Assembly: GCF_021278025.1 (NCBI RefSeq)
Contig: NZ_JAIBHJ010000006.1
Span: 1 to 64,000 of the forward strand
Length of the DNA: 64,000 nucleotides
Direction: 5' to 3'
From: Motilimonas sp. E26
GTDB taxonomy: Bacteria > Pseudomonadota > Gammaproteobacteria > Enterobacterales > CBDFNC01
Shown here: piece after piece, positions 1 through 64,000 of the stretch
Layout of the letters: the number at the start of each line of letters is the position of its first letter
Position numbering within the stretch: position 1 is the first letter of the stretch
Notes under the pieces: model-generated
The model's database searches: none
Told to the model about the DNA's origin: nothing
The model's input: the letters and a program-made list of their open reading frames with translations, nothing else
Position numbers and translations under genes: made by a program

Positions 1-63
1 CAGGGTGTGTAAGTGTTGTAAGGCATTGAGCTAACCTGTACTAATGACCCGTGAGGCTTAACC
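1..63 (+). rRNA. rrl: 23S rRNA, 3' end only
   Basis: The first bases match the conserved 3' terminus of bacterial 23S rRNA: GGTGTGTAAG, then TTGAGCTAACC, then GTGAGGCTTAACC. The rest of the gene lies before the window. It is followed by a roughly 120 bp spacer and 5S rRNA in the same direction, the usual end of an rRNA operon. The exact 3' end is uncertain by a few bases. Confidence 0.93.
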
Positions 64-183
64 ATACAACACCTAAGCGGTGTTGTTGCCAGATTAGGTG
101 CGAAAGTGCCAACAAGAATACTTGTGAACAAAGTAAAAGAGATTTGCTAGAGAACGAAAATAAGCTTTCCAGATTACAATTTA

Positions 184-302
184 TGCTTGGCGGCAATAGC
201 GCTGTGGAACCACCTGAATCCATGCCGAACTCAGAAGTGAAACGCAGCAGCGCCGATGGTAGTGTGGGGTTTCCCCATGTGAGAGTAGGACACCGCCAAG
301 CG
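184..302 (+). rRNA. rrf: 5S rRNA
   Basis: The sequence begins TGCTTGGCGG and ends CCGCCAAGCG, which pair to form helix I. The internal gammaproteobacterial signatures CCATGCCGAACTCAGAAGTG and CCATGTGAGAGTAGG are present. Length of about 119 nt is typical. It is the last gene of the rRNA operon and is followed by a strong terminator. Confidence 0.95.
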
Positions 303-328
303 CCAAATAAGCTCATAGTGAGCAGTAG

Positions 329-360
329 AAAGCCCGATTCGAAAGAGTCGGGCTTTTTTA
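329..360 (+). terminator. rRNA operon terminator
   Basis: A GC-rich hairpin AAAGCCCGA-ttcgaaag-agTCGGGCTTT is followed by a run of T. It lies about 27 bp after 5S rRNA, as expected for a rho-independent terminator of an rRNA operon. Confidence 0.9.
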
Positions 361-847
361 CGTCTGCAAAAAATATTTTCCCTTCAATTCATTATGTATT
401 TATTAACTACCGTCCTATCTTTGTACGACCGTCTAGAAAGTGTGTGGTTGGTTCGAGCAATTTATGCCACCTCCTTTATACTCAAGATGTTATTCAGGGA
501 AATTGAGATAATTCTTAAGTCATAAAGATCCGCTAAAATTTAGGGATATTGAGCTTTCTGGATTGTTTTTACTGCGAATTATTAGGTACTCATACAATAG
601 CTTGTTGCCGGTAATACTTGGGAGATGTAGCTTGCAACACTAACAGCTGCTCGACTGGGTTGGCTTAAGCCCTGAGGGCATAAACGTCTTTATTATGTTG
701 AGCTGTAGTTGCATAGAGTGAATAACTGGAACAGAGCTCGTCCTGATAAAAAGGCGTTTAACTTGGGCTAAATTTAGCCACTAAAAACAATAGCCCTTAA
801 TTAATGCTTCACACTGACTTTGTTATTTGGATAAGGACGTTAAACTT
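361..847. other. intergenic region, no gene seen
   Basis: Nearly 490 bp between the rRNA terminator and glgX. I see no tRNA fold, repeat or ORF with a ribosome binding site; an open frame over 51-506 runs through 5S rRNA and is a shadow. It may hold the glgX promoter, but no hexamer pair stands out. Confidence 0.5.
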
Positions 848-2905
848 ATGATATTTAGTACTGCAGCTGGTTGGTCTGAAAAACTGGGTGTTACATTAAC
901 AGCTGAAGGTGCCAATTTTTGTGTTTATGCCCGATTAGCTTATGAAGTGGAATTGCTTCTTTTCGATCATGAAGATGATGCCGAAGCATCCCACATTTTT
1001 CGTCTTTCCAGTGAAGATAACCGTACGGCTTACTATTGGCATATCTTTATCTCTGGAATTAAGCCTGGGCAACTATATGCCTATCGAGTCCATGGTCCAT
1101 ACCGACCATTTGAAGGTACCTCATTCGATAAACAAAAGGTCTTGATCGATCCTTATGGCATCTTAGTCTCGAAAGGAAAAAACTATGATCGCCATCGTGC
1201 GGCTAAACCAGGCTGCAATGAAGCACACTGCCTTAAAAGTATTGTTGCAGATGTCAAAGATTATGATTGGGAAGATGATAAGCACCCTAGGCACACCTTT
1301 AGCAAAACGGTTATATATGAAATGCATGTGGCTGGTTTTACACGTCACACAAGCTCCGGTGTTGAACCGAATAAAAGAGGAACGTATGCTGGTTTAATCG
1401 AGAAAATACCTTATTTAAAAGAGTTAGGCGTCACTGCTGTCGAACTGCTTCCGGTTTATCAATTCGATGAAGACGAACATCACGCGGGTTTATGTAACTA
1501 CTGGGGTTATAGTCCCATATCATTTTTTGCCCCGCATCGTGGCTATAGCTCCGATAAGTCCATGCTAGGGCCGCTCAATGAATTCCGAGATATGGTTAAA
1601 GCGCTACATAAAGCTGATATTGAAGTGATTTTAGACGTGGTATATAACCATACAGCCGAGGGGGGCGTTGGTGGGCCAACCCTTTGTTTTAGAGGGTTTG
1701 ATAACGATAACTACTATATCCTATCCAATAATAAACAAGATTACATGAACTTCAGTGGGTGTGGTAACACCTTTAACGGTACGCACTCTGTTTGCCGCCG
1801 CTTGATCATAGATAGCTTGCACTTTTGGGTAGAGGAAATGCATGTTGATGGGTTTCGTTTCGATTTGGCTTCTATCTTATCTCGAGATGAACAAGGAATG
1901 CCAATGGTCAGCCCCCCTACTTTGTACAGTATTGATACCGATCCTGCATTATCGTCAACTAAGCTTATTGCTGAAGCATGGGATGCTGGAGGCTTATACC
2001 AAGTTGGCAACTTGGCAGGTCAACGTTGGCGGGAATGGAACGGTCAGTTTCGCGATGATGTAAGAAAGTTCATCCGTGGTGATGAAGGTATGGTCAGTAA
2101 ATTTGCTGATCGCTTGATCGGTAGCCCTGATATTTATGGTCATCATTTATTAGAGCCAGAAAAAACCATCAACTTTGTGACCTGTCATGACGGTTTTACC
2201 CTGTTGGATTTAGTGAGCTATAACGAGAAAAAAAATTGGGCTAATGGTGAAGAAAATCGTGATGGAAGTAATGACAATTATTCATGGAATCATGGTATTG
2301 AGGGGGAAACGGATGATATTGAGGTTAATCAGTTACGTATACGTCAGGTAAAGAACATGCTCGCAACTACATTACTTTCATTAGGAACGCCGATGATCCA
2401 AATGGGCGATGAAGTTGGCAGAACTCAACATGGTAACAACAACGGTTATTGTCAAAATAATGAAGACTTTTGGTTTGACTGGAGCTTAGTTAAGCAAAAT
2501 AACAAACTGTTTAATTTTACTAAAGCATTAATACACCAACGTGTAGAGCAAGGGCGCCTTGATTTTGCTGAGACAAAAAGGCTACCACTCAATGAAGTGC
2601 TGCAAAAATCGGGTATACGCTGGCATGGTGTGCGCGTTGGCAAGCCAGATTGGAGCTCAAGCTCAAGAACCATAGCTATTGAAACCACACCATACGGCCA
2701 AGATTACGGAATGTATGCTATTTTTAATGCATTCTGGGAGCCGTTAGAGTTCGAACTGCCTATTCCAAAGCGTGGTTTTTGGACTCGGTTTATCGACACT
2801 TCGCTACCATACCCTGAAGACATTTTAACTATTAACTCCTCTAAAGTGATCGTAAAGAACAAGTATGTCGCTCAACCTCGTAGTGTCGTTATTTTGATTT
2901 GTTAG
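848..2905 (+). CDS. glgX: glycogen debranching enzyme GlgX
   Basis: Isoamylase-type debranching enzyme (GH13) that hydrolyses alpha-1,6 branches of phosphorylase-limited glycogen in the cytosol. An N-terminal CBM48-like segment covers about residues 10-105, followed by the catalytic barrel. GH13 motifs are visible: DVVYNHTAEGG, DGFRFDLAS (nucleophile Asp), AEAWDAGG (acid Glu) and VTCHDGFTL (third Asp). About 685 aa fits the family. The frame is open to a TTG at 827, but AAGGA at 832-836 lies about 11 bp before ATG 848 and nothing resembling an SD precedes 827, so 848 is preferred. No other glycogen gene is adjacent, so it stands apart from a glg operon here. Confidence 0.93.
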   Translation: MIFSTAAGWSEKLGVTLTAEGANFCVYARLAYEVELLLFDHEDDAEASHIFRLSSEDNRTAYYWHIFISGIKPGQLYAYRVHGPYRPFEGTSFDKQKVLIDPYGILVSKGKNYDRHRAAKPGCNEAHCLKSIVADVKDYDWEDDKHPRHTFSKTVIYEMHVAGFTRHTSSGVEPNKRGTYAGLIEKIPYLKELGVTAVELLPVYQFDEDEHHAGLCNYWGYSPISFFAPHRGYSSDKSMLGPLNEFRDMVKALHKADIEVILDVVYNHTAEGGVGGPTLCFRGFDNDNYYILSNNKQDYMNFSGCGNTFNGTHSVCRRLIIDSLHFWVEEMHVDGFRFDLASILSRDEQGMPMVSPPTLYSIDTDPALSSTKLIAEAWDAGGLYQVGNLAGQRWREWNGQFRDDVRKFIRGDEGMVSKFADRLIGSPDIYGHHLLEPEKTINFVTCHDGFTLLDLVSYNEKKNWANGEENRDGSNDNYSWNHGIEGETDDIEVNQLRIRQVKNMLATTLLSLGTPMIQMGDEVGRTQHGNNNGYCQNNEDFWFDWSLVKQNNKLFNFTKALIHQRVEQGRLDFAETKRLPLNEVLQKSGIRWHGVRVGKPDWSSSSRTIAIETTPYGQDYGMYAIFNAFWEPLEFELPIPKRGFWTRFIDTSLPYPEDILTINSSKVIVKNKYVAQPRSVVILIC

Positions 2906-2954
2906 GTTTGTTGATAAGTTTATTCGCTTTCATATTTGAAGAGGGAAAACTTGA

Positions 2955-5903
2955 ATGAAGTTGAAAAGTCGTTTGATTCATTCCTACATGCTCGTTGCAT
3001 TACTGGCAAGTGCAACAGGGGGGCTGAGTTATTTTTATTTATTACAAGTTAAAATTAACACACAAGCGCTTTTTAATATTGAGCTAGTAGATATTGAACA
3101 TATTCACTCGATCCGTTTCTTGTTACAGAAAGCGAAATCTAATATTCGAGAAGCCCAAGTCCAACGTAATCGAGATAACCTTCAAGCTGAGAAGTATGCA
3201 ATAGGAGAAGTGAGATATGCTTTGTCACAATTACATTTTGTTCATCAAGCTTGGTTACAAAATGTAAAGCAAGGCATGATAGAAGGTGGGGTCACTGATG
3301 AAGAAATGTCTACTAAGTTGGCTACTTTAGTGCAATTAGGTGAGCCTATTTGGCAATTCATTAATAATTCCTTTTCGTTATTATCTTTGTTAGAAAGTGC
3401 CGACCCATATCAAATGGATGCTGTTCAAGAATTTAACGGTGTCTATGCGGGCTGGTTAGAGCAATCTAAAACCCTTCAGCAGCTCCTTGACACTAAAAAA
3501 GGAATTGCCGAGCAAAAGGTGAATGCCAGTTTAGATAATTTCTACTCCAGTCTTGATAAAGCACAAGGTATATATTTAGGTGTCCTTTGTAGCTTTCTTG
3601 TTGTTTCATTGGCTGTTGCCTATTTTGTTACCCGCAGTATTACTTATCCTCTATCACGCGTGAGCAAATATGCTGAAAAACTAGCAAATAGTGACTTTGG
3701 CAGGGGACCCAATTTCAGCAGTAAGGATGAATTTAGCCGGTTAGGCCATACCCTAGAATTGCTAGCTGATGAAGTAAAGCAGCAAAAGTCTTTAATGGTT
3801 ACTGAAATTGAGCAGCGGAAAATATCGGAGGCAGATGTTCGACATTTATGCGAGTTCAATCAAACGCTATTAAACAGTGTGGCAGATGGTATTTTTGGTA
3901 TCGGGCCAGATGGGTATGTTCGCTTTATTAATCCTTCAGCTCAATTGTTACTGGAAGATAAATCAAACCAATTGCTTGGTAACCCTTACAATGAACATTT
4001 ATCTTTTATTGATATGGACGGGCATGCATCTCACCTCAAAGCGAATAGTCTCATTGATGATGTTTTGTATAATAAGTCTACATCATCTAAGCGCTCTATT
4101 GCCAAGCTTGATACCCTCTCAGGTCGTGTTATTTATGTTGAATATCAAGCTACTGCACTACAACAAGATAATCATTCGGCGGGTGTAGTCGTTGTTTTAC
4201 GTGATTACAGCCTAAAATTTGATTATGAGCAAGAGCTTCGTCTTACCGCACAAGTTTTCGATACTTTGTCAGAAGCTATTATAGTGACTGATAGCAAAAA
4301 TCGATGTATCAAAGTAAATCCTGCTTTTACCATCATTACTGGTTTCACAGAGGGTGATGTAATACTACAGGAGCCTAATTTTATTTTTACAGATCATCAT
4401 ACCCACCTGTTTTATAAAACCTTATGGCATAACCTTTACGCGGAAGGTGAGTGGCAAGGAGAAATTTGGTCGAAACGTGAAAATGGTGAAATGTTTCCAG
4501 CTTGGGTAAAGATCAGCGTGATTAAGCATAATGCTGCTATCACCCACCATGTGATCACCTTCTTTGACATTTCTGAACAAAAAGAAGCTCAAAAACAAGT
4601 TAAGTTCTTATCTATGAGAGATTTGTTAACTGGGATCCCAAATCGTTCGCTGTTTCAAAGTCGACTTAAAAATAGGATATTAAGTGCTGAAAAGTCCCAG
4701 CAGCACGTCGCTCTAATAGTTCTAGATCTAAATAACTTTAAAGAAATCAACAATCAATATGGGCTGGTTGCTGGTGATAGTTTATTAAAAGACATTGCGG
4801 CGGCACTTGGGCAGGTTTTATCACCGCAAGATACTTTAGCTCGACTGGGTGGAGATGAGTTTGCTTTAGTTGTCCCCAATATTGATCAAATGAATGCTCT
4901 TGAAGACAAAGTCGCCCAAATTTTAGATGTTTTTAAGCAACGCTTAACGTGGGCTGAAGAAGCAGTCAATCTGAGTGCTTCATTAGGAATAGCTGTTTAC
5001 CCACGTGATGGTGATTCTTTAGAGAGCCTTAACAGCGCAGCACATTTTGCATTGCAGCAGGCCAAGATGTTAGGTGAGCCTGTTAGTTATTTTCATCAAG
5101 ATATGAACTTGGCTATTGAACATAAAAAACAGCTTACTAAAGCGCTAAATCTAGCAGTGGCGCAAAACCAGCTTAAGTTGTTCTATCAAGCTAAAGTTTT
5201 ACCTAGCACAGGCAGCATTGTAGGTTTTGAAGCTTTGATTCGTTGGCAACATGAGGAGTTAGGCTTTATTTCACCCGCTGAATTTATCCCTTTAGCTGAA
5301 GAGACTGGATTAATAGAGCCTCTTGGAGAGTGGATTATTTTAGAGGCGGCGAGGCAAGTGGGAGAGTGGGTTAAGTTGGGACACACCGAGTTAAAAGTAG
5401 CAGTCAATTTATCGCCAAAGCAGTTTATTTCTGCTCGCTTAGCCCAAGTGATAGCCGAAAGTATTGAGAACTCTGGGATCAAGCCTTCAAATTTAGAGCT
5501 GGAGATTACAGAAAGTATGCTAATGGAAAATGTCGAATCAGCTATTCAGGTGATGGAGCAATTTAGTCGCCAAGGCATTAGTATTTCATTAGATGACTTT
5601 GGTACGGGGTACTCATCATTGAGTTATTTGAAACGATTCCCTATTCACACCTTAAAGATCGATCGTAGTTTTGTTGCTCAGCTATCTTCTGACAACGATG
5701 ATGCCAAAATTGTCGCTACAATTATTACAATGGCTCATACTCTAGGCTTGGAAGTAGTTGCTGAAGGTGTTGAAACAAAAGAGCAAATGCGTTTCTTACA
5801 GGGGCATCAGTGTGACCAACTACAAGGTTACTATTTTTCTCGACCAGTGAGCGCATTAGAAGCAACAGAGTTACTTAATCGCAACTTTTTAACTTTAATA
5901 TAA
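2955..5903 (+). CDS. membrane sensor with HAMP, two PAS, GGDEF and EAL domains
   Basis: Likely cyclic-di-GMP turnover enzyme in the inner membrane. Order: TM1 (about 10-31), periplasmic helical sensor region (about 32-204), TM2 (about 206-226), HAMP (to about 282), PAS (about 300-410), PAS (about 425-545), GGDEF, EAL. The cyclase signature GGDEF is intact at 632-636; the phosphodiesterase signature EAL is at 759-761 with VNLSPKQF, LEITES, DDFGTGYSSL, KIDRSF and AEGVET all present, so both activities look possible. The inhibitory RxxD site is absent: SPQD sits at that position. ATG follows GAGGGAA. The stop codon lies inside the argA operator. The ligand is unknown. Confidence 0.93.
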   Translation: MKLKSRLIHSYMLVALLASATGGLSYFYLLQVKINTQALFNIELVDIEHIHSIRFLLQKAKSNIREAQVQRNRDNLQAEKYAIGEVRYALSQLHFVHQAWLQNVKQGMIEGGVTDEEMSTKLATLVQLGEPIWQFINNSFSLLSLLESADPYQMDAVQEFNGVYAGWLEQSKTLQQLLDTKKGIAEQKVNASLDNFYSSLDKAQGIYLGVLCSFLVVSLAVAYFVTRSITYPLSRVSKYAEKLANSDFGRGPNFSSKDEFSRLGHTLELLADEVKQQKSLMVTEIEQRKISEADVRHLCEFNQTLLNSVADGIFGIGPDGYVRFINPSAQLLLEDKSNQLLGNPYNEHLSFIDMDGHASHLKANSLIDDVLYNKSTSSKRSIAKLDTLSGRVIYVEYQATALQQDNHSAGVVVVLRDYSLKFDYEQELRLTAQVFDTLSEAIIVTDSKNRCIKVNPAFTIITGFTEGDVILQEPNFIFTDHHTHLFYKTLWHNLYAEGEWQGEIWSKRENGEMFPAWVKISVIKHNAAITHHVITFFDISEQKEAQKQVKFLSMRDLLTGIPNRSLFQSRLKNRILSAEKSQQHVALIVLDLNNFKEINNQYGLVAGDSLLKDIAAALGQVLSPQDTLARLGGDEFALVVPNIDQMNALEDKVAQILDVFKQRLTWAEEAVNLSASLGIAVYPRDGDSLESLNSAAHFALQQAKMLGEPVSYFHQDMNLAIEHKKQLTKALNLAVAQNQLKLFYQAKVLPSTGSIVGFEALIRWQHEELGFISPAEFIPLAEETGLIEPLGEWIILEAARQVGEWVKLGHTELKVAVNLSPKQFISARLAQVIAESIENSGIKPSNLELEITESMLMENVESAIQVMEQFSRQGISISLDDFGTGYSSLSYLKRFPIHTLKIDRSFVAQLSSDNDDAKIVATIITMAHTLGLEVVAEGVETKEQMRFLQGHQCDQLQGYYFSRPVSALEATELLNRNFLTLI

Positions 5904-5931
5904 ATTCTAAAAAAGTGAATAAAAATTCCAT
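5893..5931 (+). promoter_or_regulatory. tandem ArgR operator (two ARG boxes)
   Basis: Two 18 bp ARG boxes separated by exactly 3 bp, the canonical spacing for one ArgR hexamer. Box 2 (5914-5931) has TGAAT-AAAA-ATTCC; box 1 (5893-5910) has TTAAT-ATAA-ATTCT. The consensus half-sites are TGAAT and ATTCA with a 4 bp A/T centre. Box 1 overlaps the stop codon of the upstream gene. The pair lies about 70-108 bp before argA, so arginine repression of argA is inferred; a possible -10 (TTACAAT, 5961-5967) is downstream. Confidence 0.8.
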
Positions 5932-6000
5932 TTTGTAACTGAACTCTAGCTAAGCTTCGGTTACAATGTAGTTAGCCGCAATTCATTGGAGTAATTATTT

Positions 6001-7329
6001 TTGGCACAAGATACGGATGTAATCGTTAGCAGTTTTCGTCAATCAGCCCCATATATAAATGCCCATCGGAATAAGACCTTTGTGTTGATGGTGGGAGGGG
6101 AGGCCCTTGAGCATGAGAATTTCCCTGAAATTGTTAGCGATATAGCTTTGCTTAATAGTTTAGGTGTGAAGCTAGTGCTAGTGTTTGGTTTTCGTCCGCA
6201 AATTGATGCGGCACTGGAAACGCAGCAAGTGCAGAGTCGTTTTGTTGATAACTTACGCATCACTGATGATGTTGCATTAACAGCCGTGAAACAGGTTGTT
6301 GGTAAATTACTTATTGATATTCAGGCCACTTTTTCAATGGGTGTGGTGAATTCACCAATGCAGGGCGCGCGCATTAACGTGATGTCTGGTAACTTTGTTG
6401 TCGCTCAGCCAATTGGAGTGAAAGAAGGAATCGATTTTTGCCACACTGGTAATATTCGCCGCGTTGACACTGAAAGTATCCGTTGGCAATTGGGGCAAGG
6501 TGCCATAGTGGTAGTCCCCCCGATAGGCTATTCGGTGACTGGTGAAGCATTTAACTTGTCAGCGGAAGAGGTGGCAACACAAGTAGCCATAGGCCTGCAG
6601 GCAGATAAAATCATCGGCTTCTGCTCCAATCAAGGCGTATTGGATGATAAAGACAGAGTTATTAATGAAATGTTGCCTTCTGAAGCAGAAGCACGTTTGC
6701 AATTATTACAGGCCAACGAAACAGACACGGGAACAGTACGTTATTTAAGGGCTGCGGTAGCTTCTTGTTATGCAGGCGTTAAGCGTAGCCATCTTGTCAG
6801 TTATCAAGAAAGTGGTGCCCTATTAAAAGAGTTATTCACTCGTGATGGTGTCGGAACCCAAATAGTCACTGAGAGTTATGAAAAAGTACGCAATGCTAAC
6901 ATTGATGATATTGGTGGCATTCTAGAATTGATTCAGCCTTTAGAAGAACGCGGTATTTTGGTTAAGCGTTCTCGCGAACTGCTTGAATCAGAAATTGAGC
7001 GTTTCACAATTGTTGAACGAGATGGCATGGTGATTGGTTGTGCTGCATTGTACCCCTTTGTGGAAGAGTCAATGGCAGAGTTAGCTTGTGTCGTCAGTCA
7101 CCCTAAATATCGCCGTAGTAGCCGTGGTGATAGCTTAGTTCGCCATATTGAAGCTCAAGCGATAAAGCTGGGGCTCACAAAATTGTTTGTACTCACTACA
7201 CAGAGTATCCACTGGTTTCGAGAGCGTGGCTTTATGCCTGCGGATGTAAACGACTTACCGAATAAAAAGAAATCTATGTACAATTTTCAGCGTAACTCTA
7301 AGATCTTGATTAAACAGATACGAACCTAA
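6001..7329 (+). CDS. argA: N-acetylglutamate synthase ArgA
   Basis: First enzyme of arginine synthesis: acetyl-CoA plus glutamate to N-acetylglutamate. An amino-acid-kinase-like domain (about 20-280, [12 protein letters not shown] near the start) binds the arginine feedback effector, and a GNAT domain (about 295-442, [20 protein letters not shown]) catalyses transfer. At 442 aa it has the classical two-domain ArgA length. The start is TTG at 6001, with GGAG near 5988; the translation from there matches the known ArgA N-terminus. It is monocistronic, with a tandem ArgR operator upstream. Confidence 0.96.
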
Positions 7330-7367
7330 ATAGAGAAGCTGGAAGTTTGCCTTATCAAATTGGGCCC

Positions 7368-7595
7368 TTAGATTAATAAGGGCTCGACATTCACCACACA
7401 TGACGCGTTTGATTGGGGTAAGTTTTGGTTTAGCATATTCTGCAATAAGGCCTCATTGCCAATGCAGACTTGCTCATCAAACACACATAAGTCAGTTGCT
7501 GAGTCCCGACAAATGTAATAGGGGGTTTCTAATGTCACTTGTTCTTTACAGCCATCTTGATCGAAATAAGTTACTTTATAGCGTTTATTGCTCAT
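7368..7595 (-). CDS. small conserved-looking protein of unknown function
   Basis: A 75-residue acidic protein beginning MSNKRYKVTYFDQDGC with four cysteines (C15, C28 and two further along) spread without a clear zinc-ribbon pattern. The frame is open further upstream, but ATG 7595 is preceded by GAGGA with good spacing. It lies convergent to argA and divergent from the next gene. A hairpin at 7363-7384 (GGCCCTTA...TAAGGGCT) overlaps its stop and could terminate both convergent genes. I do not recognise a family. Confidence 0.65.
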   Translation of the reverse strand: MSNKRYKVTYFDQDGCKEQVTLETPYYICRDSATDLCVFDEQVCIGNEALLQNMLNQNLPQSNASCVVNVEPLLI

Positions 7596-7644
7596 AGATA
7601 TTCCTCGATGCCCAAGGCGTGGTATTCCAGTATAGGAAAGTTTT

Positions 7645-8538
7645 GTGAAAATAATGTTAAAAAATATAGATGGACATTTAAAAAAAATCATACTCCTTAT
7701 CATCATACTGCTAACTTCTTACACTTTTTTTGCTTTAACTAATTTTTATAATGCCTCAAGTGGTGGTGTGTACTCACTAACTTATTCGCGCTTTTACTCT
7801 AGTGTTAGCTGTCCTCAGTGGCAAACGTTACCATTAAGCAATATTAGCTTTGCTAGAGAGGCGCTTCCTAGCCGATTTAAATTGATTGTTTGGAATATAT
7901 ACAAATACCAAGCGCCACAATGGCAGGCAACACTTGATAAATTGAGTAAGAATGCGGATTTATTATTGTTGCAAGAGGCGAAAGGGAATAAAGAAATCAA
8001 TCAATACTGGTTAACCCGAGGGTGGTATGGCGAACTGGCTAATGCGTTCCAAATCGGGGATAGCACATTTGGAGTGCAAACTCTTGCTAAAGTGATGGCT
8101 CAGAAGGTATGTGTAAACTTAACTGCTGAGCCTTATATTCGGTTCCCTAAATCGACACTCGCTGTAACATACCCTTGGCAAGGCTCCGATTTGCCTTTGC
8201 TAGTAATAAATATCCATGGTATCAACTTCACCTTAGGCACTGAGACATTAAAAGCACAATTATCACCGCTATTACGAGCTGTTGATGCTCATAAAGGCCC
8301 CGTGATTGTTGCTGGCGATCTCAATACCTGGAGTCAAGATCGCATCGACCTTGTAGAGCGTTCATTTATAGCGCTTGGACTTAGATCTGTGAATCTTGAA
8401 CCCGATCATCGTTTACGAGTCATGGGGATGCCTTTGGATCATGTTTATTTTCGAGGGCTCAACGTCGAGCGCGCGTTTAGCTCACTCGACCCTGGATCTG
8501 ATCACCAACCATTAATAATGATGTTTTCACCACTCTGA
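7645..8538 (+). CDS. endonuclease/exonuclease/phosphatase (EEP) family protein, membrane-anchored or exported
   Basis: A 297 aa protein with an N-terminal hydrophobic segment (about 14-32), then an EEP fold. Family landmarks: VWNIYK (metal-site Asn), LLLQEA (Glu), GDLNTW (Asp/Asn), LDHVYFRG and GSDHQPLI (catalytic His). Substrate may be DNA, RNA or a phospholipid or phosphoinositide; the sequence does not decide. The start is GTG 7645 after AGGAAAG at 7634-7640. The N-terminal helix places the catalytic part outside the cytoplasm, which favours an extracytoplasmic phosphodiesterase. Confidence 0.85.
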   Translation: MKIMLKNIDGHLKKIILLIIILLTSYTFFALTNFYNASSGGVYSLTYSRFYSSVSCPQWQTLPLSNISFAREALPSRFKLIVWNIYKYQAPQWQATLDKLSKNADLLLLQEAKGNKEINQYWLTRGWYGELANAFQIGDSTFGVQTLAKVMAQKVCVNLTAEPYIRFPKSTLAVTYPWQGSDLPLLVINIHGINFTLGTETLKAQLSPLLRAVDAHKGPVIVAGDLNTWSQDRIDLVERSFIALGLRSVNLEPDHRLRVMGMPLDHVYFRGLNVERAFSSLDPGSDHQPLIMMFSPL

Positions 8539-8554
8539 GAGGAAGTTAGCCCAT

Positions 8555-10117
8555 TTAGCGAGCATCAGCGACACGGATCTCCAAAGTTTGGCCAGGCTTT
8601 AGCCCTCTAGGGTTGTCGATGTTGTTCCAGCGTTGTAAGTCTTCAATACTAACCTTATGTGCTTGCGCTATTTCTCCCAGCGAATCACCGCTTTTTATTG
8701 TGTAAAGCATCGGTTTAGCTACCTGAGAAACGACAGAGTTTATTCTTATGGTGTTGGTTGAATAGATTTTTAGTTTCTGGCCAATTTTTAAGGTCGAGCT
8801 TTTCGCTAAGCCATTCCATTTAGTTAAGTCTTGTTGTTTTACATTGTATTTTTTTGCAAGGTCCCACAAGGTATCGCCTGATTTCACGATATGGATAGTC
8901 GCTGCTTGGTTGGGCTTAATAGCTTGGCCCTTAGCCGGAGCAGCGTTTTTTGCGGTTGCCATTTCAGCAGAAGCGGGGATCAGTAAAAACTTACCAGCTC
9001 GAATTTTGTTGTTTTTAATATTATTGGCAGAGCGAATAACAGAAGATTCTGTATTGAACTTTTGCGCGATACCACCAATGGTGTCGCCCTTTTTAATTTG
9101 ATAGCGTTGCCACTGAACTCGACTTGATTTAGGGACGCCAGACAGGGCTATTTCAAACTGCTCGGCATTTTCTATTGGAAGCAGCAGCTCATGAGGTCCG
9201 AGTGGTGATGTCGCCCAGCGATTAAAGCCTGGGTTGAGTTGGGCCAGCTCTTCGGCATTCATACCCGCCAAGCGCGCAGCGTAGGCTAAATCAATTTGTG
9301 AACCTGTATTGACCGTTCTTAGTCTTGGTTCATTTTTTAAAGGCGGCAACGGCATATGATACTGTTCGTTATTACGGATGAGTTCAGCTAGCGCCAGTAA
9401 TTTGGGAACATAAGCGCTGGTTTCTTTGGGTAAATCAAGGTTCCAATAATCAGTCGGCTTACCTGCTTTTCGATTTTTCTTGATTGCTCGTAAAACCCTG
9501 CCTTCACCAGCATTATACGATGCGATGGCATGTAACCAATCTCCATCCATCATCTCATTCAAGTAAGTCAGATAGTCAAGGGCTGCATTCGTTGAGGCCA
9601 CGACGTCTCTGCGTCCGTCATACCACCAGTCTTGCTGTAAACCAAATCGTTTTCCGGTTGCAGACAAAAATTGCCACATGCCAGAAGCGTGTCCATGAGA
9701 ATAGGCAAAAGGGTCAAAAGCGCTTTCTACCACAGGTAATAACGCCAGCTCTAGCGGCATATTACGTTTATTGATTTCATCAACAATCAGATACAGAAAA
9801 GGTTCAGCACGTTTGGAAATACGGCGCATATAATCAGGATGCTTCAGGTACCAATCGCGATAATGTTGCACCCGTTCATTATCAACCTCCTCAAACTGAA
9901 AGCCTTGTTCTATCACTTGCCATAAGTCTGATTCGGGCGGGGGGGTTAATTTTACAACACGCTTTGGCTTGGCTGCTGGCTTAGGTAAGACTTGGTAGGT
10001 GTCTTCTTGTTTTGCTGACGGCTTAGTGACGGCCAGCTCTGGCGCATCCTGTTGCTCCGTAGTTGTTTGACAACCAACGAGTAATAAGGTGAATGAAAGA
10101 GCCAGAGGTAGTTTCAT
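8555..10117 (-). CDS. mltD: membrane-bound lytic murein transglycosylase D
   Basis: Cleaves the glycan strands of peptidoglycan with formation of 1,6-anhydroMurNAc. Signal peptide with lipobox (LLLVGC, Cys16) predicts an outer-membrane lipoprotein. The SLT catalytic domain covers about 110-240: PVVESAFDPFAYS contains the catalytic Glu, followed by SGMWQF and IASYNAGEGRV. Three LysM repeats bind murein: YQIKKGDTIGGIA, IHIVKSGDTLWDLA and LYTIKSGDSLGEIA. The length of 520 aa is slightly above that of E. coli MltD, which has fewer LysM repeats. It sits next to gloB, as in enterobacteria. Confidence 0.96.
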   Translation of the reverse strand: MKLPLALSFTLLLVGCQTTTEQQDAPELAVTKPSAKQEDTYQVLPKPAAKPKRVVKLTPPPESDLWQVIEQGFQFEEVDNERVQHYRDWYLKHPDYMRRISKRAEPFLYLIVDEINKRNMPLELALLPVVESAFDPFAYSHGHASGMWQFLSATGKRFGLQQDWWYDGRRDVVASTNAALDYLTYLNEMMDGDWLHAIASYNAGEGRVLRAIKKNRKAGKPTDYWNLDLPKETSAYVPKLLALAELIRNNEQYHMPLPPLKNEPRLRTVNTGSQIDLAYAARLAGMNAEELAQLNPGFNRWATSPLGPHELLLPIENAEQFEIALSGVPKSSRVQWQRYQIKKGDTIGGIAQKFNTESSVIRSANNIKNNKIRAGKFLLIPASAEMATAKNAAPAKGQAIKPNQAATIHIVKSGDTLWDLAKKYNVKQQDLTKWNGLAKSSTLKIGQKLKIYSTNTIRINSVVSQVAKPMLYTIKSGDSLGEIAQAHKVSIEDLQRWNNIDNPRGLKPGQTLEIRVADAR

Positions 10118-10179
10118 AATAATCCGCTTCGTAAAAAATTGGTCACATGTTAGTGAAGCGGCGCATGCTAATCAAGGAA

Positions 10180-11004
10180 CTAACTCTCATCTTTCCATAT
10201 TCGCAGCCCACTAAACACGGTTAGGGCATCGTTATTTGGCGTTGCTTGTTGAATTTGAACGGCTTGCTGCACTTCGGGCTGATCCCAACGTAAGAAAGGA
10301 TTTATTTTTTTTTCACTTTCTAATTGCACCGGAAGAGAAGGGATACCTTGTTGGCGTAATTTGGCAACCTGCTTGATGGCATGTTGGATGTTTTGATTAT
10401 CAGGCTCGACTTGATAAGCAAAAGCGAGGTTATTTTGGGTATATTCATGGGCAGGATAAAGCCAAGTATCGTTGGGAAGCGAGCGGTAGTGTTTCATCGA
10501 ATTTAGCATTTGTAACATGGAGCCTTCAAATACACGACCGCACCCAGCGGAAAATAAGCTATCACCACAAAAAACGTGTTGCAGCCCATTAATCTCACAC
10601 TGATAGTTAATATGCTCTAAGGTGTGTCCTGGTACGTCATGTATGGTGAATGCTAAGTTAATAGTGGGGATATTGATAACAGAGCCCTCTTCAACTTGGA
10701 TAAAATTATCGATAATAGGGAGTTTGGTAGGGGCTTTTTTTCCTAATGGTGTGTCTTGCCATTCGGGGCCATACACGGGAATTATCTTGTCATGTTGTTG
10801 CCGCAAAAAAGCGACGCCGCCCATATGGTCTTGATGATAATGTGTCAGCAATATGGCTGTGATAGTCAGACCTTGAGCTTGTGTTTGTTGCCATGCTGCC
10901 TCACCATCACCAGGATCAACCAATACGCAATGATGATTGTCTTGATTCGCTATTAGCCAGATATAGTTATTGCTAAAGGCGGAAATGGGCATAATCTGGA
11001 TCAT
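10180..11004 (-). CDS. gloB: hydroxyacylglutathione hydrolase (glyoxalase II)
   Basis: Hydrolyses S-lactoylglutathione to lactate and glutathione, completing methylglyoxal detoxification. The metallo-beta-lactamase signature THYHQDHMGG supplies the two-metal site; further ligands are in DVPGHTLEHI and FCGDSLFSAGCGR. At 274 aa it is close to the usual 250-260 aa. It lies between mltD and the yafS-like methyltransferase, the conserved gamma-proteobacterial neighbourhood. Confidence 0.96.
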   Translation of the reverse strand: MIQIMPISAFSNNYIWLIANQDNHHCVLVDPGDGEAAWQQTQAQGLTITAILLTHYHQDHMGGVAFLRQQHDKIIPVYGPEWQDTPLGKKAPTKLPIIDNFIQVEEGSVINIPTINLAFTIHDVPGHTLEHINYQCEINGLQHVFCGDSLFSAGCGRVFEGSMLQMLNSMKHYRSLPNDTWLYPAHEYTQNNLAFAYQVEPDNQNIQHAIKQVAKLRQQGIPSLPVQLESEKKINPFLRWDQPEVQQAVQIQQATPNNDALTVFSGLRIWKDES

Positions 11005-11156
11005 GGTTTCTTACTCGTATGTTTACCTATATGCCCAAGCTTATACTGAAACTGAGTGTTAATGCGAGTCATCTAGCACCATTTCATCTGTTTTGGTTGA
11101 TTGCAGCTAATAAGTGATGTGTTAATCTTAACGTACTCTAATCATATGAGAATTTC

Positions 11157-11909
11157 ATGCGCCCAGCGAAGACAAGTCGAAAGATAAACCACCCACTAAA
11201 CTGGTCTGAATTGCCAGCAGGTGATTGGTTGTATCAGCAATTACAGCACCGCCTAGACACTTGGTGCCCGCAACTTTTTGGCTATCATCTAATTAAGTTA
11301 GGACCTTTGAGTGCCCAGTTAAATACGGGCGCTTGCACGATCAGACATCAGGTGAGCATCACTGCTGGAGAAGGAGTCGTAGGGCTGGTTGCGAAATACC
11401 ATGCCTTACCGCTGCAAGAGTCTTGTATCGATGTGTGTTTATTAGCTCATGGAATTAACTTTTCTCGTGATCCTCATCAGCTATTACGAGAGGTGGAGCG
11501 GGTATTAACAGCAGATGGATTTTTAATCCTGAGTGGCTTTAACCCCATTAGTTGGCATGGCGTTAGTCAATATATTCCCATTAGCCGAAATAATTTAGCA
11601 GTTAATAGCCAAATGTTTACACCTGCGCGGATCAAAGACTGGCTAAACTTACTGGGTTTTGAAGTACTACTTGATGACAAGTTTGGCTTTGGTTTTTCTT
11701 TTACTCGAGGTCATAGCATGGACTGGTGCGAGAGGATGGGGCAAAAGTGCTTCCCGTTACTTTGCGATAATTATTTTATAGTCGCGAAAAAATGCACTCG
11801 GCCAATCACACCAGTGAAAGAAAAATGGCGGCTTAAACGGCCGATATTATCCGCTAGCCCATTTGCGAATTATAAAAGTCCAAGTCACCGCTCCAGCAAA
11901 CTTAAATAA
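11157..11909 (+). CDS. yafS: class I SAM-dependent methyltransferase, YafS-like
   Basis: A 250 aa protein that fits the methyltransferase encoded between gloB and rnhA in enterobacteria (yafS). The segment SCIDVCLLAHGINFSRDPHQ, followed by LLREVERVL and DGFLILSGFNP, is typical of strands 4-5 of the Rossmann fold in ubiE/type-11 methyltransferases. The glycine-rich SAM loop is not obvious, so the identification rests on these C-terminal strands and on synteny. The substrate is unknown. The C-terminus is basic. It runs convergently with rnhA, with almost no gap between their ends. Confidence 0.85.
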   Translation: MRPAKTSRKINHPLNWSELPAGDWLYQQLQHRLDTWCPQLFGYHLIKLGPLSAQLNTGACTIRHQVSITAGEGVVGLVAKYHALPLQESCIDVCLLAHGINFSRDPHQLLREVERVLTADGFLILSGFNPISWHGVSQYIPISRNNLAVNSQMFTPARIKDWLNLLGFEVLLDDKFGFGFSFTRGHSMDWCERMGQKCFPLLCDNYFIVAKKCTRPITPVKEKWRLKRPILSASPFANYKSPSHRSSKLK

Positions 11910-11910
11910 T

Positions 11911-12381
11911 TTAAAGGGAATCTAGGTAGCCTGTATCTGGCTGCAGATCACTAGATTCAGCCGCTTGTCTCGCTAAATCATCGCAACGTTCATTTTCTGG
12001 GTGACCAGAATGGCCTTTAACCCAACGCCAATCAATTTGGTGTTTTTGGCTTGCTAAGTCTAGCTTTTGCCAAAGATCGACATTTTTGACTGGCGTTTTA
12101 CTGGCTGTTTTCCAGTTACGTTTTTTCCAACCGTGGATCCAAGTTGTGATCCCTTGTCTAACATATTGACTATCGGTGGTTAGTACTACTTGGCAAGGAC
12201 GGGTTAGTACGTTAAGTCCTTCGATACACGCCAATAGCTCCATTCTATTGTTGGTTGTTAATTCAAATCCTTGCGCTAGCTCTTTTTCATGCCCTTGATA
12301 TTTAAGTACTACACCGTAGCCCCCTGGACCTGGATTACCAAGGCAAGATCCATCAGTATAAAGTTCAACCTGTTTATTCAT
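11911..12381 (-). CDS. rnhA: ribonuclease HI
   Basis: Degrades the RNA strand of RNA-DNA hybrids. The four catalytic carboxylates are in place: [12 protein letters not shown] (Asp10), NNRMELLA (Glu), LTTDSQYV (Asp) and ERCDDLAR (Asp). [12 protein letters not shown] is the conserved catalytic-His loop. The start chosen is ATG 12381, giving 156 aa, the family length; the open frame extends 44 codons upstream but that part overlaps the divergent dnaQ. rnhA and dnaQ start 42 bp apart and diverge, as in E. coli. Confidence 0.97.
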
Positions 12382-12423
12382 TTTTGTTAGACTAAGACTA
12401 TTAAAATACAAGATGAGACAAAT

Positions 12424-13158
12424 ATGAACACAGAGCAGACTCTGAGACAAGTGGTTCTTGATACCGAAACAACCGGTATGAACTTTGATGCGGGCCCACA
12501 CTACCTGAATCACAGCATCATCGAGATAGGTTGTGTTGAACTTGTTAATCGACGTTTAACGGGTCGCCATTATCATGTTTATATTAAACCTGATCGTAAA
12601 ATTGATGCTGAAGCGATCGGCGTTCACGGCATAACTGACGCTTTCTTACGTGATAAGCCCAGCTTTAGCCAAATAGCGCCAGAATTCATTGAATTTATTA
12701 AGGGCGCAGAAATTATCGCGCACAATGCGCCGTTTGACGTCGGCTTTATGAACTATGAGTTTGATAAACTCAAAACAGGCGTAGGTAAGACTGAGGATTT
12801 CTGTAAGGTGACTGATACCTTACAAATGGCAAAAGAAATTTTTCCAGGTAAACGAAATAATCTTGATGTTTTATGTGATAGATACGGTATTGATAACTCA
12901 CATCGAACCTTACATGGTGCGTTACTTGATGCCGAGATTTTGGCTGATGTTTATCTATTAATGACGGGCGGGCAAACCGCATTGAATTTGTCACAAGAGT
13001 CAGACAGCCAGCAACAAAGCAATCAGCAGGGGATTAAACGGCTGGCTGCGAATCGAGCGCCTCTGAAAGTATTATCAGCGGATGCTGATGAATTAGTTGC
13101 CCATCAAGAGCGGCTACAGTTGATAGCGAAAAAAGGGACATGCTTATGGCTAGATTGA
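12424..13158 (+). CDS. dnaQ: DNA polymerase III epsilon subunit (proofreading exonuclease)
   Basis: 3'-5' exonuclease that proofreads for the replicative polymerase. DEDDh motifs: LDTETTGM (Exo I, Asp/Glu), [13 protein letters not shown] (Exo II) and [14 protein letters not shown] (Exo III with His and Asp). The C-terminal 50-60 residues after a Gln/Ser-rich linker (about 190-205) correspond to the segment that contacts the alpha subunit. The length is 244 aa. It is divergent from rnhA, and its end overlaps the next gene by 19 bp. Confidence 0.97.
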
Positions 13159-14432
13159 TTGGCTTTGGTTGCCTATTACTGGTGCTAATGAGTGCCATGC
13201 CTAATCAGACGTGGGCGGTCAAGTTTTACGAAAAGAATGACAATAGCCTGCTTGATAATCGCTTTCGCATTGATCCTAAAGCTGAAAAGGTCACCTTTGT
13301 GATTAAGCGTATGCCGGGCGCTGCTGCAACTATCTTAGTGCAGCCTGATGGCAGTAAACTTTATTCTAGTCGCCATGGTGACAATGTTAAGTGGCATGAA
13401 GGCATAGAGTTTGACATGATCACTATTATTAAGCCGATGCCAGGTCCTTGGCAAGCGATAGGCAAATTAAGTCCTGATAATGCTATTCGAATCGTTAGTG
13501 ATTTACAGCTACACATGGATAAATTACCTAGTACCCTATATTCCCATGAACAGGTTAAGCTAACCACCGCATTACTTAATAATAGTGGCGCGCCAGTTAA
13601 CGAAGACTATATCCAAGACTTAATTATTACCATGACGTTAACCAGCTTGAATGACGAAGCTGATGACAATTTTGCTTATGGCCATAAAATTCGCTTCCAA
13701 TTTTTAGATGATGGTAAGGGTTATGATGAATACCCGCGCGATGGCATATTGACAGCGCATCCGAGTATTAATGCACCTGCGGGAAAATATCGAGTTGAGG
13801 TATCGACTCGTAATGAAGTGTTTACTCGTGCTTTTCGTCAAGATCTCTTGGTTTATCCAAGGCCGATTGAGCTCACCACCACAGAGTCGTTCGATCAACC
13901 AGGGCCGATGCTCCATTACAAAATTGATTTAGACGAAATTTTGCCAGAAACAGTGGTGGTGAAGGGGTTTTATGAAGGGGTACTAGATAAGCCATTGGAA
14001 TTTATTGGCTACGGGAAAGCTGGCGAAGAGGTCCTCACTATTACCTTGCCGCGTCCCGAGGAGCCAGGCAAGTACACTGTCTCAACTACTGCTTATGCAA
14101 CGACTAGAACCGGTAGAGAGTTAGTACTTGTACTTGATGATGGGATATTTAGAGTCGTCCCCGAGCCTGTAACACCTGAGCCAACTCCAGAGGTCGTGAT
14201 TGTTGAAGTAGAGCCGGAGCCAGAAAAAAGCGCATTACCTTTCTACTTAATGATCGCGGGTGGTGTTCTACTTTTACTGGCAGCGGTGATTGTATTTATT
14301 ATTTGGTGGAAGCGGCGTAGCATTAAACGAATTGCGCAAAAATTGGCAGAGGAAAGTGCAGTAACAGCGGCTCCAACTCAAATAAAAGATGGCGTAGAAG
14401 AGCTAAACCTTGAAGAAGAAAGTAAGAAATAG
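13140..14432 (+). CDS. TIGR03503 family protein, exported and membrane-anchored
   Basis: A 430 aa protein with a signal peptide (hydrophobic 6-18, cleavage likely after NQTWA), a beta-rich extracytoplasmic region, a Pro/Glu-rich stretch (PEPVTPEPTPEV, about 342-360) and a C-terminal TM (about 367-390) followed by a basic then acidic tail. This is the architecture of TIGR03503, a family largely confined to Shewanella, Alteromonas, Vibrio and relatives and found next to dnaQ. Its function is unknown; a von-Willebrand-like or CARDB-like fold is plausible. It overlaps dnaQ by 19 bp, so translational coupling is likely. Confidence 0.85.
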   Translation: MLMARLIGFGCLLLVLMSAMPNQTWAVKFYEKNDNSLLDNRFRIDPKAEKVTFVIKRMPGAAATILVQPDGSKLYSSRHGDNVKWHEGIEFDMITIIKPMPGPWQAIGKLSPDNAIRIVSDLQLHMDKLPSTLYSHEQVKLTTALLNNSGAPVNEDYIQDLIITMTLTSLNDEADDNFAYGHKIRFQFLDDGKGYDEYPRDGILTAHPSINAPAGKYRVEVSTRNEVFTRAFRQDLLVYPRPIELTTTESFDQPGPMLHYKIDLDEILPETVVVKGFYEGVLDKPLEFIGYGKAGEEVLTITLPRPEEPGKYTVSTTAYATTRTGRELVLVLDDGIFRVVPEPVTPEPTPEVVIVEVEPEPEKSALPFYLMIAGGVLLLLAAVIVFIIWWKRRSIKRIAQKLAEESAVTAAPTQIKDGVEELNLEEESKK

Positions 14433-14702
14433 CCAAGTCAGACAGCTTTATTGACCAGCTTACTAACGATTGCATGCTTCATTAGTGCTTTTGTTAGTAG
14501 GCTTACAAGCTCGGAAACCATTCCTTTCAATACCTTTGCTGCAATAATCGACAGCTTGTACGCATTTTCAACAAACTTTGTTCGTTATGAAATCAAACAG
14601 TCATTTTTCCAATTTTTTTACACATTCTTTGTTGACTCGATAGGGGCATGTACGTATTATCTGCGCCGCACACAACGAAGCGGTAACGCAAAGTTGAATT
14701 GC

Positions 14703-14779
14703 GGAGCGGTAGTTCAGTTGGTTAGAATACCGGCCTGTCACGCCGGGGGTCGCGGGTTCGAGTCCCGTCCGCTCCGCCA
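14703..14779 (+). tRNA. tRNA-Asp (GTC)
   Basis: 77 nt including encoded CCA. Acceptor stem GGAGCGG pairs with CCGCTCC; the anticodon loop is CTGTCAC (anticodon GTC); the T-loop is GGTTCGAGTCC. A second copy follows 26 bp later. Confidence 0.97.
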
Positions 14780-14805
14780 ATATCTTCTCGATAGCGCCTA
14801 ATAGC

Positions 14806-14882
14806 GGAGTGGTAGTTCAGTTGGTTAGAATACCGGCCTGTCACGCCGGGGGTCGCGGGTTCGAGTCCCGTCCACTCCGCCA
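14806..14882 (+). tRNA. tRNA-Asp (GTC), second copy
   Basis: 77 nt including CCA, identical to the first copy except for a compensatory pair in the acceptor stem: GGAGTGG pairs with CCACTCC, a T-A in place of C-G. The anticodon is GTC. Confidence 0.97.
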
Positions 14883-14913
14883 ATAAGCGTAATAGCAACA
14901 ATCCCCATCTTTT

Positions 14914-16416
14914 TCAGTCTACGTACTTTTGCTTTATCTCTAAAAATAAGTCTAAATTATCATTAAGTATCTTTACCAAGTTTGGGTCAAAGTGCTTGCC
15001 AGATTCGCTATTGATCAATTCCATAATACTATCGATTCCCCAAGGCTCTTTATAACAACGCCTTGATCCAAGTGCATCAAACACATCAGCTAATGCAGTT
15101 AGTCGCCCCTCAATCGGAATATCTTCGCCTCTCAAGCCATTAGGGTAACCTGAGCCATCCCATTTTTCGTGATGATACATGGCAATAGCCGCGCCAGTTT
15201 GCAGTAAAGGGATGTCCGAATCGTAGAGCATATCGTAGCCCAGCTTGGCATGAGTTTGCATGATTGCCCACTCATCTGAATCGAGTTTAGCTGGCTTGTT
15301 GAGGATCGCATCGGGGATCCCTACTTTACCAATATCGTGTAATGGTGATGCTTGTTTCAAGGTTTCTACTTGTTCATTGTCCATGCCCGTTAAACTTGCC
15401 AGTAGCGCGGTGTAATTCGCCACTCGTTTAACATGGCTACCTGATTCTTTCGAACGACTTTCTACGACTTCGCCCAAGCGATACATAATTTCTTTTTGAT
15501 TATCTTCAATCACTTCATTCAAGCGAATATTTTCAAGGGCAACCACTATATTTTCGGTAAACAAATTGAGTAGATGAGTATCTACCTCCGACAGCTGTTG
15601 CGTTCCTTCAATATGAAAAATTAAATTGTGACGTGGGTTTTTGCAATAAATAACAACTTCACTTTCTTGATAAATATTGGTTTTATCTTTTATCGCTAGC
15701 TGTAAGATGGGGTGTTGCTGCATGTCATCGGCTTGAGTTTTATCTGATGAAGTAGAATGGATCATTTCCAGTTCAGTATTTTTTAGCTCATAGGCATGCT
15801 TGATACTGTAAATAGTTGTTTCTTCTAACTCTAATAGAGCTGTTAATTGCTCAAGAGCGCCTTCAACAAAGGTATCGAGGGCCGTTTTTTCGAAAATACC
15901 TTTCGACGCTTGAATCACTTTCTCTAGTCCACGTTTATTACGTTGCAGGCTACAGATATCGCGATAAGAACGCAGGCTTGCACGAATTAAGGTGCGTAGT
16001 TTCTGTGAGGTTAACTCGGTTTTGTCTTTGTAATCATTAATGTCGTAACTTTCTACAACATCATCTTCAGGCGCCTGACCAGGCTGACCGGTTCGCAGCA
16101 CTATTCGCACACTGTGGTTGTCTAATTGCTCACGAATATAGCGTACAACTTGCAAGCCTGCATCGTCGGTTTCCATCACCACATCGAGTAAAACCAATGC
16201 AATATCAGTTTCTTGCTTCAAAATATCTCGTGCTTCGCTGGCAGAATAAGCATGTAAAAAAGTAATACTTTTACCATCAAAGCGAAACTGGCTTAATGTT
16301 ACTTTTGTAATGCGATGTACTTCAGATTCATCATCAACGATCAGCACCTTCCAGCTTTGTATTGCGCTATCATGCACTTGCTCATCATCGTCAATAATTA
16401 GAATATCATCATCCAT
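14914..16416 (-). CDS. response regulator with REC, DUF3369 and HD-GYP domains
   Basis: Likely c-di-GMP phosphodiesterase under two-component control. REC domain about 20-145: KVLIVDDESEVH has the acidic pocket and LVLLDVVME the phospho-acceptor Asp. A DUF3369 region (about 165-310) follows, then HD-GYP (about 315-480) with HDIGKVGIPD and HHEKWDGSGYPNGL, all metal and signature residues intact. No histidine kinase is adjacent, so it is an orphan regulator. Length of 500 aa fits the known architecture. It is convergent with the tRNA-Asp genes. Confidence 0.93.
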   Translation of the reverse strand: MDDDILIIDDDEQVHDSAIQSWKVLIVDDESEVHRITKVTLSQFRFDGKSITFLHAYSASEARDILKQETDIALVLLDVVMETDDAGLQVVRYIREQLDNHSVRIVLRTGQPGQAPEDDVVESYDINDYKDKTELTSQKLRTLIRASLRSYRDICSLQRNKRGLEKVIQASKGIFEKTALDTFVEGALEQLTALLELEETTIYSIKHAYELKNTELEMIHSTSSDKTQADDMQQHPILQLAIKDKTNIYQESEVVIYCKNPRHNLIFHIEGTQQLSEVDTHLLNLFTENIVVALENIRLNEVIEDNQKEIMYRLGEVVESRSKESGSHVKRVANYTALLASLTGMDNEQVETLKQASPLHDIGKVGIPDAILNKPAKLDSDEWAIMQTHAKLGYDMLYDSDIPLLQTGAAIAMYHHEKWDGSGYPNGLRGEDIPIEGRLTALADVFDALGSRRCYKEPWGIDSIMELINSESGKHFDPNLVKILNDNLDLFLEIKQKYVD

Positions 16417-16592
16417 GGTTCCAGCCTGAGATAGGAAAAATAGTTATACTTAAGAAATAGACTATCTTATTGAGTTTTCAACTATATGAATGAAAGAGTT
16501 GGTGTGTCATCACGGCTTAACTTGGCTTTATATATTTCAGTGCATATAATCGAGCCCTTAAATTTTTTTATAAAATAGATAGGATAGTTTAC

Positions 16593-17024
16593 ATGGCTGT
16601 AGAAACCACTTTTTCGATTATTAAACCGGATGCTGTCAAGCGTAATTTAATTGGTAGTATATATCAGCGCTTTGAAGCAGCTGGTTTGCATATTGTTGCG
16701 GCGAAAATGATCCAACTAGATCAGGAGAAAGCAGCTGGTTTTTATGCTGAGCACCTTGGCCGTCCTTTTTATGAGCCGCTGATTGATTTTATGACTTCTG
16801 GCCCTATCGTGGTACAGGTTTTACAAGGTGAAAACGCGATAGCCAAAAACCGTGAAATTATGGGTAAGACTAATTTTGAGGAAGCAGATCCTGGAACCAT
16901 CCGTGCTGATTTTGCTACTTCGGTGCGAGAAAATTGTGTTCATGGCTCAGACAGTACTGAATCTGCCCAGCGTGAAATAGCTTACTTTTTCAATTCTGAT
17001 GAAATATTCGCCGACAAATCATAA
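16593..17024 (+). CDS. ndk: nucleoside diphosphate kinase
   Basis: Transfers phosphate from ATP to other (d)NDPs through a phosphohistidine. The active-site signature [12 protein letters not shown] contains the catalytic His (about residue 118). It starts [17 protein letters not shown], typical of bacterial Ndk, and at 143 aa has the standard length. It is preceded by an AT-rich promoter region and followed by a terminator; the rlmN block starts about 120 bp later. Confidence 0.98.
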
Positions 17025-17032
17025 CGATAACA

Positions 17033-17059
17033 AAAAGCATTGGGCTAACCAGTGCTTTT
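17033..17059 (+). terminator. ndk terminator
   Basis: Hairpin AAAAGCATTGG-gctaa-CCAGTGCTTTT with one G-U pair, beginning 8 bp after the ndk stop and ending in a short T run. Confidence 0.75.
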
Positions 17060-17144
17060 ATCTCAATCTGCGCTAGTAACCTCCTCGTAAACTTTGTACA
17101 ATTCGCGACCGATTTTTCGCTGTATTCCACCGCTGTGAGAGCTT

Positions 17145-18272
17145 ATGACTGACCAAAAAATTAACTTACTTGATTTAAACCGTGAAGGCTTACGTCAATT
17201 TTTCGCTGAAATGGATGAAAAGCCGTTTCGGGCAGATCAAGTCATGAAGTGGATTTATCATTATTGTGTTGATGATTTTGATGAAATGACCAACATTAAT
17301 AAAAAACTACGTGAAAAACTGAAGCAAACGGCAGAAATTAAAGCGCCAGAAGTGTCAGTTGAGCAACGCAGTGCTGATGGGACCATCAAGTGGGCAATGA
17401 AGGTTGGTAATCAAGATGTTGAAACTGTCTACATTCCTGAAGGTGATCGCGCGACTTTGTGTGTTTCATCTCAAGTTGGCTGTGCCCTTGAATGTAAGTT
17501 TTGCTCAACCGCTCAGCAAGGCTTTAACCGCAATTTGTCGGTATCTGAAATTATCGGTCAAGTATGGCGCGCCGCTCAAATTATCGGTCCTGTGAAGGCA
17601 AATGGCACCGGACAGCGCCCGATCACCAATGTTGTGATGATGGGAATGGGCGAGCCTTTACTCAACATGAAGAACTTAGTACCGGCATTAGAATTAATGC
17701 TCGATGATCTTGGTTTTGCTTTATCCAAGCGCCGTGTAACCGTATCGACATCGGGTGTGGTGCCAGCATTAGATATCTTAGGTGATAAAATAGATGTGGC
17801 GTTAGCTATCTCACTTCATGCGCCAAATGATGAACTTCGTTCAGACATGATGCCGATTAATGATAAGTACAATATTCAAAACTTTTTGGATGGCGTACGA
17901 CGCTATATTGCTAAGTCCAAAGCGAATCGTGGTAAAGTTACCATCGAGTATGTGTTACTCGACCATTACAATGATTCAACGGATTTGGCTCACGAGCTTG
18001 CCCATCTTGTTAAAGATTTACCATGTAAAATTAACTTGATCCCTTTCAATCCATTCCCTAATTCCGGCTATGCTAAGCCAAGTAATAGTCGTGTTGATCG
18101 CTTTAATAAAGTGTTGCAAGAATACGGCTATACCGTAACCGTTCGTAAGACTCGTGGCGACGATATTGATGCCGCATGTGGACAATTAGTTGGTGATGTT
18201 ATTGATAGAACTAAGCGAACTGCTAAAAAACGGATGCAAGGCGAGTCGATTTCCGTCACAATGACAGAATAA
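17145..18272 (+). CDS. rlmN: dual-specificity RNA methyltransferase RlmN
   Basis: Radical-SAM enzyme that methylates C2 of A2503 in 23S rRNA and A37 in some tRNAs. The 4Fe-4S motif CALECKFC (CxxxCxxC) is present; GMGEPLLN and [10 protein letters not shown] are family signatures; the C-terminal Cys in [10 protein letters not shown] is the mechanistic methyl-carrying or resolving residue. The length is 375 aa. It is first in the conserved rlmN-pilW-rodZ-ispG-hisS-yfgM-bamB-der order. Confidence 0.98.
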
Positions 18273-18293
18273 TTTGTTAGATACTTGTGGTGT

Positions 18294-19058
18294 ATGAAAA
18301 AACTTATCCTAGGTGCGAGTGTTTTATTGAGTCTACTCGGCTGTGTCAGTGAAACTACGGTGGCAGGAAAAAGTGTTAGCCAAAACATGGATAGCAATGG
18401 TGCGGCTAAAGCAAGAATGCAGTTAGGTATTCAGTACTTACAGCAAGGTAATACTGAGCAAGCAAAATTTAATCTTGAAAGAGCGCTCGCCTACAACTCA
18501 AAAGATCCAGAAATTCATCGTGCCCTGGCTTATTACTACGAAGTAGTCAATGAGCCAAGGCAGGCTGAAAAGGCCTATCGTCAAGCGTTATCAATAAACC
18601 GCAATGATGCGGATACCATGAATAATTACGGCACTTTTCTCTGCCGAGAAAAAAAGTATGCGGAAGCTGAAGAGCAATTTCTTCGTGCGGTAAAAGAAAC
18701 CACTTATGTTCGAGTGGGTGATACTTACGAAAATGCTGGCTTATGCGCCAGAGAATCAGGACAGTTGGATAAGGCTCTAGAGTATTTTGATAGCGCACTT
18801 TCTCATAGCCCTCGCAGGCCTTTATCCTTACTTGAAATGGCCGGCATACATGTTACTCAAGAAAATTATGATGTAGCGCGTAACTACCTACTACAATATC
18901 AAAAAGTAGCCAGTGATACGCCACAGAGCTTATGGACTTGGATCCGTCTTGAGTCTGCACAAAATCGCGAAACGGCGGTCAAGTCTTTTGGTCGTCGTTT
19001 AGTCAATAAATTTCCTCAGTCTACTGAGTCTCAACATTATTTAAAAAATGAATACTGA
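18294..19058 (+). CDS. pilW: type IV pilus biogenesis lipoprotein PilW/PilF (TPR)
   Basis: Pilotin that brings the PilQ secretin to the outer membrane and aids its assembly. A signal peptide with lipobox (LLSLLGC) is followed by four to five TPR helices from about residue 40 (ARMQLGIQYLQQGNTEQAK, then AEKAYRQALSINRNDADTMN). The frame is open from TTG 18285, but ATG 18294 gives a clean MKKLILG lipoprotein start; no strong SD is visible. The length is 254 aa, and it overlaps rodZ by 11 bp. Confidence 0.92.
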   Translation: MKKLILGASVLLSLLGCVSETTVAGKSVSQNMDSNGAAKARMQLGIQYLQQGNTEQAKFNLERALAYNSKDPEIHRALAYYYEVVNEPRQAEKAYRQALSINRNDADTMNNYGTFLCREKKYAEAEEQFLRAVKETTYVRVGDTYENAGLCARESGQLDKALEYFDSALSHSPRRPLSLLEMAGIHVTQENYDVARNYLLQYQKVASDTPQSLWTWIRLESAQNRETAVKSFGRRLVNKFPQSTESQHYLKNEY

Positions 19059-19977
19059 AAATAATTCCCCAGAAGAAATTACGACTGAAGTCGCTCCTCA
19101 GGGGCCGGGTCTCCTGCTACGAAATGAGCGAGAGAAGCAAGGCTTAAGTGTTGAAGAGATAGCGGCACGTTTAAATTTACGCGCACATAATATTAATGAT
19201 ATCGAAAATGAGACTTTTGACCCTAAAGTGTCGACCACTTTTATTAAAGGTTATCTAAAGGCTTACGCTCGAATATTGGGTATTACCGAAGAGCAAATAT
19301 TGAGTGCTTATTATCGATTGGGCATTGCTGAATCTAAATATGCACAAATGCAAAGTTTTTCTCAGCGCACTCAGCAAGAAGCACACAACAACCGTCTTAC
19401 TTGGATCAGCTATGCCATTGGTGCTGGTTTAGTTGGGATGTTGGTATGGTGGTGGTTACAAAAAGCCAGCTTGGAGCCTGCCACATCAGAACAATTGGTC
19501 AACGAAAGTGTTATCGTATCGGATGAGGCAGAGGTTCCGACTCGCTCATTGCCAATAGCTGAGCAGGTGTCAGAAGATAGCGAAGCAGTGCTCCCTGAGG
19601 AAGTCCCAGCACAAGAGCCAGAGAGCGTTGAAGGCGAAACAGAGCTCAACAGTGATGAAGCTCTCGAGACAGAAACAACAGCAACGCCAGTGGCAACAAC
19701 GCCTGAACCCAGCAACGAAGCTGATCCCAGCGCACTTGAAGTCGGTTTCACATTTAGTAACGATTGTTGGATCAAAGTAACCGATGCTGACGATAAAACC
19801 TTGGCAATTGGTGTTAAAGAAAAAGGGTCTACTTTGTCTTTAACGGGTAAGGCGCCTTTTAAACTCACCATCGGTGCACCAAAAGCAGTTGAGATAACTT
19901 ATAACAATCGAACCTTTGATATGACTCAATTCAAAGCGGGTAAAATAGCGCGTTTTGAATTACCGGAAAAAGAATAA
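19048..19977 (+). CDS. rodZ: cytoskeletal protein RodZ
   Basis: Links MreB to the elongasome and determines rod shape. An N-terminal Xre-like HTH (about 20-90: [32 protein letters not shown]) is followed by one TM (about 115-135) and an acidic Thr/Pro/Glu-rich periplasmic linker (about 150-225). The C-terminal DUF4115 domain (about 230-309) contains [16 protein letters not shown]. The length is 309 aa. It overlaps pilW by 11 bp and is followed 5 bp later by ispG, so translation is probably coupled. Confidence 0.95.
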
Positions 19978-19982
19978 GAATC

Positions 19983-21098
19983 ATGCATCAAACTTCTCCT
20001 ATTATTCGCCGTAACAGCACTCAAATAATGGTTGGTAATGTGCCTGTGGGGGGAGATGCCCCTATTGCTGTGCAATCGATGACTAACACTCGTACCACAG
20101 ACGTCGATGCCACAGTGAAGCAGATTAAAGCCCTTGAAGATGTCGGGGCTGACATTGTCCGTGTATCTGTTCCCACAATGGATGCTGCAGAAGCGTTCAA
20201 GCTCATTAAACAACAAGTGAATGTACCGCTGGTGGCGGATATCCATTTTGATTACCGCATCGCGCTTAAGGTTGCCGAGTATGGCGTTGATTGTTTGCGG
20301 ATCAATCCTGGTAATATTGGTCGCGAAGACAGAATTCGTGCGGTAGTTGATTGTGCCCGAGACAAAAATATCCCTATCCGCATTGGTGTGAATGGCGGCT
20401 CTTTAGAACGAGATATTCAAGAAAAATACGGTGAGCCTACGGCTGAAGCGTTGCTTGAATCAGCCATGCGCCATGTTGATATACTGGATCGCCTTAACTT
20501 TGACCAATTTAAAGTCAGTGTAAAGGCATCGGATGTTTTTTTAGCGGTCGGCGCATACCGTTTACTGGCTAAGCAAATTGTACAGCCGTTACATCTAGGC
20601 ATTACCGAAGCGGGTGGACTGCGTAGTGGCTCGGTTAAGTCTGCCGTAGGTCTTGGTATGTTACTGGCTGAAGGTATTGGTGATACGCTGCGCGTTTCAT
20701 TAGCTGCCGACCCTATCGAAGAAATAAAAGTGGCTTACGACATTCTAAAGTCTTTGCGCATTCGTAGTCGCGGCATTAACTTTATTGCTTGCCCTAGCTG
20801 CTCTCGTCAAGAATTTGATGTTATTAATACCGTTAATGCACTTGAGCAGCGTTTAGAAGATGTTTCTACCGCGCTAGATGTGTCAATCATAGGCTGTGTG
20901 GTCAACGGCCCAGGTGAAGCATTAATCTCTGATTTAGGGATCACAGGCAGTAGCAACCGCAGTGGTTATTATGAAGATGGCGTAAGACAAAAAGAACGCT
21001 TTGATAACGATAATCTAGTGGATTTGTTAGAAGCAAAAATCCGTGCACGTATTTCAACGATGGATCCGAGTAAAAAAATCGATATTCTTAACCGCTAA
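19983..21098 (+). CDS. ispG: 4-hydroxy-3-methylbut-2-enyl diphosphate synthase IspG
   Basis: Penultimate enzyme of the MEP isoprenoid pathway, converting MEcPP to HMBPP with a 4Fe-4S cluster and flavodoxin. Cluster ligands are in [12 protein letters not shown] (two Cys) and [10 protein letters not shown] (third Cys plus Glu). The N-terminal TIM barrel carries [17 protein letters not shown]. At 371 aa it is of the short bacterial type. It is fifth in the block. Confidence 0.98.
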
Positions 21099-21112
21099 AC
21101 TGCGATTCTGGC

Positions 21113-21135
21113 AAAGCCAGGTTTTACCTGGCTTT
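21113..21135 (+). terminator. terminator-like hairpin after ispG
   Basis: Perfect 9 bp stem AAAGCCAGG-tttta-CCTGGCTTT, then CAAAA. The U tract is short, so it may only partly separate ispG from hisS. Confidence 0.6.
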
Positions 21136-21195
21136 CAAAAATCCCTATAATGCCCTTAATTTCAAGCCCATCATCATTTAATAACGGATTCTCTA

Positions 21196-22476
21196 GTGGC
21201 CAAATCGATCCAAGCTATTCGCGGGATGAACGATTGTTTACCCGAACAAACGCCAGTATGGCAAAAAGTAGAAAATACGCTTAAGCAAGTTGTCAGCAGC
21301 TATGGTTATTCTGAAATTAGAATGCCGATTGTTGAAAGTACGCATTTATTCAAGCGTTCAATCGGTGAAGTAACTGACATTGTTGAAAAAGAGATGTACA
21401 CCTTTGATGATCGCAATGGTGACAGCTTAACACTACGACCAGAGGGCACCGCCTCTTGTGTTCGTGCTGGTAATGAACATGGCTTGTTATATAACCAAGA
21501 GCGTCGCTTATGGTATATCGGTCCAATGTTCCGCCATGAACGGCCACAAAAAGGTCGCTATCGTCAGTTTCACCAGTTTGGTGTTGAAGTATTTGGCATG
21601 GCCAGTGCCGATATCGATGCTGAAGTGATTCTAATGACTGCGCAGTTTTGGCAAAAACTGGGTTTAACGGAGCATGTTGAACTGCAACTAAACTCGTTAG
21701 GCTCAAACGAAGCTCGCGCGGTTTATCGTGATGCACTGGTGGCGTTTTTAACCGAACATGAAGCGGTGCTAGATGAAGACAGCAAACGTCGCATGCATAC
21801 TAATCCATTACGTGTGTTAGATTCTAAAAATCCTGATGTTCAAAGGATTTTAGTTGATGCGCCTAAGCTATCTGAGTACCTCGACCAAGAGTCCAAAGAA
21901 CACTTTGCCAAGTTGTGCCAAATTCTTGATGCTGCAGGCGTCAAATACGTGGTGAATGAGAAGATAGTGCGAGGTTTAGATTACTACAATCGCACGGTTT
22001 TTGAATGGGTAACAGAAAGCCTTGGCTCACAAGGCACGGTTTGTGCGGGCGGTCGTTATGATGGTCTAGTTGAACAAATTGGTGGTAAAGCCACACCTGC
22101 TGTTGGTTTTGCTATGGGCCTTGAACGTTTAGTGTTAATGCTAGATACATTAGATTTAAACCAAGATATAGCCCCTGAAGTGGATGTTTATTCCGTATTA
22201 GTGGGCGAGGGCACAGATATTCAAGGTATGCTGCTCACTCAGCAATTGCGCCAAACGTTGCCAAGTATTAAAGTGATGAACCATTGCGGCGGCGGAAATT
22301 TTAAAAAGCAGATGAAGCGCGCTGACAAATCCGGTGCCCGTATTGCACTGATCTTGGGTGAATCTGAAATGGAAACCAATCAGGTCACTGTAAAAGATCT
22401 TACAGGGAAGAACGAACAACAAACCGTTGCACAATCAGCATTGGCTGATGTCGTTGCAACGATGCTTGAGAATTAA
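21196..22476 (+). CDS. hisS: histidyl-tRNA synthetase
   Basis: Class II synthetase charging tRNA-His. Motif 2 [18 protein letters not shown], the His-specific motifs [12 protein letters not shown] and [13 protein letters not shown], and a C-terminal anticodon-binding domain (about 330-426) are all present. The start is GTG 21196, and [13 protein letters not shown] matches the family N-terminus. The length is 426 aa. It is followed 11 bp later by yfgM. Confidence 0.98.
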
Positions 22477-22487
22477 GGGGTATTAAA

Positions 22488-23138
22488 GTGGTAGGTTACG
22501 AAACCGAAGAACAACAAGTTGACGCGATCAAAAACTGGTGGAAAGAAAACGGCACCGCCGTTATTTTTGGCACCGTGATTGGCTTAGGTTCGCTATGGGG
22601 TTGGCGTTTTTATAACGAGCAAAAAATTGCCAGCCAAGAACAAGCGTCGCAAGCTTATACTCAAGCGATCACTACCCTAGAAACAGGCTCGGAAGATGCT
22701 ATCAGCAGTACGCAAGCATTTATTGACAGTAATGCTGATAATAACTACGGCACATTAGCTGCGCTGATGTTGGCTAAAGTGGCTGTTGATAAAGGTGACT
22801 TTGAACTAGCCTTATCACAATTAGAGTGGGCTAAGAAAAATAAAGTTAGTGAAGTATTACTCCCAACAGTCAACTTACGCTTAGCAAGAGTGCAAACCGA
22901 GTTAAAGCAATTTGATGCTGCGCTGGCCACATTAGCTGAAGTCAAAGATGATGCCTTCAAAGCGAAAGCAGAGGAAGCTAAGGGTGATATTTTATTACTT
23001 CAAGGCCAAGCGCAAAAAGCGCGAGCGGCATACCAATCGGCAGTGCTAGCGGGTGGCAATACAGGTAATCCAGCGCTGCAAATCAAACTTGACGACTTAG
23101 CTGAAGCAACGCTAACGGATGAGGTTGTTAATGGATAA
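22488..23138 (+). CDS. yfgM: YfgM-like ancillary SecYEG/periplasmic chaperone-network protein
   Basis: A 216 aa protein with a cytosolic N-terminus (YETEEQQVDAIKNWWKENG), one TM (about 22-40) and a periplasmic TPR_21-type helical domain. YfgM homologues associate with the SecYEG translocon and PpiD. The start is GTG 22488 after AGGGGT. It lies between hisS and bamB, the usual position. The role is inferred from family membership. Confidence 0.92.
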   Translation: MVGYETEEQQVDAIKNWWKENGTAVIFGTVIGLGSLWGWRFYNEQKIASQEQASQAYTQAITTLETGSEDAISSTQAFIDSNADNNYGTLAALMLAKVAVDKGDFELALSQLEWAKKNKVSEVLLPTVNLRLARVQTELKQFDAALATLAEVKDDAFKAKAEEAKGDILLLQGQAQKARAAYQSAVLAGGNTGNPALQIKLDDLAEATLTDEVVNG

Positions 23139-24312
23139 TTGGTTGAAAAAGATCACTTTTGGTTGCGCCGCAGTGGCGTTATTACAAGGGTGTTCTTTGT
23201 TCGATTCAGAAGAAGATACAGTGGTAATGGCAGAGCTGCCAGTGATCACACAATCTTATGAACCACAACAGCAGTGGCAAACCTCAGTCGGTGATGGGGT
23301 TGAGCATTATTATTCTCAACTTAGACCCGCTTTCATCGACAGCAGCGTTTATGTGGCTGATCGTGAAGGTATCGTCAAGGCGCTAGATATCAATACCGGT
23401 CAGCAACTTTGGCAGATTGACCTGAGTGAGCATGAAGCCAACGCGTTGAAAAGAGGCGCGCGCATATCAGGGGCCATTAGTGCGAGTTATGACGCGATTT
23501 ACTTAGGCACTGAGAATGCTCAATTGTTTGCGATTGATGCCGAAACCGGAGAAGTACGTTGGGTTGCCAACACCGGAGGCGAAGTGATTGCTAAACCACT
23601 ATTAGAAGGTGGTAAAGTTATTGTTCATAATAGTCGTGGCGATCTCTATGCTTTCCAAGAATATAATGGCGAAAAGCTGTGGCAGTTAACATTAGATCAG
23701 CCTGCTTTAACTTTACGTAGTTCATCTGAGCCTATCGAGGCCGGTGGTGCAGTGCTTTATGGCCGGGCAGATGGTAAATTTGCTGCTGTTTTTACCGAAA
23801 ATGGCATGCCTATTTGGGAGCGTAGAGTCGCAGTGCCAAAAGGCGCAACCGAGTTAGACCGGATTGTTGATGTGGATGCCAAGCCATTAGTGGTTGGTAC
23901 TACCGCGTACGTGATAGCTTACAATGGTGAACTACTTGCCATTGACTTACAAAGCGGTGAAACGTTATGGAAACGTAGCTATTCCGCTTACAACTCAATG
24001 GATATTTCTGGATTTACCCTTTATTTAACCGATGATAAAGGCCACATTTATGCCGTTGACCGTCGTAATGGCGCGCAAATATGGAGTAACACTCAGTTAG
24101 AGTACCGTAATCTTACTGCACCTTTGGTTGCTGGTGAGTATATTTTAGTGGGCGACGCTGAAGGTTATTTACATTGGCTAGACAGTGACGGAAGGTTTGT
24201 TGCGCAGCAAGAATTAGATAGCGATGGTTTATACACAGTACCAGTGCTTTATCAAGATAAAGTAATAGTGCAAACACGCAGCGGTAAAGTTATTGCGTTA
24301 AGTAAACCGTAA
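23131..24312 (+). CDS. bamB: outer membrane assembly lipoprotein BamB
   Basis: Eight-bladed PQQ-type propeller of the BAM complex. The lipobox is LLQGC, and repeats of the form GQQLWQI, GEVRWVA, GEKLWQL, GETLWKR and GAQIWSN mark the blades. ATG 23131, preceded by GAGG and overlapping the yfgM stop, is preferred over the frame-open ATG at 23119 and gives 393 aa, the family length. Confidence 0.96.
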   Translation: MDNWLKKITFGCAAVALLQGCSLFDSEEDTVVMAELPVITQSYEPQQQWQTSVGDGVEHYYSQLRPAFIDSSVYVADREGIVKALDINTGQQLWQIDLSEHEANALKRGARISGAISASYDAIYLGTENAQLFAIDAETGEVRWVANTGGEVIAKPLLEGGKVIVHNSRGDLYAFQEYNGEKLWQLTLDQPALTLRSSSEPIEAGGAVLYGRADGKFAAVFTENGMPIWERRVAVPKGATELDRIVDVDAKPLVVGTTAYVIAYNGELLAIDLQSGETLWKRSYSAYNSMDISGFTLYLTDDKGHIYAVDRRNGAQIWSNTQLEYRNLTAPLVAGEYILVGDAEGYLHWLDSDGRFVAQQELDSDGLYTVPVLYQDKVIVQTRSGKVIALSKP

Positions 24313-24340
24313 AAACTAAAGCGTTATCATATTGTTAAAT

Positions 24341-24370
24341 GGCTCCTTACTGTAAGGGGCCTTTGTTATT
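24341..24370 (+). terminator. terminator-like hairpin after bamB
   Basis: GGCTCCTTAC and GTAAGGGGCC are complementary (one G-U), closing on a very short loop, and are followed by TTTGTTATTT. It lies about 30 bp after bamB and just before der. Confidence 0.6.
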
Positions 24371-24385
24371 TATAGGATTATATAG

Positions 24386-25855
24386 ATGTTACCTGTGCTC
24401 GCACTTGTAGGACGCCCTAATGTAGGCAAATCCACCTTGTTCAACCGATTAACCCGTACTCGAGATGCGTTAGTAGCTGATTTTCCAGGCTTAACTCGAG
24501 ATCGCAAATATGGCCAGGCTAACGTTGCAGACCACCAGTTTATTGTTGTCGATACCGGCGGTATCACTGGTGATGAAGAGGGCATTGATGCCTTGATGGC
24601 AGGCCAATCCTTACAAGCAATCGAAGAAGCCGATGCAGTATTTTTCTTAGTTGACGCTCGCGCAGGCCTCACCGTAGCGGATGAAGCGATTGCAATGCAC
24701 TTACGTAAGCAAGATAAAAAGGTATTTTTGGTTGCCAATAAAACGGATGGCATCGATGCGGACTCAGCTGTGGGTGAGTTTTACAAAATGGCCCTTGGTG
24801 AAGTTTACCAAATTGCTGCAGCCCACGGTAAAGGGGTGCGCTCTTTAATTGAAAAGGCGTTCGATGACTTTGACATTGTTCAACCTGAGCCCGAACCAGA
24901 AGAGCATGATTTTAGTGAATTGGATCTCGCGCAACTTGATGCCATTGAAGAAGCTGAAATTGCCGAGCAAGAGCAAGCCTTTGCTGACATGCCGATTAAA
25001 CTGGCTATTATTGGCCGTCCTAATGTGGGTAAATCAACACTAACCAACCGCATTTTAGGCGAAGAGCGCGTGATTGTTTACGATGCGCCAGGTACCACTC
25101 GTGACAGTATCTACATTCCTATGCAACGTGATGATCAAGAATATGTATTGATTGATACTGCGGGTGTGCGCCGTCGTAAAAAGGTCTATGAAACAGTAGA
25201 AAAATTTTCGGTGATCAAAACCTTAAAAGCGATCGAAGATGCCAACGTAGTGATGCTGATCATTGATGCGCGTGAGAATATCTCTGACCAAGATTTAAGC
25301 TTATTAGGTTATACCCTAAATGCTGGCCGCTCGCTGATTGTGGTGGTGAATAAATGGGACGGCATTGACTCTGAAGTGAAAGACCGGGTTAAAAGTGAAC
25401 TTGATCGCCGTCTAGGCTTTATTGACTTTGCTCGAGTACACTTTATCTCTGCGCTACACGGCACTGGTGTGGGTCACTTATTTGAATCGGTACAAGAAGC
25501 TTATACGTCTGCGACTAAGCGTGTTTCAACGTCGATGTTGACGCGAATTATGCAAATGGCAGCGGAAGACCATCAGCCGCCAATGGTGAAAGGCAGACGC
25601 GTTAAACTACGTTACGCTCATGCGGGTGGCTACAATCCACCACGATTAATAGTGCATGGTAACCAAGTATCGGCATTACCTGACTCATACAAACGTTACC
25701 TAATGAACTACTTTAGGAAGTCACTGAATTTAATGGGAACCCCAATCCGCGTTGAATTTAAAGAAGGTGAAAACCCATTTGCAGGCAAAGTGAATAAATT
25801 GACCGCTTCACAAGAGCGCAAGCGTAAACGTATGATGAAGTTTCATAAGAAATAG
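24386..25855 (+). CDS. der: ribosome biogenesis GTPase Der (EngA)
   Basis: Essential GTPase for 50S assembly with two consecutive G domains and a C-terminal KH-like domain. G1 motifs [12 protein letters not shown] and [13 protein letters not shown]3 DTGG and DTAG, G4 NKTD and NKWD are all visible. An acidic linker (about 165-205) separates the domains. The length is 489 aa and the basic tail ([15 protein letters not shown]) is typical. Confidence 0.98.
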
Positions 25856-25867
25856 TAAGGTTTTGTT

Positions 25868-26098
25868 ATGAAAGAATTAAATTGTCCCCAATGTAATCAA
25901 GTGATGACTTACTTAGGTAAATTTGTCTACCAATGTCAAACTTGTGAGCAAGACTATCAAGCGCAAGCTCATTGTGCTGCTTGTGGTGTGCGCCTTGAAA
26001 TACTTAAGGCATGTGGGGCGGTGGACTTTTTTTGTAATAGCTGTAACGAAATGAAATCGAAATCGAGCGCGGACTATCGTCTCAATAAAATAATATAG
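25868..26098 (+). CDS. yfgJ: YfgJ-like zinc-ribbon protein
   Basis: A 76 aa protein with four CxxC knuckles: CPQC, CQTC, CAAC and CNSC, predicting two zinc ribbons. A gene of this kind lies directly after der in E. coli (yfgJ), supporting the name. The function is unknown. The spacing to der is 12 bp, so probably one transcript. Confidence 0.85.
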   Translation: MKELNCPQCNQVMTYLGKFVYQCQTCEQDYQAQAHCAACGVRLEILKACGAVDFFCNSCNEMKSKSSADYRLNKII

Positions 26099-26119
26099 CT
26101 GACTGTTATCCCCAAAGAT

Positions 26120-26147
26120 GCACTTGCCTGGCGGGGCAAGTGCACTT
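26120..26147. terminator. bidirectional terminator-like hairpin
   Basis: GCACTTGCC-tggcgg-GGCAAGTGC, a perfect 9 bp stem followed by ACTTTAT. It sits between the convergent yfgJ and the small minus-strand gene that ends at 26153, so it could serve both. Confidence 0.65.
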
Positions 26148-26152
26148 TATCC

Positions 26153-26323
26153 CTACAAATCTCTTTCTAGGTCAATAATAGCTTGTTCATGTAGTGCGCT
26201 TTCCAATTCATGCTCAGCTTCATGCAGCATGTGCTCAGCTTGATGAATATGCTCTTCAGCAAGGTGGATTTTTCGCTCTACTTTCTCTTCTTCAGTCAGA
26301 TAACTTGCGGTTTTAGTGTTCAT
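26153..26323 (-). CDS. 56-residue His-rich coiled-coil small protein
   Basis: The gene encodes 56 aa starting MNTKTASYLTEEEKVERK and ending IDLERDL. A strong SD, GGAGG, lies 6 bp before the ATG. Residues 11-55 form a single charged amphipathic helix with heptad-like spacing, and histidines at 20, 25, 27, 31, 34, 38 and 45 give several i/i+4 and i/i+7 His pairs that could bind a metal. There is no TM or signal. It is flanked by the yfgJ hairpin and xseA. I do not recognise a family; the SD and regular helix argue that it is real. Confidence 0.7.
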   Translation of the reverse strand: MNTKTASYLTEEEKVERKIHLAEEHIHQAEHMLHEAEHELESALHEQAIIDLERDL

Positions 26324-26480
26324 TTAATACCTCCAATTTTAGAGAATGGAGGAGAACATAGCCCCTCATGCTCTCCACTCTTTAATATTAGTGGATTTAT
26401 CAAACTTTTCGCATTGTTTTATATCTAGCTGAGCAGTATTTATTGTTGTGATGAGAAATACATTATTGATATTGAGCTTG

Positions 26481-27797
26481 CTATTTCACAACAGACTGAA
26501 TCACCCCGTTAGCAACACGTGTACTTAAGAGTTCACCGCTTTTTACCTGTTCAATTTGCTGTATGACATCGCCAGCTTGATTACTGGTAATCGAGTACCC
26601 CCGCGCCAAAGTGGCTAATGGGCTAACTGCTTGCAGTTGTCCCACCACACTTTGCTGCTGTTGCTGATGTTTATCCAATAGTGTGCGCATACCACGAGAT
26701 AGCCTAGCTGCTAATTGTTGCTGCTGTTGTTGCAGCTGCGTTACTTGAAATCCAGGTTGAAACTGAAATAGCTGCTGGCTTAACCGTTCAGAGTGATACT
26801 TTTGTTGGGTTAAACGGCCTTGCATAGCCCTTCTTAGGCGAGCGTCAAGCTCATCTAATCGCTGTGCCTGAAGTTGCAGCTTTTTTCTTGGCTCATGATA
26901 TTGCAATTGTTGATGCAATAGTTGAAAACGATTTTGTTGTTGGCGTAATTGTTGATTGATCGCGCGAACCAAACGCGCATTGAGTTGTTGCAACTGATGC
27001 TGCCAATGCTCACTGTTGCCACTGAGTAACTCGGCGGCGGCTGAAGGGGTCGCTGCGCGCAAATCAGCGACAAAGTCACAAATAGTGACATCTACTTCAT
27101 GGCCAACTGCGCTGATCACCGGAATAGTGGAGTCAAATACCGCGCGAGCCAACGCTTCTTCATTAAAACACCACAAGTCTTCTAACGAGCCACCACCACG
27201 ACCCAATACAATCACATCAACCTCATTGCGTTGATTGGCCGTTTGCAGCGCCTTAACTAATTGCGCCGTCGCCGCTTTACCTTGAACCGCACTGGGGTAA
27301 ACAATGATCTGGAGCAGTGGATTACGGCGCTTAAGTACCGATAATAAATCGTGAATAGCCGCGCCAGTGGCGGAAGTGATTAAGCCGACCTTAGTAGGTG
27401 TGGTTGGCAGCGGTTGCTTATGCTGGCTGGCGAACAGTCCCTCTGCAGCCAGTTTAAATTTGAGCGCATCAAAGGCTTGTTGCAGTAGGCCTTCGCCTTC
27501 CGGTGCCATCGACTCTAATATCAGCTGGTAATCACCTCTTGGTTCATACAAGCTTAATTTGGCACGCACCAACACTTGCATACCGTTTTTAGGCTGTAGC
27601 CTTACTCTGCTATTGCTCCCTTTAAACATGGCGCATTTAACTTGCGCACTGTGATCTTTGAGGGTGAGATACCAGTGCCCAGAAGCGGCAATTGTAAGGT
27701 TCGATATCTCGCCACTGAGCCACACGGTACCTAAGCCTGATTCTAACAATTTTTTAACTTCACCATTGAGGCGGCTAACCGTGTAAATGGATTGCAA
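26481..27797 (-). CDS. xseA: exodeoxyribonuclease VII large subunit
   Basis: Processive single-strand DNA exonuclease with XseB. An N-terminal OB fold (about 1-100, [10 protein letters not shown] and [11 protein letters not shown]) is followed by the catalytic domain with [31 protein letters not shown] and [19 protein letters not shown]. The C-terminal half is a very Gln-rich coiled coil (about 270-390). At 438 aa it has normal length. It is divergent from guaB. Confidence 0.97.
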
Positions 27798-27903
27798 ACT
27801 TCAGTTCCAGGTTAATAAATGTGTTGGAGAGAGGGATTTTAGCAGTAAAAGGTTTGCCGTGGCGACAGCCGTATAAAAAGATGAAAATTTGTTGAAATTG
27901 TAT

Positions 27904-27932
27904 TTGTTAAAAGTGTGACAAAGCCCTATAAT
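27904..27932 (+). promoter_or_regulatory. sigma70 promoter of guaB
   Basis: TTGTTA at 27904-27909 and a perfect TATAAT at 27927-27932 are separated by exactly 17 bp, about 44 bp before the guaB ATG. Confidence 0.75.
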
Positions 27933-27975
27933 CCGAACGCAATATTCTACTCCCAACCGCTGTTGAGATATTGCA

Positions 27976-29439
27976 ATGCTAAGAATCGCAAAAGAAGCTT
28001 TAACCTTTGATGACGTACTCCTTGTACCAGGTCATTCTACTGTTTTACCTAATACAGCTAGTCTAAAAACTCGCCTAACACGTAAAATTTCACTTAATAT
28101 TCCAGTTGTATCGGCTGCGATGGATACCGTCACTGAAGCACGTCTCGCTATTTCTTTAGCGCAAGAAGGCGGCATTGGTTTTATCCATAAAAACATGTCG
28201 ATTGAAGCGCAAGCAGAGCAAGTTCGCTTAGTAAAAATCTACGAAAGTGGTGTGGTTTCTTCACCTGTAACGGTTACGCCGCAAATGACCCTTCGTGAAA
28301 TTAAAGCGTTAACTGAACTACACGGTTTTGCGGGCTACCCAGTTGTTGAAAATGGCGATGAAGTGGTCGGCATTGTCACAGGTCGTGACGTGGTATTTGA
28401 AGAAGACTTGGCCAAGCCAGTTTCTGCGGTAATGACGACTAAAGAACGGTTAGTGACGGTTAAACCGGATGCAACACGCGAAGAAGTTATCAAAGTGATG
28501 CATGAAAACCGTATCGAAAAAGTTATCTTAGTGGATGATGCTTTCAAGCTTAAAGGCTTGATCACAGTAAAAGACTTTAAGAAAGCTGAGCGTAAACCTA
28601 ATGCTTGTAAAGATGAGCTAGGTCGCTTACGCGTTGGTGCTGCAGTAGGCTCTGGCGAAGGTAACGAAGAGCGTATTAAAGCCTTAGTTGATGCAGGCGT
28701 TGACGTACTGCTTATTGACTCTTCACATGGTCATTCTCAAGGCGTACTTGATCGCATTAAAGCGACACGTGCCGCATACCCTAATTTACAAATTATCGGC
28801 GGTAACGTCGCAACAGCTGAAGGTGCTAAAGCCTTGGTTGCTGCGGGTGTTGACGCGGTTAAAGTGGGGATTGGCCCAGGCTCAATTTGTACTACACGTA
28901 TCGTAACGGGTTGTGGTGTACCACAAATTACTGCCATTTCTGACGCTGTAGAAGCGTTAGCGGGTACTGATGTTCCAGTTATTGCTGATGGCGGCATTCG
29001 CTTCTCGGGTGATATTGCCAAAGCTATTGTTGCTGGCGCATCGTGTGTAATGATGGGCAGCATGTTTGCTGGTACTGAAGAATCGCCAGGTGAAGTGGTC
29101 TTATTCCAAGGTCGTTCATTCAAACTATACCGCGGTATGGGCTCACTGGGTGCAATGTCTAAAGGCTCTTCTGATCGTTATTTCCAATCGGATAACGCAG
29201 CAGACAAGTTAGTACCAGAAGGCATTGAAGGACGCGTTCCTTACAAAGGCCGCCTAAAAGAAATCATTCATCAACAAATGGGTGGTCTACGCTCATCAAT
29301 GGGTCTGACTGGCTCAGCGACCATTGATGAAATGCGTACTAAACCGCAGTTTGTTAAAATTACCAGCGCAGGTATGGGTGAAAGCCACGTTCATGATGTG
29401 ACCATCACGAAAGAAGCGCCAAACTATCGTTTAGGGTAA
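27976..29439 (+). CDS. guaB: IMP dehydrogenase
   Basis: Rate-limiting step of guanine nucleotide synthesis: IMP to XMP with NAD+. TIM barrel with an inserted CBS pair (about 95-205). The catalytic Cys loop is [15 protein letters not shown], the flap and IMP-binding segments are GMGSLGAM and [11 protein letters not shown]. The length is 487 aa. It forms the guaBA unit with guaA, although a hairpin lies between them. Confidence 0.98.
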
Positions 29440-29465
29440 TCGCTAAAACAGTTTTATGTTAAATA

Positions 29466-29490
29466 AGACGGCTTTTCGGCCGTCTTTGTT
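29466..29490 (+). terminator. hairpin between guaB and guaA
   Basis: AGACGGC-ttttcg-GCCGTCT followed by TTGTTATTTTT. It resembles an intrinsic terminator and may reduce read-through from guaB to guaA. Confidence 0.65.
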
Positions 29491-29516
29491 ATTTTTGCCT
29501 GGAGCAATTGCAAATT

Positions 29517-31097
29517 ATGAGCAAAAACATTCACGAACATCGCATTTTAATCTTAGATTTTGGATCTCAATACACGCAACTGATTGCACGTCGTATTCGT
29601 GAAATTGGGGTCTACTGTGAGCTTTGGAGCTGGGATGTTAGCGAAGAAGACATCAAAGAATTTAATCCAAATGGTATCGTGCTTGCTGGTGGCCCAGAAA
29701 GTGTTACCGCACCTAATTCGCCTCGTGCCCCTGAATACGTATTTACCGCAGGTGTACCGGTATTAGGTATTTGTTATGGCATGCAAACCATGTCTAAGCA
29801 ATTGGGTGGCGAAGTCATCAAGGGTGAAGGCGAGGGTGAATTTGGTTATGCACAAATTGAAGTGCAAAACCCATCAGAGTTGTTTAAATCGATCGAAGAT
29901 GCGGTTTCTGCTGATGGTAAAGCGCTACTTGATGTGTGGATGAGCCATGGCGATAAAGTGTCTCAAATTCCAGAAGGCTTTGTTACAGTTGCTAAGACCG
30001 CAACCTGTCAATTTGCGGCAATGGCGAACGAAGAAAAGAAATTTTACGGCGTGCAGTTCCATCCTGAAGTGACACACACTCGTCAAGGCGAGCGTATGTT
30101 ATCGCACTTTGTAAAAGACATTTGTGGCTGTGATTCATTATGGACTCCGGCTTCAATTATTGAAGATGCGGTTGCGCGTATTAAAGAGCAAGTGGGTGAT
30201 GATGAAGTTATCCTTGGTCTTTCTGGCGGGGTTGACTCATCAGTGGTAGCCATGCTTATTCAACGAGCTATAGGTGACAAGCTGACCTGTGTATTCGTTG
30301 ATAACGGTCTACTGCGCTTAAATGAAGGCCAACAAGTAATGGAAATGTTTGGTGACCATTTTGGTCTCAACATTATTCATGTGGATGCTGAAAATCGCTT
30401 CTTGGATGCCATGGCAGGCCAAAGCGACCCAGAGCAAAAACGTAAAACCATTGGTCATGTGTTTGTTGATATCTTTGATGAAGAGTCAAAGAAACTAACC
30501 AATGCAAAATGGCTAGCTCAAGGTACTATCTACCCAGACGTAATTGAATCGGCAGCGTCTAAAACAGGCAAAGCTCACGTTATTAAATCGCACCATAATG
30601 TGGGCGGTTTACCAGATGATATGGAAATGGGCTTAGTTGAGCCATTGCGTGAACTGTTTAAAGATGAAGTACGTAAAATTGGCCTAGAGCTAGGCTTGCC
30701 TTACGACATGCTTTATCGCCACCCATTCCCAGGGCCAGGCCTAGGTGTGCGCGTATTAGGTGAAGTGAAAAAAGAATACTGTGACCTGCTGCGCCGTGCA
30801 GACGCTATCTTTATCGAAGAGCTGCGCAAAGCCGACTTATACCACAAAGTAAGCCAAGCATTTGTGGTGTTCCTGCCTGTTCGCTCCGTTGGAGTAATGG
30901 GTGACTGTCGTAAGTATGATTGGGTTGTTTCACTTCGCTGTGTTGAAACCATCGACTTCATGACCGCACGTTGGTCGCATTTACCTTATGAACTCATTGG
31001 TCATGTGTCTAACCGCATTATCAATGAAATTGACGGCATCTCACGTGTAGTATATGACGTATCAGGCAAGCCGCCAGCAACCATTGAGTGGGAATAA
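29517..31097 (+). CDS. guaA: GMP synthase (glutamine-hydrolysing)
   Basis: Converts XMP to GMP. Class I glutamine amidotransferase domain about 8-200 (GICYGMQ with nucleophile Cys, FHPEVTHT with His/Glu), then the ATP pyrophosphatase domain (LSGGVDSSV) and C-terminal dimerisation domain ending in ATIEWE. ATG 29517 aligns with the E. coli start and gives 526 aa; TTG 29508 is also in frame but lies only 4 bp after GGAG. The last codons form the attachment site of the following mobile element, which restores the terminus exactly. Confidence 0.98.
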
Positions 31098-31106
31098 TCC
31101 TCCGTC
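31087..31106 (+). repeat. attL: guaA terminus direct repeat
   Basis: GAGTGGGAATAATCCTCCGT here is repeated at 43608. It includes the last guaA codons GAG TGG GAA TAA. Near-identity continues through the terminator to about 31200, so the crossover point cannot be placed inside it by eye. Confidence 0.85.
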
Positions 31107-31145
31107 TAGCAAGTACTGGCACTAACAAGCAATAAACTAGACTTA

Positions 31146-31173
31146 AGTCCGCGTAACTGCGGACTTTTTTTGT
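31146..31173 (+). terminator. guaA terminator
   Basis: AAGTCCGC-gtaact-GCGGACTT followed by TTTTT. The same hairpin occurs at 43662-43689 after the other att copy, so it is either inside the duplicated att region or carried by each element end. Confidence 0.88.
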
Positions 31174-31274
31174 TTTTAACTTAGGCAAATCTAGCACTGC
31201 CTAGCAACACCAAGCACGGTTTGACAGGGGTATTTCGCGGGGTATTATCAAACTCAATACCATTAAAGAATACC

Positions 31275-31379
31275 CGATACCATGTAATAAGCCGTTTAAC
31301 TAACATGGTATCGAAAATGATTAAGTGATTGTATTTAAATGCGATTCATATTAATTCATGGTCAGTTTTCAGCATGGTA
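31275..31379. promoter_or_regulatory. inverted repeat and CATGGT repeats at the left end (candidate arm-type sites)
   Basis: An exact 11 bp inverted repeat CGATACCATGT (31275-31285) and ACATGGTATCG (31303-31313) has a 17 bp spacer. Further CATGGT copies are at 31357 and 31373. At the right end two more occur at 43527 and 43539, close to attR. Short repeats at both ends of an integrative element are typical of integrase arm sites or excisionase (AlpA) sites; which protein binds is unknown. Confidence 0.5.
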
Positions 31380-31429
31380 TTAAATCCGAACTAAAACACG
31401 ACAATGGCTTACGCCGATGGAGCGCGCCC

Positions 31430-32617
31430 ATGCTTACCGATACCAAACTACGCAGCCTCAAACCCCGCGATAAACTTTACAAAGTTAACGACCGTGACGG
31501 CCTTTATGTGGCCGTGACCAAAGCAGGCACCGCCTCGTTTCGGTACAACTATTCCATCAGCGGCAGACAAGAAACCATCACCTTTGGTCGCTATCCTACA
31601 ATAACGCTAGCAGAAGCCAGAGAGCGATTAATCGAAGCAAAGAAGGTGATTGCATTGGGCAAGTCACCAGCCAAAGAAAAAGCCCGCAGTAAATCGCGGA
31701 TAAAGGATACTGAGACGTTTGCAGCCTGGGCTGACAAATGGCTTAGGGGTTATCAAATGGCCGACTCAACGCGCGATATGCGCCGCTCTGTGTATGAGCG
31801 AGAGCTAAAATCTAAGTTTGGTAATCACAAGCTGACGGAAATCACCCATGAAGACCTAAGGGCACTCACCGATACCATAGTAGAGCGCGGCGCACCGGCC
31901 ACTGCCGTTCATGCCCGTGATATTGTGTTACAAGTATTTCGCTGGGCCATCGAGCGTGGCCAAAAAGTTGAAAATCCCGCTGATCGGGTTCGCCCTGCTA
32001 GTATCGCCAAATTTGAGCCAAGGGATCGCACCTTAACCCCGCGTGAAATCGGCCTAATGTATCGTTACCTTGAGCAAGTAGGCACCACGCCGACTATCCG
32101 AGTAGCGGTAAAACTGCTATTGCTCACTATGGTTCGAAAAAGTGAGCTAACCAATGCCACTTGGGACGAGATTAATTTCAGTGAAGCCCTTTGGACTATC
32201 CCAAAAGAGCGGATGAAACGGCGCAACCCGCACTTGGTGTTTCTGTCTCGCCAAGTCATCGATTTTCTAATCGCCCTTAAAACCTTTTCCGGCGGTTCAG
32301 ATTACATCCTGCCATCACGCTATGACTCCGATGCCCCGATGAGCAGTGCAACTCTCAACAAAGTGCTAACGCTGACTTATAAAGCGGCGCAAAAAGATGG
32401 CCAAGACTTAGCCAAGTTTGGCCCCCATGATCTACGCCGTACCGCCAGCACCTTACTGCATGAGGCAGGTTACAACAGCGACTGGATTGAAAAATGCCTC
32501 GCCCATGAACAAAAGGGCGTTAGGGCTGTATATAACAAGGCCGAATACCGCGAGCAGCGCACCGCCATGCTACAAGACTGGGCGGATATGATTGATGAGT
32601 GGGCGGGATATCAATAA
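31430..32617 (+). CDS. int: tyrosine integrase, P4 type (DUF4102 arm domain)
   Basis: Site-specific recombinase presumed to insert the element at guaA. N-terminal arm-binding domain about 1-85 (KLYKVNDRDGLYVAV, TFGRYPTITLAEAR), core-binding domain about 100-185, catalytic domain about 205-390. Catalytic residues: Arg in LTMVRKSELTNATW, HDLRRTAST, the His in CLAHEQKG and the Tyr in AVYNKAEY. ATG 31430 preceded by GGAG (8 bp spacing) gives 395 aa and a family-like MLTDTKLRSLKP start; the frame is open from 31358. The protein points away from attL, as usual for this class. Confidence 0.93.
   Translation: MLTDTKLRSLKPRDKLYKVNDRDGLYVAVTKAGTASFRYNYSISGRQETITFGRYPTITLAEARERLIEAKKVIALGKSPAKEKARSKSRIKDTETFAAWADKWLRGYQMADSTRDMRRSVYERELKSKFGNHKLTEITHEDLRALTDTIVERGAPATAVHARDIVLQVFRWAIERGQKVENPADRVRPASIAKFEPRDRTLTPREIGLMYRYLEQVGTTPTIRVAVKLLLLTMVRKSELTNATWDEINFSEALWTIPKERMKRRNPHLVFLSRQVIDFLIALKTFSGGSDYILPSRYDSDAPMSSATLNKVLTLTYKAAQKDGQDLAKFGPHDLRRTASTLLHEAGYNSDWIEKCLAHEQKGVRAVYNKAEYREQRTAMLQDWADMIDEWAGYQ
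31530..31951 (+). repeat. long direct repeat with 43808-44236
   Basis: The integrase segment here is nearly identical to 43808-44236 (only scattered substitutions over about 420 bp). Because both are in the same orientation, homologous recombination between them would remove about 12.3 kb including almost the whole element. Confidence 0.85.
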
Positions 32618-32790
32618 GTAGCTCTTACCTTGCAGAGAGCCTTCGGTTTTCAGGATTGCATAACTGATTTTGGGTAAAAATAAGCTACATGTTGTACCAA
32701 ACGCAGATTAGTAGATAAGCTATTTATAGTCTCGCATATTTCTACTAATCATTGCACTTCGGTTACAAGAAAGCCTTAAAATTCATTTTT

Positions 32791-34500
32791 TTATAGTTGC
32801 TCAGATGCTGTAATCCAGTCCTCAAGATAATGAAGAGGTACTGGGTATCGGTAGCTTCGACAAGCCGTCAGTATCAAAGGCGCCTTACCTGTCGTAACAG
32901 CTGACATATTCCTGAATGAATCAGCATTGCCACATTCTTGTTTTATGTGCTCTAGAGTTGCGCTTCTATCCATTGGAAAGTCGGTTGATGCAGAACCATG
33001 CGTCTCTGAGTTAGAGTACATATATTGTTCACTGCTTTGGTTTGGATACCAGTATTGTAACGTGCTATGTGCTAGTTTATCAGTGGCAAACCTTTCCAAA
33101 TCTTGGCTTACTGAATCTAGTTTATAAAGAGAGCAAAATACCGCTAATAGCGGGTATAAGATACTCGCTTCTGTAACTTTATTTTTGTAGTTACTATTGG
33201 CTTTATCTTTATTTCTATGATCAAGCAACTTCTCATAAGAATTATGAACAATTGGATACATGCCATTACTCTCGAAAGAGAAAATGCAAATATTGACCAT
33301 TTCCGTTAGCCAGCTCTGCACAAACTCATCAAGCTCTGAGTTATTTGAAAGCAAGGTTAAAGTTAAACCAAGATCAATTGCTTGTGAGTCTTTGTATGGA
33401 GACAATAATATTGGATTGTTCACAACCAAGAGGTTAATTGACTTTGTAATATCTCTGAGGCGTAAGCGGATTTTTTCCTGCTCTTCACTTTCTTCGTCTG
33501 CGGGTGGACTATCGGTACAACTTTTTGAGAGTAAGTCCAAAATCCAATGGCCTTTGACCGCCAAACGTCCCAGAACATCGAATAATTTGAGGTTTACATC
33601 AATAGAGCATGGCGAAAGGACAGCATGAGAAAGTGCATATTTATATTTAACATACGGTATTAGGCATTGGTCTACATAACAATCAGTAATTTGTTGATAA
33701 GTATCTAAAATGCGGTCGAATGATTTTGAAGGCTTGTTCCTTCCTGTGTAATGGACTTTGACTTTGTCCCAAGCTAGCAGTAATGCACGCTCCGAAGAAA
33801 GATATGCTGCTTCCAAATTTCCACCGTCTCGACACCATGAAAATAGTACCCACAAACAAACGTTAATCCGGGTTATGGACGATGCAGCAGAATCTGCATC
33901 GGTAACATTTGATAAAATTTCGTCAATCAAAAACGAAAAGTGTTTGCTTGAACTCTCGGGCTCTTCAAGTAAGGCTAAGGATTTTCTTAACAAGGCCTGA
34001 CTGGAGCTGGGCAGTAGCTCCTCCTTCAATAAGTATTGCTGAATAAACTCAGCAAGTTTATCCCCATTCCACTCTTCAAAAGAAATATTGCCTCTTGTAT
34101 TCCGCTGCTCATAGCCTGAGACCTCCTGCCTAATCCCTGAGTTAACATCCCCCCCAAAGCATAAGCAGATGACTATTTTTTTATCCCCATGTTCAGGCGG
34201 TAGGCGACTAAGGATAAATGAGTCTTGAATCTCATCTAATGAGGGTCTCAGAGCTTGGTCTGCACTACCATTCCAAGTCTCACGAGTAAGGTTTCCAGAC
34301 TTAACAGAGAACAAATAAACTTTTTCTTCCTGACCATTTACTTGCCCAACAGCCGCTATATCAACACCGTATTCTTTAACCCCACGAGTAGGTGAAATGA
34401 ACACATTCATCCCCATACTGCTTAATAGATCAGGTAATACCGCATCCAACTCCTGACGCTCTCTCAACGAGGCTAAATACTGCTTAAGAATTAGCTTCAT
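32791..34500 (-). CDS. unknown protein with N-terminal PD-(D/E)XK-like fold, candidate nuclease effector
   Basis: 569 aa, no family recognised. Residues 1-75 resemble a restriction-endonuclease-like core: an initial helix, YGVDIAAVG (Asp47) and VYLFSVKSG (Lys67), that is Asp then x-x-Lys on the next strand. Ser65 stands where Asp/Glu or Gln is usual, so catalysis is uncertain. The remaining 490 residues are mostly helical with several aromatic- and Cys-containing stretches and no TM. Its start overlaps the end of the upstream helical-repeat gene by 17 bp, so the two form an operon and probably a complex. The position beside an integrase suggests a defence function, which is inference. Confidence 0.7.
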   Translation of the reverse strand: MKLILKQYLASLRERQELDAVLPDLLSSMGMNVFISPTRGVKEYGVDIAAVGQVNGQEEKVYLFSVKSGNLTRETWNGSADQALRPSLDEIQDSFILSRLPPEHGDKKIVICLCFGGDVNSGIRQEVSGYEQRNTRGNISFEEWNGDKLAEFIQQYLLKEELLPSSSQALLRKSLALLEEPESSSKHFSFLIDEILSNVTDADSAASSITRINVCLWVLFSWCRDGGNLEAAYLSSERALLLAWDKVKVHYTGRNKPSKSFDRILDTYQQITDCYVDQCLIPYVKYKYALSHAVLSPCSIDVNLKLFDVLGRLAVKGHWILDLLSKSCTDSPPADEESEEQEKIRLRLRDITKSINLLVVNNPILLSPYKDSQAIDLGLTLTLLSNNSELDEFVQSWLTEMVNICIFSFESNGMYPIVHNSYEKLLDHRNKDKANSNYKNKVTEASILYPLLAVFCSLYKLDSVSQDLERFATDKLAHSTLQYWYPNQSSEQYMYSNSETHGSASTDFPMDRSATLEHIKQECGNADSFRNMSAVTTGKAPLILTACRSYRYPVPLHYLEDWITASEQL

Positions 34501-36226
34501 TTTTCATTCTCTCACAACGGTAAACTCGTAAAATGTAATCTAGTGACTCTGGATCTAAGACATTTAACCTTGGCATTTCAGTCGAATGGGAAAAAGAATG
34601 CATTTGCATCTCTTGTCGTATGTGCTCTCCATCTCCCCTATGTACGTAGTAAATTGAGCTATTGCCATACAATAGTGTCTGCTTGGTTGTTATTAGGTCA
34701 AAAAGCGCTCCTCTTGAGTTATCTTCGTAAGCAGCCTGCATATCTTTGTTAAATTTTTTCCAATAAGCGCTTACATTTTCTCTGGGAGCCATCAACTCTT
34801 TAAGTTCCGAGACTTTACCAATATCAGAATGATAAGCTTGAAGCTTAGCAAGCAACCGCTTACATGGGGGAGCTTGAAAGCCTTTATCAATGCACGATTG
34901 GAAGAATCGCTTTAGTTCCCCTGGATAACTTAAAAGCAAGGGTTCATACAAAACCTGTTCAAGCTCTTTACGAGTAGTTTCCGAAGCTGTTTCGTAAATC
35001 GATAGAATGAAGCTTGCCGCTGTAACAGGCTGCATAAACAGCCAGCCGACCGCTTTGTGGCTAACAAACACTTGTGTTGCTTCATCACCTAGCAATCCCA
35101 TCTCCGCCTCTAGCTCGACATCTCTGACCGTAACGTCATAAAGTAAATCTGAAACACCATGATAAAGTGAGGAATTACCAGACAAAAACCACTTTGTGAC
35201 AATATGATTAAGTAGCTCGCGATGCTTGCTCAGTAGTTCTCTAGAAAAGTAATCCAGTTGGGGGAACTTCACACCCACAGTCAAAATCGATTCCAATAAC
35301 CTCAAGGCAAGGGAGGAGGCCCCCTTCTCGACTAGATTGACCAATAAGTAATCAATATTGTCTATGATGTCTTTGTGCTCAGGAGAGATATTGGCGAACT
35401 GCTTTAGAAGAATATTTAGAACACTATCCGGCAAATCAACTCTTTGAAAGGCGACAATATCTGATATTTCATAGATAACCTTTGGAGTTGGTGTCTCAAC
35501 AAATGTAGGTAGAAATTCCGCAATCTGCGACCAGTAGGATGGATACGTATTCCCAAAGTGAAGTGATGCCCGTAGTATTGAAGTGCGACAACTATCTTCT
35601 CGTTCGCTACTGGCACTACCGCGAAGTAATTCCCAAATGAGATTGGCCTGAGTTTTACCCACATCAAGCTTCCCCAAGCTAAAATAGGCTTGGTTTCTTA
35701 CCATCTCATTTTTGTTACTGAGCAGTTTTTGGGTCGTTTGTATAGCATCGGTCATATGGTCTGAGTCGTATGCGAGAATTGAGCTGGAGAGAAAATTAGC
35801 ATATGCACCAAGCTCATTTTGTTTCAGAATGAATAAGATGCTATTTCTGGAGCGCTCTGCTTCAACACTACAGAAATGCTCAAATGCTCGATAGAGTCCA
35901 CCGATGGCTGAATTTCTACCAGCTTGTTTACTAAGGTGAACTAGGCAGTCTAGAACATCTTCAACATTTGCATTTAGTGAAGGTAGCACGTTCTCAAAAG
36001 CATGTAGAACTGTAAATAAATCGTGCTCGCGGGAGCTTTTATCAATTCCTCTAATTATCTTGATAAGGTCAATTTTTCCAGCGTTATGAAGCTCAGATAG
36101 TGAATCATTTAATACCTTCTCTTCCGATCTTATTTCCTCTACATACAACTTATTAACCTGAGCAAGAAATTCCTCAGCCCTTTTACTAGCAGCTAGTATC
36201 CTAGTTTTTGTTTCTTTTAATGACAC
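34484..36226 (-). CDS. unknown helical-repeat (HEAT/ARM-like) protein, partner of the downstream gene
   Basis: 580 aa, no family recognised. The N-terminus (about 1-60) is a charged coiled-coil-like helix; from about 75 to 470 the protein consists of helical pairs, for example LLSNKNEMVRNQAYFSLGKL and LLVNLVEKGASSLALRLLES, consistent with an alpha-solenoid scaffold. No nucleotide-binding or catalytic motif is seen. The start is GTG 36226 after GGGGGTAGA. It is first in a two-gene operon and the overlap of 17 bp with the second gene implies coupled translation. It might act as sensor or scaffold for the nuclease-like partner. Confidence 0.72.
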   Translation of the reverse strand: MSLKETKTRILAASKRAEEFLAQVNKLYVEEIRSEEKVLNDSLSELHNAGKIDLIKIIRGIDKSSREHDLFTVLHAFENVLPSLNANVEDVLDCLVHLSKQAGRNSAIGGLYRAFEHFCSVEAERSRNSILFILKQNELGAYANFLSSSILAYDSDHMTDAIQTTQKLLSNKNEMVRNQAYFSLGKLDVGKTQANLIWELLRGSASSEREDSCRTSILRASLHFGNTYPSYWSQIAEFLPTFVETPTPKVIYEISDIVAFQRVDLPDSVLNILLKQFANISPEHKDIIDNIDYLLVNLVEKGASSLALRLLESILTVGVKFPQLDYFSRELLSKHRELLNHIVTKWFLSGNSSLYHGVSDLLYDVTVRDVELEAEMGLLGDEATQVFVSHKAVGWLFMQPVTAASFILSIYETASETTRKELEQVLYEPLLLSYPGELKRFFQSCIDKGFQAPPCKRLLAKLQAYHSDIGKVSELKELMAPRENVSAYWKKFNKDMQAAYEDNSRGALFDLITTKQTLLYGNSSIYYVHRGDGEHIRQEMQMHSFSHSTEMPRLNVLDPESLDYILRVYRCERMKNEANS

Positions 36227-36337
36227 TCTACCCCCTGATTCGGCAGCCCATGTTCCCCCGAAACACTTTGCTTGATAAGGGAAACTAGGTCAAATAAAAG
36301 GTATTTGAATTGAAGGTTGGAGAGTATTTAAAGAGTA

Positions 36338-36559
36338 TTAGAGAGAGCACAAGCTATCCTGAGCAACAGGAAAATTTTTGCTTGTCTCTTCGTCCAAACG
36401 AAGCGCTTTACTTACCGCAGCTAAGGATCGCGAAACGCCTTGGTGAGTGGAGTTTTTGCCAAATATCACCGTTAGTTTTTCGGCTATTTCTCGCTGGGTT
36501 AGCCCTCGTTTACGCAGCACTAGCATTCTTTTTGTAGTCTGTTGGCGGGGGTCAACCAT
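36338..36559 (-). pseudogene. HTH module, repeat copy 3 (degraded)
   Basis: A 73 aa frame whose first 55 residues match the C-terminus of the gene ending at 36898 (RGLTQREIAEKLTVIFGK, HQGVSRSLAAVSKALRLD), then run into unrelated sequence. The start MVDPRQQTTKR corresponds to the internal MVDQRLTDDKK of the full gene. It may be expressed as a free HTH peptide, but there is no clear SD and a decayed duplication is the simpler reading. Confidence 0.5.
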
Positions 36560-36623
36560 GTCACGGGCTGGTGTGGCTAGTTCACTAACAAAACTGCCAT
36601 GAGTGGCTCAAAAATTTTAGCCG

Positions 36624-36815
36624 CTAAAATTTTTTGCTCTTCCTAACATCCAACCGAAACGCTTTGCTTACCGCTGCTAAGGATCGCGAAACGCCTTGGT
36701 GAGTGTAGTTTTTGCCAAAAATCATCGTTAGTTTTTCGGCTATTTCTCGCTGGGTTAGCCCTCGTTTACAAAGCACTAGCATTTTTTGGTCGTCTGTTAG
36801 GCGTTGGCCAAGCAT
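36624..36815 (-). pseudogene. HTH module, repeat copy 2
   Basis: A 63 aa frame starting MLGQRLTDDQKMLVLCKRG and containing the complete HTH segment with few changes, followed by its own stop and the palindrome at 36611-36633. It is the same module as the C-terminus of the gene at 36898-38079. It may be a mini-regulator or only a duplicated 3' end. Confidence 0.5.
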
Positions 36816-36866
36816 GTTGCTGGCTAGGTTGGCTAGTTCACTAACAAAACTGTCTTTCGCGACTCA

Positions 36867-36889
36867 AAAATTTTAGCGGCTAAAATTTT
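36867..36889. repeat. perfect 11 bp palindrome, copy 1
   Basis: AAAATTTTAGC-g-GCTAAAATTTT directly after the stop of the 36898-38079 gene. A near-identical palindrome (central base C) lies at 36611-36633 after HTH copy 2. It could be a terminator or a protein-binding or recombination site. Confidence 0.75.
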
Positions 36890-36897
36890 AGCTCGCC

Positions 36898-38079
36898 CTA
36901 GTCGTCCAACCGAAACGCTTTACTTACCGCAGCCAAGGATCGCGAAACGCCTTGGTGAGTGTAGTTTTTGCTAAATATCACCGTTAGTTTCTCGGCTATT
37001 TCTCGCTGAGTTAGCCCTCGTTTACGCAGCACTAGCATTTTTTTTTTGTCGTCTGTTAGGCGTTGGTCAACCATGTCTCGGGCTAGGTTGCGTAGCTCAC
37101 GAATGTTAGTTGGCCCTAGCGCCGTGTCTGCATCAGTCATTTCATCAATGATGGCGTCAATACGTTCACTGGTTGCGTTATCTGCAATAATCGGATTGGC
37201 AAAGAGCTGTCGGAGGTAGTTAAAACATGCGGTTGCTTTTTCTGGCGGGATAGCTTTGTTCTTCAGGTAGTAATAGAAGTATTCATCGATGAGCACATCA
37301 CCAGAGCGTGCATTGTATTTGTCGGGGTGTGCTATTTGTCGGCGCAACCTAAGTAATTCAATTTCAAATTGCTCGGCTGTGCGTTTGGCTTTTTTGTATT
37401 GCGGGTTCCACGTGCCATCATGAAACTTTGCTTTATGTTCGTGGCAGTACTTGTGACTAAGATCAGGCCGCTTTTTTTTATTGCGTAGTGTATCTCGTTG
37501 ATCATTCGTTAAATCATCTTCAAGATATGGATTTTGTTTCCACTCGGCCATAAATGCCGCAAATTCGGTTTGATTACCACAAAACTTACAATGCTTGATT
37601 GGCCTTTGGGTGTTGATGGCGGCATCTGGTGTTAAGCGGGGTCTATGTGGCCTTTTATCTTCGCAATAGCCGAAAAAGGTAATCAGCGCCTCTTGTGTGG
37701 CAATAAAACATTGTTTCTCTTGCTCGGTATAGTGATGCAGCTCCATGAACCAGCAAAGCCAATTTTTTATTGAGTCAACGGTTTCGCGAAATCCGACTGA
37801 TTTAACAAGATCACTGTAGTTTACGCTGGGTGGGCGAACTGGCATGTAATTTATGTAGCCTTCAGGGTGTTTGGCCAAAAAATTAACAATGGCGGGGTCA
37901 ATAGTCTCTTTAATCAGTCTGATTAAGTTGTTTGATTTTGATGCTAATGAATAGGTTCGCCATCTTTCTCTAAACGCAGCTATTGCATCCGCTACAGTAG
38001 TATCACAATCGGGCCATATCGGTATGTAAAAATCACCCAATCGCTCTTCTACTTGTTCCTCTGTCTCAATGTTTTTCAT
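36898..38079 (-). CDS. unknown protein with zinc-ribbon and C-terminal HTH
   Basis: About 393 aa from ATG 38079 (start MKNIETEEQVEERLGDF); the frame is open to 38244 but that part overlaps alpA. A putative zinc ribbon is formed by CKFCGNQTEF and, about 50 residues later, YCHEHKAKFHDG. A helical region follows. The C-terminal 55 residues form a resolvase/sigma-like HTH (LRKRGLTQREIAEKL, then HQGVSRSLAAVSKAF), suggesting DNA binding. It is divergent from alpA, so it may regulate the alpA-repA-repC operon. Its 3' end is duplicated twice downstream. I do not recognise the family. Confidence 0.7.
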   Translation of the reverse strand: MKNIETEEQVEERLGDFYIPIWPDCDTTVADAIAAFRERWRTYSLASKSNNLIRLIKETIDPAIVNFLAKHPEGYINYMPVRPPSVNYSDLVKSVGFRETVDSIKNWLCWFMELHHYTEQEKQCFIATQEALITFFGYCEDKRPHRPRLTPDAAINTQRPIKHCKFCGNQTEFAAFMAEWKQNPYLEDDLTNDQRDTLRNKKKRPDLSHKYCHEHKAKFHDGTWNPQYKKAKRTAEQFEIELLRLRRQIAHPDKYNARSGDVLIDEYFYYYLKNKAIPPEKATACFNYLRQLFANPIIADNATSERIDAIIDEMTDADTALGPTNIRELRNLARDMVDQRLTDDKKKMLVLRKRGLTQREIAEKLTVIFSKNYTHQGVSRSLAAVSKAFRLDD

Positions 38080-38164
38080 ATTCTCGAATTTTGTCCAACT
38101 ACTAAGACTAATGTACAGGCAATTGCTGGCATTATCAAGCATATACCTATGATGAGGAGGCGCT

Positions 38165-38404
38165 ATGAAATCAGTCATTTCAAGCAAAACATTGATTAAC
38201 AGAAGAACATTGCTCGCTATGATCCCTTTGTCTGATCGAACCATCTACAACCTAGAGCTGCGCGGTGAGTTTCCTCGCCGTATTGTGCTGACCTGCCGAA
38301 ATGTGGCTTGGGATTTAGCCGAAGTAGAGCAGTGGATTGAAAAGCGAAAATCAGCCTCAATCCAAGCGATCCGCCCAGGCAATATGATTTCTGGGAAGTG
38401 GTAA
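38165..38404 (+). CDS. alpA: AlpA-family transcriptional regulator / excisionase
   Basis: A 79 aa MerR-like winged-helix protein: LINRRTLLAMIPLSDRTIYN, then GEFPRRIVLTCRNVAWDLAEVEQWIEKR, the AlpA signature. Strong SD GAGGAGG before ATG. AlpA proteins commonly activate integrase or act as directionality factors in P4-like elements. It overlaps the start region of repA, so both probably lie in one operon with repC. Confidence 0.92.
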   Translation: MKSVISSKTLINRRTLLAMIPLSDRTIYNLELRGEFPRRIVLTCRNVAWDLAEVEQWIEKRKSASIQAIRPGNMISGKW

Positions 38405-38406
38405 TT

Positions 38407-39255
38407 ATGGCCCTTGATTTGTTGATGGCGTTTCAGCAACGGCCGCCTGAGATTGATTATGTGTTGCCAAATATGGTGGCGGGTACGGTGGGGGCAATTG
38501 TGTCGCCAGGTGGCGCGGGTAAGTCTATGTTTGCATTGCAACTTGCTGCGCAAATTGCCGGAGGGCCAGATCTGCTTGGTTTGGGGGAGCTAACCAAGGG
38601 GCCTACGGTTTTTCTGCCCGCTGAAGACCCGCCCGTTGCCATTTATCATCGCTTGCATGCGCTTGGTGCCATGCTTACTCGCGATCAACATCATAGGGTT
38701 GCCGCAGGGTTATTGATTGAGCCTTTGATTGGTCGGTGCCCAGATATTATGTCGATGGCTTGGTTTGATGGCATTAAGCAAGTTGCTGAGGGTAAGCGCT
38801 TGATGTTCTTAGATACATTACGGCGTTTTCATATTGAAGACGAAAATGCCAGCGGCCCGATGGCGCAAGTGATTGGCCGGATGGAAACCATAGCAGCGGA
38901 GACGGGCTGCTCGATTGTATTTTTGCATCACTCGAATAAAGGGGCCGTGTCGATGGGGGCTGGCGATCAGCAGCAAGCGAGTCGGGGGAGCAGTGTGTTG
39001 GTGGATAACATTCGTTGGCAAGCTTACTTATCGAGTATGACCTTAGCTGAATCTGAGCAATGGGGCGTCTGTGAGGCTCGTAGAGGCTTTTTCGTGCGCT
39101 TTGGTATAAGCAAGGCTAACTATGGTGCCCCGTTCCCTGAGCGTTGGCTGAGGCGTCATGAGGGCGGGGTGTTAAAACCTGCCGTACTAGAACGAAAGAT
39201 ACAAAAACCACCCGTTAAGCTAAAAGCTGCGGCTTGGGGGGACGATGACTGGTAA
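38407..39255 (+). CDS. repA: RepA-like hexameric replicative helicase (RSF1010/IncQ type)
   Basis: Closely resembles RSF1010 RepA throughout: YVLPNMVAGTVGAIVSPGG, then the Walker A lysine in GGAGKSMFALQLA, Walker B RLMFLDTLRRFH, and IVFLHHSNKG and QQQASRGSSVLVDNIRW. About 282 aa against roughly 280 for RSF1010 RepA. It would unwind DNA 5'-3' at the element's origin. ATG 38407 is preferred; GTG 38398 is also in frame and overlaps the alpA stop. It overlaps repC by 11 bp. No RepB-type primase gene is present in the element. Confidence 0.93.
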   Translation: MALDLLMAFQQRPPEIDYVLPNMVAGTVGAIVSPGGAGKSMFALQLAAQIAGGPDLLGLGELTKGPTVFLPAEDPPVAIYHRLHALGAMLTRDQHHRVAAGLLIEPLIGRCPDIMSMAWFDGIKQVAEGKRLMFLDTLRRFHIEDENASGPMAQVIGRMETIAAETGCSIVFLHHSNKGAVSMGAGDQQQASRGSSVLVDNIRWQAYLSSMTLAESEQWGVCEARRGFFVRFGISKANYGAPFPERWLRRHEGGVLKPAVLERKIQKPPVKLKAAAWGDDDW

Positions 39256-39997
39256 TAAAGTGGCACCAACCAGCACGGCATTACAAGCGCGCTTAAGGCT
39301 TTATCAACCTACGCAGCGGCCTTGTGAGCGCCAAGGTCATTGGATGGAAACCAGCTTTGGTCGCTGCAAAGTAACGGGCAGGCTTGGCCAGCGCCATGCC
39401 GATGTGATTGAGGGGATGCTTTACGTTGCAGAAAAAAAGCGTGATGTATCCGATGGCGGGGTTGAGCTTTTGGTTGATCCAGCTAAATTGCGCCGAGTAC
39501 TTTCTGATAACCAATACAGCATGGCACAGCTTGAGAAGCTGTTAACCGAACTAAGGGCTGCAACCATTAGCATCGAAGTCGCCCAGTTTGATTTTCCAAT
39601 CATCGGGGGCTTGATTGATCATGTTATTCCATCGCCTATGACGCGCTATGACCCTTTGAAGCAGGGTGAGCGCAATCTGTGGCGGGTGAGGCTAGGAAAA
39701 GCTCTTGTAATGCTGCTGGAGCACGATTTTTCGTTACATTACCCGCCCACCGCAATTGCTCGTCTGAATTACGGCATCAGTCAGGCGGTGGCTCGCCATG
39801 TGTTAAGCCATAAGAATGCGCCATTGGGAGGCTGGTATTTAGATACGCTGATTGTTGCCGTCTGTGGCGAGGGATTAAGTAGCCAAACTTTGCGAGATAG
39901 ACGAAGACGGCTAAAAAAAGATGCGAGTGGATTGCAGATACTTGGTATCGAAATAACCCCTGATAATAAAGTAAAGCGTGGCACACCCGCCCGATAG
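39245..39997 (+). CDS. repC: RepC-like replication initiator
   Basis: A 250 aa protein directly after repA, the position of the iteron-binding initiator RepC in IncQ plasmids. Winged-helix features: LLVDPAKLRRVLSDNQYS, LWRVRLGKALVMLLEHDF, and a C-terminal basic recognition segment TLRDRRRRLKKDASG. Similarity to RSF1010 RepC is weaker than for RepA. The last codons (RGTPAR, stop) are encoded by the first iteron, which begins inside the gene, so initiator and binding site overlap. Confidence 0.82.
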   Translation: MTGNKVAPTSTALQARLRLYQPTQRPCERQGHWMETSFGRCKVTGRLGQRHADVIEGMLYVAEKKRDVSDGGVELLVDPAKLRRVLSDNQYSMAQLEKLLTELRAATISIEVAQFDFPIIGGLIDHVIPSPMTRYDPLKQGERNLWRVRLGKALVMLLEHDFSLHYPPTAIARLNYGISQAVARHVLSHKNAPLGGWYLDTLIVAVCGEGLSSQTLRDRRRRLKKDASGLQILGIEITPDNKVKRGTPAR

Positions 39998-40059
39998 CGT
40001 GGCACACCCGCCCGATGGCGTGGCACACCCGCCCGGTAGCGTGGCACACCCGCCCGATA
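39976..40059 (+). repeat. four 21 bp iterons (candidate oriV)
   Basis: GCGTGGCACACCCGCCCGAT plus one base, starting at 39976, 39997, 40018 and 40039, nearly identical (copy 3 has GGT in place of GAT). An exact 21 bp period puts all copies on one helix face. They directly follow and partly overlap repC, as iterons do at IncQ and similar origins (20 bp in RSF1010). Confidence 0.92.
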
Positions 40060-40073
40060 TTTTGCCCTTTTAG

Positions 40074-40172
40074 CAGGATATTCAGGATCTATCAGGATCT
40101 TCAGGCGGCGTTACCGCCTGCTTTATACTTTGAGGTATAAAGCTTTTGGTTTTGTATTGGCCTGCGGCCAAT
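40074..40172. promoter_or_regulatory. short repeats and three hairpins beside the iterons
   Basis: Three CAGGAT-type repeats (CAGGATAT, TCAGGATCTA, TCAGGATCTT, 40074-40101), then CAGGCGG-cgtta-CCGCCTG (40102-40120), GCTTTATAC-tttgag-GTATAAAGC (40120-40143) and ATTGGCC-tgc-GGCCAAT (40156-40172). In IncQ plasmids hairpin single-strand initiation sites sit near the iterons; these could play that part, or one may terminate the rep operon. Confidence 0.5.
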
Positions 40173-40239
40173 GGTTTAACGCCATGATTTAGGATGCGCG
40201 TTACATTGGCTCTATTCGCATCATCATTGGCCCGAGATT

Positions 40240-40599
40240 TCAAAACAGATCATCGCTGTTTGGGTTTGGATTGAAGCTAAAGTTTTTTGGTTTTCCGGTG
40301 GCTAAAGCCTTGTTATCACTTGAAGCATCTGACTTGTTCTGGCGTGTTGCTTTAGTGGCTTTATCTTGGTGTTTTATATGATCGTTCACATATTTGCAGA
40401 AGGTTTGATAGGTGCATTGGATGAGATCCGTTGCCGTTAAATGGCTATGTATGTCTTTGCAGGAGAAGCCATTGTCGAGTGCATTGGCAATATCGTCCTT
40501 GAGGGTTAAGAAAATCCTTTTATGATCACCTTTTTGATGACCGGTATCTTTACGTTTTTGTTCAAGCCATTCATTTAGCCGCTCAGTAAACTTAGACAT
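40240..40599 (-). CDS. traK: TraK-like oriT-accessory DNA-binding protein
   Basis: About 119 aa. The N-terminal 75 residues (FTERLNEWLEQKRK, IFLTLKDDIANALDNGFSCKDI, YQTFCKYVNDHI) follow the pattern of IncP TraK, which binds beside the nic site and bends oriT DNA for the relaxosome. The C-terminal 40 residues are Lys/Asn/Ser-rich and low in complexity. ATG 40599 is preceded by AAGGTG with 7 bp spacing. The RP4-like oriT lies just upstream, and traK reads away from it, the same layout as in RP4. Confidence 0.8.
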   Translation of the reverse strand: MSKFTERLNEWLEQKRKDTGHQKGDHKRIFLTLKDDIANALDNGFSCKDIHSHLTATDLIQCTYQTFCKYVNDHIKHQDKATKATRQNKSDASSDNKALATGKPKNFSFNPNPNSDDLF

Positions 40600-40749
40600 G
40601 CTTTTCACCTTACTTTTGTTTATCGATACGAGACTTTTACTGATTTCAGCAATGCTCTTACGCAGTTATGTTATTGCTGTGTCATAACTTAGGTTACTTT
40701 TGCAGTATTTTAGTTTATTTCTTTAAAATCAATATGGTGAGATATCGAT

Positions 40750-40777
40750 TTACGCTTTAATTACGCGAGAATTACGC
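40750..40777. promoter_or_regulatory. three helically phased TTACGC repeats
   Basis: TTACGC at 40750, 40761 and 40772, spacing 11 bp, between traK and the nic region in AT-rich DNA. This is where TraK binds in RP4; a role as TraK sites is inferred. Confidence 0.5.
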
Positions 40778-40821
40778 TTGATGTATGGTGAAAATACGGT
40801 TGGATTCTACGCCAAATGGCT

Positions 40822-40945
40822 GGCAGGATAGGTGAAGTAGGCCCACAAATAAATTTGTTGTACCTCTTCACATTTTTGCTTATTCGCACCAAGGTGCTCA
40901 ACGAAATCCTGCTCTGCGAGGCTAAATATCGCTACCGCGATCCTC
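40822..40945 (-). other. oriT: RP4 (IncP)-like oriT
   Basis: Read on the plus strand: GGCAGGATAGGTGAAGTAGG, then an inverted repeat, then CTTATTCGCACC, GGTGCTCAACG, and AATCCTGCTCTGCGAGGC. These blocks match the RP4 oriT as I recall it. The minus strand carries CTTCACCTATCCTGCC, the IncP nic region (nick at TATCCTG/C). Outer arms GTGAAG (40832) and CTTCAC (40866) are kept, whereas the inner arms have changed to ACAAAT and ATTTGT and still pair. No relaxase gene is present, so a TraI-type enzyme would have to act in trans. Confidence 0.88.
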
Positions 40946-41267
40946 AACCACTATGCCACTGCAACCAATGCTAAATGGTACATGAAGGGGGGTATGTACA
41001 GCCGAATAGGGGAGGGGGGAGATAGATTTTCTTTATGGCGTTAAAACGCTTTTAGGCTTTTAAACATGCTTTTTGCATAGTATGGACTTCACATTCTAGT
41101 GTAAGTTTGCTGTGTAAATGATTGTTTACTTTAGATAAAAATCATGTGAACATGATGGTGTATATAAATCTTTGTTTGAGATGTTTAAAAGCTGTGGCAG
41201 GGAGCAGAACTAAATTATGTAGCAAATTTAGTCATTTTGTGTAACTAAAAGCAAGGAGCTAATAACT
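40946..41267. other. gene-free stretch beside oriT
   Basis: About 320 bp between oriT and the first membrane-protein gene. In RP4 traJ would start here; no TraJ-like frame is seen. It contains a G-rich run (40985-41024) and AT-rich DNA before the SD at 41253, which may hold a promoter. Confidence 0.5.
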
Positions 41268-41693
41268 ATGAACTCATCACTAAACGTTCCAACGGACAAC
41301 CCTTATAAGCTAATGGCAATTGTTGGGGCGATAACTTTTGTATTCGGGATCTATTTTCTTCTAAGTCAAACATACAAATACAATGATGCGATTTTTCAAG
41401 CTCTAGAAAAAATATCAATTATCCAGGCACAAGATGAACTACCTGAGAAGGTAAAAAATGATAGAGTGGCAATTGAAAACAGAAAAATTGAAATTGTAAC
41501 CACCGATAGTAAATATTTCCCCTTTTTGTGTAGTGTGATATCCGCTATTGGGCTCATACTCTGTGGTATAGGTTTTTATCACTGGATATATAATGTTTAC
41601 CCAGACGAAGAATCGATACGTAAAGAACAACTAAAAAGTTTACGCATAGCTAATCAATCAGCATCAAGAACTAGGTTAACTAGGCGTGCATAA
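41268..41693 (+). CDS. small membrane protein of unknown function, two TM
   Basis: 141 aa: TM1 about 15-33 (LMAIVGAITFVFGIYFLL), an intervening charged region 38-83, TM2 about 86-107 (FLCSVISAIGLILCGIGFY) and a basic C-terminal tail (about 115-141). A good SD, AAGGAG, precedes the ATG. It is in the accessory part of the element with a second membrane gene 114 bp downstream. No family recognised. Confidence 0.6.
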   Translation: MNSSLNVPTDNPYKLMAIVGAITFVFGIYFLLSQTYKYNDAIFQALEKISIIQAQDELPEKVKNDRVAIENRKIEIVTTDSKYFPFLCSVISAIGLILCGIGFYHWIYNVYPDEESIRKEQLKSLRIANQSASRTRLTRRA

Positions 41694-41807
41694 TCATAAT
41701 TAAGCTCAATTTCGTGCAAATGACTCCTTTAAAGGCTGCTGTGTTTAGCTTTGTCGTAATGGCCATACCAGATTCATACTGAATTCTAAAGAATGGAAAT
41801 CTAATTC

Positions 41808-42179
41808 ATGGGAAGAAGACATCGCAGGAGACGCAGCACTAGCATTGCTTCTGTCATTCCAGATATTGTGCATGTTGCGTCGCGATTGCCGTGGTGGGGG
41901 GCATTTTTAACCGGAATTATTGCTTACTTCCTGATTGCCATCCTTCTTGGTGGTTACATCGAAGGGCATATTGCTAGTCAAGCCGAATCAAAATTCTACG
42001 TTATTATCGAGGCTCGCTTTGGCCGTTTGGTACACGTATGCAATTGGGTTGGTATAGCTGGTTTTCTAGTAGGGGTATTTTTCGCAATCCGTAACTACTT
42101 TGTACTCAGTCGCGCTACCAGCAATGAAAAAGGTATTGTTACTTTTCTTTCTAAACTAGTCAGCAGAAGCGTCGATTAG
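41808..42179 (+). CDS. small membrane protein; resembles the N-terminal membrane part of some Mrr-like nucleases
   Basis: 123 aa. Very basic start MGRRHRRRRSTS, then IVHVASRLPWWGAFLTGIIA (TM about 33-54) and a second TM (about 77-101). An Arg-rich start followed by LPWW and a TM occurs, as I recall, at the N-terminus of membrane-bound Mrr-type restriction proteins; the nuclease domain itself is missing here and no continuation is seen downstream. It could be a truncated remnant or a free membrane protein. Confidence 0.5.
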   Translation: MGRRHRRRRSTSIASVIPDIVHVASRLPWWGAFLTGIIAYFLIAILLGGYIEGHIASQAESKFYVIIEARFGRLVHVCNWVGIAGFLVGVFFAIRNYFVLSRATSNEKGIVTFLSKLVSRSVD

Positions 42180-42291
42180 CAACAAGTTCACTTGTTTATG
42201 TTGTTCGCCTTGAGTTTAGTTACCTTGTTCACTTTTTAATGCTGTTCATTATTTTTGAACATTATTTTTTATTGAACAGCTGCCATAGTAG

Positions 42292-42594
42292 CTATTTCTG
42301 ACGCTCCTTAAACTCTCCCAAAACACTCGCATCAAGCTCTGTTAATGCTTGAGCATTCAGGTGAGAAATGGCTTCTAAGCGAGCGCTCATCGGCCTAAAT
42401 GATGAAACAGAATCAGCATTCTTGCTTTCTAAAACTTTCATAAGGCCTTCAAAATAAGCGGCGCTCATCATGTAACCAGCTGGCTCATTGTTCGATAAAA
42501 CCACCACAGGCTCCCCTGATAAGCAATCTTTAAAGTGCTTTCTAGCCTCGCTTGATGACACAGCTTTTTCTGCATAGATTGTACTTGTTTTCAT
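42292..42594 (-). CDS. Phd/YefM-family antitoxin, no partner toxin seen
   Basis: A 100 aa protein whose first 60 residues have the Phd/YefM fold (SSSEARKHFKDCLSGEPVVVLSNNEPAGYMMS) that binds operator DNA and, through its C-terminus, a toxin. SD AGGTG 5 bp before ATG. The 110 bp downstream hold no toxin frame, only an inverted repeat GCTGTTCA (42240) ... TGAACAGC (near 42275). It may be orphaned, or work on a toxin elsewhere; higBA is adjacent but divergent and unrelated. Confidence 0.78.
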   Translation of the reverse strand: MKTSTIYAEKAVSSSEARKHFKDCLSGEPVVVLSNNEPAGYMMSAAYFEGLMKVLESKNADSVSSFRPMSARLEAISHLNAQALTELDASVLGEFKERQK

Positions 42595-42775
42595 GATACA
42601 CCTGAGTACTTAATTGTGTACTCAACATTGTATATTGGCATTGCATGCTTTTACAGAATCAAACTGTTTGAAGTGTTTTTGAACAGGTTGATTCATTGAG
42701 CAGAGGTTGTCTCCATGTTTTTTGCATCTAGCAAAATTATGAGGCCGAACTTCACCGGCAATTGCATACACTAGC

Positions 42776-42804
42776 TTGACGCACAACTAGGTTGTGCATA
42801 AAAT
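42776..42804 (+). promoter_or_regulatory. higBA promoter with operator in the spacer
   Basis: TTGACG (42776-42781), 17 bp spacer, TAAAAT (42799-42804). The spacer is filled by the palindrome GCACAA-ctagg-TTGTGC (42781-42797), an ideal site for autorepression by HigA or the HigBA complex. higB starts 24 bp downstream. Confidence 0.8.
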
Positions 42805-42828
42805 GAAGTAAAAATAGGTAAGATTTCT

Positions 42829-43122
42829 ATGGCAATTGAGTTTAGAGATACTTGGTTAGAAGCTTTTTACGAAGAAGATAAAGGCTACAAAAAGATACCC
42901 AGTAACATTGAAAGCGCGCTATTTAGAAAGCTTCAGATCTTGGATGCAGCGACTCAAGAGTCGGATTTAAGAATTCCTCCTGGCAATCGTTTTGAGCACC
43001 TACAGGGGAATTTGTCAGGGTGGTGCTCTATCCGTGTAAATAAGCAATATCGACTTATTTTTCGCTGGGAAGATGGTGTTGCTTTGGATGCTTACTTAGA
43101 TCCGCACGTTTATAAAGGCTAG
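42829..43122 (+). CDS. higB: HigB-type toxin (RelE/ParE superfamily)
   Basis: 97 aa mRNA interferase toxin. Family landmarks: an N-terminal MAIEFRDTWLEAFYE, central LDAATQESDLRIPPGNRFEHL, and C-terminal SIRVNKQYRLIFRWEDG and AYLDPHVYKG. As usual for hig loci, the toxin precedes its antitoxin, 12 bp apart. It may stabilise the mobile element. Confidence 0.93.
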   Translation: MAIEFRDTWLEAFYEEDKGYKKIPSNIESALFRKLQILDAATQESDLRIPPGNRFEHLQGNLSGWCSIRVNKQYRLIFRWEDGVALDAYLDPHVYKG

Positions 43123-43134
43123 TGGAGGTAAGAT

Positions 43135-43461
43135 ATGAGAAATACAAAACGTCGTCCGGTGACTGTTGGACAAATGCTAACACTAGAGTTTCTTGAGCCG
43201 ATGAACATTGAAATCAATGAACTAGCCCAAGCGATGGGCGTTCACAGAAATACACTGAGCCGAATTGTGCATGATAAAGGCACGTTAACCGCACCTATGG
43301 CAATTAAATTGGCGGCAGCCTTGGGTAACACACCTGAGTTTTGGCTGAATATCCAACATGCGGTAGAAATTTGGGATGTAAGGCACAGAGCTTATGAGCA
43401 AGAAGCTAAGAATGTGCGCCGAGTGAAGCCACATTTAGATGATGCAAGCTTAGCGAGTTAA
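43135..43461 (+). CDS. higA: HigA antitoxin (Xre HTH)
   Basis: 108 aa. HTH about 30-70: INELAQAMGVHRNTLSRIVH, then TAPMAIKLAAALGNTPEFWLNIQ, the characteristic HigA sequence. SD GGAGG before the ATG (TGGAGGTAAGAT). It neutralises HigB and represses the promoter through the palindrome at 42781-42797. Confidence 0.94.
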   Translation: MRNTKRRPVTVGQMLTLEFLEPMNIEINELAQAMGVHRNTLSRIVHDKGTLTAPMAIKLAAALGNTPEFWLNIQHAVEIWDVRHRAYEQEAKNVRRVKPHLDDASLAS

Positions 43462-43607
43462 CCCTTTACCAAGTTGGAACGAAAAAATGTGTGATTAAGT
43501 TAAAAATAATCACCAAATTTTCTAAGCATGGTACAAATCATGGTTTTAGATTTCAGGTGTTATTTAAGTGTCTGAACTAAAAGGTTTTTAAGTGTTAGTT
43601 GATAATA

Positions 43608-43628
43608 GAGTGGGAATAATCCTCCGTT
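43608..43628 (+). repeat. attR: second copy of the guaA terminus
   Basis: Matches 31087-31106 with one difference (TCCGT then T in place of C). Near-identity continues over the terminator hairpin to about 43715, with small deletions relative to the left copy (for example 4 bp at 43656). It therefore also looks like the attL of a second, decayed element whose integrase remnant follows. Confidence 0.82.
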
Positions 43629-43661
43629 TAGCAAGTACTGGCACTAACAAGCAATAAACTT

Positions 43662-43689
43662 AAGTCCGCGTAACTGCGGACTTTTTTTG
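43662..43689 (+). terminator. second copy of the guaA-type terminator
   Basis: AAGTCCGC-gtaact-GCGGACTT plus T run, identical to 31146-31173. It no longer follows a complete gene. Confidence 0.8.
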
Positions 43690-43735
43690 TTTTTAACCTA
43701 GGCAAATCTAGCACGGTTTGACAGAGGAATGACCA

Positions 43736-44236
43736 AGCAACCTCAAATCACATGACAAACTCTATAAGGTAAATGATAGAGATGCCCTGTATGTTGCCGT
43801 TATCAAAGCAGGCACCGCTTCATTTCGTTACAACTATTCCATCAGCGGCAGACAAGAAACCATCACCTTTGGTCGCTATCCTACAATCACGCTAGCAGAA
43901 GCCAGAGAACGATTAATCGAGGCAAAGAAGTTGATTGCATTGGGCAAGTCACCAGCCAAAGAAAAAGCCCGCAGTAAATCGCGGATAAAGGATACTGAGA
44001 CGTTTGCAGCCTGGGCTGACAAATGGCTTAGGGATTATCAAATGGCCGACTCAACGCGCGATATGCGCCGCTCTGTGTATGAGCGAGAGCTAAAACCTAA
44101 GTTTGGTAATCAAAAGCTGACAGAAATCACCCATGAAGACCTACGGGTACTCACCGATACCATAGTAGAGCGCGGCGCACCGGCCACTGCCGTTCATGCC
44201 CGTGATATTGTGTTACAAGTATTTCGCTGGGCCATC
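43736..44236 (+). pseudogene. truncated second P4-type integrase
   Basis: Open frame in phase with the integrase at 31430 from its ...LKSHDKLYKVND to VLQVFRWAI. The first about 10 codons and the promoter region are lost and the catalytic domain is missing after 44236. From about 43808 on the DNA is nearly identical to 31530-31951. It is the relic of a related element once in tandem at guaA, cut by the IS3-type fragment that begins at 44237. Confidence 0.88.
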
Positions 44237-44451
44237 AGCTGCCTTGCCCATTTATCGACGGTTGACTTGCCTAACTCTAGTGACTCAGCAACCTCGCGAA
44301 CTGAGCGCCCTTGTCGACGATTTCTTGGGCAACTTCTAGTCGGAATTCTGGTGAATAAGTTAGTCTTGTACGTTTTGACACATTGATACCTGCTTAGTTA
44401 CGGTGATCTTATCACCTCTAATCAGGTGGCCAAAATAGTTGTACCACTACA
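44237..44451 (-). pseudogene. IS3-type insertion sequence fragment, OrfA N-terminus
   Basis: On the minus strand: an IS end starting TGTAGTGGTACAAC (at 44451), about 60 bp leader, then VSKRTRLTYSPEFRLEVAQE and, after a one-base frameshift near the DKG codons, RSVREVAESLELGKSTVDKW. This is the N-terminal HTH of IS3-family OrfA. The rest of the IS is missing: its truncated side joins the integrase remnant and its intact terminus joins the GrpB fragment, so a deletion removed the remainder. Confidence 0.78.
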
Positions 44452-44831
44452 CCTCAGTTGCCGGGCTCTATTCGAAAGATGTTCTGGATATTCTAGGGCT
44501 AGTGAAGAACTTTGAAACTGCAAAAACACTTATTGGCTGTTATGTTGCCCTTGGTTACGAGTATCGGGGTGAGTATGGGATCGAAAGGCGCCATTATTTT
44601 GTAAGGCAAACTCCCTATGTCAGTCACCTGCATATTCATGAGTATGGCGATATCAATGCATTAAACCATTTAAATTTTAAAGAGCAACTAAGTTCTAAAC
44701 CTGAACTGCTCAGAGAGTTAAATGAACTAAAAATTGGCTTGCATGAAAAGTATCCCGACAACAAAGCAGAGTATCAAAAGGAAAAGAAAGTTTTCTATGA
44801 TCGAGTTCATTCTAAGAGGTCTGAACTCTAA
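44452..44831 (+). pseudogene. GrpB-family (UPF0157) protein, N-terminus lost to the IS
   Basis: From TSVAGLYSKDVLDILGLVKN through HLHIHEYG and LNFKEQLSSKPELLRELN to the stop at 44829-44831 it follows the C-terminal about 125 residues of GrpB-like nucleotidyltransferase-fold proteins, which are about 170 aa when complete. The IS end lies exactly where the GSTS motif would precede, so the apparent MYHYTS start is encoded by IS bases. The gene ends inside an attC site, as integron cassettes do. Confidence 0.8.
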
Positions 44832-44885
44832 CAATAACAGGCAATGGACGCGGAAAAGACCGTGCCCTTGCTGTAAGCGTTAGGT
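44826..44885 (+). other. integron attC site, 60 bp
   Basis: Outer boxes CTCTAAC (44826) and GTTAGGT (44879, preceded by GC). Inner arms ACAGGCAATGGACG and CGTGCCCTTGCTGT pair imperfectly with an extra unpaired G, the extrahelical base typical of attC. The upstream ORF ends within it and the next ORF starts 6 bp after it. No integrase gene intI is in the window. Confidence 0.75.
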
Positions 44886-44890
44886 GCTTG

Positions 44891-45274
44891 ATGAAAAAGG
44901 TAAGTATGGAAATTACTTATCGTGAACGAGTCTTTGACCGGTTAACCACATCAGGATGGTTCTATATCCATATATTTGTGGATGGTCAGTTTGCAGGGCA
45001 GTTAGAGTTTCGTAGCTTTTCACCCGAGCCGGAGACTGGCTATGTGCATCTCATTTACTTAAAGCCGAATTTTCGTGGATCAGGACTCGCCCCAAAAGTG
45101 CAGGATTATATTGTAAGTATTTTGAGTAAAGCGGGTTGTTTGCGTGCTGTACTTTCGGTAAGCCGAACTAACCATCGAGCTCTCACATTCTACAAGCGCC
45201 ATGGTTGGGAGTTCGTGCGTAAGAATCCCAAGCACGATGAAACGGACTTTTACCAACTTTGGCTACGCACCTAA
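44891..45274 (+). CDS. GNAT-family N-acetyltransferase, gene-cassette type
   Basis: 127 aa. Acetyl-CoA motif A is visible at VHLIYLKPNFRGSGLAPKVQDYI and motif B at NHRALTFYKRHGWEFVRK. The substrate is unknown. The ATG lies just after the attC recombination point, so the gene looks like an integron cassette; its own 3' attC is not recognisable. TTG 44888 is in frame but ATG 44891 is preferred. Confidence 0.82.
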   Translation: MKKVSMEITYRERVFDRLTTSGWFYIHIFVDGQFAGQLEFRSFSPEPETGYVHLIYLKPNFRGSGLAPKVQDYIVSILSKAGCLRAVLSVSRTNHRALTFYKRHGWEFVRKNPKHDETDFYQLWLRT

Positions 45275-45693
45275 TCGGGTAGCCGGAGGTCTCTAACCTC
45301 CAGCCCCCAAACCACCCACAATGCTCTCTCGATTGAGAAGATGTGAAATGGGCGGCTCATCTTCCGTAATGAATAGTAATTCAAATGTCCTTTAGTTATG
45401 CCAGACCTAGAGCAGCAAGGAAATCATTGCTAATGCCAATATTGATTCCTTTGGTTTTCGAGCTTCTAGCAAGGCCTTTTGCTGGTGATACCACAGGCAA
45501 CGGCGAGACGTTCACTGACACCCTGCTTGATTGTTTGGCTGATGCCTATAAAGGGCTATTTCTGGTCACCCCAAACTCATTTTGGGGCAAAAGTGTGTTA
45601 GGAGCTTGGCAATACACTGCTTGGCATCTCTGTTGCTCAGGGTATGATTATTTGGCGATTGAGGTAAACTGATGGGCCAGCATAGGAGAAACA
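45275..45693. other. hairpin-bearing stretch between cassette gene and polB
   Basis: Contains GGAGGT-ctcta-ACCTCC (45285-45301) and GAAGATG...CATCTTC (45337-45364). The second resembles stem-loops found in group II introns, but no intron protein or other domain is seen. A 95-codon frame (45385-45672) has a weak SD, no recognisable domain and is kept only as a possibility. polB has its own SD, AGGAG at 45683. Confidence 0.4.
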
Positions 45694-48042
45694 ATGCAGG
45701 CTATCGAGTCAGGCTTTTTACTAACGCGCCACAGCCACAATACTCCACAAGGGGTTAAACATGAATTTTGGCTTAAGGGGCAAACGGGTGTATATCGCCT
45801 TTTTAGCTCACCTGAGCCCGTGGTGTTTTTTGTTGCCTCTGAGTACCGTACTGCCATTGCAACATTACTCGCAGATTTTCAGTACCAAACAAAGTCACTC
45901 GACTTATGCACTTTTAGCCATCAAACCACGTTAGGTTTGTACTTCAGCTCTAGTTATCAGGCCACTCAGGCATCACGTTTATTACAAGCCGCGCAGATAG
46001 AAACCTTTGAAGCCGATATTAAGCCTTATGATCGATATTTGATGGAGCGATTTGTTCACGCTGAAATTTGTTTCACCGGTAAATTTGTGCAAAAAGCCGG
46101 CTACATTGAGGTGCATAACACCAAGATTAAACCCGCCCCAGTGGCGTGCTCCCTTAACACCGTTTCATTGGACATAGAGTGCTCTGAACAAGGCCATTTG
46201 TACTCTATCGGCCTTTATGCCGATTGGGGGCAGTGGGTTTATATGATCGGCGAGGAACAGGCCGATGACTTAGGTTATATCATTTGGTGTCGTAATGAGG
46301 CTGAGTTACTGCAGCACTTTATGCAGTGGTTAACGCGTTACGACCCTGACATTATTATCGGCTGGGCGGTGATCGGTTTTGATATGCGACTGCTAGTGCA
46401 ACGCGCGCAGGCACTTGGCATAGAGCCCAGATATGGAAGGGCGAACACCTTGGCCAAGTGGCGCGATAGTCAGCAGGGCGGGGGATTTTTAGATTTATTT
46501 GGCCGAGTTGTGATTGATGGTATTGAAGCCCTCAAGGCGGCCACTTATCAGTTTGATAGTTTCTCCCTTGAGTTTGTTGCGCAAAGTTTACTCGGCGAAG
46601 GTAAGAGTATTAACCAAAGCGTAGACAAAATGGCCGAGATAAATTATCAGTTTAATCATGACAAGCTGGCCCTAGCAAAATACAACTTGCAAGACTGTCG
46701 CCTCGTTTGGCAAATATTCCAACACACCCAGTTACTTGCCTTTTTACAGCAACGTAGCCGTTTAACCGGTCTTGAACTTGGTCGCAGTGGTGGGTCGGTC
46801 GCGGCGTTTACCCATTTATATTTACCTCGGGTGCACCGCGCTGGCTATGTTGCGCCCAACCTTCCGCCCGATGGTGGCCTTGCTAGCCCTGGAGGCTATG
46901 TGATGGAAAGCCAGCCGGGTTTGTATAAGCACGTTTTGGTGCTGGATTATAAAAGCCTTTATCCGTCGATTATCCGAACCTTTAAAATCGATCCTGTCGG
47001 AATGATAGAAGGGTTAAAACAGCCAGAGCAAGCCATTGAAGGGTTTTTAGGCGCTTACTTTTCCCGTCACACTCATTTTCTACCGGATATTATTAACGAG
47101 CTTTGGCAAGCGCGAGATGAAGCGAAACAGCAAAAAAATGCGGCAGCCTCACAAGCCATTAAAATCATTATGAATTCTTTTTATGGTGTGTTGGGCTCTG
47201 GGGGATGCCGTTTTTATGATACGCGCTTAGCAAGCTCAATCACCTTGCGTGGCCATCAAATCATGAAGCAAACGCGCAGCTGGATTGAAGCCAAAGGGTA
47301 TCAAGTGATTTATGGCGATACCGACTCAACGTTTGTATTATTGAACGAGCCTCTTGAAAGTAGCCAAGATCCTGATGCCATTGGGCGTGACTTAGCCGAG
47401 CATATTAATCAGTGTTGGCAAGAAAAGTTACAGCAAGAAATGAATTTGTCTTGTCACTTAGAAATGGAATTTGAGACCCACTATCAGCAATTTTTTATGC
47501 CCACTATTCGAGGAACAGAAAAAGGCAGCAAAAAGCGTTACGCGGGATTAACAGGCACCGGCGCCGAGCAAAAATTGGTATTTAAAGGGCTCGAAACCGT
47601 GCGCTCCGATTGGACCGAGCTGGCGCGCATTTTTCAGACGCGGTTATACCAAATGATTTTTTCAGAGCAAGATCCCAGCGCATTTATTCGTGATTTTGTG
47701 GTGCAAACTCGCAGCGGCCAAAAGGATGATTTATTGGTATATAAAAAACGCTTAGGCCAGCCATTAAATAGCTATGTGAAAAACATACCGCCCCATGCTC
47801 GGGCGGCGATGTTAGCGGATGCTGAAAACCAGCGACGAGGTTTGCCTTTACGCTACCAAAATAAAGGCGTTATCCGTTACCTGAATACTTTAGCGGGGCC
47901 ACAGCCCCTTGAATACATTAGCAGTGCGATTGACTATGACCACTATGTTGAAAAACAACTGCAGCCCATTGCCGACGCCATTTTACCTGCCATTGGCCTT
48001 AATTTTTCAGCTATAGCAGAGGATCAGCTCGGCCTGTTTTAA
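45694..48042 (+). CDS. polB: DNA polymerase II (family B)
   Basis: Translesion/repair polymerase with proofreading. Exonuclease motif VSLDIECSEQGHLYSIGLY (Exo I) and IIGWAVIGFDMRLL (Exo II) precede polymerase motif A LVLDYKSLYPSII, motif B NSFYGVLGSGG and motif C IYGDTDSTFV. At 782 aa it matches E. coli Pol II. In E. coli it is SOS-induced, but I see no LexA box upstream here; the upstream DNA was replaced by mobile-element debris, so its control may have changed. Confidence 0.97.
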   Translation: MQAIESGFLLTRHSHNTPQGVKHEFWLKGQTGVYRLFSSPEPVVFFVASEYRTAIATLLADFQYQTKSLDLCTFSHQTTLGLYFSSSYQATQASRLLQAAQIETFEADIKPYDRYLMERFVHAEICFTGKFVQKAGYIEVHNTKIKPAPVACSLNTVSLDIECSEQGHLYSIGLYADWGQWVYMIGEEQADDLGYIIWCRNEAELLQHFMQWLTRYDPDIIIGWAVIGFDMRLLVQRAQALGIEPRYGRANTLAKWRDSQQGGGFLDLFGRVVIDGIEALKAATYQFDSFSLEFVAQSLLGEGKSINQSVDKMAEINYQFNHDKLALAKYNLQDCRLVWQIFQHTQLLAFLQQRSRLTGLELGRSGGSVAAFTHLYLPRVHRAGYVAPNLPPDGGLASPGGYVMESQPGLYKHVLVLDYKSLYPSIIRTFKIDPVGMIEGLKQPEQAIEGFLGAYFSRHTHFLPDIINELWQARDEAKQQKNAAASQAIKIIMNSFYGVLGSGGCRFYDTRLASSITLRGHQIMKQTRSWIEAKGYQVIYGDTDSTFVLLNEPLESSQDPDAIGRDLAEHINQCWQEKLQQEMNLSCHLEMEFETHYQQFFMPTIRGTEKGSKKRYAGLTGTGAEQKLVFKGLETVRSDWTELARIFQTRLYQMIFSEQDPSAFIRDFVVQTRSGQKDDLLVYKKRLGQPLNSYVKNIPPHARAAMLADAENQRRGLPLRYQNKGVIRYLNTLAGPQPLEYISSAIDYDHYVEKQLQPIADAILPAIGLNFSAIAEDQLGLF

Positions 48043-48050
48043 CGCCCATT

Positions 48051-48608
48051 TTAAGCCCAAATCAGAGTTGAAATACCCATGATGGCAAACAGCGCACAGG
48101 TTATGCCACGGATCCAATTGAGTGGTAATTTATCCGCGCTGAATTGGCCAGCAAAAACCACAGGTACGTTCGCAATTAACATGCCCAGCGTGGTACCCAT
48201 AATGACCATAAACAGCTGATCATATTTAGCCGCGAGTAGCACCGTTGCCACCTGCGTTTTATCGCCAATCTCGGCAATAAAAAACAGCACTAAGCTCGCC
48301 ACAAAAGGGCCATATTGATAAAGCTTGTTATCTTCATCATCGGCTTTGTCGGGCACTAATATCCAGATAGCCACGGCAATAAATGACAAGCCGACCACCC
48401 AAGTAAGCACTTGTGGTGAGATTAAACTGGCAACCCAATCACCCATCCAAGCGGCTGCCGCGTGGTTGGCGATAGTGGCGATAAAAATGCCCAAAATAAT
48501 AGGCAACGGTTTTTTAAATCGGGTGGCTAATAGAAAAGCTAATAATTGGGTTTTGTCGCCGATTTCAGCGATGGCTACCGCGAGGGTTGAAGTGAGTAAA
48601 GCTTCCAC
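48051..48608 (-). CDS. TMEM165/GDT1-family (UPF0016) transporter, probable Mn2+ exporter
   Basis: 185 aa, six TM. The duplicated signature appears as AIAEIGDKTQLLAFLLA and FIAEIGDKTQVATVLLA (E-x-G-D-K-T), which forms the cation site. Bacterial relatives such as Vibrio MneA export manganese; that role is inferred here. No yybP-ykoY riboswitch is visible upstream. It is convergent with polB. Confidence 0.92.
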   Translation of the reverse strand: MEALLTSTLAVAIAEIGDKTQLLAFLLATRFKKPLPIILGIFIATIANHAAAAWMGDWVASLISPQVLTWVVGLSFIAVAIWILVPDKADDEDNKLYQYGPFVASLVLFFIAEIGDKTQVATVLLAAKYDQLFMVIMGTTLGMLIANVPVVFAGQFSADKLPLNWIRGITCALFAIMGISTLIWA

Positions 48609-48681
48609 AAAAAATACCTATACAGCTAATCGGCTTACCTTAATGGGTGCAAACCGAATTAGGAAATGAATAATATTGTAA

Positions 48682-49005
48682 TTAGCCGCCAGCCAATTTT
48701 ACGGTAAACCCTTTTTGTTCTAAAAATGCCTTGGCCAACTCACGTTGGTCTCCTTGCATTTCTATCACATGGTCTTTTACCGTACCGCCGCTGCCACTGC
48801 GTTTTTTTAAGGCTTTAGCTAGCTCTTTAAGCTCTTTTTCCGCTAACCCTAAGCCGCTAATACAGGTTGCGCCTTTGCCTTTGCGGCCCTTGGTTTCACG
48901 GCGGATCCGCACTATACCATCGGTTTCAGGGATGACTTCGGCTTTTTTAGTGTCATCAATTCGGCCTGTTTCTGTTGAATAGACCAAGCGGCTATTGTCA
49001 CTCAT
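48682..49005 (-). CDS. yciH: SUI1/eIF1-like translation factor YciH
   Basis: 107 aa. SUI1 domain in the second half: RIRRETKGRKGKGATCISGL, then KKRSGSGGTVKDHVIEMQGDQ. YciH affects initiation fidelity in E. coli. It is upstream of the GDT1-type gene on the same strand, with a gap of about 70 bp. Confidence 0.95.
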   Translation of the reverse strand: MSDNSRLVYSTETGRIDDTKKAEVIPETDGIVRIRRETKGRKGKGATCISGLGLAEKELKELAKALKKRSGSGGTVKDHVIEMQGDQRELAKAFLEQKGFTVKLAGG

Positions 49006-49177
49006 GTTGTCTTCCTATCATTTTTTGCGCTATTTTACCCATCTTGAGTGCAAAGGTGAATGCCTGTAAGGGTTGAGTCGTCGCTTATTTTTAGGCACTT
49101 ACTTATCGTTCCTTCTGTCAGTGGCGACAAAAAAGTTGATCTACCGCAAACATTTTTATTTCAGTATTTTTAAAATG

Positions 49178-49205
49178 CATTAAAATAAAAACAATTCGCA
49201 TTACT
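49178..49205 (+). promoter_or_regulatory. possible Fur site before feoA
   Basis: AT-rich ATTAAAATAAAAACAATTC followed by GCATTACT resembles a degenerate Fur box (A/T-rich hexamers ending in CATTA), 13 bp before feoA. The match is weak; expected regulation of feo by Fur is the main support. Confidence 0.3.
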
Positions 49206-49217
49206 AAAGGTGTTTAG

Positions 49218-49445
49218 ATGAAGTTATCAGAATTAGTAGTTGGCCAACAAGCTAAAATTATTGGTTATGAGGGTATCAGCGTCGGGCACCGTAAAAAACT
49301 ATTAGCGATGGGATTATTGCCGCAAACGCGGATCCATTTTGTGCGTGTCGCACCTTTTGGCGATCCCCTGCAAATTAAAACTTCAAGTATCAGCTTAGCG
49401 CTACGCAAAACGTTAGCAGAAAAAATTACGGTTGAGGTTATTTAA
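49218..49445 (+). CDS. feoA: ferrous iron transport protein A
   Basis: 75 aa SH3-like cytosolic protein needed for FeoB activity: LSELVVGQQAKIIGYEGIS, HRKKLLAMGLLPQTRIHFV. It overlaps feoB by one base (TAATG), giving tight coupling. Confidence 0.95.
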   Translation: MKLSELVVGQQAKIIGYEGISVGHRKKLLAMGLLPQTRIHFVRVAPFGDPLQIKTSSISLALRKTLAEKITVEVI

Positions 49446-51748
49446 TGAGTGCAGCTAAACACCTTATCACCGTAGGTAATCCTAATTGCGGTAAAACGAC
49501 CCTATTCAACGGTTTAACGGGCGCTCGCCAACAAGTGGGTAACTGGAGCGGTGTAACCGTTGATAAGAAAACAGGGCAGTTTGAAGTAGGCCAGCAGTCT
49601 TTTAGTGTGACTGATTTACCCGGTATTTATAGTTTTGATAACGCGGGAGATAGTTACTCACTTGATGAACAAATTGCATTTGATTTTATTCTTAGTCAGC
49701 AACCCGATTTGATCATTAATGTATTGGATGCTACCGCGATAGAGCGCAGTTTGTATTTAACATTGCAGCTCAAAGAGCTTGGTTTTCCGATGCTGGTGCT
49801 ACTCAATAAAATGGACAGCGCCGAGCAGAAAAGCCTGCGTTTTGATTTAGACTTATTTGCGCAAGTTCTAGGCTGCCCTGTGCTAGCGCTTTCTTCGCAT
49901 CAAGTTGATCAAGTCAGTACCTTTAAGCAGCAGTTACCTGATTTACTTGAGCAACTTAACAATCAGCCGCTCGCTTTAAGTTATGGCGATGATTTTGAAG
50001 CCACGCTATCCAGTTTATTGCCTATCGCGGATACCTTAGGGCTTGATTGCCATAGTCGTGGCTTGGCGATGAAACTGATTGAATCTGATGTGCGGTTACA
50101 AGGGCAATTATCCACTCAGGATCAACTCGACGTTACGCAGTTAAGGCGCACTTTAGAGCAAAGTCATGATTTGGATTTACACATTGCTGATGCGCGCTAT
50201 TCGTTTATCTATGAACTCGTGCAGCAAGGCATTAGCACGGCAGGTAAGTTGTCCATTAGCGTATCAGAGAAAATCGATGCTGTGGTGTTACATCGTTGGT
50301 TTGGTGTGCCTATTTTCTTGTTAGTGATGTATCTGCTCTTTATGTTCAGCATTAACATAGGTAGCAGTTTTATCGACTTCTTTGATATTAGTTTTGGCGC
50401 TGTTTTTGTTGAGGGGGCGGGGTTATTGCTCACTCAGTGGGGGGCTCCGCTTTGGTTAAATGCGATCTTGGCGGATGGTATAGGCTCAGGCATACAAACC
50501 GTGGCGACGTTTATTCCGGTTATTGCTTGTCTTTATTTGTTTTTATCTTTGCTTGAAAGCTCGGGTTACTTGGCGCGTGCCGCCTTTGTGGTTGATAAGC
50601 TAATGCAAAAACTTGGACTGCCAGGTAAATCGTTTGTGCCGATGATTGTTGGGTTTGGTTGTACGGTGCCAGCAGTCATGGCGGCGCGCACCTTAGATAA
50701 AGAGCGAGAGCGACTACTCACTAGTATCATGTCACCTTTTATGTCATGTGGCGCGAGACTGCCGGTATACGCCTTATTTGCGGCGGCTTTTTTTCCTGAA
50801 AATGGTCAGAACTTGGTGTTTGTTTTGTACCTTACGGGAATATTAGTGGCAGTATTTACCGGGTTTGTGCTGAGCCGGACATTATTGCCGGGCAACAGTG
50901 AAAACATGTTACTTGAGCTGCCTGATTATGAAGTGCCGCGCGCACGCAATATCGCGATTAAAACCTGGCATAAGTTGAAAAGTTTTATTCTCGGGGCCGG
51001 TAAAACCATCATTATAGTGGTGGCCGCGCTGAGCTTTTTTAACTCACTCGGGACCGACGGCAGCTTTGGTAACCAAGATAGCGATAAGTCAATTTTGAGT
51101 GTGGTGGCGCAGCAAGTGACCCCCATATTTGCCCCGATGGGGCTGACGCAAGATAACTGGCCTGCGACGGTAGGCGTTATTACTGGGGTTTTTGCGAAAG
51201 AGGCGCTGGTGGGCACGTTAAATAGTTTATACGCCAGCCAAAATGAGGTCGAGGTAGAAGAGTTTCACTTAGGTCATAAATTAGTTGAAGCGCTAAACAC
51301 GATTCCTGACAACTTAGCTGGGTTGAGTTTTAGTGATCCCATTGGTGTGAATGTGGGCGACCTTTCTGACGCAGCGTCGGCGGCAGCAGAGCAAGAGGTG
51401 GATGTTAGCGTGTTTGCTGATATGCAACAAAGGTTTGACGGTCAAGCGGGGGCATTTGCTTACTTACTGTTTATCCTGCTTTACATTCCATGTGCCGCAG
51501 CAATGGGCGCGTTGGTACGTGAAATTGGTCAAAAATGGGCGATATTTACCGCTTGTTGGACCACTGGTATTGCCTATTTAGTGGCGGTATTTGTTTATCA
51601 AGCCGCGCGTATCTCAGCGCATCCTGCAAGCTCATTGGCTTGGCTGGGGGGGATTGTGATTAGTTTAGCGAGCGTGATAGCGGTGATGAAATTTAAAGGC
51701 GACCTATTAAAGCCTAAGGTGGTGATGGGTGATACTGCAAAGGCTTAA
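49445..51748 (+). CDS. feoB: ferrous iron transporter FeoB
   Basis: 767 aa. N-terminal G domain: GNPNCGKTTLFNGLTG (G1), DLPGIYSFD (G3), LNKMD (G4), then a GDI domain (about 170-260) and a membrane domain with paired Gate motifs, including GFGCTVPAVMAARTL and the Cys in MSCGARLPVYALFAAAF. Takes up Fe2+ across the inner membrane. It is second in feoABC and overlaps feoC by 20 bp. Confidence 0.98.
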   Translation: MSAAKHLITVGNPNCGKTTLFNGLTGARQQVGNWSGVTVDKKTGQFEVGQQSFSVTDLPGIYSFDNAGDSYSLDEQIAFDFILSQQPDLIINVLDATAIERSLYLTLQLKELGFPMLVLLNKMDSAEQKSLRFDLDLFAQVLGCPVLALSSHQVDQVSTFKQQLPDLLEQLNNQPLALSYGDDFEATLSSLLPIADTLGLDCHSRGLAMKLIESDVRLQGQLSTQDQLDVTQLRRTLEQSHDLDLHIADARYSFIYELVQQGISTAGKLSISVSEKIDAVVLHRWFGVPIFLLVMYLLFMFSINIGSSFIDFFDISFGAVFVEGAGLLLTQWGAPLWLNAILADGIGSGIQTVATFIPVIACLYLFLSLLESSGYLARAAFVVDKLMQKLGLPGKSFVPMIVGFGCTVPAVMAARTLDKERERLLTSIMSPFMSCGARLPVYALFAAAFFPENGQNLVFVLYLTGILVAVFTGFVLSRTLLPGNSENMLLELPDYEVPRARNIAIKTWHKLKSFILGAGKTIIIVVAALSFFNSLGTDGSFGNQDSDKSILSVVAQQVTPIFAPMGLTQDNWPATVGVITGVFAKEALVGTLNSLYASQNEVEVEEFHLGHKLVEALNTIPDNLAGLSFSDPIGVNVGDLSDAASAAAEQEVDVSVFADMQQRFDGQAGAFAYLLFILLYIPCAAAMGALVREIGQKWAIFTACWTTGIAYLVAVFVYQAARISAHPASSLAWLGGIVISLASVIAVMKFKGDLLKPKVVMGDTAKA

Positions 51749-51974
51749 GCAAGAGATACAACAAGCAGGGCGGATCAGTCAGCAGCAGTTATGCCGCCGT
51801 TATCGCGTTTCGCCGCAAGGTTTAGATGCCATGCTTGCGCTGCTCATCAAACGGGGCAATGTGCATAAATCCATGTCGGAAAAAGCAGCCAGTGCCTGTG
51901 GCTGCGGCAAAGAAAATGAAATTTGGTACAGCTGGCATGATATAGCGCAAATCCCCACAATTGAAATTAGCTAA
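51729..51974 (+). CDS. feoC: FeoC-like regulator
   Basis: 81 aa winged-helix protein: LQRLKQEIQQAGRISQQQLC, then SPQGLDAMLALLIKRGNV. The wing has CGCGKENEIWYSW with cysteines that could hold an Fe-S cluster, as reported for FeoC. The start chosen is GTG/ATG-type codon at 51729, overlapping feoB by 20 bp. Confidence 0.88.
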   Translation: MILQRLKQEIQQAGRISQQQLCRRYRVSPQGLDAMLALLIKRGNVHKSMSEKAASACGCGKENEIWYSWHDIAQIPTIEIS

Positions 51975-52027
51975 CATTAACTCGCCTCTATTGCAGGGGC
52001 GTGATTAGCTTATTTTACTGGGATATT

Positions 52028-52576
52028 ATGAAACTCTTTGTTATTGCAGACATTCACGGCTCGCTCTCGTCTTTAAATCTCGCGCTAAAAGCCTTTACTC
52101 GCCAGCAGGCTGACTATCTAGTCATTTTAGGAGATGTGTTAAATCACGGTCCACGCAACGCTTTGCCCAATGGTTATGAGCCAGCGATGGTTGCCTCTAA
52201 GCTCAATGAATTTGCTAAGCGCATTATTGCTGTACGCGGTAATTGCGACAGTGAAGTAGACCAAGGCTTGCTCGATTTTCCAATTGACGCAAGTTATAAC
52301 CAATTGCTTGCGAATGACAGGCGCTTCTTTTTAACCCACGGTCATGTTTACCATCCTGATGCTTTACCCCCTTTGAGCAAAGGCGATATTTTTTGCTTTG
52401 CTCATAGCCACCAACCAGTAGCGGAAAAGCGGGGGCATTTGTTTTATTTCAACCCCGGCTCCATCGCATTGCCAAGGGGAGAAGCGCCCGCTAGTTATGG
52501 GCTGATTGATCAACAGGGCTTATCAGTAAAGCGGTTGTTTGATGACGAGCTAATGTTGTATCAAGATCTCGCTTAG
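52028..52576 (+). CDS. yfcE: metallophosphoesterase YfcE
   Basis: 183 aa phosphodiesterase. Metal-binding motifs: ADIHGS, GDVLNHGPRN, VRGNCD, THGHVYHP and AHSHQP, the calcineurin-like set. Starting at ATG 52028 gives MKLFVIADIHGS, matching E. coli YfcE and its length of 184 aa; the frame extends to 52001. The physiological substrate is not known. Confidence 0.93.
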   Translation: MKLFVIADIHGSLSSLNLALKAFTRQQADYLVILGDVLNHGPRNALPNGYEPAMVASKLNEFAKRIIAVRGNCDSEVDQGLLDFPIDASYNQLLANDRRFFLTHGHVYHPDALPPLSKGDIFCFAHSHQPVAEKRGHLFYFNPGSIALPRGEAPASYGLIDQQGLSVKRLFDDELMLYQDLA

Positions 52577-52657
52577 GCATGATGGTGAACCTTGCTAAGG
52601 CAGCGGCAACAAATTAGCAAATCGCCAATGATGTCAATAAGTAGCGGATATGGTGAG

Positions 52658-53374
52658 CTAGACTGTTGCCTGATAGCGTTGCGCCAATTTATCTAAGAAT
52701 TCGTGTAGTTTTAGATTCATTTCATGGTAGTCATGATTCAGTAATATGTCTGCCTCATCAACAAAGCGATACTCTGCCGCTCTACTTAAATCGTCATTTT
52801 GAATTAACAGCGAAACCAGCTCTTTTGTTAGTTCCATATGGCACTGGAAACCGAATACCTTGTCACTGTAGGCAACAATCTGTCTTGGGCAGCCTTCACT
52901 GTAAGCGATAACTTTAGAATCCAAGGTCAATCCGGGCATGTCGTTGTGCCAATGACCGACGTCTAGTGTGCTACCAAAATGAGAAAAAAGTGGGTGTGTT
53001 AATCCTTCCTTGGTTAAGTTAATGGGAAATTTGCCAACCTCACGCTCAGGGCTATGTTCATATTGAGCACCTAGCGCTTCACCAATTAGTTGTGAGCCAA
53101 GGCAAACCCCAATCACTGCTTTTCCGGCATCAATGGCTGTCAAGATGACATCTTGTTCACCTTTTGTATCAAAGTGAGGACATTGCTCTTTACTCGTTGA
53201 CGGATCTTGAGGTCCGCCCATTACGATTAAAAAATCGAAATCATCAACATTTTTTGGCAAGGGATCCCCCTGATAAACTTTGGAATAACTAATCGTGAAA
53301 TCACGGTTTTTTGCCCAGCTTTCATAAGCACCTGGTGCTTCAAAATGTTCATGAATAATAAAATGGATGTGCAT
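52658..53374 (-). CDS. type 1 glutamine amidotransferase-like protein
   Basis: 238 aa stand-alone class I GATase (GMP-synthase-like). FLIVMGGPQDPSTS, nucleophile elbow GVCLGSQLIGEA (Cys) and FGFQCHMELT (His) are visible; the usual His-x-Glu reads HME. ATG 53374 preceded by AAAGG (7 bp) is preferred over the open frame to 53407. It is divergent from an AraC-type regulator, which probably controls it. Substrate unknown. Confidence 0.87.
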   Translation of the reverse strand: MHIHFIIHEHFEAPGAYESWAKNRDFTISYSKVYQGDPLPKNVDDFDFLIVMGGPQDPSTSKEQCPHFDTKGEQDVILTAIDAGKAVIGVCLGSQLIGEALGAQYEHSPEREVGKFPINLTKEGLTHPLFSHFGSTLDVGHWHNDMPGLTLDSKVIAYSEGCPRQIVAYSDKVFGFQCHMELTKELVSLLIQNDDLSRAAEYRFVDEADILLNHDYHEMNLKLHEFLDKLAQRYQATV

Positions 53375-53473
53375 TTTTTGGCCTTTAAACTGACGATTAA
53401 ATGACAATTCTATATTAAATTAATATGGCAAATATTATACTAACTGACATAAAACATAGATAAGTCGCCAAGC

Positions 53474-54277
53474 ATGCAAGCAAATGAACTCATCCTGACA
53501 TCCTCCAATAGCCAACTAATTACCAAAGCAATCCATATGCCTGCTGGCTATATTGACGAGCTTCATTCACATCCGTGGCACCAAATAGTGTTTCCCTTAA
53601 CTGGCTTATTGCAGTCAACAATTGACCAAAAATCTGCCATTGTTCCTCATAATGCAATGTTATTCATACCGGAAAGTACAGTGCATAAATCCGTTGCTGT
53701 TACGGATACCCAATTTTTGGCAATTTATCTTAATCCAAGTGCATGCGTGCAATATGGTGATTGCCCAAAATCCTGTTTAGTAACCCCATTCATTAAAGAA
53801 TTAATACTGCTTTTATTCGGTGAAGGTATTAGTAAATTATCGGATGTTAATCTTACAAATTTGCTTGTGGTGTTAAGAGATCAAATTAAAATTGCAGGTA
53901 GTTATGATATTCCATTGTTAATCCCAGCGGATAAGCGATTGAAGTCGATCTTTACTCAACTGAGACAGCAACCAAACTTGAAACTCACACTTAAAGAGTG
54001 GTCAGTCAAGGTGGGGGCATCAGAGCGAACCCTATCAAGGCTGTGCGCTAAAGAATTTAATCAGTCTTTCTCTTTGTGGCGACAAAGTGTCAGGTTGGTT
54101 TTATCTTTACAGTTATTAAGCTCAACGCGAACGATTCAAGACATTGCTTTGGAGTTGGGTTATGCCTCGGATTCAGCCTATATTTATGCGTTCAAAAAAA
54201 TGTTTAACCAGACTCCAAGCAAATATCGCAGTGATAGTTTAGCTCACGGATTAACCATTAGTGCACTTCTAGGCTAA
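53474..54277 (+). CDS. AraC-family transcriptional regulator
   Basis: 267 aa. N-terminal cupin-like sensor (DELHSHPWHQIVFPLTGLLQ) and C-terminal double HTH (about 165-255): LTLKEWSVKVGASERTLSRL, then TIQDIALELGYASDSAYIYA and FKKMFNQTPSKYR. The divergent GATase gene 100 bp away is the likely target. Confidence 0.92.
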   Translation: MQANELILTSSNSQLITKAIHMPAGYIDELHSHPWHQIVFPLTGLLQSTIDQKSAIVPHNAMLFIPESTVHKSVAVTDTQFLAIYLNPSACVQYGDCPKSCLVTPFIKELILLLFGEGISKLSDVNLTNLLVVLRDQIKIAGSYDIPLLIPADKRLKSIFTQLRQQPNLKLTLKEWSVKVGASERTLSRLCAKEFNQSFSLWRQSVRLVLSLQLLSSTRTIQDIALELGYASDSAYIYAFKKMFNQTPSKYRSDSLAHGLTISALLG

Positions 54278-54458
54278 TACTTCGGATTTACCAACCAATT
54301 TGAAGATGCATGTTTCAGAGCACCCGAGTTTTCAATACTAGGCTCGTTCATGTAGGAATGTAGGCTCCTTTTAAATTAGCGTAACAGTGCTCTTGACTTT
54401 AAATCCTGAAAATAAGGCCCGCAATATTTTCAGGTTTAGACAAAATTATTAGGAGCAG

Positions 54459-54487
54459 TTGACATCTTTTGCCGATGATGTCATTTT
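54459..54487 (+). promoter_or_regulatory. candidate promoter of the ileS leader
   Basis: Perfect -35 TTGACA (54459-54464), 17 bp spacer ending in TGT (extended -10), weak -10 CATTTT (54482-54487). Transcription would begin about 54494, at or next to the leader-peptide ATG. Confidence 0.45.
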
Positions 54488-54493
54488 TACCTC

Positions 54494-54556
54494 ATGAATA
54501 CGCAAACGCTTAGCCAACGAATTATTAGCATCATTTCTTTTGAAGTGGTGGGATAG
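54494..54556 (+). CDS. ileS leader peptide, 20 aa with Ile-Ile-Ser-Ile-Ile
   Basis: Encodes MNTQTLSQRIISIISFEVVG and stop. Codons 10-14 are ATT ATT AGC ATC ATT: four isoleucines in five codons, directly upstream of an isoleucyl-tRNA synthetase gene and an intrinsic terminator. No upstream SD is evident; with the candidate promoter the mRNA may be nearly leaderless. The arrangement is that of amino-acid attenuation leaders such as those of ilv or pheST. Confidence 0.75.
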   Translation: MNTQTLSQRIISIISFEVVG

Positions 54557-54603
54557 TTTGCGTAGCTAACAAATTCAAAACCCGCCTAAGAGGCGGGTTT
54601 TTT
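54500..54603 (+). promoter_or_regulatory. transcription attenuator of ileS
   Basis: Segment 1 ACGCAAAC (54500-54507) pairs exactly with GTTTGCGT (54556-54563). Segment 2 GGTGGG (54547-54552), overlapping the last leader codons, pairs with CCCGCC (54581-54586) as antiterminator. Segments 3-4 form the terminator AAAACCCGCCT-aag-AGGCGGGTTTT (54577-54601) plus T run. A ribosome stalled at the Ile codons (54521-54535) would leave 2 free to pair with 3; one reaching the stop would cover 2 and permit termination. Mechanism inferred from the pairing. Confidence 0.75.
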
Positions 54604-54640
54604 ATTACTTCACCTCTTAGGCCATTTTACAGAGGTAAGT

Positions 54641-57600
54641 ATGTTTACAGAGCAAAAACAACATTCGTCATCGACAAATTTTTCTTTCGTTAACGCTGAA
54701 CATGACGTGCTGACTTTTTGGCAGCAAAATCAGGTTTTTCAGCAATCTCTCGAACAATCGCAACATAAACCCACCTTTGTTTTCTATGATGGGCCTCCTT
54801 TTGCAACGGGGCTACCCCATCATGGCCATCTTGTCGCATCGACCATAAAAGACATAGTGCCGCGTTATCAAACGATGCTTGGCTATCATGTTGAACGTCG
54901 CTTTGGTTGGGATTGCCACGGTTTGCCCATCGAGCACGAAATAGACAAAGCTCTTGGTATGTCGGCTAAAGAGGCGGTCGAAAAATACGGCATCGCTGCC
55001 TACAACGATGAGTGTCGTGCCATTGTTCAGCGCTATAGCCAAGAATGGGAAAAAACCATCACTCGACTAGGTCGTTGGGTCGACTTTGAAAATGACTATC
55101 GCACTATGGACCCTAATTTCATGGAGTCGGTCTGGTGGGTATTTAAGCAGTTATGGGATAAAGGGATGGTTTATGAGGGCGAAAAAGTGGTTGCCTATTC
55201 TACTGAGCTGGAAACCGTATTGTCTAACTTTGAAGCGTCGTCTAACTATAAAGATGTGCAAGATCCTGCAGTGACGGTGCTATTTAAACTTGAGAATGAC
55301 GAAGCCTATTTCGCCGCTTGGACCACAACACCTTGGACCTTACCTTCAAACTTAGCCTTATGTGTTAATCCGGAGTTCGATTATGTCAAAGTCTGGGATA
55401 AAACGGTTAATAAGGTAATCTGGCTTGCTCAAGGCCTTATGGAGACAGTAGTAAAAAATCATCAAGTAGAAGTCCTTGCAACGGTCAAGGGCACTGAATT
55501 GGTTGGTAAGACATATCAGCCTTTGTTCTCATATTTTGCTAGTCAGCGGCAAGAGGGGGCTTTCCAAGTCTTATCGGATGATTATGTCTCCCTTGAAAGC
55601 GGGACGGGTATCGTTCATATGGCGCCGGCATTTGGCGAAGATGATCAACGTGTTTGCCGAGCGAATAACGTGAGCGCCAGTGTTTGTCCATTAGATGGTC
55701 GAGGCCGTTTTACGCAAGAGGTCGATGATTTTTCCGGAATGTATGTTAAAGATGCGGACAAGCAAATCATCCAAACATTAAAAGACAAGGGACACTTGTA
55801 TCACCATGAAACCTTGATGCACAGTTACCCCTTTTGTCCTCGCTCTGATACGCCAATCATTTACCGTACTGTGCCTTCTTGGTATGTCAAAGTGACCGCT
55901 ATCCGCGATAAGTTGGTTGAGAATAATAAACAAATCAGATGGGTACCTGAGCACATACAGCAAGGTCGAATGGGAAAATGGTTAGAAAATGCCATCGATT
56001 GGGCTGTGTCCAGGAACCGTTATTGGGGCACTCCGCTACCCATCTGGGTCAATGACATCACTGGTAATCATGTTTGTATTGGTTCAATTGCCGAGCTGAC
56101 TAAGCTTACGGGTAAAGCAATATCGGATTTACATCGCGACCACGTTGATGGGCTCACATTTACTGTCGCCAATGAAGAAGGTGTGTATCGTCGTATACCT
56201 GAAGTATTTGATTGTTGGTTTGAGTCTGGCTCTATGCCTTATGCGCAGGTTCATTATCCGTTTGAAAATAAACAACAGTTTGAGGCTAACTTCCCTGCCT
56301 CTTTTATTGCTGAAGGGGTCGATCAAACGCGCGGATGGTTCTATACCCTACAGGTATTGAGTGAGAGTTTGTTTGGCAAACCGCCATTTACCAATGTCAT
56401 TGTAAATGGCACTGTGATGGCTGAAGACGGTAAAAAGATGTCAAAGCGGTTAAAGAACTATACCGCGCCTGACTCGTTGATGGAACAATATGGTGCTGAC
56501 GCGCTGCGCTTATACCTGATCAACTCGGGTTTAGTAAAAGCAGAAGAGCAAAAATTTGTCGACAGTGGTGTTCAAGAAATGGTGCGTAAGGTGTTGTTAC
56601 CTTGGTATAACGCATTTAAATTTTTTAGTACGTATGCTGATATCGATAAATGGCAGGCATCCGGCGAGTTAGCTAAAGAAAACGTTTTAGATCAATGGAT
56701 TGTATCACGGTTGGAAAGCTTGATAGAGAAAGTAAACAGCGAAATGCAGGCCTATCGTTTGTACGAGGTTGTCCCACCACTGTTTGCGTTTTTAGAAGAC
56801 TTAACCAATTGGTATATTCGCCTTAATCGTGCCCGTTTTTGGCAAGCTGAAATGAATGCAGACAAAGCAAGTGCTTATGCCTCCCTTTACTATTGCTTAA
56901 ATACCTTTTCGACTTTGATGGCGCCATTCGCACCATTTTTATCTGAATATCTTTATCAACAACTTAACGGTTATGCTAACGATAAAGAACGGCCTATTTC
57001 TGTTCATTTGTGCGACTATCCACAAGCAAAAGCCGAACTTAAATCGCCAGCGTTGGAGCTGAGTGTACAACGTTTGCAGCATTTAGTAGTGATGGGGCGT
57101 CAGCAACGCAATGATCTAAAAATAAAGCTAAAAACGCCACTAAGCAGTGCCACTGTTTTGCATCGAGATGCCGCTGAATTACAAGATATAAAGTGCCTGT
57201 CGAGTTACATTAAATCTGAGTTGAATATCAAAACACTTAGTTTCAGCACAGATGAGAGCCAATTTATTGATTTGTACGCTAAAGCAAATTTCCCTATGTT
57301 GGGTAAACGCCTTGGCAAGCAGATGAAGCATTACGCGAGTTTAATCGCTAATTTGACGGCACAAGATATTGATCAGCTGCAGCAACAAGGCCAGTTCGAA
57401 GTCGATGGCCAACGCTTTAATGAAGATGAGATAGTTATCTTTCGCAAGGCCAAAGCTGGTGTAAATGCCGTGTCAAATCGGTTTATTTCGATGGAGTTTG
57501 ATCCTGAGTTAACTGAAGAGCTGATTGCAGAAGGTATGGTGAGAGAAGTAATCAGTGGGATCCAAAAAAAGCGAAAATCAATGGGGCTCAATGTTACCGA

Positions 57601-57775
57601 TAGAATATGGATTGCAATAAATACTTCAGACAAAGTACGGCAGTGGCTAGAAAAGTATGAAGACTACTTAAAGACGGAAACCTTGGCCATTGAGCTGGAT
57701 TTCGAGCTAGCGCAAGGATTAGGTGAGCCTTATGAGTTAGAGCTGGGTACTATCTATATTGATGTTCGAAAATAA
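54641..57775 (+). CDS. ileS: isoleucyl-tRNA synthetase, eukaryote-like type (IleRS2)
   Basis: 1044 aa class I synthetase. HIGH motif as GLPHHGHL, the editing-domain region about 190-400, and KMSKR in GKKMSKRLKNYTAPDS. The N-terminus (FWQQNQVFQQSLEQSQHKPT, FVFYDGPPFATG) and the C-terminal half without the bacterial zinc finger are those of the eukaryote-like IleRS clade, whose bacterial members are associated with resistance to mupirocin (pseudomonic acid). SD GAGG before ATG. Whether a standard ileS exists elsewhere cannot be seen. Controlled by the attenuator upstream. Confidence 0.95.
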   Translation: MFTEQKQHSSSTNFSFVNAEHDVLTFWQQNQVFQQSLEQSQHKPTFVFYDGPPFATGLPHHGHLVASTIKDIVPRYQTMLGYHVERRFGWDCHGLPIEHEIDKALGMSAKEAVEKYGIAAYNDECRAIVQRYSQEWEKTITRLGRWVDFENDYRTMDPNFMESVWWVFKQLWDKGMVYEGEKVVAYSTELETVLSNFEASSNYKDVQDPAVTVLFKLENDEAYFAAWTTTPWTLPSNLALCVNPEFDYVKVWDKTVNKVIWLAQGLMETVVKNHQVEVLATVKGTELVGKTYQPLFSYFASQRQEGAFQVLSDDYVSLESGTGIVHMAPAFGEDDQRVCRANNVSASVCPLDGRGRFTQEVDDFSGMYVKDADKQIIQTLKDKGHLYHHETLMHSYPFCPRSDTPIIYRTVPSWYVKVTAIRDKLVENNKQIRWVPEHIQQGRMGKWLENAIDWAVSRNRYWGTPLPIWVNDITGNHVCIGSIAELTKLTGKAISDLHRDHVDGLTFTVANEEGVYRRIPEVFDCWFESGSMPYAQVHYPFENKQQFEANFPASFIAEGVDQTRGWFYTLQVLSESLFGKPPFTNVIVNGTVMAEDGKKMSKRLKNYTAPDSLMEQYGADALRLYLINSGLVKAEEQKFVDSGVQEMVRKVLLPWYNAFKFFSTYADIDKWQASGELAKENVLDQWIVSRLESLIEKVNSEMQAYRLYEVVPPLFAFLEDLTNWYIRLNRARFWQAEMNADKASAYASLYYCLNTFSTLMAPFAPFLSEYLYQQLNGYANDKERPISVHLCDYPQAKAELKSPALELSVQRLQHLVVMGRQQRNDLKIKLKTPLSSATVLHRDAAELQDIKCLSSYIKSELNIKTLSFSTDESQFIDLYAKANFPMLGKRLGKQMKHYASLIANLTAQDIDQLQQQGQFEVDGQRFNEDEIVIFRKAKAGVNAVSNRFISMEFDPELTEELIAEGMVREVISGIQKKRKSMGLNVTDRIWIAINTSDKVRQWLEKYEDYLKTETLAIELDFELAQGLGEPYELELGTIYIDVRK

Positions 57776-57781
57776 CTTAGT

Positions 57782-57816
57782 CAATGCGCTACTCAGCTAA
57801 ATGCGGTAGCGCATTG
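57782..57816 (+). terminator. hairpin after ileS
   Basis: Perfect 11 bp stem CAATGCGCTAC...GTAGCGCATTG with a 13 nt loop, 6 bp after the stop. The following T tract is poor, so termination may be weak or rho-dependent. Confidence 0.6.
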
Positions 57817-57894
57817 TTAAGTGAAGGTGCTGACGAATCTTCTCATAATTTAAGCATCGTTGTTTGATGGATCACCTTTATATATTCATAGAGC

Positions 57895-58350
57895 GCCCAC
57901 TCTAAATCCGCGCTACATATTCGGTGAACCTGCCGCCTTAGCAGCTCCCTTTGCAAGCCGTGTTATTGACTGAACGTGTCGTGTTTTGATGGTGTTGGTT
58001 TGAAACTGATATTGCCAATGTTGCTGCCAGCAATGAGCCCAATGCACCAAAATACGACTTGTGCCGACAGGCTGATTCGTAGAAGGATATCTAATCGCTT
58101 AGTGCTGCGACTCCGGCAATGGCCTAGGCCAAAACTATAAGCAGGGCTTTATCAGTCCCGAAATGATTTTTCGATTTACATCTGCTTGGCCTTGAAGCTC
58201 TTATTCGAAAGTCAACTTTGATTGCTAAGTTTCACGCCCACTTCGCCTCTTAAGCGGCCAAGTTTCTTTAAGGAGAAACGGTCACCTTGGAGCAATGCTT
58301 GAGTGGAATCAATGAGGGACTGAAGTCGCTTTTTGTGAATGAAATGACAT
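57895..58350 (-). pseudogene. decayed IS4-family transposase
   Basis: Minus-strand frames, interrupted by stops and shifts. N-terminal part (58346 downward): HKKRLQSLIDSTQALLQGDR, FSLKKLGRLRG. C-terminal part: RLDILLRISLSAQVVFWCIG and, after a frameshift, WQYQFQTNTIKTRHVQSI and RLAKGAAKAAGSP, resembling the C-terminus of IS4-group transposases. The catalytic middle has been deleted. Terminal repeats not found. Confidence 0.6.
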
Positions 58351-58554
58351 TGATTTTGTAGCTGTTGGTGTATGATATTGAGTTGACGTATCTCGTTGTA
58401 ATCTTGTTTTTTTTTGGCGAAATTAATTAGATCACACTACGAGGTGCGTTTCTATACATATGATAGCGAACGATATTTTGTGGGGACTCGCTAGCTTAAG
58501 TTATTAGGTTAGCTTTGAAATGTGATTTACATAATTTTTGGTGAATGAGTAATC

Positions 58555-59664
58555 ATGAATGCGTTATATTTTTTTATACTTTTTATTTCATTTTCGGTTC
58601 AAGCCGTAAGGTTAGATAAAGTTAACCTACCTAAGCAAGGGGCATATGAATTTGGTAGTGAGCGCTCAGTCACCATTCCTAATTTAAAAAAAGGTTGTGT
58701 TGATGGGGTAGTTGAAAGAGCATTTAATCGAATAGTTGGTGCGACCAATACTCAGCAAGATGAGTTTATAACATCTGTTCTTGTCTATTATAAAGGTAAA
58801 CCATGTCTTTCTTATATCGCAAATGGTCACGGAGATAAGAATCTCTATACCTTAAATTCGGTTACTAAGAGTATAACAAGTATTTTGGTTGGGGTGGCAA
58901 TTGATAAAGGGTTTATAGATGGTGTCGGTGACGCTGCCTCTAAATATATTTCAGTAAGTTACAACTTTCTCGACGAAATAACCATACATGAATTGCTAAC
59001 AATGTCGGCAAATATAAAATGGAATAATAATGATGTCTTTGTTAACGGTGAGGTTAACCTTAATTCACTACCTATGGAGTTCATGTATCACAAAAATCCT
59101 TTGAAATTTATTTCCACGTTAAGCAGGAAGAGTGTTAATAGCTTTGAATACAATGAATATTCCGCCTATTTATTAGGTAAAATTATAGAAGAAGCAAGTG
59201 GGTTGCCTATTCATATATTTGCAAAAAAATACCTTTTTGACCCGCTTGATATTAATTATTTCGAATGGACAATGCTCGGTGATAAAAGCGCTAATATGTC
59301 CGGAGGTTTGTGGTTAACAACATGGGATGTAGCGAAAATTGGCCAGTTAATAATGAATAGAGGAGTGTGGAGAAGCGAGCAAGTTGTCAGTTCTGGCTGG
59401 GTAGATGTGTCTACTAAAGCTCATACAAAAACAGCTATGAGTTGGGATTCGTACGGATATCTTTGGTGGCTTAAGAGGCAAATCATTAATGGCAAGGAGT
59501 TTGAACTAATATCAGCTCGGGGGACTGGAGGACAAACAGTCATAATTATGCCAGAACAAGAGGTTGTGGCAGTTATTACGGGGAACTATTTTCCTGAAAA
59601 AATGTTAGGCCACAAAGATTTCGATCGGCATTTTATTATGCGTTTTTTAACAAGATATTTTTAG
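58555..59664 (+). CDS. exported serine hydrolase, beta-lactamase (class C-like) family
   Basis: 369 aa. Signal peptide about 1-18. Nucleophile motif SVTKS (SxxK) near residue 103 and a YxN-like motif FEYNEYSAYLLG where Asn is replaced by Glu; TGGQ near the end takes the place of KTG. This pattern fits esterase/peptidase-like members and not true beta-lactamases. Base composition is AT-rich compared with neighbours, and a decayed IS lies upstream, so acquisition is possible. Substrate unknown. Confidence 0.85.
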   Translation: MNALYFFILFISFSVQAVRLDKVNLPKQGAYEFGSERSVTIPNLKKGCVDGVVERAFNRIVGATNTQQDEFITSVLVYYKGKPCLSYIANGHGDKNLYTLNSVTKSITSILVGVAIDKGFIDGVGDAASKYISVSYNFLDEITIHELLTMSANIKWNNNDVFVNGEVNLNSLPMEFMYHKNPLKFISTLSRKSVNSFEYNEYSAYLLGKIIEEASGLPIHIFAKKYLFDPLDINYFEWTMLGDKSANMSGGLWLTTWDVAKIGQLIMNRGVWRSEQVVSSGWVDVSTKAHTKTAMSWDSYGYLWWLKRQIINGKEFELISARGTGGQTVIIMPEQEVVAVITGNYFPEKMLGHKDFDRHFIMRFLTRYF

Positions 59665-59920
59665 TGTGTTCCGACCGTGCTTTCATAGCTAATTCCAGAT
59701 TTAAAAATAGTGTGATCACATGTTCATTTATGCGCAATATTGTCAGCAGCCTCTTGACCTTGATCCCCTATTTTGATTTATTGCTGCTATTTAACGGTCA
59801 CTCATTATGTTTGCTCCTCAGCCCGCCATTAACGTTTAGATCACTTGGGATTAATCGCCGTTTGTTGTCACGAAGTGGGGTTGCCTCGCATGATTGAGCG
59901 CATCAGTCGGCTTACAACCA
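59665..59920. other. intergenic region, nothing recognised
   Basis: 256 bp between the convergent hydrolase and nagC. A short open frame (59664-59897) has no SD or recognisable feature. No clear terminator hairpin seen. Confidence 0.4.
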
Positions 59921-61144
59921 TTACTGCTGACGATTGCCTTCCATAATGGTTTGTAATAACGAGCCATCAAGTAACACGCGCTTGACTAGGGCAAAACCGC
60001 CCATGGTTGGCTGCTTTTGAAATTTTGCTGGCACAATCGGCAAGTTGTCATGAAAGCTAGGCAAAGATTGATGGTGAACACATTGTTTAATGGCTGGCAG
60101 CAATACTTGGTCTGCCGCCATTATCTCTCCGGCAATTAACACTTTTTCAGGGTTAAATAAGTTCACCATGATCGCGATAGCTTGGCCGAGATATTTACCG
60201 ACATTAGTAAGCACTGAAATCGCAAGCGCGTCGCCTTTGTTGGCCGCTTGGCAAATACTGGAAATGTCGATTTGCTTGCCGCCGAGGCTGCTTTGACGGC
60301 CTTCTTCAATATACTGCTTAACCTGTTCAACTATGGCTTCATTAGACGCCACGGTTTCGAGGCAGCCATAGTTGCCACAATGGCAGCGTTTACCTAATGG
60401 ATCAATTTGGATATGGCCTATTTCACCCACATTTCGGTTACTTCCAAGAAATACTTGGCCACGAGACATAATCCCTGAGCCGGTACCGTGATGGATAGTG
60501 ATAAGAATAGAATCGTCACAATCGTTTGATGCGCCAAAGTAGTGCTCGGCCAGTGCCATGGCGCGGGTGTCGTTACCGACAAAGGCTGGCATTGAAAAGC
60601 GTCGTGAGATGATGTCTGCCAGTGGGCAGTTGCGCATATTGTATCGGGGCGTATAAATTACAATACCAGATTGCGGGTTAACCAAACCCGATAAGGTTAC
60701 CGCAATGGCGATTAACTTTTTGGTTTTACGTGCATACTCGTCAATAAAGTCGGCTAATGTTTGGCAGAGAAACTCGACTAAATCATCTTGCTCTGTTACT
60801 TGAATCGGTAGCTGGATACCTACAATTTCTTTGCCGGATAAATCGTATAAAGAAAGGGTAAGAAGTCGCCGGCCAATTTTGGCGGCGACAAAATGAAATT
60901 TGGATGTCTCGGTGGTGAGTGAGATCGCGCGTCGGCCGCCGGTTGAAGCTTGTTGTGCAACTTCTTTAATTAACCCGTGTTCAATTAACTGGCGGGTAAT
61001 TTTGGTGACACTTGCCGGAGCCAGTTGACTGACTTCGGCAATTTTAACGCGAGAGATTGGCCCTTGAGAATCAACTAAGCGATAAACAGCTGCGCTATTT
61101 ACTTGTTTAATTAAATCTACATTGGCTATCAATCCGTTTTTCAT
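59921..61144 (-). CDS. nagC: ROK-family repressor NagC
   Basis: 407 aa. N-terminal winged HTH (about 15-75: AAVYRLVDSQGPISRVKIAE) and a ROK domain. The ROK zinc site is visible at GHIQIDPLGKRCHCGNYGCLE, and sugar binding at VGNDTRAMALAEHYFG. In E. coli NagC represses nag and other genes and is inactivated by GlcNAc-6-P. It is third in nagBAC, 3 bp after nagA. Confidence 0.94.
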   Translation of the reverse strand: MKNGLIANVDLIKQVNSAAVYRLVDSQGPISRVKIAEVSQLAPASVTKITRQLIEHGLIKEVAQQASTGGRRAISLTTETSKFHFVAAKIGRRLLTLSLYDLSGKEIVGIQLPIQVTEQDDLVEFLCQTLADFIDEYARKTKKLIAIAVTLSGLVNPQSGIVIYTPRYNMRNCPLADIISRRFSMPAFVGNDTRAMALAEHYFGASNDCDDSILITIHHGTGSGIMSRGQVFLGSNRNVGEIGHIQIDPLGKRCHCGNYGCLETVASNEAIVEQVKQYIEEGRQSSLGGKQIDISSICQAANKGDALAISVLTNVGKYLGQAIAIMVNLFNPEKVLIAGEIMAADQVLLPAIKQCVHHQSLPSFHDNLPIVPAKFQKQPTMGGFALVKRVLLDGSLLQTIMEGNRQQ

Positions 61145-61147
61145 TAT

Positions 61148-62284
61148 TTATTGCTTCTTATAAAGACCGTTAACCACGGTACCGGTTACTTTGAAGTCAC
61201 TGTTGAAAATAGCCAAGTTGGCTACTTTACCCGGCGCGATGGTGCCCAGTTTATCTTCGACAGAGACGGCTTTCGCAGGATAAAGAGTGGCCATGCGAAT
61301 AGCTTCATCTAATTCAATACCAACGAACTTAACCGATTGTTCGATTGACTCGATCATGGTTACTGCGCTGCCACCTAAGGTGCCGTCTGCGCCGAAACAT
61401 TTACCATCTTTGTAGTATACCGTGGTACCGACAAAGTCGAATTGGTCAATATTTGCACCTGCAGGTGCCGTCGCATCAGTAACTAAAATCAGTTTGTCAC
61501 CTTTGATTTTTTTTGAAATGCGCACGTTCGGATAAGCAACATGGAAACCATCTACAATGATGCCAGTGTAAACATCTTCACTGTCATAAACTGCGCCAAG
61601 TACTCCAGGCTCACGGCCTGTCATTGGGCTCATCGCATTGAATAGATGGGTAGCAAAAGTCGCACCAGCATCGATAGCTGCTTTGGCTTGCTCATAAGTT
61701 GCATTGGTATGGCCTAGTGATACCACAACACCTGCTTGAGATAATTGTTTAATTACTTCAATAGGGGTGTTTTCTGGTGCCAGTGTGACCTTGCTCACTA
61801 CATCGGCGTTTTCACAAATCAAATCAATCATTTCTTGAGCTGGTTTGCGAATAAACTCAGGGCGGTGAATACCTTTTTTCTCTAGGCTTAAATAAGGCCC
61901 TTCTAGATGTAACCCTAATACTTCATTAGGCGTTGCATCCATGTACTGACGACCTACTTGCAGTGCCGCTTTCATATCTTCGTCTGAAGATGTGATCAGG
62001 GTGGGTAGGTAGCTAGTACAACCTGATTTCAGATTGGCTTCTTGCATGATTTGCAGTGTTTTAATCGACACATCATCATTAAACATCACGCCACCACAGC
62101 CATTAAGCTGTAGATCGATAAAGCCTGGGGCAAGATTGGCGCCATTCAAATCAACTTGCTCGATATCGGCTGCTATATCAGCAGCCGCAACGATCGAGTG
62201 AATTTGGTCGCCTTCAACTAATACAGCATGCTCAGTAAGCACCGCTTCAGTTGTGTAAATTGTACAGTTAGTTAACGCGTACAT
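61148..62284 (-). CDS. nagA: N-acetylglucosamine-6-phosphate deacetylase
   Basis: Converts GlcNAc-6-P to GlcN-6-P plus acetate. 378 aa amidohydrolase: [23 protein letters not shown] with metal Glu, [10 protein letters not shown] (His), [10 protein letters not shown] (His) and [10 protein letters not shown] (catalytic Asp). Second gene of nagBAC. Confidence 0.97.
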
Positions 62285-62301
62285 CTGTCACTCCTTAGGG
62301 C

Positions 62302-63102
62302 TTAAAGGTTACCTACATTGCCAGCTTCAAGCTCTTTGAAGTATTTTAGGGTTTTCACTTTCAGTTCTAGTGTTGCTGGCTCGTCACAAGCGATAATTGA
62401 TTTAGGGTGAAGTTGCAGTGCAGATACCGTCCATAAATGGTTTACGCTACCTTCAACTGCGGCTTCAAGTGCTTGTGCCTTGTTATGACCTGTTACTAAG
62501 ATCAATACTTCTTTTGCATCAAGTAGTGTGCCGACACCAATGGTTAGGGCAATTTTTGGCACTTGGTTGATGTCGTTGTCAAAGAAACGTGAGTTAGCGA
62601 TGCGGGTATCTGGCGTTAATGTTTTGATACGTGTACGAGACGCTAACGATGATGCTGGCTCGTTAAATGCGATGTGGCCGTCTGTGCCTACGCCACCCAT
62701 GAATAGGTTGATTTGGCCGTAGCTTTTGATTTTGTCTTCGTAACGTTGGCATTCCGCTTCTAAATCTTCGGCATTACCGTCAAGTAGGTTGATGTTCTTT
62801 TCTTGAATATTGATGTGATTGAAGAAGTTGTTGTACATGAAGCTGCGGTAGCTTTCTGGATGATCAGGGGCGATGCCTACGTATTCATCCATGTTGAATG
62901 TGACGACATGCTCAAAACTTACTTCGCCCGCTTTGTTAAGTTCAATTAAACGCTTGTAAGTGTTTAGAGGCGTACCACCAGTAGGACAACCTAGTACAAA
63001 AGGGCGTTCAGCGGTTGGCGCAAACTTGTTAATACGATCAGCGATGTAGCGTGCAGACCAAAGGCCAACGTCTTTTGCTGTGTCAAGTGGGATAAGTCTC
63101 AT
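62302..63102 (-). CDS. nagB: glucosamine-6-phosphate deaminase
   Basis: Converts GlcN-6-P to Fru-6-P and ammonia. 266 aa: [30 protein letters not shown] (catalytic Asp), [14 protein letters not shown] (active-site His). Length equals E. coli NagB. First gene of the nagBAC operon and divergent from nagE. Confidence 0.98.
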
Positions 63103-63737
63103 GAGGTATCTCTCCAGTACAAATTAAAAGGATTAAAGTGAATGTAATTTACGTTGTGGGTGATAATCTCACCCCTAAATTTAAAGTCATTGTGGCGATT
63201 GTCGTGAAATATTGCAATAGTTAATTCGCAGCGAGAAGAAACTTTTCTTAGTATTTGTGATGGCTTTTAGCAAGTTTTTATTTTTCTGGCCAAAATTACA
63301 TATTTTTAGCAAGAATCTAAGCTGAAGGCATTAAATAAGTGTATGATTTTACTTTGTAGTATTAGTACTACTCAAGGTCAAATATCGCCACCGAAGCAAC
63401 GTTTCGTAATTTATCATCGCATTCAGTCAGTTTGAGCTCACCATAAGGCCCTTTCATATTGTTCTTGCTACCTTGGCATAATGGCCTCAAATTGCCATAT
63501 AGAAGCTTTTAAGAGGCTCATTGGAGCTAATTATGTGGTGTTAAGCACAGTTATGAGACTAAAGGTGTAGTGCTGTTGACCGTGATCACAAAAGTTTTGA
63601 ATATTAATTTGCGCAGCGAAATAAATCCCTTATGCTGCCATCTATGCTTGCTTTAGGTAGATAAAAGCTAGCTTAAAAATAAAAAATCTACGCACTCAAA
63701 TACACACATAATGACCTATTGGAAAGGAGAGGTAATT
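63103..63737. promoter_or_regulatory. nagB-nagE divergent control region with NagC-like sites
   Basis: 635 bp without a gene. Two related AT-flanked sites, TTAATTCGCAGCGAGAAG (63221) and ATTAATTTGCGCAGCGAAAT (63603), share TTAATTyGC...GCGA with A-rich right arms, resembling NagC operators. In E. coli NagC bridges sites at nagB and nagE. A CRP site is expected but I could not pick one securely. Confidence 0.5.
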
Positions 63738-64000
63738 GTGAATATTCTTGGTTATTTACAAAAGATTGGTAGAGCGCTAATGGTCCCCGTGGCCGTTTTG
63801 CCAGCTGCTGCCGTATTAATGGGTATTGGTTACTACATTGACCCAACGGGTTGGGGTGGTGGTAATGCTATGGCCGCATTCCTGATTAAATCAGGTGCAG
63901 CGATCATTGATAACATGTCAGTACTGTTCGCCATTGGTGTGGCATACGGCATGTCAAAAGATAAAGACGGTGCAGCGGCTTTAGCAGGTTTTGTTACCTT
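63738..64000 (+). CDS. nagE: PTS N-acetylglucosamine transporter, N-terminus (cut by window end)
   Basis: The first 87 residues only: GTG start after AGGAGAGG, then NILGYLQKIGRALMVPVAVLPAA, a GlcNAc/glucose IIC start, and SVLFAIGVAYGMSKDKDGAAALAGF, typical of EIIC of the Glc family. It imports and phosphorylates GlcNAc for NagA/NagB. Whether IIB and IIA are fused cannot be seen. Confidence 0.93.
   Translation, partial: MNILGYLQKIGRALMVPVAVLPAAAVLMGIGYYIDPTGWGGGNAMAAFLIKSGAAIIDNMSVLFAIGVAYGMSKDKDGAAALAGFVT

Follow-up and report, generated by a model that had tools for sequence, protein, structure and literature searches.

A 12.5-kb island at guaA in Motilimonas sp. E26 is probably a mobilisable genomic island without a relaxase (MGI, or "iOriT"), of the GIsul2 kind, for which an IncP-1-like helper would provide relaxosome and pore. 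It lies in the window analysed here, the first 64,000 nucleotides of contig NZ_JAIBHJ010000006.1 (RefSeq assembly GCF_021278025.1). The island has recognisable modules, att sites and an oriT, it lacks the relaxase and coupling-protein families that were searched for, and its design recurs in other genomes; its mobilisation is predicted from these features. An earlier note, made from the sequence alone, had proposed that the island lacks a relaxase and is built for mobilisation by an incoming IncP-like plasmid or ICE, and that proposal fits the tests reported below and is supported by them, as a recurrent kind rather than a one-off. The kind is already known, relaxase-less IMEs having been named iOriT (PMC11389934) and dependence on IncP helpers having been proposed for GIsul2 (PMC5704250, PMC9376610); added here are the oriT site in these islands, a layout with TraK only, and Olokun cargo.

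The island runs from 31087 to about 43612 on a contig of 229,713 bases. Its left boundary, attL, has the core GAGTGGGA at the guaA 3' end (31087..31100, plus strand), a core at guaA that is also reported for GIsul2 (PMC9376610), and attR is a copy of the guaA 3' flank (43605..43714, plus strand); the two appear as direct repeats D7-D8 (31083-31197 / 43605-43714). Between them lie a tyrosine integrase of the P4/GIsul2 type (31358..32617, plus strand; PF00589, PF13356, PF22022), OloB (32791..34500, minus; PADLOC PDLC03926, E=7.7e-205), OloA (34484..36226, minus; PDLC03925, E=4.7e-116), a helix-turn-helix (HTH) protein (36898..38244, minus), an AlpA-like regulator (38165..38404, plus), RepA, RepC, iterons, TraK, oriT, two small ORFs, a YafN-like antitoxin gene and a HigB-like toxin with its HTH antitoxin (HigBA; 42829..43461, plus; PF05015, PF01381), in that order. 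The integrase, RepA, RepC, TraK and HigBA are full-length ORFs. Both members of the OloA and OloB pair that identifies Olokun anti-phage defence are present according to PADLOC, a prediction from sequence, and this defence and HigBA would be cargo and maintenance genes. The HTH protein is conserved beside alpA in the island family (36-43% identity to the window protein in an 8-row alignment), and the ORF of the AlpA-like regulator begins within its gene. This regulator is 71% identical to its Oceanisphaera homologue and 57% identical to the product of a gene annotated as a helix-turn-helix transcriptional regulator in E. coli HKUOPY1. A 3'-terminal segment of the HTH gene occurs three times in 36371-37103, with a 256-bp period and 88-89% identity; the copies meet at an AT-rich inverted repeat of 24 bp.

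The replication genes are of IncQ type. The RepA-like helicase (38398..39255, plus strand; PF13481, E=8.4e-28) is 41-46% identical to RepA of IncQ-like plasmids, and the RepC-like initiator (39245..39997, plus) is 71% identical to its homologue in pSMBC31-5K and 61% to that in pJF-707. Four 21-bp iterons follow (39976..40059, plus; direct repeats D3). The iteron AGCGTGGCACACCCGCCCGAT has the same core, with at most one mismatch, and the same spacing in three other islands (L100, L101, L121), and in plasmid pSMBC31-5K it is found letter for letter in the first copy, again with the same spacing. The shared iterons and RepC support a putative IncQ-type replicative stage of the excised circle. Four IncQ-type plasmids that share RepA and RepC were considered as the source of the oriT and rejected, no RP4-like oriT being found in them.

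The RP4-like oriT occupies 40822..40923 on the plus strand, as judged by alignment with RP4, blastn, and pattern searches against shuffles. All oriT motifs named in the earlier note are present there on the plus strand; its coordinates, 40822-40945, have the right start and an end 22 bases past the aligned part. When aligned locally with RP4 integrated in E. coli S17-1 (L142), which served as the reference, 83 of 106 columns were identical (identities counted from the printed alignment), with a score of 89 against 33 for the best of 500 single-base shuffles, and the identification as an IncP-type oriT stands. The conserved nic region and nic-side arm, from GGCAGG to GGCCCAC, match RP4 at 25 of 25 bases, and nic itself is expected on the minus strand at 5'-CTTCACCTATCCTG/CC, at the left end of the oriT. 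Among 72,556 plasmid records the best blastn matches to this oriT had E=1e-9 and were mostly to plasmids of about 50 kb. The 19-bp inverted repeat of the RP4-like (IncP/MOBP) type, GTGAAGTAGGCCCACAAAT / ATTTGTTGTACCTCTTCAC (40832..40871, plus strand), has complementary arms with a weak middle: 14 of 19 positions pair in the window and 16 of 19 in RP4, the unpaired positions in the window being 7, 8, 10, 11 and 13. The pattern CAGGATAGGTGAAGT-N32..48-TTATTCGC occurs once in the window.

RP4 oriTs that derive from vectors do turn up in genome assemblies. Ten near-identical contigs that carry the RP4 oriT, about 4.65 kb long except for one of 3.86 kb, were found in assemblies of different genera (L019, L022, L030, L034, L039, L042, L045, L050, L060, L077) and are probably vector carry-over, and L056, one of the TraI-less sites counted below, has the RP4 oriT sequence and may also be a vector. 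That the window oriT arose in this way, or is a chance similarity, has next to no probability and is refuted by three observations: it and RP4 disagree in 23 of 106 alignment columns, it is embedded in a 12.5-kb island on a contig of 229,713 bases, and the search pattern appeared in 0 of 100 shuffles.

The earlier note had also suggested selection on structure for this inverted repeat, with the outer arms kept while the inner arms changed to another complementary pair. The outer positions (6 of 6 paired) and the inner ACAAAT/ATTTGT (6 of 6) agree with that description, but the middle positions do not, only 2 of 6 being paired, equal lowest with L036 among 20 relaxase-less arm pairs; L052, among the relaxase-less pairs added later, has 1 of 6. 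For the oriT family as a whole the arms covary. Right arms were anchored on CTTCAC, which replaced a best-pairing choice of the right arm that favours pairing, and 67 of 82 sites were usable (15 skipped), giving 41 distinct arm pairs. At positions 13-19, 227 of 287 were paired (shuffle mean 164.6, sd 6.1, maximum 186) and at positions 7-12, 157 of 246 (mean 98.8, maximum 122), counts reached in 0 of 5000 shuffles each, with relatedness among sites ignored in this and the following shuffle statistics. The relaxase-less subset, with ten TraI-less sites left out (24 loci, 25 sites, 20 distinct pairs), gave 115/140 for the inner positions (mean 88.6, maximum 106) and 75/120 for positions 7-12 (mean 50.7, maximum 70). 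With those ten sites added (34 loci, 35 sites, 6 skipped for want of the anchor, 24 distinct pairs) the figures were 139/168 (mean 103.7, maximum 122) and 88/144 (mean 56.5, maximum 77), and for relaxase-bearing sites (28 loci, 5 sites skipped, 18 distinct pairs) they were 98/126 and 74/108; each of these six counts was again reached in 0 of 5000 shuffles. That the arms stay complementary in relaxase-less islands is what would be expected if these islands are still transferred.

To the left of the oriT, in the position and orientation that traK has in RP4, lies a gene for a TraK-like oriT-binding protein (40240..40608, minus strand). It matches PF17273 (E=9.8e-18; 64.5 bits against a curated cut-off of 25.9), shares 24% identity with its RP4 counterpart (E=3e-14), which it resembles at the C-terminus, and begins 214 bp from the nic motif, the distance in RP4 being 226 bp. 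The earlier note had likewise placed a TraK-like gene in the RP4 position. In a TraK tree the window protein forms a long branch of unsure placement, and the tree says nothing on its origin. Two rows of that tree (L002, L003) belong to elements with TraI, complete in G351 and truncated in G177, as seen in L011 and L010, and in two others (L033, L089) the sequence ends too early to judge TraI. Given the divergence and the long branch, the fit of the window TraK to an IncP relaxosome is unproven.

To the right of the oriT, where RP4 has traJ and traI, the window has two unrelated small ORFs of 141 and 123 aa (41268..42179, plus strand) that look membrane-like by eye; they had no match in a Pfam search and showed no similarity to TraJ, TraI, TrbJ or TrbL. 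No trace of these four proteins was found in 40601-43620, and across the whole window only TrbL gave matches, at E of at least 0.2, which agrees with the earlier statement that traJ, traI and mating genes are missing. Searches of the own genome (4.6 Mb, 84 contigs, estimated as 100% complete) found neither a PF03432 relaxase nor a PF02534 coupling protein, so any helper would need to arrive from outside. If instead a non-canonical relaxase in the island or chromosome served the oriT, the island would be a canonical IME, and streptococcal IMEs that can encode such relaxases provide a precedent (PMC5704250). In the island, the HTH protein (448 aa) and the pair of small ORFs to the right of the oriT, all with no assigned function, would be the candidates. 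However, the AlphaFold model of the 448-aa protein is all-helical, with a mean pLDDT of only 61.5 (low, and too weak for a fold search), unlike the relaxase fold, which is alpha/beta. In several islands of the GIsul2 type a homologue of this protein adjoins alpA, PF03432 has no match in the genome, and in relatives the oriT goes with TraI-type relaxases (26 of the 76 sites described next), which together make a non-canonical relaxase very improbable.

The exact oriT pattern was found at 75 loci (76 sites) in GTDB genome contigs. Classed from stretches of at most 8 kb, 26 of the 76 sites have TraI and 31 do not, the latter comprising 19 with TrbJ and/or TrbL and 12 without TraI, TrbJ or TrbL, one of which (L078) has TraJ; at 9 sites the stretch ends too soon to judge, and 10 on vector-like contigs were set aside. 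These counts (31 versus 26 of 76, from stretches of at most 8 kb) suggest that at RP4-like oriTs in GTDB relaxase-less IncP mimics are about as frequent as relaxase-bearing elements, and guaA islands of the GIsul2 kind account for many of the 31 sites that lack TraI. At 7 of the 19 Trb-bearing TraI-less sites the stretch right of the oriT was shorter than 2 kb; five of these (L028, L029, L035, L054, L079) were extended or lie at a contig end and L088 was not extended, and at L054 the Trb genes of the second site lie on the opposite side of the oriT. For 22 TraI-less loci the whole genomes, 20 in number, were searched for PF03432, and 12 have a match (short contigs limit some of these loci); the sole match on an oriT-bearing contig (G405:C9) is a separate relaxase-bearing element, L074. 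An RP4-like oriT query matched 235 of 5,426 E. coli genomes, in 171 chromosomal places and 66 on plasmids; at least 80% of the query was covered in 138 genomes, and the total takes in partial matches as well as laboratory strains that carry RP4 genes, S17-1 among them.

Two further groups of sites were seen in this survey. In Janthinobacterium genomes there are RP4-like oriTs whose inverted repeats are short and whose surroundings, within the stretch, gave no Tra or Trb match (L025, L040, L041, L061, L065, L083, L093); an integrase match lies near six of the seven (none in L040), two genomes carry more than one such oriT, and these sites are possibly another family of oriT-only elements. In uncultured Shewanella (L024, L043, L052; NZ_CANLZC010000143, 186) there are several oriT-like sites; the arms of two are of an unusual ACATGTAC type, and one 10.8-kb contig holds two sites.

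Inspection of 20 neighbourhoods of up to 20 kb, plus further ones, showed that the window island has company. Besides it, 14 guaA islands have an integrase and an RP4-like oriT with no TraI match in the stretch (L100-L106, L108, L110, L112, L116, L121, L131 and L107/L140); L103 and L108 look like near-copies, and for L140 the absence of a relaxase refers to a genome-wide PF03432 search that gave no match. L100, L101, L103, L105, L106, L108, L121, L131 and L107/L140 have both att cores. TrbJ and TrbL occur in 12 of the 14, being absent from L107/L140, while L112 is cut by a contig end, and TraK occurs in two (L106, L116). The fullest layout, TraK-oriT-TraJ-TraI-TrbJ-TrbL, was found in L011 and on a Xanthomonas plasmid (L122). 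The same order without TraI appears in L106 and L114, and TraK-oriT-TrbJ-TrbL in L116; oriT-TrbJ-TrbL is the layout of GIsul2 and most others, with TraJ behind TrbL in L100, L101, L109 and L121. The window has TraK and oriT only, and an Oceanisphaera island (L107) has oriT only. This graded series is a comparison of layouts; as an evolutionary path it is unproven.

An integrase search of 369 genomes of the class returned 7 at E<=1e-90, including the window's genome. Five of the six others were inspected (G550 was not), and all five islands are at guaA; the oriT was found in one (L131), two of the four islands without it being stretches of 6 and 8 kb only. Across 394 genomes of the order TraK was found in 5, a slightly looser oriT pattern in 5, and both in 3 (G000, G177, G351); the combination of oriT, traK and guaA, which the earlier note had proposed looking for, occurs there only in the window, and the three do stand together in the Xanthomonas islands L106 and L116. 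In the three other genomes of the genus, about 1.5 kb past guaA showed no similarity to the island integrase in G037 and G057, and G012 has a related integrase.

Some islands had additional features. In Verticiella sediminum (L102; G400:C21:761608 and 766047) two RP4-like oriTs, with arms of the AGGCCCAC and TAGCTAAT types, are separated by 4.4 kb; one is flanked by guaA/int and the HTH gene and the other precedes trbJ, which possibly makes one island usable by two helper types. Castellaniella defragrans may have the same double oriT split over two contigs (L112 and L119; G401 contigs C2 and C13), and in its L119, a guaA-type island, oloA/oloB lie at +7120..+10412 from the oriT, just before the attR core. 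Related IMEs lie beside an rpoD-like sigma-factor gene in G177 (L010) and G351 (L011), the latter with complete traI, trbJ and trbL, the former with a truncated traI that has an in-frame stop and with no Trb match. Past attR in the window (43605-44386), the guaA 3' flank is present a second time, next to a truncated copy of the integrase (43737-44239; 93% identity over 504 bp); these are the remnant of another, older island at the same site.

Several of these observations bear on whether the window island is a decaying IncP island from which traJ, traI and trbJKL were deleted, leaving oriT and traK as fossils with no present function. Relaxase-bearing relatives do exist, L011 beside the rpoD-like gene and an island at guaA in E. 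coli HKUOPY1. The latter resembles the window island in its integrase (82%), RepC (69%) and iterons, which are nearly the same (96.8% over 62 bp), and it encodes a TraK-family protein, a mobilization protein in the place of TraJ, and a TraI relaxase. The earlier note had named a relaxase in related elements as evidence against its reading, and this island provides it in part, but its mobilisation module is of another kind, with no oriT that fits the search pattern. The truncated, stop-containing traI of G177 and the poorly paired middle arm of the window would also suit decay, and the truncated integrase beyond attR indicates that decay is ongoing at the guaA locus. In the island itself, however, the att sites, integrase, RepA, RepC, iterons, TraK and HigBA are full-length, no remnants of TraI, TraJ, TrbJ or TrbL were found, the nic side of the oriT is that of RP4, and other islands that have both att cores and covarying arms are relaxase-less too. 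Decay to a functionless state is thus unlikely. Given the relaxase-bearing relative in HKUOPY1, the window island may nonetheless be the reduced product of a fuller island.

If the island is a relaxase-less MGI with an IncP-1-like helper, its transfer could proceed as follows. By homology, the integrase and AlpA would excise it at the GAGTGGGA site of guaA. An incoming IncP-1-like plasmid or ICE would supply TraI and TraJ, recognising nic and the nic-side arm that is identical to that of RP4, as well as the coupling protein and pore, and the island's own TraK would probably help to shape the oriT for the helper's relaxosome. The IncQ-type RepA and RepC, with the iterons, would probably keep or amplify the excised circle before integration at the recipient's guaA. 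More broadly, and with slightly less than even confidence, we suggest that guaA islands of the GIsul2 kind are satellites of IncP-1-like plasmids. Each would have a mimic of the helper's oriT, with arms tuned to the particular TraJ types of its helpers, and an IncQ-type replicon to serve the excised circle. From none to several of TraK, TraJ and TrbJKL would accompany these, and the satellites would ferry anti-phage defence; the window would be a reduced form for which an oriT and its own TraK suffice. The Olokun genes suggest that relaxase-less IncP mimics can carry phage defence, and some islands of the GIsul2 kind are vehicles of sul2 and arsenic resistance. For these islands the IncP-helper hypothesis gains a concrete, testable site, the RP4-like oriT between repC and trbJ.

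The window island combines parts that are known from several systems. With the relaxosome region of RP4 (IncP-1alpha) it shares nic, the nic-side arm, the right-hand blocks and the place of TraK, but not traJ and traI. Its RepC and RepA resemble those of the IncQ-type pSMBC31-5K (71% and 45%) and pJF-707 (61% and 41%), and the pSMBC31-5K iteron is identical, whereas these two are plasmids, typed MOBP, with no RP4-like oriT by the search pattern. SXT-helped MGIs and SGI1 have SXT ICEs or IncA/C plasmids as helpers, other oriTs and other integration sites. Like the window island, they are relaxase-less and use the relaxase or pore of a helper (PMC5704250). The same source describes IncP islands in Brucella suis and Burkholderia glumae that share the guaA site, RepA, TraK and a proposed IncP helper, but they encode a MobP relaxase, TraJ, TrbJ and TrbL, and the window has no TraI or TraJ beside its oriT. 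Transfer is on record for ICERspD18B, a guaA element with int, alpA, repA, repC and trbJKL that moved from Rheinheimera to the E. coli guaA site at 2.76e-7 per donor, and which is also annotated with relaxase genes in IS91-floR repeats (PMC7775301). Closest in content among the islands inspected is the guaA island of Oceanisphaera arctica (L107/L140), with similar integrase (81%), AlpA (71%), RepA (72%) and HigB (92%), an RP4-like oriT, no Trb, and no PF03432 relaxase in its genome. It differs from the window island in having no TraK, an oriT arm of the TAGCTAAT type, and no Olokun match in 20-kb stretches.

GIsul2 itself has been listed among MGIs without a relaxase and, with its TrbJ/TrbK/TrbL, proposed to use the MobP relaxase of IncP helpers (PMC5704250); its integrase mediates excision and integration, and the island is described as probably mobilisable with IncP plasmids as likely helpers (PMC9376610). 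In pIP40a (NZ_KX156772) we found an RP4-like oriT between repC and trbJ of GIsul2, with one mismatch in the nic core; the gene table used, which holds protein-coding and resistance genes only, lists nothing at this place, and the original record may differ. The word oriT occurs 0 times in PMC9376610, and a literature search, outside which the GIsul2 paper of Harmer et al. 2017 (Plasmid) fell, found no report of a GIsul2 oriT. GIsul2 has AlpA, RepA, RepC and an integrase of the same types as the window island and no relaxase match in its stretch, and in addition trbJ-trbK-trbL, arsenic genes and sul2, with no TraK seen and an oriT arm of the TAGCTAAC type, whereas the window island has the RP4 arm AGGCCCAC. 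The window island has the features of the GIsul2 kind in its place at the guaA 3' end with GAGTGGGA repeats, its P4-type integrase, its AlpA-RepA-RepC genes and its want of a relaxase. Of trbJ-trbK-trbL the search covered TrbJ and TrbL and found neither in the window, and we therefore call the island a variant rather than GIsul2, one with TraK and Olokun cargo and without the Trb genes.
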